From the NCBI GenBank assembly GCA_913061475.1, contig CAJXUN010000029.1, positions 1 through 59,708 on the forward strand: a stretch of DNA of 59,708 bases, read 5' to 3'. The translations under genes were made by a program, and so were the position numbers. The notes under the pieces are model-generated. The model saw only the letters and a list, made by a program, of their open reading frames with translations, made no database searches and was not told the origin of the DNA. This stretch comes from an uncultured Colwellia sp. GTDB taxonomy: Bacteria > Pseudomonadota > Gammaproteobacteria > Enterobacterales > Alteromonadaceae. Positions 1 through 59,708 of the stretch are shown here, in pieces; position 1 is the stretch's first letter; every line of letters starts with the position of its first letter.

Positions 1-41
1 CATTGAGCTAACCAATACTAATTACCCGTGAGGCTTAACCA
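1..41 (+). rRNA. 23S ribosomal RNA, 3' end (partial)
   Basis: The first 41 bases match the conserved 3' end of gammaproteobacterial 23S rRNA (GAGCTAACC..TACTAAT..CCGTGAGGCTTAACC). The rest of the gene lies upstream of the window. The exact last base is an estimate by comparison with the remembered E. coli end. Confidence 0.9.
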
Positions 42-235
42 TACAACACCCAAGTAGTTTTGCTGATGAAGTGAACTGTGAAGTGAATTGTATGAAGTTT
101 GACAAAAATTACCGAGAGGTAAGTGTAGGAATACACATCACGCATAAGCATTGTGTGAATAAGAGAAAACAAAACGTATTTATCATCACTGAGACAACGT
201 CTCGTTGATACAGCTTTCAAGATTGTACCCTTTTT
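42..235 (+). other. 23S-5S internal transcribed spacer
   Basis: This is the spacer between the 23S tail and the 5S gene of one rRNA operon, and it is transcribed with them. No tRNA is visible in it. The AT-rich direct flank of the 5S gene (around 225-235) is where rRNA processing would occur. Confidence 0.75.
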
Positions 236-352
236 GTCTAGCGACAATAGCGACATGGCCCCACCTGATCCCATTCCGAACTCAGAAGTGAAACGTGTTA
301 GCGCCGATGGTAGTGTGGGAGTTCCCATGTGAGAGTAGGACATTGCTAGGCT
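236..352 (+). rRNA. rrf: 5S ribosomal RNA
   Basis: The stretch carries the conserved 5S core (CCGAACTCAGAAGTGAAACG and GCGCCGATGGTAGTGTGGG). The two ends can pair (GTCTAGCGAC near 236 with the CTAGGC end near 346-352). Its length of about 117 bases is normal for 5S. It follows the 23S tail as in a standard rRNA operon. Confidence 0.93.
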
Positions 353-364
353 TCTTTTCAGAAT

Positions 365-385
365 ACCCAGCTTATGCTGGGTTTT
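365..385 (+). terminator. Hairpin between 5S and tRNA-Tyr
   Basis: A perfect 7-bp stem, ACCCAGC/GCTGGGT with a TTAT loop, is followed by only four T residues. It could be a weak or partial terminator of the rRNA operon, or a processing signal if tRNA-Tyr is co-transcribed. The short T tract leaves this open. Confidence 0.5.
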
Positions 386-394
386 CGACCCTGT

Positions 395-479
395 GGAGGG
401 GTTCCCGAGTGGCCAAAGGGATCAGACTGTAAATCTGACGGCTCAGCCTTCGGTGGTTCGAATCCACCTCCCTCCACCA
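395..479 (+). tRNA. tRNA-Tyr (GTA anticodon)
   Basis: This is a class II tRNA with a long variable arm. The acceptor stem pairs 395-401 with 469-475, closing with a G-U pair. The anticodon stem-loop is TCAGA-CTGTAAA-TCTGA with GTA at 429-431, and the T-arm GGTGG-TTCGAAT-CCACC lies at 452-468. The CCA end is encoded at 477-479. It sits 42 bases after the 5S gene, so it may be a distal tRNA of the rRNA operon, and it is followed at once by a strong terminator. Confidence 0.96.
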
Positions 480-487
480 TCATTCTT

Positions 488-519
488 AAACCCGTAACGA
501 AAGTTACGGGTTTTTTTTT
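488..519 (+). terminator. Rho-independent terminator after tRNA-Tyr
   Basis: The stem is CCCGTAAC/GTTACGGG with a GAAA tetraloop (491-510), preceded by AAA and followed by nine or more T. This is a textbook intrinsic terminator that ends the rRNA/tRNA transcript. Confidence 0.93.
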
Positions 520-747
520 GCTTTTTTAAAATGATCTCCTATCAAACACGTAAATTTATTAGCAAGTCAGGCATTATAGATTCATTGATTTATATTCATG
601 AGTTACATATCAGATACAATTCTTCCCCTTTTCAGTATTGTTGTACGAAGATAAAAGGAGGAAAATCAATTCATAAGTAAAGTTTGTTTAGGTTAAGTAA
701 TTGTGATCTATATAAAATTTACGAATTCTGAATTAGGGAACGCCATC

Positions 748-1449
748 ATGAAAGAAGTATTAATTATAGAAGATGATAACTTGGTGTCTCTTACTTTAAA
801 AAGCCAACTTGAAAGTAAAGGCTTCGGGGTTACTCAGGTATTTAATGGTTCCGCGGCATTACGTAAAGTTATCAATACTTTTCCTGATCTAATTTTATTA
901 GATATTGGCTTACCGGATATCAATGGCTACGACGTTTGTAAACAGCTTAGAGAGTTTTATCATCGTCCAATTATTTTTATTACTAGTTATGAAGATCCAT
1001 TGGCTGAAATAAAATGCTTTGAAGTTGGCGCTGATGACTTCGTGTTAAAAACTTCACCTTTTGAAGTGCTCTATCAACGTATAAAACGCTTAGGGGTTCG
1101 GCCTAACAATTATCAACCCGATGATATTTTAGAGTTTGGAGAGCTTAAATTTATCCCTGCGTCGGCAGATTGTTTTTATCAACGAAAAGCCTTGGGTTTA
1201 ACACAAGAAGAATATGAGTTGTTTTACTTTATTGCCACTAAACATAACAGTGTTGTCTCGAGGCAAATAATATTAAAGGTGTTGAAAGGTGCAGATTATG
1301 ATGGTGTCGATCGTTCTATTGACATAAAAGTCGCGCGTATTCGAAATAAGCTAAAAGCGGTAGGTTTGCCTGCTAATGTCATTCAATCTGTGCGTTCTAT
1401 CGGTTATCAGGTTTGCTTTTCGATAATTGATGAATCAGTTATTTTCTAA
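748..1449 (+). CDS. Orphan OmpR/PhoB-family response regulator
   Basis: This is a 233-residue two-component response regulator. The N-terminal receiver domain (about 1-118) shows the acidic pair at residues 8-10 (EDD), the phosphoacceptor Asp52 in LLDIGLP, Thr79 and Lys101. The C-terminal winged-helix DNA-binding domain (about 130-228) ends in the family's typical V..IRNKL and RSIGYQV segments. Lys101 is followed by Thr-Ser-Pro instead of the usual Pro. I chose the ATG at 748 because AGGGA precedes it by a normal distance and the receiver fold starts there; the open frame extends up to 703. No histidine kinase gene is adjacent, so its partner and targets are unknown. Confidence 0.88.
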   Translation: MKEVLIIEDDNLVSLTLKSQLESKGFGVTQVFNGSAALRKVINTFPDLILLDIGLPDINGYDVCKQLREFYHRPIIFITSYEDPLAEIKCFEVGADDFVLKTSPFEVLYQRIKRLGVRPNNYQPDDILEFGELKFIPASADCFYQRKALGLTQEEYELFYFIATKHNSVVSRQIILKVLKGADYDGVDRSIDIKVARIRNKLKAVGLPANVIQSVRSIGYQVCFSIIDESVIF

Positions 1450-1761
1450 TACTTTTAATAGCATAAGCTAGAAGTGGTTTTCTAGCTATCAAAACAAAGG
1501 TGAAATTTTATAAGCTATTTTTGCCATAAAATTCTAGCCAAAAGATGACAACAGTCTGAAAAAACATTACAGAATTACTGTGATATTCGGTTCCTGATTT
1601 TCCTGCCTTGAAGATAACATTCTAAACTCGCAGCTAAGCCCTTCGATCGCATCGTGGTTCATGCGCTAGAATCTTACTATCATTGCACTGAAGCTGTCTA
1701 TACTGTATTCTGCACCGCCGTTTGACATTGGCTCAAACCCCCAGCGAGAAGAGTACATTCT
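1450..1761 (+). promoter_or_regulatory. Intergenic region and probable helicase leader
   Basis: This gap of about 310 bases holds no gene. A hairpin at 1466-1487 (GCTAGAA/TTCTAGC type arms) just after the response regulator could be a weak terminator but lacks a T tract. The rest is presumably the promoter and leader of the downstream DEAD-box helicase. Long leaders are common for cold-induced RNA helicases, but no specific cold-box motif is recognised here. Confidence 0.4.
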
Positions 1762-3120
1762 ATGAGTTTTACCGATTTAGGTTTATCTGCCCCAATTCAA
1801 AAAGCGATTGCGGAAAAAGGTTACGATACACCATCACCTATTCAGGCTAAGGCTATTCCTGCGGTACTTGCTGGTAAAGATGTTATGGCGGCCGCACAAA
1901 CGGGCACGGGTAAAACAGCGGGCTTTACCTTACCTATCCTCGAGCTATTATCGAAGGGCGACAAAGTACGTCCCAATCAAGCTCGAACACTTATTATCAC
2001 GCCAACACGTGAACTTGCCGCACAGATTGCGGAAAATGTCGAAATGTACGGTAAACATTTAGCATTAAATTCCACCGTGGTATTTGGTGGGGTTAAAATT
2101 AATCCGCAAATGGCACGCTTACGCCAAGGGGTTGATATTCTGGTTGCTACGCCAGGACGTTTGTTGGATTTATATAATCAAAACGCTGTTCGCTTTAGCC
2201 AATTAGAAATATTGGTTCTTGATGAAGCTGACAGAATGCTAGACATGGGTTTTCTTCGTGATATTAAGAAAATCCTATCTTTGTTACCCAAAAAGCGTCA
2301 AACCTTACTTTTTTCGGCGACATTTTCACCAGATATTCGCGAATTAGCTAAAGGCATCGTCAATGATCCGGTTGAAATTTCAATCAGCCCGAAAAATACC
2401 ACGGCTGAAACGGTTGAACAATTAATCTATTCTGTTGATAAAAACAAGAAAGCACCATTACTAACACATCTGATCAAAACCAATAATTGGCAACAAGTTA
2501 TTGTGTTTATGAAAACCAAGCATGGCGCAAATAAATTAACTAAGCAGCTCGACGCCGCAGGTATTAAAGCTGCAGCGATTCATGGTAATAAGAGTCAGGG
2601 TGCAAGAACAAAAGCATTGGCGCAATTTAAAGCAGGTGAAATTAACGTCTTAGTTGCTACGGATATTGCAGCCCGTGGTATTGATATTGATCAGTTACCG
2701 CAAGTGGTTAATTTTGAGTTGCCAAACGTGCCAGAAGATTATGTTCACCGTATTGGCCGTACAGGTCGTGCCGGCTCAACCGGACATGCAGTATCGTTAG
2801 TTTGCGCTGATGAAATGGATTTACTTAATGATGTTGAGCATGTCATACAAACACATTTACCGCGCGAAATTGTTGTTGGTTTTGAACCTGTACACGCGTT
2901 ACCTGATTCGCGTAAGCTTAGACCATTAAAAGCAAAGCGTCCGAAAAAAGCAAAAGTTGAACATAAAGATGGTCAACGTTCTGGTGATAATGCTCGTGGA
3001 CACAAACCACCAAGTAAAAATAAACGTCATACAGGTAACAGTACAAGCAGTAACCCATACGGTAATAGCGAAAGTAACAATAGCAGCAGACGCCGTATAA
3101 CCCCAACGGCTAATAAATAG
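1762..3120 (+). CDS. rhlE: DEAD-box ATP-dependent RNA helicase, RhlE type (copy 1)
   Basis: This is a 452-residue cytoplasmic RNA helicase that unwinds RNA duplexes with ATP, as in ribosome assembly and RNA decay. The visible motifs in order are: Q motif (GYDTPSPIQ, residues 20-28), Walker A AQTGTGKT (45-52), PTRELA, GG, TPGR, DEAD in [16 protein letters not shown], then domain-2 motifs ARGID and [10 protein letters not shown]. The last 70 or so residues form a basic, Ser/Asn-rich tail likely to bind RNA. ATG 1762 starts directly at the conserved MSF..LGL opening. A second RhlE-like helicase lies at 4650, so the two are probably paralogues; which one corresponds to E. coli RhlE is unclear. 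Confidence 0.93.
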
Positions 3121-3176
3121 ACCTAAGTTAAGGTGCTTGTAGTTATACAGCAGGCACTTATAGTCATTTGCTGTAA

Positions 3177-3620
3177 TTATTGCTGTGCTAGTAATTTATC
3201 CAGATTGTTAGCAAAGGCTTGGCGGTCTGCTTGGCTAATCGGTGGTGCTCCGCCGGTATCAATGCCGCTAGAGCGCAGTGTGTCCATAAAATCACGCATA
3301 TTAAGCCGTTGACGAATATTACTTTCAGTGTAAAGCTCTCCTCTAGGGTTAAGCGCTAAGCAGCCTTTTGCGACGACCTCAGCAGCTAAAGGAATATCTG
3401 CTGTTATTACTAAATCGTTTGGCTTTGCGCGTTTAACGATCTCATTATCGGCAACATCAAAGCCTGCGCTCACTTGTACGAAGCTGATCACTTTAGATGG
3501 CGGTATTTTTAAATAGTGATTTGCTAGTAAAGTTGTTGTCGTTTGTGTGCGTTCTGCGGCTCTAAACAAGATGTCTTTAATGACAACGGGACAAGCATCG
3601 GCATCAACCCAAATTTTCAT
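3177..3620 (-). CDS. YaiI/YqxD family protein (UPF0178, DUF188)
   Basis: This 147-residue protein matches the DUF188/UPF0178 family: it opens with the signature [12 protein letters not shown] and has [10 protein letters not shown] and the conserved NPRGELYT and RDFMDTLR segments. The family has a PIN-like fold with conserved acidic residues (the Asp pair near residues 6-8 and Asp in ITADIPLA), but no firmly assigned activity. It is transcribed leftward, convergent with the helicase before it and divergent from the thioesterase after it. Confidence 0.9.
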
Positions 3621-3740
3621 GGTTATCCTTTAAATTTTTACTATGACTAAACTGGTGGTAATGTACATTTAAACAAGCGCTATTGTAAGCTTTGTTAAAT
3701 GCCAATTTGACGGTAATTTCACTAATAGATAGGAAGCAGC

Positions 3741-4217
3741 ATGAGCAAACCACAACGCGATATCACTTTACGATTTTTAGCTGAACCTCAGGATGTAAAT
3801 TTTGGTGGCAAAGTTCATGGTGGTGCGGTAATGAAATGGATTGATTTAGCTGCGTACGCTTGCGCGGCTGGCTGGAGTGGTCGCTATTGTGTTACAGCTT
3901 ACGCCGGTGGTATTCGTTTTATTGCCCCGATCCACGTAGGTAGCTTAGTTGAGGTTGAGGCAAAAGTTATTTATACCGGTAACTCTTCAATGCACATTGC
4001 ATTAGAAGTTAATGCCTGTGATCCTAAATCGTTAAACCGCCGACTAACAACACATTGCATTGTTATCATGGTGGCGGTTGACCAAAATGGTCAGTCAGAA
4101 ACTATTCCAAAATGGATTCCGGAGAGTGAAGAAGATATCAAACAGCATGAAAGCGCGAAAAAGTTAATGGAAATGCGCAAACAAATCGGCGAAGAGATGC
4201 AAATTTTTGTAGAATAG
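3741..4217 (+). CDS. Acyl-CoA thioesterase, hotdog fold (YciA-like)
   Basis: This 158-residue cytoplasmic protein is of the 4HBT hotdog family and is predicted to hydrolyse acyl-CoA thioesters to free acid and CoA. The core signature is N-F-G-G-K-V-H-G-G-A-V-M-K-W-I-D (residues about 20-35), where the Gly-rich HGG turn and the Asp on the hotdog helix form the active-site region. The C-terminal 40 residues are charged and helical. AGGAAG precedes the ATG. It leads a run of three rightward genes (thioesterase, DUF2750 protein, helicase) with short gaps that may be one transcript. Confidence 0.85.
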   Translation: MSKPQRDITLRFLAEPQDVNFGGKVHGGAVMKWIDLAAYACAAGWSGRYCVTAYAGGIRFIAPIHVGSLVEVEAKVIYTGNSSMHIALEVNACDPKSLNRRLTTHCIVIMVAVDQNGQSETIPKWIPESEEDIKQHESAKKLMEMRKQIGEEMQIFVE

Positions 4218-4253
4218 TATTCGATTTATCAATAAACATCATCAGGAAATCAC

Positions 4254-4643
4254 GTGTTAGAGCCAGAAAAAATTAAACAATTATTGCAGATGGACGATGC
4301 ACAACGAGCCGTTTACTTCGTCAAAGAGGCTGTAAGCCAGAATGAACTGTGGATTTTAACCGATGAACACGGTTGTGTGATGCTAAACACAGAAGAAGAA
4401 GACTGTGTGCCGGTTTGGCCGAACAAAGAGTTTGCCCAAGCTTGGGTGACTGATGAATGGCAAAATTGCCAACCAGAAGCCATCTCCTTAAATAAATGGT
4501 TTAGTCGTTGGACCCACGGCCTAGCAGATGATGAACTCGCTATTGTGGTATTTCCAAGTCAGGATGATCAAGGGCTTGTTTATTACCCAGACGAACTTGA
4601 GCATGAACTCAAACAACACCAGCATTCGATCAATAAGCGATAG
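4254..4643 (+). CDS. DUF2750 domain protein
   Basis: This 129-residue acidic protein resembles the DUF2750 family. It has the ELWIL.DE.G....N.EE...PVWP..E.A..W pattern in the first half and a DD.L...VFP......V..PDEL.. pattern in the second. Function is unknown. The start is GTG at 4254, set by AGGA at 4243-4246. Its stop lies only 6 bases before the ATG of the next helicase, so the two are probably co-translated from one message. No catalytic motif is visible. Confidence 0.75.
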   Translation: MLEPEKIKQLLQMDDAQRAVYFVKEAVSQNELWILTDEHGCVMLNTEEEDCVPVWPNKEFAQAWVTDEWQNCQPEAISLNKWFSRWTHGLADDELAIVVFPSQDDQGLVYYPDELEHELKQHQHSINKR

Positions 4644-4649
4644 ATAATC

Positions 4650-5900
4650 ATGAGTTTTTCTTCATTAGCATTAGACAAGTCACTTACTGATGCCGTTAAA
4701 GCCTTGGGCTATGAGCAACCAACACCTATTCAGCAACAAGCCATTCCTGCGATTTTAGCTAATAAAGATATTATGGCTGGAGCACAAACCGGTACCGGTA
4801 AAACCGCGGCTTTTGCTTTACCTATACTTCAGCGTTTGGGTGAAAATATTCCAGCCCAAAGACCCATTCGAGCCTTAGTATTAACACCAACCCGTGAACT
4901 TGCTCAGCAAGTGTATAAAAGCTTTGTTAGCTATGCAGAAAATACCGAGCTTAATATTGCTGTTGCCTATGGCGGAGTCAGTATTAAGCCGCAAATTGAA
5001 GCGATAGAGAAAGGTGCTGATGTATTAATTGCTACGCCCGGGCGATTATTGGATCATATTATTAATGGCAGTGTATTGTTGATTCATCTTGAAACCATTG
5101 TTTTTGATGAAGCTGATCGAATGTTAGATATGGGCTTTAAGGATGAGATCGATCGCATTCTTAATAGGTTACCACCAAAGCGCCAGACCTTACTGTTTTC
5201 AGCCACGTTCGATGATGCTATTTTTAAACTCAGTAAAACCTTACTTAACGACCCTGAGCTTATTGAAGTCAGCGAGCGTAATACTGCTGCCGCGCAAGTG
5301 GAACAAATTGTTTATACCGTTGATAGTGACCGAAAACGTGAATTAACTTCATTCTTGATTGGCTCGAAAAACTGGCAACAGGTGCTTATTTTTACCCGTA
5401 CCAAACAAGGGGCAGATGAGCTTGCGAAAGAAATGTCAAAAGATGGCATTAAAACCCAATCTATACATGGTGATAAATCACAAGGGGCGCGAGATAAAGC
5501 CTTAGCTGAGTTTAAAGCTGGAAAAACGCGAGCGTTAGTGGCTACTGATGTTGCAGCTCGTGGCATCGATATTCATGATCTACGTTATGTGATTAATTAT
5601 GAATTGCCTTATATTGCTGAAGATTACATTCATCGTATTGGCCGCACAGGCCGTGCGGGTAATGAAGGTTTGGCTATCTCATTAATGAGTCCGTCTGAAG
5701 CCTGGTTACTAGAAGCAGTAGAAAAAGTTTTAGATAGCCGCTTAATGCAGCAATGGTTGCCGGGCTATGAGCCTGATTTAACTAAAACCGACGCACCGGC
5801 ACGTAAAAACACCCTAGGGCGACAAAAAAAGCATGGTCGTCAACAAGCCTTTGGTGATAAGAATAAAACTAAGCCTAATAATAAACATCGTCGCCGTTAA
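4650..5900 (+). CDS. DEAD-box ATP-dependent RNA helicase, RhlE type (copy 2)
   Basis: This 416-residue helicase has the complete motif set: Q motif [51 protein letters not shown] and [10 protein letters not shown]. The C-terminal tail (about 370-416) is strongly basic (ends HRRR) and suits RNA contact. It is clearly related to the helicase at 1762 along its whole core but differs in the tail. It follows the DUF2750 gene by 6 bases. A strong symmetrical hairpin ends the transcript. Confidence 0.93.
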   Translation: MSFSSLALDKSLTDAVKALGYEQPTPIQQQAIPAILANKDIMAGAQTGTGKTAAFALPILQRLGENIPAQRPIRALVLTPTRELAQQVYKSFVSYAENTELNIAVAYGGVSIKPQIEAIEKGADVLIATPGRLLDHIINGSVLLIHLETIVFDEADRMLDMGFKDEIDRILNRLPPKRQTLLFSATFDDAIFKLSKTLLNDPELIEVSERNTAAAQVEQIVYTVDSDRKRELTSFLIGSKNWQQVLIFTRTKQGADELAKEMSKDGIKTQSIHGDKSQGARDKALAEFKAGKTRALVATDVAARGIDIHDLRYVINYELPYIAEDYIHRIGRTGRAGNEGLAISLMSPSEAWLLEAVEKVLDSRLMQQWLPGYEPDLTKTDAPARKNTLGRQKKHGRQQAFGDKNKTKPNNKHRRR

Positions 5901-5934
5901 TCTAAGTGTAGTAAAACTAAATGTTGTAAAAAAT

Positions 5935-5970
5935 GAAGAATGCCGAACTTGTTAGAGTTCGGCATTCTTC
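5935..5970. terminator. Bidirectional terminator hairpin
   Basis: A perfect 14-bp inverted repeat (GAAGAATGCCGAAC at 5935-5948 and its complement at 5957-5970) surrounds an 8-base loop. The arms begin and end A-rich or T-rich, so it can work on both strands, ending the helicase transcript and the leftward dsbA-like transcript that converge here. Confidence 0.85.
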
Positions 5971-6053
5971 TTTATAACATAAGCAGATACCTAGGCTTAT
6001 ATGGCTGATATTAGAATAATAACGCTTGTGCAGTTGCCGTAACGTTAAAAACC

Positions 6054-6701
6054 TTAAAGGCTAAATAAATAGGCGACTAGTTCATTGTATTCGGCAAAGA
6101 AGTTATTACGGTCGAGTGATTTACTATCAATTAAATATTTACCATTTACGACCATAGCCGGGACGCTAGTGAGGTAACGCTTTTCAGATAAATCATCTTG
6201 TATTTTCTTTTCTTTTTTTGCCTGACCGATCACCGAAAAGTTTTTCATGCCTTGATCAAACTTTTTGCCATCACCACCACTAAGTACAAAAATATTACGA
6301 ATGTCTTTTTCATCAGTAATTGTTGCTTTATCGGTTTGTAGATATTTGAAGACAGCAGAAGAAAATTGTTTATCAATAGCAGTTTTCTCTGCAATAATTA
6401 ATGCCTTACTCAACATAAATTGAATATCTGCTGATGTGTGTCCCATAAAATCGACATGCACTTTGTTAAACTTAGCTTGCTTAGGCATAACCTTTTTGAA
6501 ACCATCAAGGTAAGGTTCATAAGCGCGACAAGTTGGGCAGTAGTAAGAAAAGTATTCCGTCAATTCAGGTGCTGAGGTTTTCTTTTCTGCAACTACACTG
6601 TAGTGCTTTCCTTCTTTGAAAGTTGTCGAAAAACTACTAAAACTGACACTCAGTAATAGCGTAATTGTGAATGTAGCAATGAGATTTATGACTTTTTTCA
6701 T
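6054..6701 (-). CDS. dsbA: DsbA-type periplasmic thiol oxidoreductase with CPTC active site
   Basis: This 215-residue exported thioredoxin-fold protein should introduce disulfides into periplasmic proteins. It has an N-terminal signal peptide (about 1-25), the redox motif C55-P-T-C58 within YFSYYCPTCRAYEP, and the cis-proline loop TSVP181. The spacing and length (E. coli DsbA is 208 residues) fit DsbA. The active site reads CPTC where classical DsbA has CPHC. The His-to-Thr change normally alters the redox potential, so this may be a weaker oxidant or a specialised paralogue. No dsbB is nearby. It is a single leftward gene. Confidence 0.82.
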   Translation of the reverse strand: MKKVINLIATFTITLLLSVSFSSFSTTFKEGKHYSVVAEKKTSAPELTEYFSYYCPTCRAYEPYLDGFKKVMPKQAKFNKVHVDFMGHTSADIQFMLSKALIIAEKTAIDKQFSSAVFKYLQTDKATITDEKDIRNIFVLSGGDGKKFDQGMKNFSVIGQAKKEKKIQDDLSEKRYLTSVPAMVVNGKYLIDSKSLDRNNFFAEYNELVAYLFSL

Positions 6702-7132
6702 ACTTATCCTTAATAAATAGCTTTAATGAAATGCTATAGGCTTTTTCTAAGAGGTGAATAATACGAAAAAGTAGACCAATATTAATCCTAAATGTTCATT
6801 AGTAAATGTAAAAATTAATGTCAGTAGGCGGTTATTGTTAGCGCATAAAATGAAAGTTTTCTTTGAGAATATCGTATGCGATTTTAAAACTTTACGGGAG
6901 CTTTAAAAGTAAAGTAGCGAGAAAGGTACTTAGAGCCTAAGGTATGGAAAGCATGCATAATAATAACATTAGGCATACTCTAACTTTGTGTATTATTAAT
7001 AAGAATCGAGTTGTCTAATCTGAACTAATATCATTCAATGTACTTCAAGCATATTATCTATTGTGCAAATATCAGCGGAACTGTATAAATTGTAACGATT
7101 ATTAAATAAACTAAATTATTATCGGTAATTAT
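6702..7132. other. Intergenic region, no gene seen
   Basis: These 431 AT-rich bases lie between the dsbA-like gene and the diguanylate cyclase, both leftward. They should hold the dsbA promoter (near 6702-6800) and the end of the cyclase transcript. No convincing ORF, RNA or repeat was seen. Confidence 0.5.
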
Positions 7133-8869
7133 TTATGGCGCTATAGTAGGGTTTGGTTCTTCACTAAAAATACGATAAGTGTTTCTACCTGCCTCTTTTG
7201 CTTCATATAAAGCTTTATCGGCATTATTCATTAATAAGTCATAATCAAAGTTAGCATCGTATGGATGAAGAGCGACACCAATGCTAACTTCAATTGATAA
7301 TTGATCCTTACCATAAGATATCGATGTAGGGATTAAGGCTGCTATTCTCTTCAGCGTTTTCTTAATAGCTTCAATACTATCTGGACCGTAAAGTATTACC
7401 GAAAATTCATCTCCACCTAGTCGTGCGACTAAATCAGTTTCTCTAAATATTATCAATAAGTTACTTGCAACAGCCTTTAAAATTAAATCACCAGCGGCAT
7501 GGCCATATTCGTCATTGATTGGTTTGAATTTATCAAGGTCAAGCGACAATAAAGCGATCAATTTTTTTTCACGTTTAGCTAAATTCACCATTTCATGTAG
7601 CGAATCCTCAAATTTATTTCTATTAGCTAAGCCAGTTAGAGGATCTGTTAGGGCTAAACGAGTGATTTTTTCTTCTGCTAATTGCCGCTTAATTTCATTA
7701 TCTTTAAATATTTTTAACGACTTATGCATACGTCCTAACTCTGTATGGTCATCCTCGAAGCGCACTTTAATCGGATCAATTTCTACATCAAGTTCACCTT
7801 GAGACATTTTACGCATGACACGTGAGAGGTTTTTTACCGGTCTGATGACTTTAGATGAAAATACCCAAAAAATAAATAATCCAATGAGTATAGTTAAGCT
7901 GATAACAATAAAAGCATTAAGTTGTTCTTTTTTATAGACATCTTGTATTAAAAAACCCAATAATTCAGACTTGCTTTCTATTTGATAAATAATATCTTGA
8001 TCAATCGTTCTTAAGCCTCTCAAGGCATACGCATCACTTATTTTTACTTTTGCATCAATAGCTTCTGGTATTAGTTCCTGTTCAATCCCCTTATCGATGA
8101 TATCAATATTATTTTTATACTTAGTTAATACAGAAATAATATCCTCCAGCGCGGTTTTTTCACTAACAGTAGGTTTTAGCTGTTTATACTCATCAACTAA
8201 ATTCTCAATATTTGCTATCGACCTCAAAGCATTGGCTTTATATATAACGTCTTGACGTAATATATAATTTTTAAAATTGTGGATCATTCCGCCATAACCA
8301 AATTCTGCATATAGGGCAGAGGCTAATACAGGCTTATTTTTTCTATTCGCAAAATAGGGATGTTCAGCAATAATTTCGTCTTTTAATAAAGATAAACCAC
8401 GTAATGCTAAGTCGTCATTTATTTTTACCAGATCATCGATTTCTGTGCTGGTCTTTTTTGCCGTTATACTGCCTCTAATCTTCAAAATTCCCTTTTGGTA
8501 ATTATCGAGCATAGTTTGAATATCAGTTAATACTAATTTTTCCGTTGATGAAGTGCTCAAGGCAAGATACTGTTTAACTATTCCCTGCGCCGCTCCCATT
8601 GAGCGTTCAACTTTCAAAAAATGCTCAAAATCTTTCCGTAATATATAATTTTTAAAATTGTGGATCATGCCACCATAACCCAACACTTGGTATAAGGAGT
8701 TAACTAAGCGTGCTTTTTCATTATTTTGTGATCTAAATGCACTCCAAGATTTTTGAATTTCATTTACTTGTTGTGTTACGCGTATTGATGAAAAACCATG
8801 AATGAAAGCAATCGCACTTAGTGCAATTAAAATAATAAATGAAAGTTTACGAAGTGATAGATGATCCAT
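7133..8869 (-). CDS. Membrane diguanylate cyclase with duplicated periplasmic sensor domain, HAMP and GGDEF
   Basis: This 578-residue inner-membrane protein is predicted to make cyclic di-GMP from two GTP. A TM segment (about 8-28) is followed by a periplasmic region (about 30-315), a second TM (about 318-338), a HAMP-like stretch (RPVKNLSRVMRKMSQGELD) and a GGDEF domain. GGDEF is intact at residues 485-489 and an RxxD inhibitory site (R476..D479) is present. The periplasmic part is a tandem duplication: the motif GYGGMIHNFKNYILR occurs exactly at 64-78 and again at 191-205, each followed by a helical segment and an ALRGL element. The His and Lys of the motif are candidate ligand contacts. 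The ligand is unknown. Confidence 0.9.
   Translation of the reverse strand: MDHLSLRKLSFIILIALSAIAFIHGFSSIRVTQQVNEIQKSWSAFRSQNNEKARLVNSLYQVLGYGGMIHNFKNYILRKDFEHFLKVERSMGAAQGIVKQYLALSTSSTEKLVLTDIQTMLDNYQKGILKIRGSITAKKTSTEIDDLVKINDDLALRGLSLLKDEIIAEHPYFANRKNKPVLASALYAEFGYGGMIHNFKNYILRQDVIYKANALRSIANIENLVDEYKQLKPTVSEKTALEDIISVLTKYKNNIDIIDKGIEQELIPEAIDAKVKISDAYALRGLRTIDQDIIYQIESKSELLGFLIQDVYKKEQLNAFIVISLTILIGLFIFWVFSSKVIRPVKNLSRVMRKMSQGELDVEIDPIKVRFEDDHTELGRMHKSLKIFKDNEIKRQLAEEKITRLALTDPLTGLANRNKFEDSLHEMVNLAKREKKLIALLSLDLDKFKPINDEYGHAAGDLILKAVASNLLIIFRETDLVARLGGDEFSVILYGPDSIEAIKKTLKRIAALIPTSISYGKDQLSIEVSIGVALHPYDANFDYDLLMNNADKALYEAKEAGRNTYRIFSEEPNPTIAP
8256..8299. repeat. Direct repeat copy A inside the diguanylate cyclase gene
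   Basis: This 44-base segment matches 8637-8680 in 42 positions, with the first 32 bases identical. It encodes the core of the second GYGGMIHNFKNYILR motif. The copies are 381 bases (127 codons) apart. Confidence 0.93.
8637..8680. repeat. Direct repeat copy B inside the diguanylate cyclase gene
   Basis: This is the partner of the repeat at 8256-8299, encoding the core of the first GYGGMIHNFKNYILR motif of the duplicated sensor region. Identity includes the third codon positions. Confidence 0.93.
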
Positions 8870-9445
8870 GATTTTCTGTGTTGCCTAATCTTTTAGTTTG
8901 CGGACTTCTCAGATTTCACTAGATGTTATCTAGAGTATAAAAATGGGCTTTCTCAAATGTAACATGTTAAACAACGGTTGTATGTGAATGATATTTTTAG
9001 AATGTATCGCTGCTTCGTAAGTCGTATTAACTTGAATTCGAGTATATTAATCTAGTTAGCCAGTGTAAATTCATCAGATCACTGTTTGTGTCAGTGATAA
9101 AGTGTTTTAGTTTAAATATCAGTTTGTTACGATACATGTTCACCAGTATAACTAAGTCTATTACTTTGCTCAACTGCTTTGATTCTCAATTTTTAAGTAT
9201 ATCGTTTGTGAACTTACACCGTAACTTATTGAGTGTCTAATAAAGCCTGTGAAGTCCACAATTTGGTTGTAGAGCCTGTAGTTTGCTCGCTTAGCAGATG
9301 GTATTATTCAGCATGCACCATTACATTTTGGTAAAAATCAGCAGAATAAAGCCATTAAAACGCCAGATAAAACAATTAATTTCATTGCTGCTTTTTTATG
9401 GCATCATCTTCAATATGCTATCTCTCAGTATTAAGTAACTGTGTT
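8870..9445. promoter_or_regulatory. Divergent intergenic region between cyclase and nhaD
   Basis: This gap of about 575 bases must hold the promoters of the leftward cyclase gene and the rightward nhaD gene. The one structured element seen is a perfect 7-bp inverted repeat, ATCACTG at 9078-9084 and CAGTGAT at 9092-9098, separated by 7 bases. It could be an operator or an RNA hairpin. No ORF is convincing. Confidence 0.45.
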
Positions 9446-10843
9446 ATGAAACTTACAATTACCGCTTTTATCTTTTTAGTGTTTGCTTGTTTTACGGCTT
9501 CGGCAAGTGAAGTCGTCACTACCGCTGTATCACTTACCGATCATTGGGTTGGCTATGCAGCACTGGCTATCTTTGTTGTTGCCTATATCTTTGTCATTTT
9601 CGAAGAGCAAGTAAATGTACGAAAATCAAAACCTGTATTGCTAGCTGCAGGTGTTATTTGGCTACTCATTGCTGCTGTTTATCAACAAATGGGCGATGAT
9701 CATTCCGCTGAAATTGCTATTAGACATAATTTTTTAGAATACGCTGAGCTATTTTTCTTTTTGCTGGTTGCGATGACGTATATCAACTCTATGCTTGAAC
9801 GTCAGGTTTTTGATGCTTTACGAGATAAACTGATCGTTAAAGGTTTTAGTTATCGAGCGCTATTTTGGCTAACAGGAATATTGGCATTTTTTATTTCGCC
9901 GGTCGCAGATAACCTAACAACGGCACTGATAATGTGTGCCGTTATATTAGCGGTTGGTAAAGGGCAGCAAAAGTTTATTGCTATTGGGTGTGTCAATATT
10001 GTTATTGCCGCGAATGCCGGTGGTGTATTTAGTCCCTTTGGTGATATTACAACGCTGATGGTCTGGCAAAAAGGTATAATAGAATTTGATGCTTTTTTTA
10101 AGTTGTTTTTGCCATCGTTAGTTAATTATTTGGTACCGGCACTTATCATGCAATTTGCGCTACCTGCGGGCAAGCCTGCCGCAATATCCACAACGCCAGT
10201 GCAAGTTAGAAGAGGCGGCTTAGTCATCGTGGGCCTATTTTTGTTAACCATTATTACCGCCGTTAGTTTTCATAACTTTCTTCACCTACCGCCGGTATTT
10301 GGCATGATGACAGGACTGGCATATTTGAAATTTTATGCTTATTACTTGCGGGTATACAGTAATACCCATATTGACAAATCAGATTTACCCACCAGTCACG
10401 AAGTAGAAGATGACTTTGATATTTTTGATAAAATAGCTAAAGCGGAATGGGATACCCTGTTCTTTTTCTATGGCGTGATTTTAGCCGTTGGTGGCCTCGG
10501 TTTTATTGGCTATTTGACCTTAACATCAACTTTTATCTACGGTGAATTAGGAGCAACAACAGCAAACATTCTAGTCGGTTTATTATCGGCAGTGGTGGAT
10601 AATATTCCGGTGATGTTTGCGGTGTTATCTATGCAACCCGATATGAGTCAATTGCAATGGTTGTTAGTGACGTTAACAGCAGGTGTAGGTGGTAGTTTAT
10701 TGTCTATTGGTTCTGCCGCGGGTGTTGCCCTTATGGGGCAAGCTCGCGGGCAATACACCTTTTTTAGTCACCTTAAATGGACGCCTGTTATCGCGTTAGG
10801 TTATTTTGCTAGTATTGGCGTGCATTTTTGGATTAATAGTTAA
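9446..10843 (+). CDS. nhaD: Na+/H+ antiporter NhaD
   Basis: This 465-residue inner-membrane protein exchanges Na+ (or Li+) for protons and supports salt and alkali tolerance, as in NhaD of Vibrio and Halomonas. A cleavable-looking N-terminal leader (MKLTITAFIFLVFACFTASAS) precedes about 12 hydrophobic segments. The family hallmarks are SPVADNLTTALIM, AANAGGVFSPFGDITTLMVW and, near the C-terminus, VDNIPVMFAVL and GGSLLSIGSAAGVALMG. I chose ATG 9446 because it opens the leader; the frame stays open to 9398 but without a ribosome site. It is monocistronic and converges on the hydrolase gene. Confidence 0.93.
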   Translation: MKLTITAFIFLVFACFTASASEVVTTAVSLTDHWVGYAALAIFVVAYIFVIFEEQVNVRKSKPVLLAAGVIWLLIAAVYQQMGDDHSAEIAIRHNFLEYAELFFFLLVAMTYINSMLERQVFDALRDKLIVKGFSYRALFWLTGILAFFISPVADNLTTALIMCAVILAVGKGQQKFIAIGCVNIVIAANAGGVFSPFGDITTLMVWQKGIIEFDAFFKLFLPSLVNYLVPALIMQFALPAGKPAAISTTPVQVRRGGLVIVGLFLLTIITAVSFHNFLHLPPVFGMMTGLAYLKFYAYYLRVYSNTHIDKSDLPTSHEVEDDFDIFDKIAKAEWDTLFFFYGVILAVGGLGFIGYLTLTSTFIYGELGATTANILVGLLSAVVDNIPVMFAVLSMQPDMSQLQWLLVTLTAGVGGSLLSIGSAAGVALMGQARGQYTFFSHLKWTPVIALGYFASIGVHFWINS

Positions 10844-10878
10844 GGTTGTCAACACTCGCTGAGCGCACACTTCGGCTA

Positions 10879-12006
10879 TTAAGTTAAGAACCAAGTTTGC
10901 GAGCTTAGGGGTTTTCTTCTGCGCGAAATATCGTCATTGGTAGTTTCGTCAATACTCTGGCGTATATCCTCATTAACCGTAGCCCATAAATAATAGCTAT
11001 GCTCCGTAATGCCACCAACAATTTTAGAGCAATTAACTTGATTAACTTTGTTATGCAACTGCAAAGGCCTAGCACAGCCGTTGTGGCCTAATCTATCGAT
11101 ATTGCCCTTGGTGTAGTCTGATATATACATCGCCAAGTCACCATTATTGTAATACACAGTCACCTGTCGAGCTAAACGGTGCAAGTTAACCATCGGCTGT
11201 TCTTGTTCAAAAATGTTGTCATCAACATCAGGCGCGCACATAAATATATGTTGGAATAGCTGCGGTAAATGCTTTTGATTATTAAGTTCAATTAACGATG
11301 TAAGCGCATGTTGTAAAACATAATTGCCCATTGAGTGGCAGAGCAAATGCAATTGCTGACCACACTCTTGTAATGTCGGTTCGTTATGTTTAGGCCTAAG
11401 GGTCATAAGAAAGTCACGTAGTTTTAGAAATCCGCGAGCTACCGCTAGGCTGGAGTCTTCAGCATCACTGCGATCAGACAAGTAGGCTTTATTTTTTACC
11501 ATTTTGCCATCTGATGGCCAAGTAAATAGAAAGACATTGGTATCTTTTAAATCGTCATGATCAGATGAGTGGCGATTTAGCATAAGTTCTAATGCCATAG
11601 CAGAGGCTACGGCTTCAAACCAATCAACGTTAAATCCGTGAATGAAAACAACTAAATCACGTTTTGTTTCCATCTGTTTTTTTAGTTCATTGAATGCAGT
11701 GGTCGAAGCTAGTTCGGCATTTGAAGTTTCAGTCGGGTTCTCGGGTTCTTTAAAAGCAGAAATTAGATGCTTCTTTCTTAACTTTTTCTCAATATAACTT
11801 GATAATCCCTCACCATCACCAATGCGGCCATCTACTTGATTATTGAGGAAGTGCTTAACTTTATTAATACCGACTTCGACCGCTACTCGACCAAATCGTA
11901 AATTATTAGAGCGATCGGAGCTGAAATCCTGACCATAGCTTTCTGGCGCCCAACGTTGACCAATATGATTTCTGTTGGTGGCGTAGTAGAGTGTTAATGT
12001 GATCAT
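10879..12006 (-). CDS. Alpha/beta hydrolase, DUF900 family
   Basis: This 375-residue protein has an alpha/beta-hydrolase core: VVFIHGFNVDW (oxyanion strand and loop, about 119-129), the nucleophile elbow CHSMG with Ser225, a plausible acid in CAPDVDDN and a late His near the C-terminus (EHSYY). The opening YYATNR matches the DUF900 (esterase/lipase-like) family. No signal peptide is seen, so it is probably cytoplasmic. The elbow has Cys instead of Gly at its first position, which is tolerated in this family. Substrate is unknown. It is the last of three leftward genes. Confidence 0.82.
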   Translation of the reverse strand: MITLTLYYATNRNHIGQRWAPESYGQDFSSDRSNNLRFGRVAVEVGINKVKHFLNNQVDGRIGDGEGLSSYIEKKLRKKHLISAFKEPENPTETSNAELASTTAFNELKKQMETKRDLVVFIHGFNVDWFEAVASAMALELMLNRHSSDHDDLKDTNVFLFTWPSDGKMVKNKAYLSDRSDAEDSSLAVARGFLKLRDFLMTLRPKHNEPTLQECGQQLHLLCHSMGNYVLQHALTSLIELNNQKHLPQLFQHIFMCAPDVDDNIFEQEQPMVNLHRLARQVTVYYNNGDLAMYISDYTKGNIDRLGHNGCARPLQLHNKVNQVNCSKIVGGITEHSYYLWATVNEDIRQSIDETTNDDISRRRKPLSSQTWFLT

Positions 12007-12085
12007 ATGAACATCCTGTAGATATAGAAAAATTCTCTACGATAATTGTAGCTAAGTATTGTTTGCTAACAAGCGAGTTGGGCGT

Positions 12086-12529
12086 TTATCGTGATGCTAT
12101 ACGTTGGAATATTTTTTTGATCAAACTGGCTTGCGCTTGTTGCAGTGCTACATCGTCATAATCAGTAGTTAAAATTTTAATGCGCATCGAGTATGTCGCG
12201 CCATGCCCCCACGGCCACCAAATAATAGCGATAGCTGGCGTTTCATCGCTAGCTGGCCGAGTAAAAATTAATTGTTCTTTAGTTAGTAACGCCAATTCGC
12301 CTAATTCGTCTTTAAGGTTTTTGGGTGCCTTTTTTATATTCTTTCTATGCCATTCTTGCGGAAATAGTTGACGTAGTATGGTTAAAATACGATCTTTTTT
12401 TTCCCATGAAAATTCAGCAAGTAAAGCCGACTGCCTCTCTTCCCAGCGCCAAGTAAGTTCATCACCTAGTGGTGTGGTGACTGCGTTGAATATAGTGTCT
12501 TGTTGTTGATTATTATGTGACACAAACAT
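12086..12529 (-). CDS. Hypothetical protein, unrecognised family
   Basis: I do not recognise this 147-residue protein. It has no signal peptide or membrane segment. It is rich in Trp (WRWEERQ, FSWEKKDR, IIWWPWGHG) and ends in an amphipathic helix. The conserved-looking centre is AIIWWPWGHGATYSMRIKI. It lies between the hydrolase and the CWC protein on the same strand, with gaps of 79 and 64 bases, and may be co-transcribed with them. Coding potential is judged from uninterrupted length and normal neighbour-like codon use. Confidence 0.6.
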   Translation of the reverse strand: MFVSHNNQQQDTIFNAVTTPLGDELTWRWEERQSALLAEFSWEKKDRILTILRQLFPQEWHRKNIKKAPKNLKDELGELALLTKEQLIFTRPASDETPAIAIIWWPWGHGATYSMRIKILTTDYDDVALQQAQASLIKKIFQRIASR

Positions 12530-12593
12530 CCCTTATTAGTTAGTTGAATTTAAACGGTTTTATTCAACCATATTAACACTTTATTTGTGCTTG

Positions 12594-12803
12594 TTAAGAC
12601 TTGTCTATGACTTTTTTGAGATTAAATTTATCAATACACTTTTTACAAATGCATGATTTTCCTGATAACTTTGGTGGTACTTGGCTCAATAACTCGCGTT
12701 TAATATCACTACTAACGCACCAGCAGGGTGCACTTTCATTGACACCACACAGGTTGCTGCCTTGGCATAGCGGGCATTGAGTTTGATCAATCGTAGTTTG
12801 CAT
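12594..12803 (-). CDS. Cysteine-rich CWC family protein
   Basis: This 69-residue protein fits the small cysteine-rich CWC family: CPLCQGSNLCG, then the signature CWC, then I..ELL..VP and C-terminal CICKKCIDKF. Nine cysteines in 69 residues suggest zinc or another metal is bound. Function is unknown; such genes are common in marine gammaproteobacteria. It is probably the first gene of the leftward trio ending with the hydrolase. Confidence 0.82.
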   Translation of the reverse strand: MQTTIDQTQCPLCQGSNLCGVNESAPCWCVSSDIKRELLSQVPPKLSGKSCICKKCIDKFNLKKVIDKS

Positions 12804-13034
12804 AGGGTCGGCCTTGGTAAATGATGTACCATTTCGTGTTATTGTCGATTATTACACAATTGATAACAGCTAAAATACGCGAAGCGTGTTTTTCTGGTAT
12901 TTGATAGTTTTATTTTATCATAGACTCTGCATAGCTATTCATTAACCGAGCTGCCCTCGCGAATGATACTGTTTCCATTTCAGTCGTTGTTATATTTTAT
13001 CAATAACTTTATCGGTAACACTTAGGAAGGTAAG

Positions 13035-13832
13035 ATGAAAACAAAAAAACTCAATGGGTTTGCTAACGTATTATTATTGAGTGGTTTGCCTACTTTGATG
13101 AATATCAGTTACGCGCTTGAAGCTAAGCACAGCCATGTTGCCCCCAAAATTGATGGTGTAATGGATACGTTGTGGCAAGCAGCACCATGGCAACCACTCA
13201 ATCAGCATATTTTGGGGGAAATGCCGAGTAAGGAAGATTTTTCAGGTCGCTTTAAAGTGATATGGGATGAAAATAAAATTTACCTTCTGGCTGAAATTCA
13301 AGACGATATCCTGTTTGATAGTCACCCAAATCCATTAGATGCTTATTGGGATGATGATTGTTTAGAGATTTTTATTGATGAAGACAGATCGGGTGGCGAG
13401 CATCAATTCAATTTTAATGCTTTTGCTTACCATATCGCGCTAGATAACCAAGTAGTTGATATTGGTTATAAGACCAAGGACGGGCAGGCTGACTTTATGC
13501 TACTTAACGAACATTTAACCAGTGCATGGCGTCGTCAGGTTAACCCACCTCATAAGCTTATTTGGGAAGTGGCTTTAGATGTTTACGATGACAGTTTTGC
13601 TTACCTAACTACCCAAGAGGGTATTAAAAAATTTAACGACGCGAAGCCAGTTACATTAACGGCTAATAAAGAACTTGGCTTTATGCTCGCTTATTGCGAT
13701 AACGATGGTAGCGAAAGCCGAGAAAATTTTATCGGCTCGGTGGCGATTAAACCTAAAAATGGTGATAAAAATTTGGGCTATAAAGATGCGGGTGTTTTTG
13801 CGCAGTTAACTTTGGTTGAGCATTTACATTGA
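13035..13832 (+). CDS. Secreted carbohydrate-binding family 9-like protein
   Basis: This 265-residue protein has an N-terminal signal peptide (about 1-28, cleavage near SYALEA). It then has a CBM9-like domain: APKIDGVMDTLWQAAPW, FKVIWDENKIYLLAEIQDD, WDDDCLEIFIDEDRSGG and the final AQLTLV strand. Family members bind sugars or act as parts of larger glycan-active proteins; here the domain stands alone. AGGAAGG precedes the ATG. Its 3' end overlaps by 9 bases the 3' end of the convergent nuclease-like gene. Binding partner is unknown. Confidence 0.85.
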   Translation: MKTKKLNGFANVLLLSGLPTLMNISYALEAKHSHVAPKIDGVMDTLWQAAPWQPLNQHILGEMPSKEDFSGRFKVIWDENKIYLLAEIQDDILFDSHPNPLDAYWDDDCLEIFIDEDRSGGEHQFNFNAFAYHIALDNQVVDIGYKTKDGQADFMLLNEHLTSAWRRQVNPPHKLIWEVALDVYDDSFAYLTTQEGIKKFNDAKPVTLTANKELGFMLAYCDNDGSESRENFIGSVAIKPKNGDKNLGYKDAGVFAQLTLVEHLH

Positions 13833-14984
13833 TAGTCTAAATTCTTCAATTTTTGCTCCAATTACATTTTCTGCTCCACCAGATGATACAAGCATGTTTT
13901 CAACGTCTGTGTCATCAAGAACAAGAATCAATTTTTGATGGACCATCCATTGTTCTCTAATAGTGTGTAAACAACCAGCAGAGTCTCCGCCTTTTCTAGA
14001 AAAAATTATCCCAAATAGACCCGCGCCATGAGGCTTCAAGTAATTTGAAATTTGAAGGATGTCATTCTTCTTCACTTTTCTAGAATAATTTTTTGCATCT
14101 ACAATAACATAGTCTGCTGAGTATTTTTCTCGCAGAAAAGACCAGAAACCATCCGTTGCATAATTTGGGACAATGAAATCTCTCCGGTTGGATTTGGTAA
14201 AGTCACTATTCTCCTGAATTGGCTTATCAAGAGGCGGGCAGAACAGTTCTTCTATAATTTCTCCGACTAGGCTCTGATAAACGTAGCAATCTTCTCGGCC
14301 TGGCTTACAATTCTTAAGTTTGTCTAGTACCTCCTGATCTCGAGAGATTTTCTTTTCACCAGAAATAGCAGTTAAAAGCATTTTAAAATAGCTACTATCG
14401 GCTTGCTGAATAGCCACTTTATAGTTTTTAACGATGTAGTCTGCATCCCAGACTTCAATGCCATGAGACTCTACACTTTCCCGAATTTCATTCGGTAATC
14501 TTCCTGGTATAGCCAATATCTTTTTGCATTTTCCAATAAGTTTTTCGTATTCTAAAATTTGTTCGATTATTTTTGAGCTATGACTTCTAGTTATAGCCTT
14601 ATTAGATTTACATTCTATAAGGACTATTTCTTTCTGCTTATTTTCAATGAGAATGTCAGCCCTTGCTCTTCTCGATTCTCCAATAATTGCTTCGAGCTGG
14701 ATTTTCTGGCTCGAATCAGATGTTTTAAGCACTTGATAAAGGAAGTTAACGAATTCTATTTCTTTAGGTCCCATATCCATGTAGCGATGGCAGTTTGGGC
14801 ATAGAAGGAGAAAGTTGTCCTGAGTCATACTGCCACCTTGATGAAGTGGCATTATTGAAGCTAATTCAAGAGGAATTTTTTCTCCTGATATGGAACACAT
14901 AGCGCATGTATTGTTGTGCTTATCAACAATACTCTTTCGCATCGCTACCGAAGGGGATCTTCTTCTATTTGTTACTTGTTCCAT
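13824..14984 (-). CDS. Probable DNA-defence protein: degenerate HNH finger plus two PD-(D/E)XK-like domains
   Basis: This is a 386-residue cytoplasmic protein of unknown function. Residues 27-66 look like an HNH/zinc finger, with C27-x2-C30 and C62-x2-C65, Asn57 and His66. The usual first catalytic His is missing, since IMPLHQGG is preceded by Ala42-Ser43. Residues about 98-190 look like a PD-(D/E)XK nuclease: D110, then E124-C-K126. Residues about 230-370 form a second nuclease-like domain: RRD269 and D296-A-K298. Arginine is often encoded by AGA/AGG, unlike its neighbours, which suggests transfer. It stands alone, converging on the CBM9 gene with a 9-base overlap. A standalone restriction or anti-phage nuclease is my inference. 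Confidence 0.7.
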   Translation of the reverse strand: MEQVTNRRRSPSVAMRKSIVDKHNNTCAMCSISGEKIPLELASIMPLHQGGSMTQDNFLLLCPNCHRYMDMGPKEIEFVNFLYQVLKTSDSSQKIQLEAIIGESRRARADILIENKQKEIVLIECKSNKAITRSHSSKIIEQILEYEKLIGKCKKILAIPGRLPNEIRESVESHGIEVWDADYIVKNYKVAIQQADSSYFKMLLTAISGEKKISRDQEVLDKLKNCKPGREDCYVYQSLVGEIIEELFCPPLDKPIQENSDFTKSNRRDFIVPNYATDGFWSFLREKYSADYVIVDAKNYSRKVKKNDILQISNYLKPHGAGLFGIIFSRKGGDSAGCLHTIREQWMVHQKLILVLDDTDVENMLVSSGGAENVIGAKIEEFRLSM

Positions 14985-15259
14985 ACGTTATTCTTAATTT
15001 CTATTTGTGCTTTAAAAGCTTATTATGAATGATTTCCAGTAACATTCAACATAAAATATATCAGTATTATCTTTATTATCAATGCATTAAGGTGCAATGA
15101 TTATTTCGTTTAACCTAAACAACAAAATATTTATTTAAGCTAAGTTGTAATTACTAATTGATTGTATACTTGTTTGAACTTCAAATACGCATCTTGACCC
15201 TAAGTACTTAAATCCGCTACTGTTACTGGCAATTATCTTTATGCGAATGCAGGAACATT

Positions 15260-15697
15260 ATGGTTAATGTTGATGTGCTACAAACAATCGCCGCAGCCCC
15301 AAATGAAGTGAGTAAAATATTACTCGATCATCAAAATGCAGGGCAATTTTTTGATGCCAAGTTTTCTATTGCGAAAACAGCAGATGAAGGTGAAGTTCTT
15401 GGTGGCAAAGGCGCTATTCGTCATGTAAACGTAGTCGGTGTCAAATTCTCTGAGCAAATATTGATCGCCGATGACAACCACATTCGCTACGCCATTGTCG
15501 GTGACCGACCGCTGCGTGGTCATCAAGGTAATATCTATCTTGAGAAGAAAAGTACTTCGTCAACATTGGTTCGCTATACTATTGTTTGTGAAGCTCCTAC
15601 ATGGTTACCTGATAAATTAGTTGAGTTTTTACTGGCGCAGGCAATGAAAAAAGCCTTGGTTAAAATCAACAAACATTTTTTAGCGCTGGCGAATTAA
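15260..15697 (+). CDS. SRPBCC family protein
   Basis: This 145-residue protein has the pattern of the START/SRPBCC helix-grip fold: an N-terminal strand with IAAAPNEVSKILLDH, a beta-rich middle (GGKGAIRHVNVVGVKFSEQIL) and a long amphipathic C-terminal helix. Such proteins bind hydrophobic ligands or act in polyketide cyclase-like or lipid-handling roles. The ligand is not predictable. AGGAAC precedes the ATG. It ends 13 bases before glycerol kinase, so the two are probably one operon. Confidence 0.7.
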   Translation: MVNVDVLQTIAAAPNEVSKILLDHQNAGQFFDAKFSIAKTADEGEVLGGKGAIRHVNVVGVKFSEQILIADDNHIRYAIVGDRPLRGHQGNIYLEKKSTSSTLVRYTIVCEAPTWLPDKLVEFLLAQAMKKALVKINKHFLALAN

Positions 15698-15710
15698 GAG
15701 AACGTTTGCA

Positions 15711-17195
15711 ATGAAAACATCCTACCTACTGGCTATTGATCAAGGCACAACAAGTAGTCGAGCCATTATTTTTAATGCTACTGGTGAGTTAATTGCTAGT
15801 GCCAGTGAAGAGTTTGAACAAATATTTCCTGCTGATGGTTGGGTTGAGCACAAACCAAAGGAAATTTGGCAAACTACGCTTTCAAGCTGTCGAAAAGTGC
15901 TAGCAAAAAGCGCTTTGCAGGCTGAAGATATTCTGGCTATTGGCATTACCAATCAGCGTGAAACCACCTTAGTTTGGGATAAAGTTACCGGTGAAGCCAT
16001 TTATAACGCCATTGTTTGGCAAGATCGGCGTAGCGCTGAACGTTGTAAAAACCTACAGAAAAATGCTGAAATTGTTGAGCAAGTAAGAGCGAAAACAGGG
16101 CTGCTAATTGACCCGTATTTCTCAGCCAGTAAAATTGAATGGCTATTAGATAATGTAACGGGTGCACGCGCAAAAGCTGAGGCAGGAGAGTTATGTTTTG
16201 GCACCGTGGATACTTTCTTGCTTTGGCATTTAACCGGCGGTAAAGAATTTACGACTGATGCCACTAATGCCTCTCGTACCATGTTGTTTAATATCATTGA
16301 TAATTGTTGGGATGAAGAGCTATTAGCGCTATTTAATATTCCTAAAACCATACTGCCAGAAGTAAAAAACAGTGCTGATGACTTTGGTGTTACTGCCGTA
16401 GAGCATTTTGGCCAGCCAATCGCGATTAGCGCGATGATTGGCGACCAGCAAGCGGCGTTAGTTGGTCAAGCTTGTTTTACAAAAGGCATGATGAAAAGTA
16501 CCTATGGTACCGGTTGCTTTGTTATGGTGAATACCGGTAAGCAAGTCCAGTATTCGCAACATAAAATGCTAACCACCATTGCTTATCGCTTGGCGGGAGA
16601 AATAACTTACGCGCTTGAGGGGAGTATTTTTATGGCTGGCGCTACCATGCAATGGATACGCGATGGCATTAAATTGATTGATAATGTTGAGCAAAGCCAA
16701 GCGGTTGCACAGTCAATGACGGCGGAAAATCATGTTTACCTTGTGCCGGCTTTTACCGGTTTAGGCGCGCCACATTGGCAGCCAGATGCCCGTGGCGCAA
16801 TTATCGGCTTAACGCGAGATTCTGGCATAAAAGAAATAGTTACCGCAGCTTTAGCTTCTGTGGCCTATCAAACCCGTGATTTATTAGAGGCATTGCAGCA
16901 AGATGGTATCGATACCACGCAACTGCGGGTTGATGGTGGCATGGTGGTTAATGATTGGCTGTTACAGTTTCTTAGCGATATTTTAAATTTGGTTATTGAG
17001 CGTCCGAAAGTCACTGAAACTACCGCGCTAGGTGCTGCACTTCTCGCCGGCTTACAGCAAGGCATGTTTGAAAATGTTGAACAGGCGGCTGAATATTGGC
17101 AAGTTGAACGTCAATTCTCTCCTCAAATGAGTGCTGCAAGTTGTGCGCGTCATTATCAAGGTTGGTTAGCTGCTTTAGAGAAAGTTCTCGATTAA
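15711..17195 (+). CDS. glpK: Glycerol kinase
   Basis: This 494-residue cytoplasmic kinase phosphorylates glycerol with ATP to glycerol 3-phosphate, the entry step of glycerol catabolism and a lipid precursor. It shows the FGGY-family signatures: phosphate loop DQGTTSSRAIIF near the start, NQRETTLVWD, WQDRRSAERC, STYGTGCFVMVNTG, and the FGGY C-terminal signature around residues 350-385 and GGMVVNDWLLQFLSDIL. Length matches GlpK (E. coli 502). No glpF, glpD or glpR is in the window. It follows the SRPBCC gene by 13 bases, an unusual partner. Confidence 0.95.
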   Translation: MKTSYLLAIDQGTTSSRAIIFNATGELIASASEEFEQIFPADGWVEHKPKEIWQTTLSSCRKVLAKSALQAEDILAIGITNQRETTLVWDKVTGEAIYNAIVWQDRRSAERCKNLQKNAEIVEQVRAKTGLLIDPYFSASKIEWLLDNVTGARAKAEAGELCFGTVDTFLLWHLTGGKEFTTDATNASRTMLFNIIDNCWDEELLALFNIPKTILPEVKNSADDFGVTAVEHFGQPIAISAMIGDQQAALVGQACFTKGMMKSTYGTGCFVMVNTGKQVQYSQHKMLTTIAYRLAGEITYALEGSIFMAGATMQWIRDGIKLIDNVEQSQAVAQSMTAENHVYLVPAFTGLGAPHWQPDARGAIIGLTRDSGIKEIVTAALASVAYQTRDLLEALQQDGIDTTQLRVDGGMVVNDWLLQFLSDILNLVIERPKVTETTALGAALLAGLQQGMFENVEQAAEYWQVERQFSPQMSAASCARHYQGWLAALEKVLD

Positions 17196-17223
17196 TGCTC
17201 AATGCTTTAAGTACATTAGTTAA

Positions 17224-17239
17224 CTGTATAAATAAACAG
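17224..17239. promoter_or_regulatory. LexA-like (SOS) box upstream of topB
   Basis: CTGT at 17224-17227 and ACAG at 17236-17239 are separated by 8 A/T bases, exactly the LexA consensus CTGT-N8-ACAG. The palindrome extends to AACTGT/ACAGTT. It lies about 60 bases before the topB start and after the glpK stop, in the right place to repress topB. Binding is predicted only. Confidence 0.65.
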
Positions 17240-17299
17240 TTTAAAGTGCTAAGCTATCAATAAGTTCAACAGCCTTTGTACTCTAGATAAGTCAATATT

Positions 17300-19246
17300 T
17301 TGAAATTATATATCGCCGAAAAACCCAGTTTAGGCAGAGCAATTGCTGCCGCATTGCCGAAGCCACAAAAAAATCATCAAGGTTATATTGCACTGGCTAA
17401 TGGTGACGTCGTGAGTTGGTGTATCGGTCATATCCTTGAACAAGCTAATCCTGAAAATTACGATCCGGCCTTTAAAAAGTGGCAGATGGCGCATTTACCG
17501 ATTGTACCTGAACAATGGCAACTAAAACCTAAAGCTCAAACACGTGCACAACTTACCGTATTACGAAAACTGGTAAAGCAAGCCGATGAAATTATTCATG
17601 CCGGCGATCCTGATCGTGAAGGTCAATTACTGGTTGATGAAGTGATTGATTTTTTTAAAGTGCCCGCGAAGAAAAAGCAAAATATTAAACGTTTATTAAT
17701 TAGCGATTTAAATTTGCCAGCAGTGCAAAGGTCGTTAGCTAATTTACAAAGTAATCAATTGTTTATGCCATTGTCTATTTCAGCCTTAGCACGTTCAAGA
17801 GCTGATTGGTTATACGGTATTAATCTCACTCGCGCTTATACCTTACAAGGGCAAAAAGCCGGATTTAATAGTGTGCTATCGGTCGGTCGTGTGCAAACGC
17901 CGGTACTAGGTTTAGTGGTGCGTCGCCAACAAGAAATAGCTAACTTTGTTGCGAAAAATTTTTATGAGGTGCATGCGCATTTACAAAGTAATAACCAAGA
18001 ACAGTTTATTGCTAAATGGCAGCCGAGCGAGGCATGTCAGCCTCATATGGATGATGAAGGTCGGGTGCTTAATCGTGCGTTAGCTGAGAATGTTGTCAGT
18101 CGTATTGAAAATCAAACGGCTGAAATCAGCTCGGTCGATGAGCAAAAAAAGCAACAAGCGGCTCCCTTACCTTATAGCCTTTCGGCTTTGCAAATCGATG
18201 CCGCAAAAATATATTCCTTGAACGCTAAGTTGGTATTGGATGTGTGTCAGGCGTTATATGAAAAACATAAACTGATCACTTATCCTCGCTCAGATTGTCG
18301 CTATTTACCAACAGAACACCACGCACAGGCTAAGGGCATAATTACTATGTTAGCTGGCGCCAACGAAAACTATGCGGCGTTTGCTCAAGGCGCCAATAGC
18401 TCGCTAAAAAGTAAAGCGTGGAATAATGCCAAAGTTACTGCTCATCATGCGATTATTCCAACAGAAAAATCGGCGGCGAAGTTGTCGTTAAATCCATTTG
18501 AAAAAAAGATTTATTTTCTGATTGTTCGGCAGTACTTGGCGCAATTTTATCCTGCCTATCAATATAATCAAACTCGGGTAGAGGTATTGATAGCGGGTGG
18601 AAAATTTTTAGCCAATGCTAAAAGCCCGATAGCGCAAGGTTGGAAGCTGTTATTTCAGCGCACTAAAAATAAGCCTGACAATTCGATTCAAGATAATGAC
18701 GACAAGCTAAGCCATCAGCTATTACCTAAGCTAATCGCCGGTGAGAAAATACACTGTAATCATGGCGAATTAATGAGTCGCATGACACAAGCGCCTAAGC
18801 ATTTTACCGATGCAAGTTTATTAAGTGCTATGACTGGCATTGCTCGATTTGTTAGTGATAGCGAGATAAAAAAACTGTTAAGAGAAAATGACGGTTTAGG
18901 CACCGAAGCTACACGTGCGGGGATTATCGATTTACTCTTTAAACGTGATTACTTACAACGACAAGGCAAGAGCATTCATGCCACAGTAGTAGGTACCTCG
19001 CTAATCAATGCCCTACCTATTACCGCTACTATGCCCGACATGACAGCACATTGGGAAGCGACACTGACCAATATTAGTGAGAAAAAGAGCCGTTACGAGC
19101 ATTTAATTAACCCACTAACCGCGACTATAACTGAGATGATTAAGCAGTCAGAGCAACAATCTTTTGCAGAACTGCCTAAGGTAGCATTTAAGCGTAAAGC
19201 CAAAACTAAAAAGCCCTTTGCTCGGAAAAAAACCACGATAAAATAA
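17300..19246 (+). CDS. topB: DNA topoisomerase III
   Basis: This 648-residue type IA topoisomerase passes single strands and decatenates replication intermediates. It has a Toprim domain (KLYIAEKPSLGRAI at the start, then DPDREGQLLVDEV near residue 98) and the active-site Tyr in LITYPRSDCRYLP. The conserved LSVGRVQTPVLGLVVRRQ and GLGTEATRAGIIDLL segments follow. The tail is Lys-rich. Length is close to E. coli TopB (653). The start is TTG at 17300, forced by alignment with the family N-terminus; no strong ribosome site is seen. A LexA-like box lies just upstream. Confidence 0.94.
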   Translation: MKLYIAEKPSLGRAIAAALPKPQKNHQGYIALANGDVVSWCIGHILEQANPENYDPAFKKWQMAHLPIVPEQWQLKPKAQTRAQLTVLRKLVKQADEIIHAGDPDREGQLLVDEVIDFFKVPAKKKQNIKRLLISDLNLPAVQRSLANLQSNQLFMPLSISALARSRADWLYGINLTRAYTLQGQKAGFNSVLSVGRVQTPVLGLVVRRQQEIANFVAKNFYEVHAHLQSNNQEQFIAKWQPSEACQPHMDDEGRVLNRALAENVVSRIENQTAEISSVDEQKKQQAAPLPYSLSALQIDAAKIYSLNAKLVLDVCQALYEKHKLITYPRSDCRYLPTEHHAQAKGIITMLAGANENYAAFAQGANSSLKSKAWNNAKVTAHHAIIPTEKSAAKLSLNPFEKKIYFLIVRQYLAQFYPAYQYNQTRVEVLIAGGKFLANAKSPIAQGWKLLFQRTKNKPDNSIQDNDDKLSHQLLPKLIAGEKIHCNHGELMSRMTQAPKHFTDASLLSAMTGIARFVSDSEIKKLLRENDGLGTEATRAGIIDLLFKRDYLQRQGKSIHATVVGTSLINALPITATMPDMTAHWEATLTNISEKKSRYEHLINPLTATITEMIKQSEQQSFAELPKVAFKRKAKTKKPFARKKTTIK

Positions 19247-19446
19247 TGCCGCTTTTTATGCTAAATATAATTAAAAAAAATACTTTAGCTAACTTACTGT
19301 TAGTAGTGATTAATTCCCTGTTTTATTTACTTACCATTTGGTCAACGGTTAAAAAACCTTCATTTTTCTTTAACAATAATTTAACATTCATACTTCAGAA
19401 TGCCGCTAGGTAATTTTGCATAATAATAATATTGGGAGTGTGTGTG

Positions 19447-22400
19447 GTGAGTATTTTTTTGCGGAAAAATTTCAGCAGTATTAAGTCAAGTCTAGCTAGT
19501 AAGGCGGTGTTTACTATTTTTACCGGTAGCGTGCTAGCTTCATCAATGGCTAATGCGGATGAAATATGGAGTGAAAACTTCGATGCTGTAAGCATCGATG
19601 GTAAAGGAGCAGTTTTCGATCAAATAGACCTCAGTAATGTAACCAAGTGGTCAATTGATGTAAGTTCAGCGCAACTGACCGCAACATCAGATTGGTTTAA
19701 AGTTAAAAGCGGTAAATTTGAAGGACGAGATTTAGATGGCACAGCCATTTGGCAGTCAGAAGCTATCGACATTAGCAGCTTTTCCGATATAAATTTATCG
19801 GTAAATGCCGCTGAAAATGGCAGTCATGAAGGTACTGATTTTCTTGATGTAGCTTATGCTATTGATGGTAGCGCATTTATTACCATCGAGAATTGGCAAG
19901 GTAAGGGCAGTGCGTCAAATACCTTAGTTGATGATTTTACTAGTGAAACAGTTACCGCAGCTATTGCCGCAGGTAATTCGCTCGTTATTCGTATTAGTAT
20001 GAAAAACAATGCCGGTTCTGAATACATCACTTTTGACAATGTTCTCGTCACAGGTAATAACGGTGGTACTGAGCCACCGGTTGATCCGCCTATTGACCCT
20101 CCTATTGATCCACCAGTAGAGCCGCCTGTGGGCGATACCATTACTGGAGCTTGTTTCAATTGTCCTGATTTAACCAAAGTGGCCATGGCCAGCGATTTCG
20201 ATGACAGTATTTATTATGCCGATGTCAATGCCGCTTTAGCCAACCAAGCGACAGCAGCTAACTTACGTAGTGCAATTAACGGCGCAATTAGCATTAACCA
20301 TAACGTGCTGACTTACTCAGAAGTTTGGACTGCACTAACGCAAACAGATGAAGACCCGCTCAACAGTGATAATGTTATTTTATTGTACCGAGGCCTTTCA
20401 TTAGCGAAATTCTCAAACGGTAGTGGTACGCAGTCTTCGAATCCAGATAACTGGAATCGTGAGCATGTTTGGGCAAAAAGCCACGGCTTTCCAAGTTCAA
20501 GTGCTTCAGCATATACCGATATACATCACTTAAGACCTACTGATATTTCAGTTAATTCATCGCGTGGTAATTTAGATTTTGACTACAGCGATAATGCCTT
20601 ATCAGAAGCGCCGCAAAATCGTGTTGATGGTAACTCGTTTGAGCCGCGTGATGCGGTTAAAGGTGATGTTGCTCGTATGACCTTCTATATGGACGTGCGT
20701 TATGAAGGTGCTGATCCACAAACGCCAGATTTAACCTTAGTTGATATGCTAACTAGCACAGGCCAGCCTCGCTTAGGTAAACTATGTGCTTTACTTGCTT
20801 GGCACGTTGCCGACCCTGTTGACAGTTACGAGCAAGAGCGCAACAACCGTATTTATGAATTTCAAGGTAACCGTAACCCGTTTATAGATCATCCTGAATG
20901 GGTAACACAAGTATTTACTGATGCCTGTGACGGAACAACACCACCGGATCCGGTTGACCCGCCTGTAGATCCCATTGACCCAGTTGACCCACCGGTTGAT
21001 CCGGTCGACCCTACACCGCCATCAAGCAGTTCAGCGTTATTTATTTCAGAATATATTGAAGGCAGCAGCTACAACAAAGCGGTTGAAATATTCAACCCAA
21101 CCAATACCACAGTATCGTTATCAGGTTATCAGCTTAAACTTTATGGTAATGGCAATACCGAGCCAACCGTAACGACGGATTTATCCGGTGAAATATTAGC
21201 TAATGACGTTGTCGTGCTTGGCTCAACGCAAATAACTGGAGATAGTGCGTTAAAACCATTGGTAGACATGGCTGTTAGCGCCGTTAATTTCAATGGCGAT
21301 GACTATTTTGAATTAGTAAAAGATGGCGAATTAGTTGATTCTTTTGGCGTTAAAGGCGAAAGAACTAGTTGGGCAGCTAATACTACTTTAGTGAGAAAGC
21401 CTACGGTAGCTAGTGGTGATAAAAATGTTAGCGATGCTTTCGTTGTTGCTAATGAGTGGGATAGCTATCCGTCAAATACTTTTAGCTTTTTAGGTTCGCA
21501 CAGCTTTGATGGCACCGTAGTTGACCCAGGTCCTGATCCTGAACCAACATTAATCGGCCAGTGTGGTGATAGTGCTGAGCTTATTAGTGCTATTCAAGGT
21601 AGCCGTGATGCTTCGCCATTCGTTGGCGAAAATAAAATTGTTGAAGGCGTTGTAACTTCGGTTGTCGACAGTTTGTCAGGTTTCTTCATTCAGGAAGAAG
21701 CGGCTGATACAGATGCCAATCCAGCAACATCTGAAGCTATTTTTGTTTATTTAAATGGTAAAGGCGCGGCGCCAACTGAAGGCACAAGGGTACGTGCTAA
21801 AGGTGACGTAAAAGAGTTTTATAATCGCACACAATTATCACTTAGTGAAAGTGTTGTTGAGTGTGGTGCAGGCGAAGCCATTGCTGCAATCAATGTCACT
21901 ATGCCAGTGACTAGTTTAAATGACTGGGAAGCATTAGAGGGGATGAAAGTCGCTTTTGAACAGACGTTGCAAGTATCTGATAGTTATGATCTCGCGCAGT
22001 ATGGTCAGTTAACCTTGTCATATGGTCGATTAATGATCCCAACCAATGTGTACACGCCTGGCTCAAGCCAAGCAATTGCATTGGCTGATAGAAACTCACG
22101 AAATGCGATTGTGATTGATGATAAAAATAACAGTCAGTACCCAGAGTTTATTCCTTTTCCAAATGAAGGTTTAAGCTATAACAGTACCGTACGTTTAGGT
22201 GATAGCGTTGAAAACGTAAGCGGTATTTTAGATTACAGTTACAGTGCCTATCGTATTTTACCCATTACAATGCCAACATTTAGCACGACAAATATCCGTG
22301 AGTCATCGCCGACTATTGGCTCGACAAGCGAAATCAAAGTTGCGAGTTTTAACGTCCTAAATTACTTTAATGGTGATGGTCAAGGTGGTGGTTTTCCAAC

Positions 22401-23469
22401 CTCGCGTGGCGCAGATTCATTTGAAGAGTTTACGCGTCAAAGCAATAAAGTGGCTGCAGCGATTGCCGAAATTAACGCTGATGTTGTTGGCTTAATGGAA
22501 ATCGAGAATGATGGTTATGATGAGCTTTCTGCGATTGCTGATTTAACTGACAAGTTAAACAGTCTAATGGGTGCTAATACCTACCAATATATCAGCATTG
22601 ATGCTACGCAATTAGGCGGCGACGCTATTGCTGTCGGTCTACTTTATAAACCTAGTACAGTAACGCTTGTTGGCAATACTATGACCACGAATGAGGCGCC
22701 ATTTGACTTTGGTAATCGTCAACCGTTAGTACAGTCGTTTAGCTCTAATGCTAGTGGTGAAAACTTTACGGTAGCGGTTAACCATTTTAAATCAAAAGGC
22801 AGTTGTAGTAGCGCTTCTGGGAACAATGCTGACCAAGGCGATGGTCAAGCTTGTTGGAATGAGCTAAGAACACAAGCGGCAACAAAACTCGTTACTTGGT
22901 TGGCTTCAAAACCCACCAGCATTGAAACCGACCACATCTTAATTATTGGTGACTTAAATGCTTATGGTAAAGAAGATCCTATCGAAACTATTACGGCTAG
23001 CGGTTACCGTAATTTAATTGCTGAAAAAGTAGGGCGTGGTGCTTACTCTTATGGATTCGGTGGTGAAGTTGGCTATCTAGACCATATGTTAGCAACTAAT
23101 GAACTGACTGCGTTAGTTGATGCTGTTGATGAATGGCATATCAATGCCGATGAACCCCGTGCTTTTGATTACAACATGGAGAAAAAGTCGGCAGGGCAGT
23201 TAACGTCTTACTATGGTAGCGATGCTTATCGTGCTTCGGACCATGACCCAGTTATTGTTTCGTTTACTTTTGCTGTTGACGAAGTATTAATCGGTGATTT
23301 TGATAACGATGCTGATATTGATATGGCTGATATTAGACTATTTATGAACAGATTAAGAGCCGGCGAGAGTTTTGATTTAAGTTATGACTTTAGTGGTGAT
23401 GGGATCGTCAATGCGCTTGATGCGCGTTTACTTATACAACGTTGTACTCGCTACCGTTGTGCACTGTAA
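19447..23469 (+). CDS. Secreted double nuclease: endonuclease I plus ExeM/NucH domain, ending in a dockerin
   Basis: This is a 1340-residue exported protein. In order: signal peptide (about 1-33, ending SMANA), beta-sandwich (about 35-205), a Pro-Asp linker, endonuclease I/NucM domain (about 235-490; NREHVWAKSHGFP and DIHHLRPTD), a second Pro-Asp linker and a lamin-tail domain (about 529-690). An OB-fold-like region (about 700-830) follows, then an exonuclease/endonuclease/phosphatase domain (about 960-1273; LMEIEN, GDLNAYGKEDP, SDHDPVIV). Last is a dockerin (about 1280-1340) with two calcium loops, DNDADIDMAD and DFSGDGIVNALD. I chose GTG 19447, preceded by GGAG at 19435; the frame is open to TTG 19432. 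Its likely role is degrading extracellular DNA for nutrients or biofilm turnover. The dockerin replaces the GlyGly-CTERM typical of ExeM. The next gene encodes a cohesin-like protein. Confidence 0.9.
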   Translation: MSIFLRKNFSSIKSSLASKAVFTIFTGSVLASSMANADEIWSENFDAVSIDGKGAVFDQIDLSNVTKWSIDVSSAQLTATSDWFKVKSGKFEGRDLDGTAIWQSEAIDISSFSDINLSVNAAENGSHEGTDFLDVAYAIDGSAFITIENWQGKGSASNTLVDDFTSETVTAAIAAGNSLVIRISMKNNAGSEYITFDNVLVTGNNGGTEPPVDPPIDPPIDPPVEPPVGDTITGACFNCPDLTKVAMASDFDDSIYYADVNAALANQATAANLRSAINGAISINHNVLTYSEVWTALTQTDEDPLNSDNVILLYRGLSLAKFSNGSGTQSSNPDNWNREHVWAKSHGFPSSSASAYTDIHHLRPTDISVNSSRGNLDFDYSDNALSEAPQNRVDGNSFEPRDAVKGDVARMTFYMDVRYEGADPQTPDLTLVDMLTSTGQPRLGKLCALLAWHVADPVDSYEQERNNRIYEFQGNRNPFIDHPEWVTQVFTDACDGTTPPDPVDPPVDPIDPVDPPVDPVDPTPPSSSSALFISEYIEGSSYNKAVEIFNPTNTTVSLSGYQLKLYGNGNTEPTVTTDLSGEILANDVVVLGSTQITGDSALKPLVDMAVSAVNFNGDDYFELVKDGELVDSFGVKGERTSWAANTTLVRKPTVASGDKNVSDAFVVANEWDSYPSNTFSFLGSHSFDGTVVDPGPDPEPTLIGQCGDSAELISAIQGSRDASPFVGENKIVEGVVTSVVDSLSGFFIQEEAADTDANPATSEAIFVYLNGKGAAPTEGTRVRAKGDVKEFYNRTQLSLSESVVECGAGEAIAAINVTMPVTSLNDWEALEGMKVAFEQTLQVSDSYDLAQYGQLTLSYGRLMIPTNVYTPGSSQAIALADRNSRNAIVIDDKNNSQYPEFIPFPNEGLSYNSTVRLGDSVENVSGILDYSYSAYRILPITMPTFSTTNIRESSPTIGSTSEIKVASFNVLNYFNGDGQGGGFPTSRGADSFEEFTRQSNKVAAAIAEINADVVGLMEIENDGYDELSAIADLTDKLNSLMGANTYQYISIDATQLGGDAIAVGLLYKPSTVTLVGNTMTTNEAPFDFGNRQPLVQSFSSNASGENFTVAVNHFKSKGSCSSASGNNADQGDGQACWNELRTQAATKLVTWLASKPTSIETDHILIIGDLNAYGKEDPIETITASGYRNLIAEKVGRGAYSYGFGGEVGYLDHMLATNELTALVDAVDEWHINADEPRAFDYNMEKKSAGQLTSYYGSDAYRASDHDPVIVSFTFAVDEVLIGDFDNDADIDMADIRLFMNRLRAGESFDLSYDFSGDGIVNALDARLLIQRCTRYRCAL
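20071..20130 (+). repeat. Pro-Asp/Glu linker repeat 1 in the nuclease gene
   Basis: In-frame short repeats encode a P-P-[VI]-[DE] linker between the N-terminal beta-sandwich and the endonuclease I domain. Repeated CCNCC(T/A) units make it prone to slippage. Confidence 0.8.
20941..21020 (+). repeat. Pro-Asp linker repeat 2 in the nuclease gene
   Basis: In-frame repeats of DPVDPPVDP type form the second flexible linker, between endonuclease I and the lamin-tail domain. Confidence 0.8.
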
Positions 23470-23501
23470 TTGCAAAATTAATTATAAAAACAGGAAAAAA
23501 A

Positions 23502-24104
23502 ATGAAAAAATTATTGATACTTTTAACGCTATGGTGTGCAACTATTACAGCGAACGCTGCGTTGATAACGATTGATGTTGAAGACAAAGCTTATGACATT
23601 AATGACACACTCACTGCTGATATATACATTTCAGAGCTTGAAAATAACTTTGGAGCGCAAGAATTAATTTCATTGTTTTCATTTGACTTGATCTTTAATG
23701 AGAATTTGTTAGATGTTGATAACGTCATTTTTGGTGACAAACTTGATGTTGATAGCTTCGGAGACCCAAGTGTTAGAACAGATACCTTTACTGCTGGCCA
23801 ACCTTTCACATTAGGTGAAGCTGCATCAGCATTTTTTACTGATTTAGAGTTTGCTCAAATTGGGTTCACTAACTTTTTACTTGTTTCTGTTGATTTTACC
23901 GTAAAAGGTGCTGGTTTAGCTGAATTTTCATTGAACAATGCTGAGGTTTATGACGACTTTACTTTTCTGCTAAGTTCGATTTCAACGCAAGGCGATCGTG
24001 CACAACTTGGTAGTCAAGTTAGTGTGCCAGAGCCAAGTTCAATGGCGATTTTTGCACTAGCATTGTTAATGATAATGCGTTTAACAAGAAAAGCACAACA
24101 CTAA
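23502..24104 (+). CDS. Cohesin-like protein with PEP-CTERM anchor
   Basis: This 200-residue secreted protein has a signal peptide (about 1-18, ending TANA). It then has a cohesin-like beta-sandwich (about 20-155): D.LTADIYISEL, then LFSFDLIFNENLLDVDNVIFG, and FLLVSVDFTVKGAGLAEFSL, the order of strands seen in cohesins. The C-terminus is a PEP-CTERM signal (VPEPS, a hydrophobic helix, then a basic end), which an exosortase would process for surface or exopolysaccharide attachment. I chose ATG 23502 with AGGA upstream; the frame is open to 23442. It lies 32 bases after the dockerin-bearing nuclease, so the two are probably one operon and a matched pair. Confidence 0.82.
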   Translation: MKKLLILLTLWCATITANAALITIDVEDKAYDINDTLTADIYISELENNFGAQELISLFSFDLIFNENLLDVDNVIFGDKLDVDSFGDPSVRTDTFTAGQPFTLGEAASAFFTDLEFAQIGFTNFLLVSVDFTVKGAGLAEFSLNNAEVYDDFTFLLSSISTQGDRAQLGSQVSVPEPSSMAIFALALLMIMRLTRKAQH

Positions 24105-24120
24105 CGCGTGTAACTGAATT

Positions 24121-24170
24121 ATACCTACTAGCCTGAAGCTTTATCTTAGCATTCACTAGTAGGTATATCT
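24121..24170 (+). terminator. Probable terminator after the cohesin gene
   Basis: An 11-bp stem (ATACCTACTAG at 24121-24131 with its complement at 24156-24166) is followed by a short T-rich run. The 24-base loop is long for an intrinsic terminator. Confidence 0.55.
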
Positions 24171-24352
24171 TTTTGAAAAATAAATATTTTACCTACCGCA
24201 ATCCATAACTTTAGTTCTTTTAAAAATATAGGTAAGCTAATAGTAATTATAATAAGCTGATTTCCGCTCAGTGAAGCTTAATAGCTTTGATGTAGTTTTT
24301 TAAAATTTAATTGGTTAATCGCTTAATGTGTCTTACGAATAAGGAAATCAGC

Positions 24353-26548
24353 ATGATGCTACGCGGCATTATTACTACTTTTATTGGCTTTTTTTGCCTA
24401 TCTATATCAGCTTTTGCGCAAACAGACAGTATTGGGCCTAGTGTTCAGCAACTACTCGCCAAGCGTGCAATGGCGACCAAATTATTCTCGAGTAGTGCGG
24501 TTGTTTTAAGCCGTCGTGGAGAGGTATTTATTGATAAAAATGGTTTTGAAAAAAGTCATTTTTATAATGCCATTTATATTGTTGATGAAAGTGCGGTTAA
24601 GGATTACTCAAAGTTGATCAGTCAATTCAATTCTTATTATCAGGAAAAGCAAATCGACTTTGCCCGGGTTATAACGCCGGAAGGCAAAGTTATCGAGATG
24701 CAAGAAGATGCGATAATTCTGGTGTCGAGTAGTAACGATGATTACTTTGACGAAGGTAAGCAATATGAATTTGCACTACCGCAGTTGAAAGCCGGTAGTA
24801 TTATCGAATACCAGGCAACTACGCAACAAATTAAGCCCTACATAGACAAAGAATGGTTCTCTAGTATCAATTTTCATTTTGTGAAATATCTACCGAATAT
24901 TAATTGGTTAAGAATAGATCCCGTATTGGAAACCATTAATCGCATTACAGTGCCAAAAGAAACTGAGATTTCGATTGTTAATTATAATATTGATATTACG
25001 CCAAAAATCACCAAAACCAAGCTGCATAGTACTTATACTTGGCAAACAAGCAATCAACCGGAAGTAGTATTAGAAATAGAAATGCCGAGTTTAGATGATA
25101 TTTTGCCATCAGTTCATCTATCAACGATCAACGAATGGAGTACAGTTAATCATTGGTTTAATGAACTATATTTACCGACGCAAAAATCAGATCAAGCTAT
25201 TACCGCATTAGCGGCCACTATTTTTCGTCCTGAGATGAGCGACGAAGAGAAAATTAAAGCGGTTTTTAATTACATGCAAAAAAATGTCCGTTACATAGGA
25301 GCACATGTTAATCGTGGTGGTTATCAACCCCATTTAGCGAGTGAAGTGCTAAGTCAAGCGTATGGCGATTGTAAAGACCAAACCGTACTGATAATTGCCT
25401 TATTAAAGCAAGCTGATATTCAAGCGTATCCGGCGATGATCAACACTTATCCAGGGGCAAAGTTTGATGATGGCTTACCTATGCTAAATTTTGATCATAT
25501 GATCACTTACGTTAAAACTAAAACCGATACTTATTGGCTTGATACCAGTGGCCAAACAGGTACGTTTCCAGGCATAAGTCTTAACTTAGAAGCGAAAAAA
25601 TCGTTTGTCGTTAACGAAAAAGCAGGCGAAATTGTCCAGTTGCCAGCCACAACCAGTGCCGAAAATATTGCCACAGTGAATATTGATTTCTCTTTAGATA
25701 AAACCATATTAAATACTCAGGTTTCATTAGATTTAGTCGGGCATGTTGAAACAAACTTGCGTAATTATATGCAGTTTTCGCCAAATGCTTTAGCCGCGGC
25801 AGAGCAAATAATGTCGCCATTGTTATTCAATAAACGTATTAGTAAATTTGAAAACTCAGACCCGATAGATATTACGCAGCCGTTTACCTTATCAGCCAGT
25901 TTTAATGAAATCGCTGAAATTACTTCAGACATTGACAGTTTCAGATATAGCTACGATTTTAGCGCGATACTCAGTGTTTTTACGTCTCTAAGTAACCTTG
26001 ACCCCGTTGCAAATCGAAAGTTTGATTTTGCTATTTTACAGCCTATTACCGTGGTTATAAATTCATACTATCCACAGCCTTGGCCTGATGCGAAAGTTGG
26101 CTATAGTCAACCTGCCCAAAATATTGCCAATGAGTATTTTGAATTAACTCATCAGGTCGAAGAAAAAAGCGACGGAGTTTATCTAACCTCAAGGTTTGTT
26201 TTACCTAAACAGGTAGTCAAAGTTACGCAATATGCCGACTTTTACCAACAAGTTGATGAATTTGCCAGTCACTCACAAAGTTTAATCATTTATCAAAAAC
26301 CGTTGCAATCCAGTGGTGCCGTTAGTGTCGCTAGTACTGATCTCATAGGTAAAATTCAATTGTCCAAAAGCCTATTGGAAAAGTCCCAATTTGTTGAAGC
26401 GCTAGTAGCAATTCAAGAGGTTGTTGCTTCAGATAAAAATAATGCAGAAGCGCAATATTTATTGGGCTTAGCGTTAGGTTTTACTGGTGAAGACCTCCAG
26501 TCTGAACAGGCGTTTGAGCGTGCCGAGCAACTTGGCTATCAGTTTTAG
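24353..26548 (+). CDS. DUF3857/transglutaminase-like periplasmic protein
   Basis: This 731-residue exported protein has a signal peptide (about 1-22, ending SAFA). It then has a DUF3857 region (about 50-200) and a transglutaminase-like domain (about 275-385) with the catalytic triad visible: Cys in YGDCKDQT, His in FDHMITYV and Asp in WLDTSGQ. A beta-rich part follows, and a short TPR-like C-terminus. The family's substrate is not established; roles in envelope or exopolysaccharide biology are suggested for relatives. AAGGA sets the start at ATG 24353; the longer frame begins at 24311. The next gene is a TPR lipoprotein 10 bases downstream. Confidence 0.84.
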   Translation: MMLRGIITTFIGFFCLSISAFAQTDSIGPSVQQLLAKRAMATKLFSSSAVVLSRRGEVFIDKNGFEKSHFYNAIYIVDESAVKDYSKLISQFNSYYQEKQIDFARVITPEGKVIEMQEDAIILVSSSNDDYFDEGKQYEFALPQLKAGSIIEYQATTQQIKPYIDKEWFSSINFHFVKYLPNINWLRIDPVLETINRITVPKETEISIVNYNIDITPKITKTKLHSTYTWQTSNQPEVVLEIEMPSLDDILPSVHLSTINEWSTVNHWFNELYLPTQKSDQAITALAATIFRPEMSDEEKIKAVFNYMQKNVRYIGAHVNRGGYQPHLASEVLSQAYGDCKDQTVLIIALLKQADIQAYPAMINTYPGAKFDDGLPMLNFDHMITYVKTKTDTYWLDTSGQTGTFPGISLNLEAKKSFVVNEKAGEIVQLPATTSAENIATVNIDFSLDKTILNTQVSLDLVGHVETNLRNYMQFSPNALAAAEQIMSPLLFNKRISKFENSDPIDITQPFTLSASFNEIAEITSDIDSFRYSYDFSAILSVFTSLSNLDPVANRKFDFAILQPITVVINSYYPQPWPDAKVGYSQPAQNIANEYFELTHQVEEKSDGVYLTSRFVLPKQVVKVTQYADFYQQVDEFASHSQSLIIYQKPLQSSGAVSVASTDLIGKIQLSKSLLEKSQFVEALVAIQEVVASDKNNAEAQYLLGLALGFTGEDLQSEQAFERAEQLGYQF

Positions 26549-26558
26549 GAGCGCAGTG

Positions 26559-27938
26559 ATGAAAATTTTTTACAGCAGTTTTTTAATCTTATTATTAAGT
26601 GCATGTGCAAGTACGAAAAAAGAAGCTTCAACAAGTTTGCCTATGGCTGAATCTAACGCGTCTCAGCTGGCAAGTAAGGCCGCTAGATATCCAAAAGATA
26701 CGGTGGCATTAACTCAGTTAGCGGCATTGCATTTACAACAATATGAAGCGAATAAAAACTTATATTATATCAATCAAGTTATTGCTTCGTATGATGAGTT
26801 GTTAAAACGCCAGCCTTATAATCATGATGTGCTATTACAGTTTTATCGGCTGAACCTTTTTAAAGGTTTAGCTACCCATCATTATGATATCGCGCACTGG
26901 CAAGCGTTTTATCAACAACAGCCTTTTCTACAAACTATTGATATTGCCCCGCCTTCCTATATGGAATTATTATTAGCTCCTCAAGATAGCTTGAGCAATA
27001 ACGACCGTATCAATATTTTGAAAAATACCTTGGCGGAAAGTCCATACTTCGTCAATGGATATTTAGCACTGACGGCAATGTATGCAGCGCGCGATAAAAT
27101 GCAATTGTCATCGTTTTTACTCGAAACGGCGAATAAACACATGCCAAATAACCTTGAAATTTTAGCGCCACTAAATGAATTTAGAGTGGAAGGATTATTT
27201 GATAAAGCTTGTGAACGTGATGTTTCTGTGGAATTAAATCAAGCATTTGAAGACTATAAGTTATTAGTGAAGAGCGCACCCGAAAATGCTGATTATCATA
27301 TGCAACTGAGTACCGTTTTACGCTTAATGGGACGAATGCGTATGTCTTCTTTTTCAGCTAAAAAGGCTGTGTCTATTTCTCCTCGGTTTCAAAGTGCGTT
27401 AGCAGAAGCGCAATTTTGGACGGGCAATGATAAAACGGTAACTGAATATTTTTCGACTAAAGCTATTGCTAGCCTTAATACTAATGATCTCTATTTAGCT
27501 ATTTTCTTTAATGTGACGAACTTTAATTGGCAACAAGCGGCTACGTTGATGGAAGAATACATCACACGTAATGATATTAGTTTTTACGGCGTGCTGTATG
27601 GCGCGCATGCTTATAAAATGTTGGGTCAAGAAGATTTGGCACAACAAATAATCGTAACTGGGTTAAATAAAATCACCCTTAAACCCTGGCACAAGCAAAT
27701 GTTAAACTTCGCAAATCAGCAAATCAGCAGTGAGCAACTCATGGCGGCAAGCCAAAATAAATGTGATCAAAGTGAGGCATATTTTATTCAAGCGTTAACA
27801 GCCGTTCAAGAGGGTAAAACAGCTGTTTTTGAGCAACATATGGCATCGATTGTTGACTTGAAAATTTATTCATTTTACGAATATGCTGGCGCAAAAAATA
27901 TCATGAAGAAAATAACAATTGCTGCATCTAAAAGCTAA
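26559..27938 (+). CDS. TPR-containing lipoprotein
   Basis: This 459-residue lipoprotein has a type II signal peptide with lipobox LLLSAC (Cys about residue 15), followed by a helical repeat protein with TPR-like units throughout. It lacks catalytic motifs. TAGGAG fixes the start at ATG 26559. The gene overlaps no other but follows the transglutaminase gene by 10 bases, so the pair probably works together at the inner or outer membrane. TPR lipoproteins usually act as scaffolds. The exact partner is unknown. Confidence 0.8.
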   Translation: MKIFYSSFLILLLSACASTKKEASTSLPMAESNASQLASKAARYPKDTVALTQLAALHLQQYEANKNLYYINQVIASYDELLKRQPYNHDVLLQFYRLNLFKGLATHHYDIAHWQAFYQQQPFLQTIDIAPPSYMELLLAPQDSLSNNDRINILKNTLAESPYFVNGYLALTAMYAARDKMQLSSFLLETANKHMPNNLEILAPLNEFRVEGLFDKACERDVSVELNQAFEDYKLLVKSAPENADYHMQLSTVLRLMGRMRMSSFSAKKAVSISPRFQSALAEAQFWTGNDKTVTEYFSTKAIASLNTNDLYLAIFFNVTNFNWQQAATLMEEYITRNDISFYGVLYGAHAYKMLGQEDLAQQIIVTGLNKITLKPWHKQMLNFANQQISSEQLMAASQNKCDQSEAYFIQALTAVQEGKTAVFEQHMASIVDLKIYSFYEYAGAKNIMKKITIAASKS

Positions 27939-28055
27939 TTTTTGACAAAATCTGCGGCTATTTTAGCTATAAGCCAAAATGTATATATTTTCATAAATGG
28001 TACTTTTTCAAATATGACTTAATATTACAGTAAGATAGCTAAATACAGAGATTTT

Positions 28056-28766
28056 ATGCGTAAGTTTTTGTTGCGGTTTTTCATTGTAGGTACTTGCTGC
28101 AATCCTGCTTGGGTGGAGGCTGCTCAAAAGCTTTCATTTTGTTATGAGACTTGGCACCCGTTTGCCTATGTTAATGAAGCAGGAAAGGCGGCTGGTGAAC
28201 ATATTGAGCTGTTAAAACAGGCTTTGGCAATGACAGATTACCAAGCAGTGTTTATAGAATTGCCCTTTATGCGCTGCCTGAAACAAGTGAAAAATGGTCA
28301 AATTGATTTTGTCTTACATGTTGATGAAACAGACAATTTTGAGTTAATAAATCACCCTATTGGTTCATGGGATTTATTACTGGTGTATAAATTTGGGCAA
28401 CAAAAGCACTTGAGTGTTAACGAAAAGAACCGATCAGCCAAAGTTTTAATTGCTCGCGATTACGCCTACCCCCAAGTGGTACTTGATACGCTAAATACAA
28501 TGGCCGTTGAAATAATTCAGAAATCTTTCTACACCAGTAACACAGAAGAAGTGAAAAGGCTGTTTAAATTGTTAGAAGCTGGTTTTGTTGATGCGATTTT
28601 AGTGGATAAGTCATGGGCAGAATATGAAATGTCACGACAAAATATTCAAGTGACATTAAGCGAAGAAATACTCTACTCTCAACCGCAATACATTGGTTAT
28701 GTAGACCGCAACAGGGCTACCGCGCAAAAAGTTTACAGTGCGCTAGTAGCCATGTCACAGAAATAG
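28056..28766 (+). CDS. Orphan periplasmic solute-binding protein (SBP_bac_3 type)
   Basis: This 236-residue exported protein has a signal peptide (about 1-22). Its pattern is that of extracellular solute-binding family 3: CYETWHPFAYVNEAGKAAGEHIELLKQALA, then L.F.RCL..VKNGQIDFVLHVDET and a late DAILVDKSWAEY. No permease or ATPase gene is adjacent, so it may feed an unlinked sensor or transporter, or be non-transport. Orphan proteins of this kind are common in Alteromonadales. It is a single rightward gene. Confidence 0.78.
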   Translation: MRKFLLRFFIVGTCCNPAWVEAAQKLSFCYETWHPFAYVNEAGKAAGEHIELLKQALAMTDYQAVFIELPFMRCLKQVKNGQIDFVLHVDETDNFELINHPIGSWDLLLVYKFGQQKHLSVNEKNRSAKVLIARDYAYPQVVLDTLNTMAVEIIQKSFYTSNTEEVKRLFKLLEAGFVDAILVDKSWAEYEMSRQNIQVTLSEEILYSQPQYIGYVDRNRATAQKVYSALVAMSQK

Positions 28767-28781
28767 TTTATTTGCTGGTAA

Positions 28782-29408
28782 CTATTTTATAGTTTTCGGG
28801 CTAGCCATAAAGACTTTGAACGGCAAGGGTGTTTCTAATGCACTGTCATCAATGGCTAAATAGTGAAAACCTGATTGTGTAAAGAACGTGCTTAACTGTT
28901 CAGGGCATAAATCATCTTTTACTAAATTCATTGCTTGATAATAAGCTTTATTGTCTTCTGTCTCACAATCTTGAGCATCAACAAACAAACTCATTGGCAT
29001 ACTCAATACAGAAATAGATTGTACCTTACTGTAATGTTGGGCTATTTCGGTTAAAAGAAACTTAGCCACACCTTGCTTGCGATATTCAGGCAAAACACTG
29101 AGTGCTTCAATTAAGATATGATCTTTAGCTTTTACATCCACTTTGACTTGTAATTTTTCCACTAAATCCGCGGTAATATTTTGCTTTTTAAAAAATAGGT
29201 TTAAAGGCACTTCCCAGTCAGTTGCGCCTTGTTGACTTAGTAACTCGTAACTTTCATCAGCACCGCGATGTTTATTCAGTGTAATTATTTCAATTTCAGC
29301 TTTAGCAATAACCTGGTTTTCGGCATTTTTGACATTAATTTCTTGCGCCAATTGCCAATCAAAAGCACTTTTAATTTCAGGTTGTTTAAATTCAATGGTT
29401 AAATTCAT
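28782..29408 (-). CDS. GNAT family N-acetyltransferase
   Basis: This 208-residue cytoplasmic protein has the GNAT motif A segment: ALSVLPEYRKQGVAKFLLTEIAQHY, with R-K-Q-G-V-A as the acetyl-CoA pyrophosphate loop. An upstream beta strand and a C-terminal strand-helix (FFTQSGFHYLAIDDS) complete the fold. The acceptor substrate is unknown. It converges on the solute-binding gene with a 15-base gap. Confidence 0.8.
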   Translation of the reverse strand: MNLTIEFKQPEIKSAFDWQLAQEINVKNAENQVIAKAEIEIITLNKHRGADESYELLSQQGATDWEVPLNLFFKKQNITADLVEKLQVKVDVKAKDHILIEALSVLPEYRKQGVAKFLLTEIAQHYSKVQSISVLSMPMSLFVDAQDCETEDNKAYYQAMNLVKDDLCPEQLSTFFTQSGFHYLAIDDSALETPLPFKVFMASPKTIK

Positions 29409-29702
29409 TAGTTTTCAGCGCTCTGCTTACCTTTATAATGCTCAGCACAGCAAGCTACTGCCTTAGGTTGTCAATGCAGTAAACTTGATTCACTACACAA
29501 TTAAATAATATGGCGCGGTTATACCATGTGTTTTGTCACCATGCCAGACTTTGATCACAGTGCTAAACTAAAAGTGCGTGAAAGCTAGAATTCTTGAGTA
29601 TCAAGTTGCTAAACATTAAACACGGCATCGATGATTGGATATTGAATTACAGCATTATTTTAGTTTGAAAGTCAGCATGGTTATATTTCCACCTAAAGTA
29701 GA
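29409..29702. other. Intergenic region, no gene seen
   Basis: These 294 bases separate two leftward genes (acetyltransferase and TIGR02285-like protein). They should include the acetyltransferase promoter. No ORF, RNA or clear terminator was seen. Confidence 0.5.
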
Positions 29703-30557
29703 CTAATGCTGTAAAAAGTACTCTTGATAGTATTGCTTGAACATTGGATTTTCACGTTCGCTTTCTCGCCACGTTGTTAAGGCATGTTGAAATTCAGTCG
29801 TCGGTTTGATTTCTTTTAAAATGGTATTGATTTTATCGATAACTTCCTTGCCCCATGGTGTTTTAGGACAAGCTATATAGCCGGCACTGTATGCAGAAAT
29901 ATCTTGTATCGGGTAGGCAACTAATTCACCGGTCGAGTCAGGATTGTTTTGTACATAATGTTGAATTTCGAAAGGGAAGGCAATCGTGACATCAATTCTA
30001 TCGCGTTCTATTAATTTGAATAGGCGGCTAAGGTCAAGATTTTCTACCGAAATAAAGTTGTCAATTTTTTGATGCTGCTTTAACTTATCGTCAATAGCGC
30101 TGCCGTAAGAACGGGTCAGCACATGGCCAAATATTAATGACTCATCTTGTAAAATTCGCACTAAGCTCACCTGTTCATTTTCTATAAAAGCGCTAATAGT
30201 TTTATGCTTTGCGATTATTCTGCTGCTGGGATTAAGCATTGAGGCGGTAGAAAAAATCATATCTTTTTCACGCTCAGGTGTTTTGTACAGTGCGGGATGG
30301 CAAACGTGTTTTCCTGCCTTTATGTCGGACATCGCTCGAGCTAAGGTCGTAATAGGCATTTTATGTTGGTACTCAGGCATCCGCTCAATAATCATTTGCA
30401 AGGTTTTTTGCACAAAGCCCTGACCTTTATGCTCACCATGATTAAATGTACCCGGAGGTCGGTGATAGGTTTGCCACATAATGGCATCCTTTGCAGGTAC
30501 CGCACAAGGCAGTATTAACAGTAAGACTAAAGCATAACGAAACCCGTTTTTGAACAT
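29703..30557 (-). CDS. TIGR02285-type periplasmic solute-binding-like protein
   Basis: This 284-residue exported protein has a signal peptide (about 1-23) followed by WQTYHRPPGTFNHGEHKGQGF and a C-terminal YSAGYIACPKTPWGKEVI segment, features of the TIGR02285 family of solute-binding-like proteins. It has no transporter partner in the window. Function is unknown. It lies 80 or so bases downstream of the efflux adaptor but on the same strand, so read-through is possible. Confidence 0.76.
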   Translation of the reverse strand: MFKNGFRYALVLLLILPCAVPAKDAIMWQTYHRPPGTFNHGEHKGQGFVQKTLQMIIERMPEYQHKMPITTLARAMSDIKAGKHVCHPALYKTPEREKDMIFSTASMLNPSSRIIAKHKTISAFIENEQVSLVRILQDESLIFGHVLTRSYGSAIDDKLKQHQKIDNFISVENLDLSRLFKLIERDRIDVTIAFPFEIQHYVQNNPDSTGELVAYPIQDISAYSAGYIACPKTPWGKEVIDKINTILKEIKPTTEFQHALTTWRESERENPMFKQYYQEYFLQH

Positions 30558-30639
30558 TTGCTCTTAAACCATCACCACATCACCGTATTGATTAATATAC
30601 CTACAATCAAACTTTTGTACAATATACGAACAAATAGAA

Positions 30640-31695
30640 TTATTGAACAATAACGGCTTGTCCTTCGCTTAATCGTTCCGCACCTCTAACTGCAACGTTA
30701 TCTCCGTGTTTTAATTCACCTTCAATGCTAACGCGATCAAAAGTGCCATTTTGAACCACAACCGGTAAGCGGTGTACTTTGTTGTCAGTGTCAATTTTAA
30801 CAACGTAAGTGCCATCTTTACGTAAAATTAACGCGTCGCGGTGAACCGTTAAGGTACTTTCAGTCGCTTGAATAGGTACGGTTACTTTAACAAGTTGGCC
30901 GGCCGCCCAAGATTCATTTAGGTGTGAAGGAATATTTATTCGGACTTCAAAGGTTTGTGATTTTGGGTCCGCGCTGGGAATTAAAGCGCTAATGCCAGCA
31001 TTCACTATTTTCCCATTAGCACTGATGTCTAAGCTGTGGCCTTTTCGAATAAACGCTAAATACTTAATCGGTACGTACAAGCGCACTTCTAAGTGTTCGG
31101 TATCAAGTATTTTAAGTAACACGTCGCTGCGATTTATATCACTACCTGCTCGCACAATGCGTTCAGTAATAACACCTGAAAATGGTGCTGTTATATTGGC
31201 TCGTTGTATTTGGTCTTCAATTTGTTGTAATTTTAAATCGGCAATTTCAATATCTGTTTTTGCTAAATCATATTGTGATTGTGTTTGGTCAAGCTGAAAT
31301 TGTGATGCTGAATTACTTTGTTTAAGTTTTTCTAGTCGTTGTACTTCATTCTTTAAATAGCGAACATTGATCTCTGCTCGTTTTAATTGTGCCTGTTGCT
31401 CTAATCGCATTAATTTCAAGGGCAGTAAATCCATTTTTACCAATATATCACCTTGTTGAACTAAGCTACCAGGTTCGGCAAGCCATTCAATACGACCATT
31501 GACGCCTGCGGTAATTTGCAGGTGCGAACGACTGTGTATGGTGGCCATTAAATCTGTAGTGGCAGCCAGCTTCATTTCTTTTACCTGATCAATTTTAACT
31601 GGCTTAGGTGCTGGCGATTCTGCCGCAGTTGCGCTGCCTGCAAGTAATATACTGACACTCAGTATGGCGCTAATAACTCTTTTCGTTTTAAACAT
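30640..31695 (-). CDS. RND efflux periplasmic adaptor (membrane fusion protein)
   Basis: This 351-residue protein has a signal peptide (about 1-25), a barrel-sandwich lipoyl-like half (IEWLAEPGSLVQQGDILVKMD), and a coiled-coil hairpin (about 85-155). The second lipoyl half (ITAPFSGVITERIVRAGSDI) and a beta-barrel domain follow. This is the normal layout of RND adaptor proteins, which link the inner-membrane pump to an outer-membrane channel. It lies 9 bases after the permease gene in the same operon. Confidence 0.9.
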   Translation of the reverse strand: MFKTKRVISAILSVSILLAGSATAAESPAPKPVKIDQVKEMKLAATTDLMATIHSRSHLQITAGVNGRIEWLAEPGSLVQQGDILVKMDLLPLKLMRLEQQAQLKRAEINVRYLKNEVQRLEKLKQSNSASQFQLDQTQSQYDLAKTDIEIADLKLQQIEDQIQRANITAPFSGVITERIVRAGSDINRSDVLLKILDTEHLEVRLYVPIKYLAFIRKGHSLDISANGKIVNAGISALIPSADPKSQTFEVRINIPSHLNESWAAGQLVKVTVPIQATESTLTVHRDALILRKDGTYVVKIDTDNKVHRLPVVVQNGTFDRVSIEGELKHGDNVAVRGAERLSEGQAVIVQ

Positions 31696-31704
31696 CTGTC
31701 TTCC

Positions 31705-34700
31705 TTAATGATTACTTGCTAATGGCGCGGGCTCAACATTAAGCTCAGCAACATTATTTTGTTGGTTCTTGGTGTTATTACTTGCTGTTGAGCTCTTTTC
31801 ATTGAAGCGCAATAAACTTGGAAACAGCACTAAAGTAAATATTGCGCTAATCGTCATGCCACCAACAATAACGGCGGCTAAGCCTCGATAAATTTCACTG
31901 CCGACACCCGGCATTAACATCAGCGGCAACATGCCAAATAAACTGGTTAAGGTACTCATATAAACCGGACGAGCTCGGATCCGCACTGCTTGTGCGACTG
32001 CTCTACGAGTCGGCAACCCTTGCTTTTCACCTTCACGTGTTTGATCAACCAGTAAAATAGCATTGTTAACCACTAACCCAAGTAAAATAATAAAGCCGAT
32101 CATGGTCATTAAATCCAACGACTGAAAGGTAAACACATTTAATAGATTTAACGCTAGCACACCGCCGCCAACGGCCATCGGCATGACTAATAGTACTAGT
32201 AAACTGTCTTTTGCCGATTTAAATAGTGCGGTCATCAGTAAGAATAAAATTAGTAAAGCGAGAATGAAATTTTTCAACATGTCGTTGATGGCAGCGGCCA
32301 TTTCATTGGCATTACCACTGAGTAAAATTGATGAGTCAGCCGGTAGTAATGCATTCATCGAGGGTAAAACGCTAGTTTTAATAGTGCTTATCGCTTCTTC
32401 AAGTGACATATCTGCGGGTGGTGAAACTTGAATACTTATGGTGCGCTTGCCATCAACGCGTCGCAGCTGTGTTGGACCTGCGGTGCGAGTGATCTTAGTC
32501 AACTCACCAATAGTTTGTACACCTGCTAGTGGCGAGTGAATGGGCAATGATGCTAACTCGTCTGGTGTGTTCCATTGTTTGCCACGCAGAATAACGTTAA
32601 CACGATCGTTACCATCAAAGTATTCCGCAATAAATAAACCACTAGTATAGGCGCGAATTGCGTCGGCAACGTCACGTCGAGTTAAGCCTGCCTGCGAAAT
32701 ACGTTGGTCATTGGGCTCCAGTTTTAGTTCTGGCTCGGATAAGCTCAAACCAGGGTTTGGGAATGCGGTTGTGCCAGCCATATTTGTATTAATCGCATCT
32801 ATGCCTGCTTGCGCTACTGCCATTAATTGCTCAATGTCAGAGCCTTTAATATCAATATCTATGGTGCGGCCATTGCCACCACCAGAAACGTTAATCATTG
32901 AGCCTCTAAATAAAAACACTTGAGTATCGGGTAAATTCGAAAATACCTCGGTTTTTATTTCTTGCATTAATTCTTCCACATGCATCGGGTCATCTGAATA
33001 AATAAAGCCGCCAGTTGAGCCTGAGCCAAAAGAATAAAAGTTATAGCTTTTTATTTTTGGCATTTTTTCGCCGGTTAAATAAGGCGCTAAACGTTCTTTT
33101 ACTAAACTGGCAAATTCATGCTCAATAAAGTCGACATTGCCTCCCGGTGGCATATTCAGGCTATAGAAAAAGCCATCAGTAGGTGCGCGTGGCATAAAAT
33201 CGGTTTTCGGCATCATCAAAACAGTGATTATTATCGAACCGCCGAGTAGGGTAATGATCCAAGTCACACGCTTAGTGGATGAGTTGGTTACACGCATCAC
33301 TAAATTGGTCAGCTTCTCCCAGTAATGAGCGAAAGGATCAGGGGTGTTATCGGCTTTCAGCCAGTATTTACTGGCAATAGGGATAATCGTAATCGCTGAC
33401 ACTAAAGAGGCAATAACAGCAATAGAAAGAGTCAGTGCTAAATCGGAAAATAATTGTCCTTCAATGCCTTTCATAAAAAGAATGGGCAGAAATATTGCGA
33501 CACTGGTGGCCGTTGAGGCAAATAATGCCCCAGTAACTTGTAATGCGCCGCGCATAACAGCCTTGTTGCTCTCCATGCCTAAACTACGAAGCCTGACAAT
33601 ATTCTCTTGGACAATAATTGCCGCATCTAGCACTAAACCGACTGAAAATGCCAAGCCGGCTAATGAAATAACATTCAAACTACGGTCAAATGCAGCTAAG
33701 GCGATAAATGACACCATTAATGACACTGGAATCGTGGCGGCAATAATTAAGGTATTGCGAATACCACGTAAAAATAACCAGAGAATAATTAGTGCCAGTA
33801 CTACACCTAAGCCAAGATTGTTTTGTACGAGTTCTAAAGCGTTACGAATATGAACTGAAGAATCAAAGCTCAGCTCTATCACTAAACCTGCGCTCTTCAT
33901 TGGGCCAGCGTTCAGTTCTTTAATGGCAATATTTATCTCATCTAATAGCGCGACCGTATTGGCGTCATTTTGGCGCTTTAACGTAAAGTAGTAAGAGGGC
34001 TGTCCACTACGTAAATTAAAGCCAAAACGGTCAACCAAAGTGTTTTCAACGGTGGCAACGTCTTTTAAATAAATAGGTCGGTCACCACTGAAGCTAATGA
34101 TCATGTCGGTTAAATTTTCAACGCTATATTGCCCTGAAAATCGCACGGTATATTGTCGACGCCCAACATTAGCAACACCAGCGGAAACATCACTAGCACG
34201 GGCAATTGTTGCACTAATGTCTGCAATTGATAAACCAAGTGAAGCCGCGCGCATCGGGTCAAAAGTAATGCGCAATTCGCGCGGACGAGAGCTATTTAAA
34301 TTAACTTGTCCCATCCCTGGAATACGGGCAAAGCGCGGTTTTACCACGTCTTCGATTAGCTTTTGATATAGGCCTAAATCAGTATTAGTGTTATCAGGTA
34401 AGGTTTTAATCATCAATGATGCGGTGTTGGGGCCACCGCGTCCGCCACCGGCTGACACTACAGGTTCAATTGCGTCTAAAGGAAGTGGGGGCGCTTGATT
34501 AAGGTTGTTGATGACATCAAGCATAGCGCGTTGCATATCGGCGCCAACGTCAAAAGTGAGAGTAATATTACCAAAACCACGTTGAATATTGGTGGTAACT
34601 TTAGATACCCCTTGCGTGTTTTTAACCACATTTTCAATCGGTTCAATAATCACTGATTCCATCTCTGCGGGGGCGGCGCTACGCCAACCCGTTGAAATGG

Positions 34701-34836
34701 TAATTTGCGGTTGTTCAATATCAGGGGTTAATTGAATCGGCAGTTTAAAAACGCTCATTAAGCCAAACACCATGACTAAAGCAACGATAACGATTACGGC
34801 GGCTGGATTCTTTAAAGCATTACGCGTTAAATTCAT
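31705..34836 (-). CDS. RND efflux pump inner-membrane permease
   Basis: This 1043-residue, 12-TM permease is of the hydrophobe/amphiphile RND class and exports substrate driven by protons. It has the N-terminal opening MNLTRNALKNPAAVIVIV, two large periplasmic loops and the TM4 acidic element GLVLDAAIIVQENIVRL. A TM10-11 element, GFIILLGLVVNNAILLVDQ, and a C-terminal cytoplasmic tail complete it. Length fits AcrB-type pumps (about 1040). It is the first gene of the operon with the adaptor. No outer-membrane factor is present in the window, so an unlinked TolC is likely used. Confidence 0.92.
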   Translation of the reverse strand: MNLTRNALKNPAAVIVIVALVMVFGLMSVFKLPIQLTPDIEQPQITISTGWRSAAPAEMESVIIEPIENVVKNTQGVSKVTTNIQRGFGNITLTFDVGADMQRAMLDVINNLNQAPPLPLDAIEPVVSAGGGRGGPNTASLMIKTLPDNTNTDLGLYQKLIEDVVKPRFARIPGMGQVNLNSSRPRELRITFDPMRAASLGLSIADISATIARASDVSAGVANVGRRQYTVRFSGQYSVENLTDMIISFSGDRPIYLKDVATVENTLVDRFGFNLRSGQPSYYFTLKRQNDANTVALLDEINIAIKELNAGPMKSAGLVIELSFDSSVHIRNALELVQNNLGLGVVLALIILWLFLRGIRNTLIIAATIPVSLMVSFIALAAFDRSLNVISLAGLAFSVGLVLDAAIIVQENIVRLRSLGMESNKAVMRGALQVTGALFASTATSVAIFLPILFMKGIEGQLFSDLALTLSIAVIASLVSAITIIPIASKYWLKADNTPDPFAHYWEKLTNLVMRVTNSSTKRVTWIITLLGGSIIITVLMMPKTDFMPRAPTDGFFYSLNMPPGGNVDFIEHEFASLVKERLAPYLTGEKMPKIKSYNFYSFGSGSTGGFIYSDDPMHVEELMQEIKTEVFSNLPDTQVFLFRGSMINVSGGGNGRTIDIDIKGSDIEQLMAVAQAGIDAINTNMAGTTAFPNPGLSLSEPELKLEPNDQRISQAGLTRRDVADAIRAYTSGLFIAEYFDGNDRVNVILRGKQWNTPDELASLPIHSPLAGVQTIGELTKITRTAGPTQLRRVDGKRTISIQVSPPADMSLEEAISTIKTSVLPSMNALLPADSSILLSGNANEMAAAINDMLKNFILALLILFLLMTALFKSAKDSLLVLLVMPMAVGGGVLALNLLNVFTFQSLDLMTMIGFIILLGLVVNNAILLVDQTREGEKQGLPTRRAVAQAVRIRARPVYMSTLTSLFGMLPLMLMPGVGSEIYRGLAAVIVGGMTISAIFTLVLFPSLLRFNEKSSTASNNTKNQQNNVAELNVEPAPLASNH

Positions 34837-35171
34837 TCTAGGGTCCCAAAAATTTCACTAACACTATTATAAATTGTTCCACTATGTTGTGCGCCTAAGC
34901 TTAGGGTCAAACGCTGAAATAATGCGACAAAAAGCACATTTGATACATTTAATTACATTCTGTTTACAGTTGTGCAGGTTTATCAAGGGTAAATACCCTT
35001 AAGTAATGACAAGTAAAAGTAAAATCTCTTGGGTTAGAATATTTAAACACGGGTAACAGCCGGTAAAATTTTTATCCGCATCAGGGAGTTAATAAAGTTT
35101 CCTTAGTTGAATAGACAAGACATGTGGTTTATTCTTCTTTTTCCGTGTTTGTAGCTTCTGTAGGTTTCCTC
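34837..35171. promoter_or_regulatory. Divergent promoter region between efflux operon and mscK, with a palindrome
   Basis: This 335-base AT-rich gap must hold both promoters. A perfect 7-bp inverted repeat, AAGGGTA at 34985-34991 and TACCCTT at 34994-35000, with a 2-base centre, is a candidate operator. No regulator gene is adjacent, so the binding protein is unknown. Confidence 0.45.
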
Positions 35172-38100
35172 ATGCTAAAAATCTTTGTTCGTGCCTTATT
35201 AACTTTACCACTAATGTTAGCTATTGCCGTTACCCAAGGTGGCATTATGTCGCAAGCAATTGCCCAAGAAGCCAACCTAGCCGAGGAAATTAAAACCACC
35301 ATTGAACGTGTTCAACAAACGGCAGAATTAACCGATGAACAACGCCAGCAAGCAATCACTCAACTTGATGATGCACAAGATATGCTAGCGAATGCGCAGG
35401 AGCAACAGAGGTTAACAAAGAGTTATAAAGATCGTGCCGCGAGTGCCGCTAAAAAAGTAGAGTTAATTCGTCAAAGTAACCAAAAATTGCGCGAGCAAGA
35501 TGCGACTATAGACAAAAGCCAGCCGCTTGATAAGCTTGAGAATCAACTGCTTTTAAAACGAGCGGAGCAAAAAACACGACTGGCATCATTAGCTGACAAA
35601 CAAAGCCAGCAAACCATTTTGAGCTTACGGGCCAATAAAATTGCCGAGCAATTAAGTGCCACGCGCGCCGATGCAACGGCAATCGATGAAGCCCTTGCCA
35701 ATGAAACCACTGATAACCTTGATTTAGCAGCTAAAGCAGACTATCTCGAAAAACGCGCTAATGCGCGCAAGCTGGCGGCAACTATTACTGCACTTGAAAA
35801 TGAGATATCGACCATCCCTGCTAGGCAATCGTTAGTGGAAGCAGAGTTAAGCCAATTACGCAGCCAAAGTACATTTTATGAACAACAGTTCGCACTATTG
35901 CAGTCTTATTTAGCAAAAAGCCGTCAAAGCGAAGTGCAAGAGACAGTGCAGCAGAGCAGTGCGATATTAGCCCAATTAAAACAACAGCCTGCACTTGAGG
36001 CAATAGCTAGCGAAAACCTCTTATTAGCCAAACAGCTAAAAAACCTACAAGGCTTGGCACCAGAAAGTGAAACCAATGTCGCTAGCTTACGAAAACAGAT
36101 CGTTAAAGTGCAGCAATCGTCAGAAACGGTTGCTAGAGTTTTAGCAACTGGACGTGTTACCGATGAGCTGGGCGAATTATTACGTAGATTACAGGCCAGT
36201 TTACCGGTGGAATCATTACTTGAACAACGCAATGAAAAACTTGAAGAAGTAACGGTTCGTCAACAACTTGATGTTATTCTTTGGCAAGATAGGTTACGCA
36301 GCTTAACAAACATAGCGGCAGCGGCTGAACATTTATTACTGGAAAATAGTGCCAAAAAAATCAATAAAAATATTCAAGGTAAAAGGCCTCAAGCACAAGT
36401 TTTTAGTGCTGAAGAACTTGAAAAAGCCCAAGCACTGGCATCGACGCGCCGTGAATTGTTGCAAGAGCTGATTGATCTCTCGAATCTACAAGCCGATCGC
36501 ACTACCGAAGAAAAACTTGCCATTAGTGAACTACTTATCGTAACTTCCGATTTGAGAGCGCTACTCGAGCGCCGACTTATTTGGCTACCTTCAAGCTCAG
36601 GTATTGCGGGCGACTTTGGTTTAAATTTGCTGGTTGGTATTGAATGGTTCTTATCACCAACATCTTGGTGGAGCTTAGTTAATAGCCTATTTAACGGCGC
36701 TAAGTCTGCGCCTATTCTATTATTGTTGTTTGTTACTATCCCGCTATTAATTGTTTCTAGTCGCCGCCCAATTAAGCGTACGTTATGGAAGCTGTTTAAA
36801 AAGGTTGGTAGTGTAAAACATGATACCTATCTCAATACGCCTTTGGCCTTACTGCTAACCTTTATCTTGGCGCTACCTCTACCGGTATGCTTATTTACCG
36901 TCGCTGGCATGATCTCTAAAGGAGCTCAGCCGTTAAGCTTTTCAATGGCAATCGCGGCCGGATTAGCTGCAGTGTCATCGTTGAGCTTAATCTTGTTATT
37001 TTTTCGTTCCATGTGTCGCGAAAATGGTATGTTTGAAAAGCACTTCGGTTGGAGCGCTCAAGCACGACTAAAATTACGTACGATGTTGTCATGGTTTGTT
37101 TGGCTTGAATCAATTAGCGGTTTTATCTTTGCTACTGCGATTGCCAGTGGTGAGAGCGAGTTAAGGTATGGTATCGCAATTTTAGCTTTTATGGCTAGCT
37201 CGATTGGTATCGCGATTTTCAGTTATCAATTCTTTAAACCAAATAATGGGGTTGCCACCAGTATTGTTGGCACTACACCAGTGAGCGCGCTAACCATGAT
37301 TGCTTTCCCTTTTGCCGTCCTTACGCCTTTTGCCATTGGTATACTACCTCTGTTTGGTTATTTTGATACTGCGGTTGAGTTGCAATCTAAAGTCTTTTTG
37401 TCCGGCACGTTATTGGTCACGGCAGCGGTCATATACGGCATTATACAGCGCATTTTTTTGGTGACATTTCGTCGTTATATGCAGCGAAAGCAGTACAAAG
37501 AAGCAGAAGAATTAGCTGCAGAAATAGCACAGCCTCAGGAAGAAAATAACACTGAATCAATGCCAACGATGGTAGAAGATAACCGTATTGATGAAGAAGA
37601 AGTTAAACGGCAAAGCCAATCGATTATGCGTTGGTTTACCGCTTTATTGTTATTGGCGGGATTATGGTTTATTTGGATGCCACTCTTGCCAGCATTAGGC
37701 ATTGTTGATGACATAGTAGTTTGGCAGCAAGTGCAAGTAATCGATGGTGTTGAAATTTCTAGTGGCGTTACCTTGTGGAATATTATTTTATCATTGGCCT
37801 TTGTCATTGGTGGCGTTGTTGCGGCTAAAAATATTCGTGGCGTAATGGAAATTGGCTTTTTTGAACGCTTTGAAATGGATGCTGGTGCCCGCTATGCCAT
37901 TATGTCTATTTTGGGCTATGTTATTGTCGGTAGCGGTATTGTCATTGGTTTTTCTCAACTGGGTATTGATTGGTCTAAATTGCAATGGATCATCGCCGCA
38001 TTGGGTGTTGGGTTAGGTTTTGGCTTGCAAGAAATAGTGGCCAACTTTGTTTCAGGCTTAATTATTTTATTTGAACGCCCCATTCGTGTTGGCGACTTCG

Positions 38101-38594
38101 TTACCATAGGCAATTTAAGCGGCACAGTCAGCAACATTAAAATTCGTGCTACGACTGTAACCGACTTTGATAACCGAGAGGTGCTGCTGCCAAATAAATC
38201 TATTATTACTGAGAACGTAACTAACTGGACCTTAAAAGATGCGGTAACCCGCATTGTGATTAAAATAGGAGTGGCGTATGGCACTGATATTGATAAGGTT
38301 AGTGAAGTTCTAATGAATTCAGTAAAAGCGCAAAAAGATGTGCTTGAACAACCTGCACCACAAGTGTTCTTTTTAGCACATGGCGATAGCTCACTGGATT
38401 TTGAAGTGCGCGCCTTTGTCAGTCAGCCGACAAATCGTTTGCCCTTGACCCATATTATTAATTCCGCCATTAACAAAGCGCTAGCTGAACATGATATTGC
38501 CATTCCATTTCCACAGCGTGATTTACATTTAGTGTCTGGGCAATTTGATGCCAAAGAGCAAACTAAGCACTCTGAGCCAGTTAAAGAAATTTAG
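35172..38594 (+). CDS. Large mechanosensitive channel, MscK/KefA type
   Basis: This 1140-residue protein has a signal peptide (about 1-30, ending AIAQ). A long helical, coiled-coil periplasmic part (about 35-460) is followed by about 10-11 TM segments. The MscS-type pore helix and cap (GLGFGLQEIVANFVSGLIILF, then RPIRVGDFVTIGNLSGTVSNIKIRATTV) occur in the last 300 residues. It opens on membrane tension and protects against hypo-osmotic shock; in E. coli MscK (1120 residues) K+ also affects gating. I chose ATG 35172 because it starts the leader and follows TAGG; the frame is open to GTG 35124. Confidence 0.88.
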   Translation: MLKIFVRALLTLPLMLAIAVTQGGIMSQAIAQEANLAEEIKTTIERVQQTAELTDEQRQQAITQLDDAQDMLANAQEQQRLTKSYKDRAASAAKKVELIRQSNQKLREQDATIDKSQPLDKLENQLLLKRAEQKTRLASLADKQSQQTILSLRANKIAEQLSATRADATAIDEALANETTDNLDLAAKADYLEKRANARKLAATITALENEISTIPARQSLVEAELSQLRSQSTFYEQQFALLQSYLAKSRQSEVQETVQQSSAILAQLKQQPALEAIASENLLLAKQLKNLQGLAPESETNVASLRKQIVKVQQSSETVARVLATGRVTDELGELLRRLQASLPVESLLEQRNEKLEEVTVRQQLDVILWQDRLRSLTNIAAAAEHLLLENSAKKINKNIQGKRPQAQVFSAEELEKAQALASTRRELLQELIDLSNLQADRTTEEKLAISELLIVTSDLRALLERRLIWLPSSSGIAGDFGLNLLVGIEWFLSPTSWWSLVNSLFNGAKSAPILLLLFVTIPLLIVSSRRPIKRTLWKLFKKVGSVKHDTYLNTPLALLLTFILALPLPVCLFTVAGMISKGAQPLSFSMAIAAGLAAVSSLSLILLFFRSMCRENGMFEKHFGWSAQARLKLRTMLSWFVWLESISGFIFATAIASGESELRYGIAILAFMASSIGIAIFSYQFFKPNNGVATSIVGTTPVSALTMIAFPFAVLTPFAIGILPLFGYFDTAVELQSKVFLSGTLLVTAAVIYGIIQRIFLVTFRRYMQRKQYKEAEELAAEIAQPQEENNTESMPTMVEDNRIDEEEVKRQSQSIMRWFTALLLLAGLWFIWMPLLPALGIVDDIVVWQQVQVIDGVEISSGVTLWNIILSLAFVIGGVVAAKNIRGVMEIGFFERFEMDAGARYAIMSILGYVIVGSGIVIGFSQLGIDWSKLQWIIAALGVGLGFGLQEIVANFVSGLIILFERPIRVGDFVTIGNLSGTVSNIKIRATTVTDFDNREVLLPNKSIITENVTNWTLKDAVTRIVIKIGVAYGTDIDKVSEVLMNSVKAQKDVLEQPAPQVFFLAHGDSSLDFEVRAFVSQPTNRLPLTHIINSAINKALAEHDIAIPFPQRDLHLVSGQFDAKEQTKHSEPVKEI

Positions 38595-38685
38595 CAGTAT
38601 GGCTGTCGCGATTCTATCAAGTGGCCTTGGTGGTTATATCTATGCGATTTATGATGTGGTTTTTAGCGTTTTGTTAAAGACCACA

Positions 38686-39870
38686 CTAAACCGCTTGCCC
38701 GCACGCCACGCCAGAACTCCATGCAAACTGGAAGTTGTAACCGCCTAGCCAGCCGGTTACGTCTATGGCTTCACCAATAAAAAATAAGCCTTTGGCTTTT
38801 TTTGCTTCAAAGGTTTTTGACGATAATTCGTCTGTGTCAACGCCGCCTAAAGTAACTTCAGCGGTACGATAGCCTTCGGTGCCATTGGGTTTTATTTGCC
38901 ATTGATGCAGGTATTGGCCGAGGTAAGTAATTTCGTCATTGCTGATCTGGTTGATGGCTTTGTCTGTTATATCTTTTTGTTTTACTAAACCCTCAACAAA
39001 ACGCTTGGGTAAAACCGTTGCGAGCATATTTTTTAACGACTTTTGGCCGCTAGTTTCACGCCATTCATTGAGTAATTCATTGACCGGTGTTTCAGGTAGT
39101 AAATTGATCGTTACTGCCTGGCCAGAGCGCCAAAATGATGATATTTGCAATATAGCGGGACCCGATAAACCTCGATGAGTAAATAAGATATTTTCTTTAA
39201 ACGAAGTACCATCTTCACTACTCACTTCTGTCGGAATACTAATACCCGATAAACCGTCAAAACGCTGCTTATCGTGATCATGCAAAGTAAAGGGCACTAA
39301 TGCTGCAGTCGTTGGCAAAACCTTTAAGCCAAACTGCTCCGCAATTTTATAGCCAATTGGGCTGGCACCTAATTTCGGCATAGTAAGGCCGCCAGAAGCA
39401 ATGATTAATGACTCACATTGATAGCTTTCGCCAGCGGTGATTATTTCATAACCGGTGTCATTTTTATTGACCGAAAGCACTTCGCTACGCAGAGCAATAT
39501 TAACCCCAGCCCATTCACATTCGGTCATCAATATATCAACAATATCTTGAGCGCTATTATCACAAAATAGTTGCCCTAAGGTTTTGTGGTGATAGTTGAG
39601 GCCGTGACGGTCGACAAGCTCAATAAAGTCTTGCGCGCTATAACGGCTAAGCGCCGATTTAGTGAAATGAGGATTTTGGCAAAGATAATTTTCTGGTGTT
39701 GCGTTTTCATTAGTGAAATTACAACGACCACCGCCAGAAATTAATATTTTCCGGCCTGGTTTTTTACCCATATCTACCACAGTAACGCTGCGGCCTCGAT
39801 AGCCAGCAGTTGCTGCTGCCATTAAGCCTGCGGCACCCGCGCCGATAACTACTACGTCAGAAAATATCAA
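38686..39870 (-). CDS. HI0933-family NAD(P)/FAD-dependent oxidoreductase (YhiN-like)
   Basis: This 394-residue flavoprotein has an N-terminal dinucleotide-binding GAGAAGLMAAATAG with GKKPGRKILISGGGRCNFTN, the HI0933 signature. Conserved LTHRGLSGPAILQ and a C-terminal FFIGEAIDVTGWLGGYNFQFAWSSG segment bind FAD. The substrate is unknown. It is transcribed leftward, converging with mscK, and its start at 39870 gives the usual family length. Confidence 0.88.
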   Translation of the reverse strand: MIFSDVVVIGAGAAGLMAAATAGYRGRSVTVVDMGKKPGRKILISGGGRCNFTNENATPENYLCQNPHFTKSALSRYSAQDFIELVDRHGLNYHHKTLGQLFCDNSAQDIVDILMTECEWAGVNIALRSEVLSVNKNDTGYEIITAGESYQCESLIIASGGLTMPKLGASPIGYKIAEQFGLKVLPTTAALVPFTLHDHDKQRFDGLSGISIPTEVSSEDGTSFKENILFTHRGLSGPAILQISSFWRSGQAVTINLLPETPVNELLNEWRETSGQKSLKNMLATVLPKRFVEGLVKQKDITDKAINQISNDEITYLGQYLHQWQIKPNGTEGYRTAEVTLGGVDTDELSSKTFEAKKAKGLFFIGEAIDVTGWLGGYNFQFAWSSGVACGQAV

Positions 39871-40326
39871 CGAATCAACCTAATTTATGCTTTTAATGCC
39901 GATATTATACGTGAGATGTTTCAGTAGGGCGATAAGATAAAGTGAGCAAGTTATTTTTACTGAACAGTTGCTAGCGTGCTCCTATCTATAGTCGAACAGT
40001 TTGTTGCTAAATGCAGAGTAACGAGTGCTTGTTATGGCATTTTTTACAATCATTGTTTTGTTACTTCTCAATACGCTTGTTGATTAGCTGCTTTTGTAGA
40101 TTATTGCCAAATTTTAATATCCACTTTGCTGTAGCCCTTTATTTTCAAGCTTTGTAAAGAAAGGTATGGATAAGTAAAGAAGTGCAAAGATGGTGTGAAC
40201 TTACGAACTAACTCCTAAAATGCGGCTCTACAACGTGCTCATTCAGCTGTTTTTTCAGGTGAGGGCATTGATTAGCTGCCAGTAATCTCTGTGCAGTGAT
40301 GGCAACTAACTTTATTGGAAAAATAT
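39871..40326. promoter_or_regulatory. Divergent intergenic region with a leader hairpin
   Basis: This gap of about 455 bases lies between the leftward flavoprotein gene and the rightward DUF4397 lipoprotein gene. Just before the latter an imperfect inverted repeat (TTAG-C-TGCCA at 40272-40281 and TGGCA-A-CTAA at 40300-40309) could form a leader hairpin or operator close to the ribosome site. No gene was seen. Confidence 0.4.
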
Positions 40327-41847
40327 ATGTGTTCTAAATCCAAGCTATTTTCAACTATTTCAAATTCAACGATATTGCTATGTGCGTCAGCTTTGGTATT
40401 AGCTGGCTGTGGTGGTAGTGATGACAGCAATGATGTTGGTTACGTGAAGTTTTACAATAGCGCTAAAAACGCTCCTGAAATTCTACTGACACTTGATCAA
40501 GATTTGCAATCTGACGATGATGACGACGACAACAATTTAGAGGTAACATTTAACGGTATTGAGTACACCAAAGCGCTTAGTAATTATGAAGTTGAACCTA
40601 ATACCTATTTCTATGAAATGGCTTGGCAAGACGAAGACAGTAGTGATCGAGATGACTTGGAAGTTGTAGCTGAAGGACAAATTATTGCCGCGAAAGACAG
40701 CATTCAATTATTGGTATTAACGGACGATATTACCTCGGCACAAGTGCAAACTTATAGTATTGAAGTATTAGATGACGATGAAGATGAAGCTGATGACTTG
40801 TTTAATCTGCGCATACTAAATTTACATCCTGATTCTGCTGGTGTCGATGTCTATATGTCAGAGTCTGACGAAACCTTTAATGAGGCAACGTTAGTTGGTC
40901 AATATAATTATAAGCAGTTATCTGATAACCAAAAATTTGATCAAGATGAATATATTTTCTATATCACTGGGCCGGGCTCTGAAGAGGTACTATTTACCTC
41001 GGGCGATATAGATTACGCTTATCCTGCACAATATGTGATGATCGTGCGCGAAAACACAGGTTCAGGCAATTCACCTTATGCTCTTGACCGTATGTCAAAT
41101 TCGTCAATTACTGAGTATTTAGATAGAGACTCTGAAGCGCAGTTTAGAGCTTATAACGCGATTACTGAACATGATTTGATCCCCAACTACACGGGCACAC
41201 TAGATATTTATGTTAATGGCGTTGACGATGAAGCTGAAATAACAGCGCTGGAGCGTGGCAGTTACAGTGCAACGATAATTCAAGATAAAGGTGATTACAG
41301 CTTGGATTTATTAATTCCGAGTACAGCAGAATCGTTACTGAGTAATCATTTGTTAGGCTTGGCAGAAAATACCAATAAAACAGTATTCTTTTACTTAAAT
41401 GAAGAGGATGTTGATCTTGACGGTGATGGTGATGTAGACGAAAACAACGATGGTATTGTTGATGAAATTAAAGTGACTATTCATTCGTTGGTGGTTAATA
41501 ACAGCACTCGTGAAAGTATCTATGACCATCAAATCACCATGATAAATTTAGTCGATAGTGATGATTTTAATTTAGTGAAATTCTATTTTGTTCGCAGTGA
41601 CGAAACAATAGAAACGGCTTTGTATAATCGCAGTGCCGTTTATACTCAACCTGAGTCATTGTATCTACAAAATAATACTTATCAGGTGTTTGCGATAGCA
41701 GAAGTGGATAGTAGTGAAATTATCTTAGCAAGTTTTGCTATGGTGCTTGATGAAGCGTCAGATGAATTGTTTTTAATCGTTGAAGCCGATGCAAGTCAAC
41801 CAACGGGTTATCGCATTGAAATGATAAAACAAACTGACAGTGAGTAA
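40327..41847 (+). CDS. DUF4397-type lipoprotein with acidic calcium-like repeats
   Basis: This 506-residue lipoprotein has a type II signal with lipobox LAGC (Cys about residue 28), followed by GGSDDS. The rest is beta-rich and very acidic, resembling DUF4397 repeats (V.FYN....P..V, LRILNLHPDSAGVDVYM, A.FRAYNAI). A short Asp-rich run (DVDLDGDGDVDENNDGIVDE) looks like calcium-binding loops. It is predicted to be a surface lipoprotein; function is unknown. GGAA sets the start at ATG 40327; the frame is open to TTG 40315. Confidence 0.75.
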   Translation: MCSKSKLFSTISNSTILLCASALVLAGCGGSDDSNDVGYVKFYNSAKNAPEILLTLDQDLQSDDDDDDNNLEVTFNGIEYTKALSNYEVEPNTYFYEMAWQDEDSSDRDDLEVVAEGQIIAAKDSIQLLVLTDDITSAQVQTYSIEVLDDDEDEADDLFNLRILNLHPDSAGVDVYMSESDETFNEATLVGQYNYKQLSDNQKFDQDEYIFYITGPGSEEVLFTSGDIDYAYPAQYVMIVRENTGSGNSPYALDRMSNSSITEYLDRDSEAQFRAYNAITEHDLIPNYTGTLDIYVNGVDDEAEITALERGSYSATIIQDKGDYSLDLLIPSTAESLLSNHLLGLAENTNKTVFFYLNEEDVDLDGDGDVDENNDGIVDEIKVTIHSLVVNNSTRESIYDHQITMINLVDSDDFNLVKFYFVRSDETIETALYNRSAVYTQPESLYLQNNTYQVFAIAEVDSSEIILASFAMVLDEASDELFLIVEADASQPTGYRIEMIKQTDSE

Positions 41848-41879
41848 AGCGGCGATTTAGCGTTATAATTTGGTGAGTA

Positions 41880-41915
41880 AAAAGGCTTACTTATTTTAAT
41901 AAGTAAGCCTTTTTA
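41880..41915. terminator. Bidirectional terminator between DUF4397 gene and ferritin
   Basis: A near-perfect 15-bp inverted repeat (41881-41895 with 41898-41912), A-rich on one side and T-rich on the other, with a very short loop. It can end both convergent transcripts. Confidence 0.85.
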
Positions 41916-41939
41916 AAATTTTGTGCTTTTGCGTAGCTG

Positions 41940-42470
41940 TTACTGATCTGCTGTTGCGGTCATGATACTGCCGCCACTTGATTTCGCCATTTCAGCTAAA
42001 TCTTTATCAACAAAAAATAACGCGTGTCCGTCGTGGCCGACCAAATTAATTTTATCTAGCACACTTTTAAATAATGTTTCTTCTTCGTGCTGCTCGGCTA
42101 CGTACCATTGCAGAAAATTAAACGTTGAATAATCTTGGTTAGTAAAAGCTTGATGAGCCAAGCTGTTAATATGCTCGGTAATTTCACATTCGTGCTGATA
42201 AGTTTTTTCAAAAACATCGGCTAATGATTCAAACTCATGTGGCGGTGCATCAATGGTACCTAAAATAGGTAGTGCACCTGTTTCACTGACATAAGTGAAT
42301 AAGCGTGTCATGTGATCCATTTCTTCAGAGGCATGTTTACGCATAAACATTGCAGCACCTTCAAAACCTTTTTCTTCACACCAGGCGCTCATTTGTAAGT
42401 ATAAGTTTGAAGAGTAAAATTCTAAGTTGATCTGTTTGTTTAACTGTTTAACCATTTCAGGTTTTAACAT
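41940..42470 (-). CDS. ftnA: Non-haem ferritin
   Basis: This 176-residue four-helix iron-storage protein oxidises Fe(II) and stores Fe(III) in a 24-mer shell. The ferroxidase residues are visible: Glu in [16 protein letters not shown], Glu and His in [13 protein letters not shown], and Glu/Gln in the third and fourth helices (HECEITEHI and [12 protein letters not shown]). Length matches bacterial FtnA. It lies next to a peroxiredoxin on the same strand, although a terminator-like hairpin separates the two. Confidence 0.94.
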
Positions 42471-42662
42471 TGTGCTACCTCGTTGTACGTTTTTTCACAT
42501 AAATTATGCACGGCAGTGTGCGTTAATATCAACATAAATTCAAGATAAATATTTGCAAAATCCTTATAAAACAAGGGCTGCAGGCAAACGATAATGGTTT
42601 TTATTTATCTTACGTTAACGGTTCAATAAAGCTCTGCTAAAAAGCGTACGTAATGTTACGGG

Positions 42663-42692
42663 CAATAAAAAAGGGAGTACTAGCTCCCTTGT
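42663..42692 (-). terminator. Terminator of the peroxiredoxin gene
   Basis: On the minus strand a 7-bp stem AAGGGAG/CTCCCTT (42671-42677 and 42684-42690) is followed by a run of T. It lies just after the peroxiredoxin stop. Confidence 0.75.
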
Positions 42693-42710
42693 TACCCGCT
42701 AAAACATAGT

Positions 42711-43184
42711 TTATAACTGGCTTAGAATAGTTTCTGCGCTACTGATTTCAAACTCTTTTGGCTGTTCAATATTTAAGTTTGATACCACGCCATTGTCGAT
42801 AATCATTGAATAACGTTGTGAGCGTAAGCCGCCAAATGCTGCGGTGTCCATTTCAAGACCTAGCGCTTTGGTGTAGCTACCATCGCCATCAGCCAACATC
42901 ATCAGGTTTTCCGCGTTTTGTGCGTTGCCCCATGCTGCCATGACGAATGCGTCATTAACTGACAAGCAAATAATAGCATCAATGCCTTTGGCTTTTAACT
43001 CATCCGCTGACACCACATAACCAGGTAAGTGAGCCACTGAACAGGTTGGGGTAAATGCGCCAGGCACGGCAAACATGACCACTTTTTTATTAGCAAAAAG
43101 TTCTGCAGTATTATGGCTGACCATTTCGCCATCTTTTAATTCTTGTAACTGCCCTGTAGGCATAGTTGCATTGACTTGGATCAT
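42711..43184 (-). CDS. Peroxiredoxin, Prx5 type
   Basis: This 157-residue thiol peroxidase reduces H2O2 and organic peroxides. The peroxidatic Cys48 lies in VPGAFTPTCSVAHLPGY, the Prx5 signature. A second Cys (residue 73, IICLSV) is present but not clearly a resolving Cys. The C-terminal RSQRYSMIIDNGVV is also typical. It is predicted to be cytoplasmic and to use glutaredoxin/glutathione, which fits the glutathione reductase gene elsewhere in the window. It is monocistronic. Confidence 0.92.
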   Translation of the reverse strand: MIQVNATMPTGQLQELKDGEMVSHNTAELFANKKVVMFAVPGAFTPTCSVAHLPGYVVSADELKAKGIDAIICLSVNDAFVMAAWGNAQNAENLMMLADGDGSYTKALGLEMDTAAFGGLRSQRYSMIIDNGVVSNLNIEQPKEFEISSAETILSQL

Positions 43185-43326
43185 AATTTGTCCTGTATAT
43201 AGTGAGCTTTAGCTATGAATAATTGGCTATTACTTCATAAAAATAACTTTATAGCCATCAAATTATTTAACTTATCGCATTCCACCTAAAGAAGTGACCA
43301 TTTAGCGCTTTCTTAGGCGGAGGGTA

Positions 43327-45267
43327 TTAGCTCGCTTGTTGTAAGGTTTCACTAATGCCGGAAACATGGTTACTAACATCTTGTGCAATATTTGCGGCTA
43401 ATTGTTGTGATTGGCTAACCTCTTGATCGACATTAGTCATTGCCGTTTCAAAGGTAATAAAATGTTCTCGCTGTAAGGTGATTTGTTGCAATGTATTCAA
43501 GGCAACTTCTGCAGAAACCTTAGCCTGATCAGTAACTTCAATGGCAGTTTTTTGTAATTCATCAGCAATAACTTGCTGATTGGCTGATGCGGCTTCTATA
43601 CCGATAATGGTTGATTGAATCGAATTGGTCGCACTTTGTAATTGTTCGAGCTTGGCTGAAATTTGCTGTAATGACTCTTGTGTTTTCCCGGCTAGCTGTC
43701 TGACTTCATCTGCGACTACAGAGAAACCTCTGCCATGTTCACCGGCTCTTGCAGCCTCAATAGCGGCATTTAATGCTAATAAGTTAGTTTGGTCGGCAAT
43801 GGCTGCTATAACATCAACAATAGAGGTTACGCTGTTAACCGATTGCGACAGCGAAGTAATCGCACTTTTACTTTGCTGTGCTGCAATATTGGTTGACTCA
43901 CTGGCTTGCAATACTTGCCCGACCCGTTCTTGACTCGCCTCCATCGCTTTTTGAGTTGCTTGAGCATTACCAACAACTTGGCCTGATAAGTCATTTACGG
44001 TTTCAGTGGCCTGCCCGAGTGCCGCCATAATTTGGCGTGCGCCTTGCACATGTTCACTGGTGCTGGCGGACGATTGATAGATATTTTGTACTTGGCTTTC
44101 CATCGCTTTTAAAGCATTAGCAACGAGATCAAGTTGATGGGCTTTTTGTCGATCGTCGTTAGCGAGTTTATTGACCATTTGATTAAAGCTTGATGATATT
44201 TCGCCAAGTTCGGTTTTAACAGAAATCCCTTCAATGTTATCAACCTTACCTTGTTCGACTAAGGCGACAAAGCTATCGCGCAATTTGCGTAGTGGATTTA
44301 AAATGACCGTGCGTTGTAAGGCATAATTAGCCACTAAAAAAAATATTAAAAATGTTGTTAAGCCGATAACAATTAACATTAACTTTTGATTTAATTGCTT
44401 TTGTTCATCGACAATGGTGGTTTCACCGGTCAGTATGATTTGCTCTAAAGTTGCAACATCAGCAACTAATTGTTGCAGTCCTTGTTGGCTGTTTAACTTA
44501 AGTGCAGACGTGCTGCTAAACTCGCTAAGGTACCTATTGCTAAGTGAACTTAGTTCACTCATTGCTTCATCTGCTAAGTCGTCATTGTCTTCTTCATCAG
44601 CAAAAAAATCATCCTCATCAACATCAGCATATATTGCTAAGCTCGGCATTTTGTCTAATTTGGCGATCAAATTTTTTAATTCAGCGATGATAATGTTTAT
44701 ATGGTCAGTGTTATTAGTATTGGCGATGAAAGATTTTTCTCGACTATGGATCAACTCATTTAAGCTTTTGGCGATCAGTTGGCTATTGGCTAGGTAATCA
44801 ATGCGTTGCTGAGCGTTTAGCTTTTTGCTTTGCTGTGCATATTCAGCCAGAGTGAAGGTGAGTGACAGCATGCTTTGCTCAGCATTACGAAGCAAAGCAA
44901 GTGGGTCACCACTTAGCTTACCTAAAGCGCGATATTTAGTACTTATATCATGATCGAGTTTGGCGGTATTCTTTTCAAGGTTCTTGGTTAGCGTGGGTAA
45001 ATTTAGCTTTTTGCTTTGTTCGTTGATCTGCGCCAGTTGCTGTTGGGCATTGGTCAGTAACGCGGCATCGCCAGATTGTAGATATTGTGCAATGGTGCGA
45101 TAAAAGCTGACGGTAGTTATTGATTTAAGCGCTTGGTAATCGGCTAATTGCACGCGACTAGTGGTGAGTGAATTACCAACATGGTACATGGTGGTTAAAA
45201 AAACTGCGGCAAACAAACTAACCGCAATAACCGACACTTTTGAAAAACTTGAAACTCGCACTGGCAT
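43327..45267 (-). CDS. Methyl-accepting chemotaxis protein
   Basis: This 646-residue transmembrane chemoreceptor has TM1 (about 10-30), a periplasmic helical sensor region (about 32-295) and TM2 (about 296-316). A HAMP domain and a cytoplasmic signalling hairpin follow, with the conserved tip [37 protein letters not shown]. The periplasmic part carries a striking acidic loop ([20 protein letters not shown]) that could bind a cation. No C-terminal methylesterase-binding pentapeptide is seen. The ligand is unknown. It is a single leftward gene. Confidence 0.9.
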
Positions 45268-45407
45268 CCTACCCTATATCTAACGTTTCTGAACGATGCC
45301 GAATTCTCACGTTTTAATATGACAGTTTAGTTACGGTTAGATGACACTGGTGTGACAAATTTATTGCGAGTATATAGGATAGGGCAGTTTAGCGCTGTGC
45401 ACTTTAG

Positions 45408-46199
45408 TTAGTTACTCTTTGGGATCGCTTGATTAACATAAACATCAAAGCGATTTTTTTTCATATTAATACTCATTGACGGCGCTTTACCGGCCAGTGG
45501 TGGTGCATAACTTGGGCGTTTAACTACTACGCGATATTTTGCTAAGGTAATGGCTGGCGCTAATAAGTTATCAGCGTCAAGGTCTTCACCAACTAACGAT
45601 TGAAAGACACGCATTTCTTTTTTTACCGCCGCTGATTTTTCACGATGTGGATACATAGGATCAAGGTAAATCACATCTGGCGGCTCAGCTAAGGTCATAT
45701 TTTCAATCGATGAGGAATTAATTAAGCTCATGCGGTCGGTAATATCATTAATTTCAGTACTTAACTTGGCCCGCTCTAAACCATCTTCTAATAAAGCGGC
45801 GACGATAGGCATACGTTCCATCATGGTAACGTAGCAACCTAAAGTAGCTAACACAAAAGCGTCACGACCTAAGCCGGCGGTGGCGTCTAATACATTCGGC
45901 GTAAAACCATGTTTTAAGCCAACCGCTTTGGCAATATCCTGGCCTCGGCCACCACCAAACTTGCGGCGATGCGCTGTCGCACCATCAACAAAGTCAACGC
46001 AAATTGCGCCAAGTTTTGGCTCATCAAGTTTACTTAGCTCTAAACGTTGCAGGTTAACTTGTAAGGCAAATAATAGTTCAGGATGGTTTTTTATCGCGGC
46101 AATATCACCGATATAATCAAGCTGCCATTTTTTAGCAATTCGCTTTGCTTTGTCGCTATCAACCGAATCAACATAGGCAACGGCAATTTTATTCAGCAT
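45408..46199 (-). CDS. rsmJ: 16S rRNA (guanine-1516-N2)-methyltransferase
   Basis: This 263-residue SAM-dependent methyltransferase modifies G1516 of 16S rRNA in the RsmJ (YhiQ) family. It has the SAM motif [19 protein letters not shown], the catalytic [13 protein letters not shown] and the RsmJ-specific [18 protein letters not shown] and [18 protein letters not shown]. It overlaps the tag gene end by 11 bases and follows it in the prlC-tag-rsmJ operon; in E. coli prlC and rsmJ are also neighbours. Confidence 0.94.
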
Positions 46200-46902
46200 T
46201 AGCGACTTCTTCTAAATGAATATGATTGTCGCCAGTGGCGTAAGCAATCAGTCGACTTAGCTGACTCAGTGATAAGTCGCATTGCTGCTGCCACTGATTA
46301 AAGCTTGCTTGAATGGCGTTTAGGCTAGATTTAGTTTGAATGCCACCGGTGATAATGTCATGAGCGCGAAAATAAGCTTCAACATCTCGACTTATAATAA
46401 AGGTGTCTTTGCCTAATGCTCGCAGCGCATAAGGTCCGGTATTACCACCAAGGCGCTGGCCGTGTTTTTTCAGATAGGCCCATAGACCTATAATGTCATC
46501 ACTGGGCCAGTTAGCAATAAACTCAGCAAAGCTATGGCCTTTTTGCTGCTCTTCAAAAATCATTTGGCCATTAGCTTTAATGGTTTTGACCTTATTAAAG
46601 TTACGGATGATTTTTGGATCGCTGGCTTTTCGCTCCATCATTTCTTCTGGCATCATTAAAATCTTTTCGATATCAAAGTTAAAAAAGCTTGCTTCAAAGT
46701 TAGGCCATTTATTTTCTACCACGCGCCAAACAAAACCCGATTGAAATACTTTTTTACTGAACTCAGCTAAAAACCGGTCGTCGCTTATTGCTACCAAAAA
46801 GTGATCTTGTTGACCTGGACCTAATAAGATATTGAGTTTAGCTGCGCCACCTTTGCGAGCAGCGGCACGTTGATAAATATCGTCAAATTTTTCTAATGCC
46901 AT
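46189..46902 (-). CDS. DNA-3-methyladenine glycosylase I family
   Basis: This 237-residue base-excision enzyme of the helix-hairpin-helix DNA glycosylase superfamily resembles TagI. It has the conserved [23 protein letters not shown] region and [14 protein letters not shown], but the Cys/His zinc ligands of classical TagI are not obvious. It removes alkylated adenine from DNA if the assignment holds. I chose ATG 46902 (MALEKFDD) with AGGT upstream; the longer frame starts at 46941. It begins 4 bases after prlC and overlaps rsmJ by 11. Confidence 0.75.
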
Positions 46903-46906
46903 GATT

Positions 46907-48949
46907 TTAACCTGTGATGCCGCAATGACGTAATAAAGCATCTATTTTTGGCGCTCGGCCCCGGAAAGCTTTAAATAATTCACTCGGTTCTTTTGAACCG
47001 CCCATTTCTAGCACATTGGCTAAAAAATCATGGCCAACCGCTTGGTTAAAAATGCCTTCTTCTTCAAAGCGAGAAAAAGCATCTGCTGATAACACTTCAG
47101 CCCATTTATAACTGTAATATCCGGCCGCATAACCACCGCCGAAAATGTGGCCAAAGCTGTGTTGAAAACGATTGAATTCTGGCGCTTTAAACACTGCGTA
47201 GTCATCACGAACTTGGTTCAATACCTGCTGAATTTCATCACCTTTTTCTGGTGAGTACTGAGCATGCATTTTAAAATCGAATAAGCTAAATTCTAGCTGA
47301 CGGATCATTTGCATGGCTGATTGAAAGTTTTTCGCAGCTAACATTTTATCTAGCATATCTTGCGGTAACGATTCACCGGTTTGATAGTGACCAGAAATAA
47401 AGGCAAGAGCCTCTGGCTGCCAACACCAGTTTTCTAAAAACTGGCTCGGTAATTCAACCGCATCCCATGGCACACCGTTAATACCAGCAACGCCTGCGGC
47501 GTTAATTTGCGTCAGCATATGGTGAATGCCGTGACCAAACTCATGGAACAAGGTAACCACTTCGTCATGAGTAAATAAAGCCGGTTTGTCGCCGACAGGG
47601 CCGTTAAAGTTACAAGTTAGGTAGGCTACTGGGTACTGAATATCGCCATTGGCTAATTCACGTCGGCCGACACAATCGTCCATCCAAGCGCCGCCACGTT
47701 TGTGAGCACGTGCATATAAATCAAAGTAGAAGCTACCACGTAGCTGCTGATTGCTATCAAAAACATCGAAAAATTTAACATCTTTATGCCAAGTATCAAT
47801 ATCTTGACGTTCGCTAATGGTTAAACCAAACAAACGATGTACGACTTCGAATAAGCCATCAACAACTTTGCTTTCAGGGAAGTATGGGCGTAGCTCTTCG
47901 TCAGAAATAGCGTAGCGTTCTTGTTTTAGCTTTTCACTGTAATAAGGTAAATCCCAGGCTTGTAAGTCGCTTTTGGCAAAGTTTTGCTTAGCAAAAGCTT
48001 TAACTTCGGCTAGGTCTTGCTCGCCTTGTGCTTTTGACTTGACGCCTAAATCTTCTAAAAATCCGATGACTTCGTGAGTATTCTTTGCCATTTTTGTCGC
48101 CAGCGATTTCTCGGCAAAGCTATTAAATCCGAGTAAGTTGGCAAGCTCATGACGTAAAGCGAGTAATTCACTCATGATCGGGCTGTTATCATATTCGCCG
48201 CCGTTCGGACCAATTTCAGAGGCGCGGGTGACATAAGCGCGATACATTTTTTCGCGTAATGCTTGGTTGTCACAGTAAGTCATTACTGGCAGGTAGCTTG
48301 GAATATCTAAGGTGAATAACCAACCTGACTTTTCTTGTGACTGAGCTAAAGCTTTTGCCGCTTCTTTGGCGCTTTCAGGTAATCCAGATAGTGCCTTTTC
48401 ATCAGTAATATTAACGCTAAAAGCATGGGTGGCGTCGAGAATATTATTACCAAAAGTCGAGCTAAGTTCAGATAAACGGGTAGATATTTCACCGTAGCGC
48501 TTTTTGTCGTTATCGTTCAGAGCAATACCAGACAAGGTGAAATCACGTAGCGCATTGGTGATAACTTTTTGTTGCGCGGTATCTAATTGTTTAAACTCAT
48601 CACTTTCACTTAATTGCTGATAAGCAGCAAATAAGCCAGCGTGTTGGCCAACAAAAGTGCCGTATTCAGATAGAAGTGGCAGGCATGATTCATAAGCATC
48701 GCGCAGTTCATCGCTATTAACCACTGAGTTCATATGCGAAATGGGTGACCATAATTTACCTAATACGTCATCAACTTCATCAATAGGTGTTACCAAATTA
48801 GCCCAGGTAAACTGAGTATTGCTAGCTAACACCTCGGCAATGGTATTTTTACAATCATTGATAGCTTGCTCGACCGCGGGTTTAATATGCGCAGGTTTAA
48901 TTTTAGAAAATTGCGGTAATGGTGTATGTTGTAATAATGGGTTTGTCAT
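46907..48949 (-). CDS. prlC: Oligopeptidase A
   Basis: This 680-residue cytoplasmic zinc metallopeptidase of the M3 family degrades short peptides, including cleaved signal peptides. The zinc site HEFGH is in VVTLFHEFGHGIHHML, with the downstream Glu in WDAVELPSQFLENW. It starts MTNPLLQHTPLPQFSKI, matching the E. coli PrlC start and exact length (680), so I use ATG 48949; the frame is open to TTG 48973. It heads the overlapping prlC-tag-rsmJ operon. Confidence 0.94.
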   Translation of the reverse strand: MTNPLLQHTPLPQFSKIKPAHIKPAVEQAINDCKNTIAEVLASNTQFTWANLVTPIDEVDDVLGKLWSPISHMNSVVNSDELRDAYESCLPLLSEYGTFVGQHAGLFAAYQQLSESDEFKQLDTAQQKVITNALRDFTLSGIALNDNDKKRYGEISTRLSELSSTFGNNILDATHAFSVNITDEKALSGLPESAKEAAKALAQSQEKSGWLFTLDIPSYLPVMTYCDNQALREKMYRAYVTRASEIGPNGGEYDNSPIMSELLALRHELANLLGFNSFAEKSLATKMAKNTHEVIGFLEDLGVKSKAQGEQDLAEVKAFAKQNFAKSDLQAWDLPYYSEKLKQERYAISDEELRPYFPESKVVDGLFEVVHRLFGLTISERQDIDTWHKDVKFFDVFDSNQQLRGSFYFDLYARAHKRGGAWMDDCVGRRELANGDIQYPVAYLTCNFNGPVGDKPALFTHDEVVTLFHEFGHGIHHMLTQINAAGVAGINGVPWDAVELPSQFLENWCWQPEALAFISGHYQTGESLPQDMLDKMLAAKNFQSAMQMIRQLEFSLFDFKMHAQYSPEKGDEIQQVLNQVRDDYAVFKAPEFNRFQHSFGHIFGGGYAAGYYSYKWAEVLSADAFSRFEEEGIFNQAVGHDFLANVLEMGGSKEPSELFKAFRGRAPKIDALLRHCGITG

Positions 48950-49180
48950 TGCGAGCATAGCTTGATCAGTCAAATGTTGTTATTGAAGTAAGGGCAAATT
49001 TGTTTAATTCAAGTGAAAACTTTTATATCAGGTCAGCCACAATACGCTGAACTTGCACTTGCTAACAAAATTAAACGCCATAATTGTTAATCTTTTATAG
49101 TAAATTAGGCAATTTTTCTATTTAACATGCCATACTTAATTTTCGTTAATATTGTGATTGCTGTTGTATAACTTACTAAA

Positions 49181-52100
49181 GTGAACCCTCTCAAATATAT
49201 GCTAAATATTATCCGAACTTTTTTAATTTATATCGTGATTTTGCAAGGTTATTTTTTTGCCCATCCGGTGAGTGCAAAACTTAATAACGTTATTTTAGAG
49301 CGTGTAACCGTTGAAGATGGCTTGTCGCAGGCTACAGTATTGGCGTTAGCACAAGATAAGCAAGGTTATATCTGGTTTGGCACAGAAAATGGTATTAATA
49401 TTTATGATGGTTACAATATTTCCTCACTAGCGGGTCCAGATAAGAATTTCCATAAATTTAGTGTTAATACTATCTATGTCGCAAGTAACGGCTTGGTTTG
49501 GATTTCTTTATTCGGGGAAGGTTTGTACACTTATGACCCTGTCAGTAATGAGTATCGCTTAATTATTAAGTCATCACCAAATGATGAAGAGCTTGATGTT
49601 TGGCAGGTTATCGAAGATGAGAAAAAAAATAGCTTTTGGTTTATCACAGAAAAATCCGTAATACACTACGACTTGGCATCTGAGACGATAACAAAGCGCA
49701 TAGACTTTCAAGTACATTTATCCAGTATAGATACGTTATATGGCGTACATATTTTAAATGATAAGTTGTTTTTTTCTAGCCGTGCAGGTTTGTTTTTTTA
49801 CGATAGGCAAGCCAATAAATTAATAAAACTGCCAAAAATTGTTCATAGTGATACTGCAGGGCTTAGCTTTAATGAAGTTGAAGCAGGTAAAGTTTATGGA
49901 TTAACCTATATTAACCAACGTTACTATGTCGGAACAAATGATGGTGTGTTTAGCTTTTCAGAACAGAGTTTACTCAGCTTCTTGCAAGATCAAACAACCA
50001 CTTTACCTTATCAAATTGCAGTGGAAAATGCTTCCGTTTATAAACTGCTGACAGTTGATGACCTAGTCTATGTAGCTTCTACTCATGGGCTTTACCGATT
50101 TAATACGACTAGTCAACAGAGTGAGTTTTTGTTCAAATTTGGCCAATATTTTCCTTCAGTAGCTGACGCTAATATCATCAGTTTATTAACCGACCATAAT
50201 GGGCAATTGTGGATGGGTTCACAAAGTTCGGGTGCATATCGATGGGACCCTAAAACCGAAATTATTACCACCTACACATACCATCATTTAGATAACAATA
50301 GTTTATCAAGTGCTAATGTTACTTCAATTGTGCCAGCACAAAACAAGAAGCTTTGGGTTGGTACTGACGATGGCTTAAATTTAGTGGATTTAGAAACCAA
50401 TAGCATTAAACGATTCCTAGAAAATAGCACTAAAAAAACCTCATATACCCAGAGCAATATTTATGAAATTGCCAAAGACTATTTAGGTCGCTTATGGCTG
50501 TCAACAGCTGACGGAATACTGCTTTTTGATGCGCAAGAAGAAAAAATTATTTCTACAAAGTTTCCTCAAGAAACCTTAGACTTATTAGCAGAAAAAGACT
50601 GGATTACGATTGAAAGCTTAGGACAGTATATTTGGCTGGTTTCTAAAGTTGGTATCCATAAAATTCATGCTAAAACCGGTGAACTTGTTCATTTCGATGA
50701 TTTGCCCGACTATTTTAATGCTAATTACATTTGGCATCTTATGGCATCGTTTTCTGGCGATCCCAATGAGGTACTCTTCTCAGGCACCGATATTTTATGG
50801 CAATACAATCAGTTAACAAAAGAACTGAGACAAATTTATCGCCATAAGGGGCTTTCCAGAGAGGGTTACAGCTATGTTGACAATTGGGCGCGTGATAGCC
50901 AAGGTTTAATTTGGCTTTCTTATTCACAAGTAGGGCTAGTAGCGCTCAGCCCTGATGACTACCAAGTGCAGTATTTTTTCGACGAGCACAATAGTCCATT
51001 GGATGTTAATTTATATGGCGTTCAAGTTGACAGTGTAGACAACGTATGGGTATCAAGCCATAGCGGGCTGTTTCGGCTTCGTGTTGCTGATAAGCATATA
51101 CGTCGTTTTAATAAACTTGATGGTTTGGCCAGCTCAGAATTTAATGCAGGTGCCTTTGACATTCTAGATGATGGCAACCTTGTGTATGGCGGTATTTCAG
51201 GGGTCAATGTTTTTGACCCCATTGAGCTCGACAGCAAGAATCAGCACAGCAGTAATACGGTCAGTGTCGTTAATATAGATACCTTATCAAGGCCCCTTAA
51301 CTCTCCTCATATTATTCCCAATGATTATCAAGTATTTTTAGCGCACGATGATTTTGGTATTCGTATAGGTTTCAGCGACTTTTCTTACGGATACACTGAG
51401 AATCCAATTTTTAAATATGGCTTTGTCAATGGTGTATCATTTCCAGAAACGCAACAAAATTTTGTTACTTTCCCACGTTTAGACTCCGGTGAGTATGTAT
51501 TTCAGGTCCAGGCTAAATCAGCTATAACGGGAGAATATTCTCAACCTGCTTTTATTCGTATCAATGTTAGCTATGCTCCCTGGCGTTCACCCTTCGCCTA
51601 CAGTTGTTATATTTTGGTGGTAATTATTGCCATAGCCTTATGGTTGAGAAGTCGTCAATTGCGTCGAAATGAGCTTGTTAAAGCCCACAACGAAGTTAAA
51701 TTTAGAGAAAATCGTTTACAACTAGCCTTGTCAGCAAGCAATAGTGATGTTTGGGATTGGCAGGCACATAGCGATATTATTTTCGCTAAACGCTTTGTTA
51801 ATGACTTAGGTTATAAAGACATAGATTCAGCATTGGACTTTACACATCATGTTGCACTCATTCACGCTGAAGATCGAGATGATTTTGTCTCAAAATGGCA
51901 GAGTTTTATTCGGTCTGCCGACGCTGATGCTCTATTTGAATGCACTTATCGCTTAAAGTGTGTTGATGGCGAATGGATGTGGTATCGAGACGTTGGAAAA
52001 ATAGTGACTTTTGACCCTGTTGGCCAACCGTCGCGTGTTACCGGCTCATACAGCAATATTACTGAATCTAAAGCAGTACAGGAGCGAGCACAGTACTACG

Positions 52101-53785
52101 GTGCTGCATTTGAGCAAACACGAGATTGGGTGCTAATTTTTGATGAAAATTTTGAAATAGGGCGAGCAAATAAAGCGATGTCAGACGCTTTTGGTTGGAA
52201 AAATGAGGAGTTGAAGTTATCGCTGGGTTTACCGGGCATTACTCTGAAACAGATTAATGCTTATCGTAAGCTATTGCCTAGTATTAATAGTCTAGGTTAT
52301 TGGCGTGGTGAAGAATTTATTGAAACACCTGATGGTAAAGAGTATCACGTCATTACCAATATCAGTATTAGTAAAAATATCGAGTATCAAAAAAGTCATT
52401 ATATTTTGGTTTACACTGATATAACCGCGTTAAAGTCAGCCGAAAATGAGCTGCGCATCATGGCAAATTATGATCACTTAACTGGCTTACCTAATCGCAG
52501 CTTGTTACTTGACCGTATTGAGCACGCGATGGCCGTTTCGAAACGTAGAAAAGAAGCCGTAGCATTATTTTTTATTGATCTGGACCGATTTAAACAAGTT
52601 AATGACTCGTTAGGGCATGAATACGGTGATCGACTATTAAAAGAAGTTTCTATGCGCTTAGGGAAGTCGTTGCGTGCTGATGATACGTTATCAAGGATTG
52701 GCGGCGATGAATTTGTTGTGTTGCTTGAGCGTTTTCGTGATCCCAAAGAACTTGGGCGTATTGCGCAAAAGTTTATTGATTTAGTGCAAAAGCCTTTTGC
52801 GCTAAATAATAATATTGTCAGTATTGGTGCCAGTATTGGTATTTCACTCTACCCGGATGATGCTGATGACTCTGCAGGTTTTTTTCGCAATGCAGACGTA
52901 GCTATGTATCACGCTAAACAATTAGGTCGAAACAATTACCAATTTTTTACTGAACATATGAACCTCGAGGCAAAGCAGCGACTGACCCGAGAAACTAATT
53001 TGAAACTTGGTTTTGCCAATGATGAGTTTTTCAATGTTTATCAGCCTATTATGGATGCCTATAAAGGTAAGGCGGTAGGTGCTGAACTGTTGATGCGTTG
53101 GCGTCATAATGGTGTGGTTGTACCGCCAATTGAGTTTATAACGCTTGCTGAAGAGTTGGGTTTAATTATTCCAATGACTGAACAAGCGATGAAACGGGGC
53201 TTTGAGCAATTAAAACTGTGGCGTCAACTAAGGCCAAACTTTTACCTTTCAGTTAATTTTTCAGCTAAACATTTCAGTGATAAAAATCTGATTGAATCTA
53301 TTGAGGTGTTATTGGCAGAATTTGATTTGCCGGCGAATGCCTTGAAAATTGAAATTACGGAAAGCGCTTTTATTTTTGAGCCAGAAAAAGCAATTAATAC
53401 GATGAACGCCCTGAGCGAGATGGGCGTATTGCTGTCGCTTGATGATTTTGGTACGGGTTTTTCATCGTTAAGCTATTTAAAACAATTGCCTCTGGACATA
53501 ATAAAAATAGACCGAAGCTTTGTTGCTGGTATTGGTGTTGAGAAAACAGATGAAGCGATCATAGAAGCGACATTGGTCTTGGCCAAAAGCCTTAATATTT
53601 ATTGCATCGCAGAAGGTGTAGAGACAAAAGCACAATTAAATTATTTGGCCAAACGGCAATGTCATTATATTCAAGGTTACTTCTACAGTAAGCCACTTGA
53701 GGCCTTAGAATTCATCGAAAATTTGAAAAAAAGCGTCGATGAAATTAAAGCCGTCGCTCAAGGGTCTGATTCAGCTAACGGTTAA
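49181..53785 (+). CDS. Giant c-di-GMP receptor: beta-propeller, Y_Y_Y, PAS, GGDEF and EAL
   Basis: This 1534-residue inner-membrane protein starts with a signal anchor (about 7-30). A two-component-regulator propeller of about 14 blades (about 35-700; repeats like GYIWFGTENGINIYD and GLVWISLFGEGLYTYD) is followed by a Y_Y_Y domain and a TM (about 803-823). Two PAS-like regions (about 843-1090), a GGDEF domain (GGDEF at 1174-1178, RxxD site in RADD) and an EAL domain come next. The EAL motif reads ELL, but NFSAKHF, IEITES, DDFGTGFSSL, KIDRSFV and AEGVE are kept. It may both make and degrade c-di-GMP. Start is GTG 49181; ATG 49199 is an alternative. Confidence 0.9.
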   Translation: MNPLKYMLNIIRTFLIYIVILQGYFFAHPVSAKLNNVILERVTVEDGLSQATVLALAQDKQGYIWFGTENGINIYDGYNISSLAGPDKNFHKFSVNTIYVASNGLVWISLFGEGLYTYDPVSNEYRLIIKSSPNDEELDVWQVIEDEKKNSFWFITEKSVIHYDLASETITKRIDFQVHLSSIDTLYGVHILNDKLFFSSRAGLFFYDRQANKLIKLPKIVHSDTAGLSFNEVEAGKVYGLTYINQRYYVGTNDGVFSFSEQSLLSFLQDQTTTLPYQIAVENASVYKLLTVDDLVYVASTHGLYRFNTTSQQSEFLFKFGQYFPSVADANIISLLTDHNGQLWMGSQSSGAYRWDPKTEIITTYTYHHLDNNSLSSANVTSIVPAQNKKLWVGTDDGLNLVDLETNSIKRFLENSTKKTSYTQSNIYEIAKDYLGRLWLSTADGILLFDAQEEKIISTKFPQETLDLLAEKDWITIESLGQYIWLVSKVGIHKIHAKTGELVHFDDLPDYFNANYIWHLMASFSGDPNEVLFSGTDILWQYNQLTKELRQIYRHKGLSREGYSYVDNWARDSQGLIWLSYSQVGLVALSPDDYQVQYFFDEHNSPLDVNLYGVQVDSVDNVWVSSHSGLFRLRVADKHIRRFNKLDGLASSEFNAGAFDILDDGNLVYGGISGVNVFDPIELDSKNQHSSNTVSVVNIDTLSRPLNSPHIIPNDYQVFLAHDDFGIRIGFSDFSYGYTENPIFKYGFVNGVSFPETQQNFVTFPRLDSGEYVFQVQAKSAITGEYSQPAFIRINVSYAPWRSPFAYSCYILVVIIAIALWLRSRQLRRNELVKAHNEVKFRENRLQLALSASNSDVWDWQAHSDIIFAKRFVNDLGYKDIDSALDFTHHVALIHAEDRDDFVSKWQSFIRSADADALFECTYRLKCVDGEWMWYRDVGKIVTFDPVGQPSRVTGSYSNITESKAVQERAQYYGAAFEQTRDWVLIFDENFEIGRANKAMSDAFGWKNEELKLSLGLPGITLKQINAYRKLLPSINSLGYWRGEEFIETPDGKEYHVITNISISKNIEYQKSHYILVYTDITALKSAENELRIMANYDHLTGLPNRSLLLDRIEHAMAVSKRRKEAVALFFIDLDRFKQVNDSLGHEYGDRLLKEVSMRLGKSLRADDTLSRIGGDEFVVLLERFRDPKELGRIAQKFIDLVQKPFALNNNIVSIGASIGISLYPDDADDSAGFFRNADVAMYHAKQLGRNNYQFFTEHMNLEAKQRLTRETNLKLGFANDEFFNVYQPIMDAYKGKAVGAELLMRWRHNGVVVPPIEFITLAEELGLIIPMTEQAMKRGFEQLKLWRQLRPNFYLSVNFSAKHFSDKNLIESIEVLLAEFDLPANALKIEITESAFIFEPEKAINTMNALSEMGVLLSLDDFGTGFSSLSYLKQLPLDIIKIDRSFVAGIGVEKTDEAIIEATLVLAKSLNIYCIAEGVETKAQLNYLAKRQCHYIQGYFYSKPLEALEFIENLKKSVDEIKAVAQGSDSANG

Positions 53786-53892
53786 TGTTTATGAGTAAGC
53801 TATTGGTTTTTTATAATTCGTAATCATATCTATCTAATTAGTAAAACATTATAAGCAATATATTGATCTTAAAAGAAACTAAGGCAACAAAT

Positions 53893-55245
53893 ATGACACA
53901 ACATTTTGACTACATTTCAATTGGCGCTGGCAGTGGCGGCATTGCATCAGCAAACCGAGCTGCGCGTTTAGGTAAAAAAGCCGCTGTTATTGAAGCCAGG
54001 CATATTGGTGGAACCTGTGTGAATGTCGGTTGTGTACCGAAAAAAGCCATGTGGTATGCCGGACAAATTGCTGATGCGCTACATTATGCTAATGATTATG
54101 GTTTTAAAGCGCCGTTACAAGGTTTTGACTGGTCAAAGTTGGTTGCAAACAGAGAAGCCTATATTGAGCGAATTCATGCGGCTTACGCGCGTGGTTTTGC
54201 CAGTAATGATGTTACCGTGATCAAGGGGTTTGCTAAGTTTGTCGATAAAAATACCGTAGACGTTGATGGTGTTTTGTATACCGCTGACCATATTACCATT
54301 GCTACCGGCGGGCGGCCAAGTCGTCCTAATATTGAAGGCGCAGAGTATGGTATTGATTCAGATGGATTTTTTGCATTAACCGAACAGCCTGAGAAAGTGG
54401 CGGTGGTGGGTGCAGGTTATATCGCGGTTGAGCTTGCCGGCGTGTTGCACGCATTAGGCAGCGAATCACACTTATTGGTACGCAAAGAAAAACCATTACG
54501 CGGTTTTGATGACATGCTCAGTGACACCTTAGTGGAGCAAATGGCTAAACATGGTCCAACACTGCATACCATGAGCGTACCAACGCGTGTTGAAAAGCAT
54601 AGCGATGGTAAATTAACCATTCACTTAGATAATGGCAAAAGCATCGGGCCGGTTGATAGCGTGATTTGGGCCATAGGTCGTGAGCCCGCCACTGATAATA
54701 TTAATATTGAATCAACGGGTATTAAGCTCGACGAGCGTGGTTTTATCCCAACAGATAAGTATCAAAATACGGATGTTTCCGGCATTTATGCGGTTGGCGA
54801 TAATACCGGCCGTGCGCAATTAACACCGGTTGCTGTCGCTGCAGGTCGCCGTTTATGCGAGCGTTTATTTAATAATAAACCTAACGAACATTTAGACTAT
54901 TCCAATATCGCAACGGTGGTGTTTAGTCATCCGGTTATTGGCACAGTTGGCATGTCAGAGCAAGAAGCGATTACAGAATACGGCAATGAAAACGTAAAGG
55001 TGTATAACTCTCAGTTTACCGCTTTATATCAAGCAATTACCGAAGATTACCGTGATCCAACCAGAATGAAGTTAGTTTGTGTTGGTAAAGAAGAAAAAAT
55101 AGTCGGTATTCACAGTATTGGTTTTGGTAGCGATGAGTTATTACAAGGCTTTGCTGTGGCGATGAAAATGGGCGCAACAAAAGCTGACTTTGATAATACG
55201 GTTGCTATTCACCCGACCTCAGCAGAAGAATTTGTTACCATGTAG
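53893..55245 (+). CDS. gor: Glutathione-disulfide reductase
   Basis: This 450-residue cytoplasmic FAD enzyme uses NADPH to reduce oxidised glutathione. It has the FAD-binding start [18 protein letters not shown], the redox disulfide [13 protein letters not shown], the NADPH-binding [21 protein letters not shown] and the C-terminal catalytic His in AIHPTSAEE. Its length equals E. coli Gor (450). ATG 53893 follows AAGG; the frame is open to 53863. It supports the peroxiredoxin and glutathione system. It is a single rightward gene. Confidence 0.95.
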
Positions 55246-55846
55246 GTCGGTATCCGGAAAATAAAAGCAGCACGATTGAGCGCGCTGGATAACTTACTAA
55301 TGTCCATATAAGTTAATAAATTTAGCATAGACATTAGTATGGTTTTTATTATAAATTCAAATGTTTATTGTATGAGTTATTAACCCTTAGGCGCTAAAGT
55401 GAAGCTTAAAGACTTGGCTGCTTTTTATGCAGTAAGTGGTTAGTATTTTATTCCAGAAAATTTATGGCTCAGCTATTGAGTAAATATTAAAAAGGATGTT
55501 GATATATCTTCATATGATAGAGTAATTAAGCGCTATTGGCCTTTTTTAGAAAAATACCTTATAAATATCCCCAGCTCCGGTTAAGCTACTTTACTCACCA
55601 TACTATTTAAGCGCCTATTGGTTGATGAAAATGCCTTGTTGATTACCGATAACGCTTAATAATACATTATTACTTTTTGCACTCATTATGATAACGTAAT
55701 CAAGTTTATTTAACGTCATTTGTCTATAATCACCACGACTTAAGAGATATTTTAAAATTAAAATAATCACACTCATCTTTGCGGCTATGTGTATATTGCC
55801 AGGGTTAAACGCTCAATATTTTAGACCACACCAGGGGACTAAAAAT
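55246..55846. other. Intergenic region with a weak hairpin, no gene seen
   Basis: These 601 bases lie between gor and the MshQ-like gene. A 10-bp inverted repeat, TACTAATGTC at 55295-55304 and GACATTAGTA at 55330-55339, could be the gor terminator, since a T-rich run follows. Downstream are short open stretches (for example 55495-55585) without start sites or family resemblance. The downstream promoter should lie within it. Confidence 0.45.
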
Positions 55847-58800
55847 TTGCGATCTATTGTCGTGTCTTTACTTAATGTTCTCAAGTCAAAAAACCTCGTA
55901 TCACTTTTAATGGTATCGACGTTTGGCGTGTTTACTGCCATGCCTGCTTTTGCTGATGTGGACTCTCCACTATTAGAATATCGCTTCGAAGAAACTCGTT
56001 GGAATGGCACGGCCGGAGAAATACTCGACAGTTCGGGTAATGGCCATCACGCAAGTGTTAATAACAACGCGATACTCGCAACAGCTTCACCGGCTTTAAC
56101 TGGCACACCTGGAACTTGTGGTTACACGAGCCAAAATGATGGCTCAATAGCAGTCACCGGCTTGCCACTTAATACTGCAAGTAACGGCGTTAAAACCACG
56201 GTTACATTTTGGATGAACTGGGATGGTACCGACAATGTCATGCCTATCGGCTGGAACTTTCATGACATTTGGATAAGAAACGGTAGTATCGGTTTTAATA
56301 CTTGGAGTAGTGATGTTTATGGTACTTCAAGTGCTGGTCTGGCAAATGGTTGGCATCATATCGCCGTAGAGTTTACTAATGGTAGTGTGACTAGCAACCG
56401 CATGTATATCGACGGTGTTGAACAAGTACTAACGCAACGATTTGGCTCTCCCACCAACAGCCGTGCTTTCGTTAATTCACAAATGCGAGTCGGTGGTGTT
56501 GCCAACTCTACATCGTATGACTTTCATGGCTTGCTAGATGAAGTTCGTGTATACCAAGGAACGTTGACTACTGCGGAAGTTCTTACGGTCATGAATGCAA
56601 GACATCCTTGTGTAGGCTCGCCTGTTATTGAGTATTATTTTGATGAGTTGAGCTGGGATGGCACACCCAATGAAGTACTTAACAATATCGGTAATGTTAA
56701 TCACGGAACAGCGTTTGGCGACACTACCACAGTTAGCACAGGGCAAGTGTGTAGTGCAGGTACGTTTGATGGTACGGGAGACTATATCGATGCAAGTGGT
56801 ATTAGCTCGTATCTAAATAGCACCGCAAGTATCTCCTTTTGGATGAAGAGTGATCAAAGCGGCAATAATTCGGCGTGGAATGCGCCGGGCATACTTGGTG
56901 TTGAAGAGCGAGGCGGTGGCGATGATATTTTTTGGGGCACGATTGATGCATCAGGACACCTTCGAATACAAAAGGGTAACGGTAGCTTTGCGGTTTCAAG
57001 TACGGTAATTAATGATAGTAGCTGGCATCATGTTGTGTTGACCTGGGACAGTGCTAGTGGCGTTGTTCAGGTCTATGTCAATGGCAATTTGGAAGGTTCA
57101 GCAAACTCTGAAACAGGTGACGTTGGCAGTCCATTTTCTAGTATAGGCCGCATTGAAAACAGTTTTAGCAGCGTAAACTATACTGGGCAACTCGACGAAT
57201 TAATGGTTTTCGACTCAATTATTTCTCCAAGCCAAGTTAGTGATATTTACTCTAATCAATTAAATGGTGACAATTACGATGGTAGTGCACGAATTTGTCC
57301 TGTACCGCCAGTACCGTTAATCCCGATAGTTGACTACCGCTTTGATGAGTGTAGCTATACTGAAGCTGCCGGCGAAATTATTGATCAAACAGGTAATTTT
57401 AATGCGGATTCAAACAATATACCATCGCCGGTTGACGATGGCCTTATTAATAAATCACTCGATTTAAGCGCTAACAATACCAGTGACTGGGTTCATGTAC
57501 CTAGCAGCCTCGTTGATGGTTTAGATGATTTTTCGGTATCACTTTGGTTTAAAACGGCAGTAAATAAATCACAGCAAGAAATATTTCATGCACTAGGAAG
57601 CAGTACTGGTGATGACGAGCTAGAAATATACCTACAAGGTGATGATGCTGTTGTTATCAAAGTAAAAGGTGTTAGCCAAGCGCTAAACAGTAACATTGTT
57701 CTGACCAATAATAATTGGCATCATTTAGCACTAACTCGAGTTAATACTGAGGTATGTTTATTTATAAATGGAGTTGCGCAAGCGTGTGGTAATTCTGTTG
57801 GTAACGGCGTGCTTTCAGTAACTGATGTTAATGCAGTCGTCATTGGACAAGAGCAAGATAGCTATGGCGGTAGTTTTACTATTAGCCAAAATTTTGTTGG
57901 CCAACTTGATGAATTTAAAATTTACAGTGCCAGATTAACGAGTGGTCAAATAAACGACATTTATGACAATGAGCTGGCAGGTAAAAACTATGATGCCAGT
58001 GCGATTGACGGTCCTCGTGATGCGGTGCAGTGTGATAATATTTGTAGCATCAATAGTGGCACCTTAAACGCAGTGGGTATTAAAATTAATGGCAGTGGCA
58101 GTGACTCTCAGATTAATACTACCACTGAAGGCTTAGCTATTTATTCAGCTTGGTTAGCGGCTGGCTCGCCAGCGACGGGCATCATTAGCGGTGGTACTTA
58201 TAATGTATCGGCCAGTGGCACAAGTACGGTTGACCGCATAGATTTCGGCGGTTCAGAGCATGATTTTTCAGGCACATTGCCTTATCCAGGTTTTGCTGAC
58301 GGTGTAGATGGTTCACATTTTTTAGTGCATAGCTCAGGAACACTTAGCTTACCGGCTGGCGATTATACCATTTTCGTAGAAAGTGATGACGGCTTTAGTT
58401 TTGTTATGGATACCGTAAGCGGCGATACGGTGTCATTTAATAAGTTTGGCAGTTCAACAGATGGCGCAAGTAATGAGTTAAGATTTGAACTACCGACCGG
58501 AAATTCAAATACCGGTGGCTCTTTTACCTTGACGCAAAATTCTGTTTTTGACATAGCGACTATATTTTTTGAACGCACAGGTGCTGATTATTTAGAAGTA
58601 TCCATTGCTAATAATATTCGCTCAAACCAAGCACCTTCAGGTTATGAAATTCTTCGAGACGGCGCGCTTGGCGGCAAGGTAAATTTTGGTTGTAGCGCAG
58701 AACCGCAAATCAATCATTATGAAATTGCTCACGACGGTAACGGACTAACCTGTGCTGCTGAAACTGTCACTATTAAAGCTTGTATTGATGAAAATTGTAC

Positions 58801-59708
58801 AAACTTAAGTACCGAGTCAGTTACGCTTGATTTTCTTGTTGATAATGCGCTGATCAGTTCACCCACCTTCACTGGCAGTACTGATATTAGCTTTAACAAT
58901 ACCGATGTTGAAACGGTTACTTTATCTGTTGCTAATGCCACCGTTTCAGCCTCAGACCCGGTAGTATGTGACGATGGCGTAGGCGCCAGTTGTAATATGG
59001 TATTTAGTAATGCTGGCTTTAGGTTTTTGTATGGTGATAGCAATAGTGAAACCTTACCTAATCAAGTATCGGGTACTGTATTTCCTGAGGAGTTAAAGCT
59101 TCAAGCGTTAAAAGATAACAATGGCGTATGTGAAGGCATATTTACTGGTAGTAACAACATCTATTTATCACAACAAAATGTTGCGCCGACAACACCTGCC
59201 GGTCTCGACTTTACGATAAATGGCAGCAGTATTGCAAAACATCCTAGCTTTACAAATACCGGCTTAAACTTTGGTGCTGACAGTATCGCGATTATTTCAA
59301 CACCGATATACCATGATGCTGGGCAAATTCGCCTGCATGCTAATTATGATGTTGGTGGTATTACACTAACAGGTAGTAGTGATCCGTTTTGGGTAAGCCC
59401 TGCTGAACTCGCTGTTAGTGCTACTTCTGGCTCTGGAACGGGGTCAACTGTGCTAAATGGGGTAAGCTCCTCAGCTGGGCCTACCCATGCGGCGGGAGAA
59501 AATTTTCAGTTAACGGTTAGGGCACAAAATAGCCTTGGCGTTGTTACGCCAAATTATTCACCTGGGCAAATAGAGCTTAAAGTTGAGCGCACAGGCCCTA
59601 CGTTGACCGGTAGCGTTGACGGTGATTTTACCTATTTTGCAGGCGCTTCGTTAAGTTCTAGCGTTGGCTCAACATTTCAAGAGGTCACCTTGACTAATTT
59701 TAGTTCAG
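55847..59708 (+). CDS. Secreted LamG-domain MshQ-like protein (partial)
   Basis: This frame stays open to the window edge (1287 codons seen). It starts at TTG 55847, with AGGGG 9 bases before it, and opens with a signal peptide (about 1-36, ending PAFA). Three LamG/concanavalin-like repeats follow (each with a YRFEE/YYFDE/YRFDE opening, a GWHHIAV/SWHHVVL/NWHHLAL centre and a GLLDEVRVY-like end). A PA14-like segment (FLVHSSGTLSLPAGDYTIFVESDDGFSF) and then a DUF6701/MshQ-like region come next. MshQ proteins belong to MSHA pilus loci, but no other msh gene is here, so this is an orphan. A role in adhesion is inferred. The 3' end lies outside the window. Confidence 0.8.
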   Translation, partial: MRSIVVSLLNVLKSKNLVSLLMVSTFGVFTAMPAFADVDSPLLEYRFEETRWNGTAGEILDSSGNGHHASVNNNAILATASPALTGTPGTCGYTSQNDGSIAVTGLPLNTASNGVKTTVTFWMNWDGTDNVMPIGWNFHDIWIRNGSIGFNTWSSDVYGTSSAGLANGWHHIAVEFTNGSVTSNRMYIDGVEQVLTQRFGSPTNSRAFVNSQMRVGGVANSTSYDFHGLLDEVRVYQGTLTTAEVLTVMNARHPCVGSPVIEYYFDELSWDGTPNEVLNNIGNVNHGTAFGDTTTVSTGQVCSAGTFDGTGDYIDASGISSYLNSTASISFWMKSDQSGNNSAWNAPGILGVEERGGGDDIFWGTIDASGHLRIQKGNGSFAVSSTVINDSSWHHVVLTWDSASGVVQVYVNGNLEGSANSETGDVGSPFSSIGRIENSFSSVNYTGQLDELMVFDSIISPSQVSDIYSNQLNGDNYDGSARICPVPPVPLIPIVDYRFDECSYTEAAGEIIDQTGNFNADSNNIPSPVDDGLINKSLDLSANNTSDWVHVPSSLVDGLDDFSVSLWFKTAVNKSQQEIFHALGSSTGDDELEIYLQGDDAVVIKVKGVSQALNSNIVLTNNNWHHLALTRVNTEVCLFINGVAQACGNSVGNGVLSVTDVNAVVIGQEQDSYGGSFTISQNFVGQLDEFKIYSARLTSGQINDIYDNELAGKNYDASAIDGPRDAVQCDNICSINSGTLNAVGIKINGSGSDSQINTTTEGLAIYSAWLAAGSPATGIISGGTYNVSASGTSTVDRIDFGGSEHDFSGTLPYPGFADGVDGSHFLVHSSGTLSLPAGDYTIFVESDDGFSFVMDTVSGDTVSFNKFGSSTDGASNELRFELPTGNSNTGGSFTLTQNSVFDIATIFFERTGADYLEVSIANNIRSNQAPSGYEILRDGALGGKVNFGCSAEPQINHYEIAHDGNGLTCAAETVTIKACIDENCTNLSTESVTLDFLVDNALISSPTFTGSTDISFNNTDVETVTLSVANATVSASDPVVCDDGVGASCNMVFSNAGFRFLYGDSNSETLPNQVSGTVFPEELKLQALKDNNGVCEGIFTGSNNIYLSQQNVAPTTPAGLDFTINGSSIAKHPSFTNTGLNFGADSIAIISTPIYHDAGQIRLHANYDVGGITLTGSSDPFWVSPAELAVSATSGSGTGSTVLNGVSSSAGPTHAAGENFQLTVRAQNSLGVVTPNYSPGQIELKVERTGPTLTGSVDGDFTYFAGASLSSSVGSTFQEVTLTNFSS

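Follow-up and report, generated by a model that had tools for sequence, protein, structure and literature searches.

The gene at 19447..23469 of the window (the whole stretch of DNA analysed here, 59,708 nucleotides from an uncultured Colwellia sp.) encodes a secreted nuclease that ends in a dockerin, and the gene that follows it encodes a cohesin-like domain on a PEP-CTERM tail. We conclude that the two probably constitute a docking cassette, in which the dockerin of the nuclease would be bound by the neighbouring cohesin, itself attached to the cell surface or matrix, and that the same cassette carries other secreted proteins. Both domains, the tail, an exosortase gene, the conserved adjacency of the two genes, the swapping of cargo and the co-variation of dockerin with cohesin are observed. 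The recurrence of the pair across a bacterial family, with many secreted proteins, suggests an undescribed way to hold enzymes at the cell surface.

The nuclease gene lies on the forward strand, runs from a GTG start at 19447 (a further in-frame TTG is found at 19432) to a stop codon ending at 23469, and encodes 1340 amino acids. From N- to C-terminus, its product comprises a signal peptide (recognised by eye), an Endonuclease I domain (Pfam Endonuclease_1, 144.9 bits), a lamin-tail domain (LTD, 52.8 bits), an endonuclease-exonuclease-phosphatase region of the ExeM/NucH type (Exo_endo_phos, 38.3 bits) and the dockerin, each scoring above its own Pfam or NCBIfam cut-off. The NCBIfam model NF033681 places the protein in the ExeM/NucH family (648.9 bits against a cut-off of 300). 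The full-length architecture of ExeM with a GlyGly-CTERM (NF033680) is absent: the model requires 1300 bits and the protein reaches 445.6, its C-terminus being a dockerin. The motifs E-I-E-N, G-D-x-N-A-Y and D-H-D-P, which we take to be the catalytic motifs of the window's nuclease, are invariant in alignment A2 (14 rows, this nuclease included).

The first-pass annotation had described a C-terminal dockerin with two calcium loops, and that description holds. A type I dockerin occupies residues 1283-1332 (23293..23442, forward strand), where Dockerin_1 (PF00404) matches with 28.9 bits against a cut-off of 22.9 (E 1.6e-7; 34 bits in the genome search). Both calcium-loop repeats are present, and all 19 rows of alignment A5 keep five acidic loop positions (D12, D20, D23, D42 and D53, counted in the 68-residue piece). 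Directly after the domain comes the tail CTRYRC (23443-23460, forward strand), an instance of the C-x4-C ending (CTRxRC) that is common to this dockerin subfamily; each cysteine column is C in 120 of 131 dockerins. Such an ending is not known to us from clostridial dockerins. The window's own genome holds two dockerins by the subfamily profile (E 0.01) and one by Pfam alone. Few genomes outside the family have members of the subfamily: in the class, its profile matches 40 of 369 (E 0.001), mostly weakly.

The small protein of 200 amino acids is encoded on the same strand from an ATG start (23502..24104) and consists of a signal peptide at about residues 1-19 (by eye), a cohesin at about 17-172 and a PEP-CTERM motif at 174-196. 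The motif lies just above cut-off in both libraries (PF07589, 21.6 bits versus 20.7; TIGR02595, 16.2 versus 16). As a single sequence, the protein has no cohesin match in Pfam or NCBIfam because it is too divergent; an alignment of its relatives recovers the cohesin. When the family profile (alignment A3) was compared with the Protein Data Bank, cohesins ranked first, the best at 1.9e-16, and among 31 family members PF00963 picks up 18 with E values of 1 or below, the lowest being 3.2e-6. The predicted fold is the cohesin beta-sandwich, and the solved structures closest to it are cohesins (6kgc, 2vo8 and 3l8q among them), with matches covering residues 16-173. The family profile and the predicted fold thus identify the small protein as a cohesin where its own sequence does not, and the earlier assignment of a cohesin-like domain on a PEP-CTERM tail is upheld. 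Its 200 residues leave room for one cohesin. PF00963 gave zero matches across the whole genome at an E of 10, the model being too insensitive here, for scaffoldins elsewhere as well.

The coordinates, order and 32-base spacing of the two genes given in the first-pass annotation agree with the list of open reading frames. The gap (23470..23501, forward strand) contains a ribosome-site-like AGGA (by eye), and a pattern scan listed no terminator-like or promoter-like site within it on the forward strand. Directly 3' of the anchor gene, a strong stem-loop at 24120-24167 is followed by TCTTTTT (24120..24175, forward strand); its minimum free energy is -21.4 kcal/mol (z -4.1), and none of 200 shuffles was as good. 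The pattern scan missed this stem-loop because it permits loops of 3-8 only. The element is likely the transcription terminator of a two-gene unit. Given the 3' stem-loop with its T run and the lack of a listed site in the gap, the nuclease and anchor genes are probably one transcription unit.

The adjacency of nuclease and anchor gene is kept far beyond the genus, as the initial proposal would have it. The small protein was found in 10 of 60 genomes (its own counted), and neighbourhoods that we read in several genera show a dockerin-tailed ExeM followed directly by a relative of the small protein. In a family sample of 246 genomes, the small protein was searched by its own profile and dockerins by Pfam, giving 150 places each among the matches listed; 73 of these 150 small-protein places lie 39-310 bases downstream, on the same strand, of a listed Pfam dockerin. 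The subfamily model (E < 0.01) is more inclusive: it finds a dockerin in the upstream same-strand gene at 133 of the 150 listed places, and at 126 of the 150 this dockerin lies within 60 residues of the protein end. Sixteen of the 150 places are rows of the query profile (15 with a dockerin), and with those rows removed the count is 118 of 134. Among the other open reading frames of loci L204-L336, a dockerin domain occurs in 5 of 318.

The same model finds no dockerin in the upstream same-strand gene for 17 of the 150 listed relatives. One of these, at L298, adjoins a porphyranase-like protein that itself has no dockerin. The order is inverted in L253, L260 and L327, where the cohesin comes first and is followed by a protein with a dockerin at its mature N-terminus (three of the five reading frames just mentioned), and two further inverted cases were recognised by eye in L074, one with a PF00404 match below cut-off. 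Counting the inverted cases in therefore leaves 12 of the 150 listed places with no visible adjacent dockerin. The genes around the pair vary: some species have a topoisomerase III-like gene next to it, and in congeners it adjoins peroxiredoxin- and HAD-like genes (L065-L070, window 17300-24104; names by eye). Since the neighbours differ within one genus, the pair stays together while its surroundings change. In genome G024, four dockerin-tailed proteins (L075, L084, L085 and L086) have no cohesin neighbour, and a lone cohesin-like PEP-CTERM gene lies elsewhere (L294); the one anchor is possibly shared in trans by the four.

The nuclease can be found with other tails, and the cassette with other cargos. 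Eighty ExeM loci were chosen for their similarity to dockerin-tailed ExeM, and a tail class was assigned in 77; L168, L171 and L191 were left out, their nuclease reading frame being shadowed by a longer reverse one. The titles of these loci include Colwellia, Thalassotalea, Alteromonas, Rheinheimera, Paraglaciecola and a Cellvibrio assembly. A cohesin follows 32 of 42 dockerin-tailed ExeM genes, the other 10 standing without an adjacent cohesin, and none of the 35 loci in which ExeM has no dockerin has an adjacent cohesin partner, a comparison in which the cohesin model was built from overlapping species and the Fisher figures ignore relatedness among genomes. Other tails of ExeM include GlyGly-like and PPC- or PKD-like ends, judged by eye and not by profile. 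In the Salinisphaera locus L196, a dockerin-less ExeM overlaps by a few bases a protein (6752-7384) with a sorting-like VPAPG tail, which has no match to the cohesin model at E 0.01.

The cargos of the 133 dockerin-cohesin pairs comprise 60 ExeM-like nucleases and 73 proteins in 16 other clusters or singletons. The matches in the dockerin-bearing representatives that were scanned are collagenase M9, peptidase M43, porphyranase domains, BNR_4, a second Exo_endo_phos protein, a metallophosphatase, a glucuronyl esterase, CBM6, IgGFc-binding, F5/8, and PASTA or thrombospondin-3 domains, and some scanned representatives have no catalytic Pfam match. The porphyranase cluster has eight members, seven with a dockerin and one (L298) without, and all four scanned dockerin-bearing members have porphyranase domains. 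The window's own genome has a second cassette (L291, G000:C33:330-7223), whose cargo (3822-5561) is a secreted protein of 579 residues with a C-terminal dockerin and no Pfam or NCBIfam match, belonging to a cluster of 11, this member included. Directly downstream lies the gene for a cohesin-like protein with PEP-CTERM (5592-6206). The first-pass annotation had envisaged a surface-tethered DNA-degrading complex. The nuclease as cargo stands; the framing is too narrow because the nuclease is only one among many cargos, and with one cohesin on the anchor a "complex" is not evident.

Distances between dockerins correlate with distances between the adjacent cohesins (r 0.56 over 131 of the 133 pairs, two having been dropped without a called cohesin reading frame; 0 of 999 permutations as high). 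Among the 60 ExeM pairs, the correlations are 0.63 for dockerin and cohesin, 0.47 for dockerin and nuclease domain, and 0.71 for cohesin and nuclease domain. The partial correlation of dockerin and cohesin given the nuclease domain is 0.48 in these pairs (0 of 999), against 0.04 for dockerin and nuclease given cohesin; the dockerin therefore tracks its neighbour's cohesin and shows no further dependence on the rest of its own protein. The link of the cohesin to the nuclease is strong (0.60 given the dockerin), stronger than that of the dockerin, and thus shared descent explains much of the signal. The dockerin is short and its distances noisy, and the Mantel permutations behind these values ignore the tree. 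The correlation persists between pairs with different cargo (r 0.28; 0 of 999). In clusters of at least three, the closest dockerin from another genome belongs to the same cargo in 114 of 121 cases and the closest cohesin in 106 of 121, and lineages are therefore mostly cargo-specific. Mutual information between dockerin and cohesin residues averages 0.096, versus 0.062 in 20 shuffles, and the top columns do not single out the known recognition positions. A read-through single chain (not a two-chain co-fold) gave a good cohesin and a whole-chain pTM of 0.64, without PAE and with no confident interface.

In general, a PEP-CTERM tail directs a protein to the cell surface or matrix by way of the exosortase system. 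The first-pass annotation had the anchor depend on such sorting, and the window's genome does have an XrtA-like exosortase locus. Its one exosortase match is above cut-off (PF09721, 137.8 bits); the best NCBIfam model is XrtA, at 165.8 bits and below its cut-off of 208. Encoded beside the exosortase are a PEP-CTERM protein and two proteins that exceed their NCBIfam cut-offs, PrsT and the deacetylase of the XrtA system. In the family sample, an exosortase was found in 88 of 89 genomes with a listed pair (all but G010), a figure biased because the query profile contained the PEP-CTERM part.

In the proposed docking cassette, we infer the binding, the processing, the location at the surface and the role in physiology as follows. 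The nuclease would be exported through its own signal peptide, and its C-terminal dockerin would bind, in a calcium-dependent manner, the cohesin of the adjacent small protein. The PEP-CTERM tail of the latter, processed by the XrtA-like exosortase, would fix the cohesin to the cell surface or within the exopolysaccharide matrix. Held near the cell, the nuclease could free the products of extracellular DNA (nucleotides and phosphate) close by, or trim matrix DNA locally. Elsewhere in the family, the cassette, each time with its own dockerin-cohesin pair, carries other secreted proteins, many of them hydrolases.

Another reading keeps the binding and gives up the attachment: the PEP-CTERM tail would be cut off and the pair released in soluble form, and the cohesin would serve to stabilise or chaperone the nuclease. 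G010, a single-contig genome of 99% completeness, fits this reading, as it keeps two pairs (L068 and L097, both on ExeM-like nucleases) despite having no exosortase by PF09721 or TIGR02602. However, exosortase is far commoner in genomes with a Pfam dockerin (108 of 113) than in those without (71 of 133) across the 246 genomes, with dockerin matches as listed. Further, the tail is widely retained: Pfam finds PEP-CTERM in 23 of 31 family members (E up to 1), and only 2 of 131 called cohesin partners fail a very loose tail pattern. We regard soluble release as unlikely.

We think it quite unlikely, too, that the dockerin of the nuclease binds some other cohesin in trans while its neighbour binds another dockerin protein, adjacency then reflecting shared regulation only. 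Dockerin proteins without a cohesin neighbour do exist, as the four in G024 illustrate, and so do some cohesin-like proteins without a dockerin neighbour; against this stand the two dockerins of the window's own genome, each directly upstream of its own cohesin, and the co-variation of dockerins with their adjacent cohesins that remains after allowing for the nuclease domain. The plainest reading would make the dockerin a mere calcium-stabilised end cap and the small protein an unrelated PEP-CTERM protein adjoining by chance. Dockerin-like EF-hand repeats occur without cohesins, and the read-through fold predicted no interface. Yet both family profile and fold identify the small protein as a cohesin, the pair is seen again in 133 of 150 listed cases and with many cargo families, and dockerin-less ExeM loci have no cohesin partner (0 of 35), so that this reading is highly improbable.

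If the docking cassette is real, degrading cellulose in anaerobes is not the main use of cohesin-dockerin docking; the pair would serve marine bacteria as an enzyme-display cassette whose cargos include nucleases, collagenases, porphyranases and other hydrolases. The cassette would account for how cells retain the products of large secreted enzymes nearby, tie exosortase to nutrient capture and supply protein engineering with many new cohesin-dockerin pairs; the purpose of some PEP-CTERM anchors becomes directly testable. A broader proposal, which we hold tentatively and rate a little short of probable, is that marine Gammaproteobacteria use two-component surface sorting, in which each large secreted hydrolase has its own dockerin subtype, with the C-x4-C clasp, and an exosortase-sorted single-cohesin anchor, forming orthogonal one-cargo-one-anchor pairs. 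Such sorting would add a third route to the direct fusion of PEP-CTERM or GlyGly-CTERM to the enzyme, and its private cohesin-dockerin pairs would form a natural library.

In the literature that we searched, which misses most subscription papers, we found no paper joining PEP-CTERM with cohesin or dockerin; dockerin and exosortase appear together in one review, on ANME archaea. The modules and the sorting signals are familiar ones. A fixed cassette of enzyme and anchor, in which cargo is swapped and the pairs co-vary, appears to be new, though parts of it may have been noted before. Like the cellulosomes of Clostridium, Acetivibrio and Ruminococcus, the window's pair combines an enzyme-borne type I dockerin with a secreted cohesin protein. 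Unlike them, its anchor has one cohesin, its cargo is a nuclease, its sorting tail is PEP-CTERM and its dockerin ends in C-x4-C; the 200-residue anchor is not a multi-cohesin scaffoldin, and the list of open reading frames has none beside the pair. Among non-cellulosomal cohesins and dockerins, we compared the Archaeoglobus fulgidus cohesin 2xdh, the glycoside hydrolase modules of Clostridium perfringens and the modules of ANME archaea; the ANME passages put the last forward only as a contact hypothesis, with no constant pairing of enzyme and anchor genes described in them.

ExeM of Shewanella oneidensis and Xds of Vibrio cholerae belong to the same nuclease family as the window's nuclease (NF033681). 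The Shewanella oneidensis ExeM is reported to be located in the cytoplasmic membrane fraction, to be absent from supernatants and to be required for normal biofilm formation (PMC6085458). That protein has its own C-terminal GlyGly-type membrane tail, whereas the window's nuclease has a dockerin in this place and its proposed anchor is a separate protein. The resemblance to PEP-CTERM/exosortase sorting lies in the PEP-CTERM motif and the XrtA-like locus of the genome; the difference is that the tag belongs to a cohesin adaptor instead of the enzyme itself.
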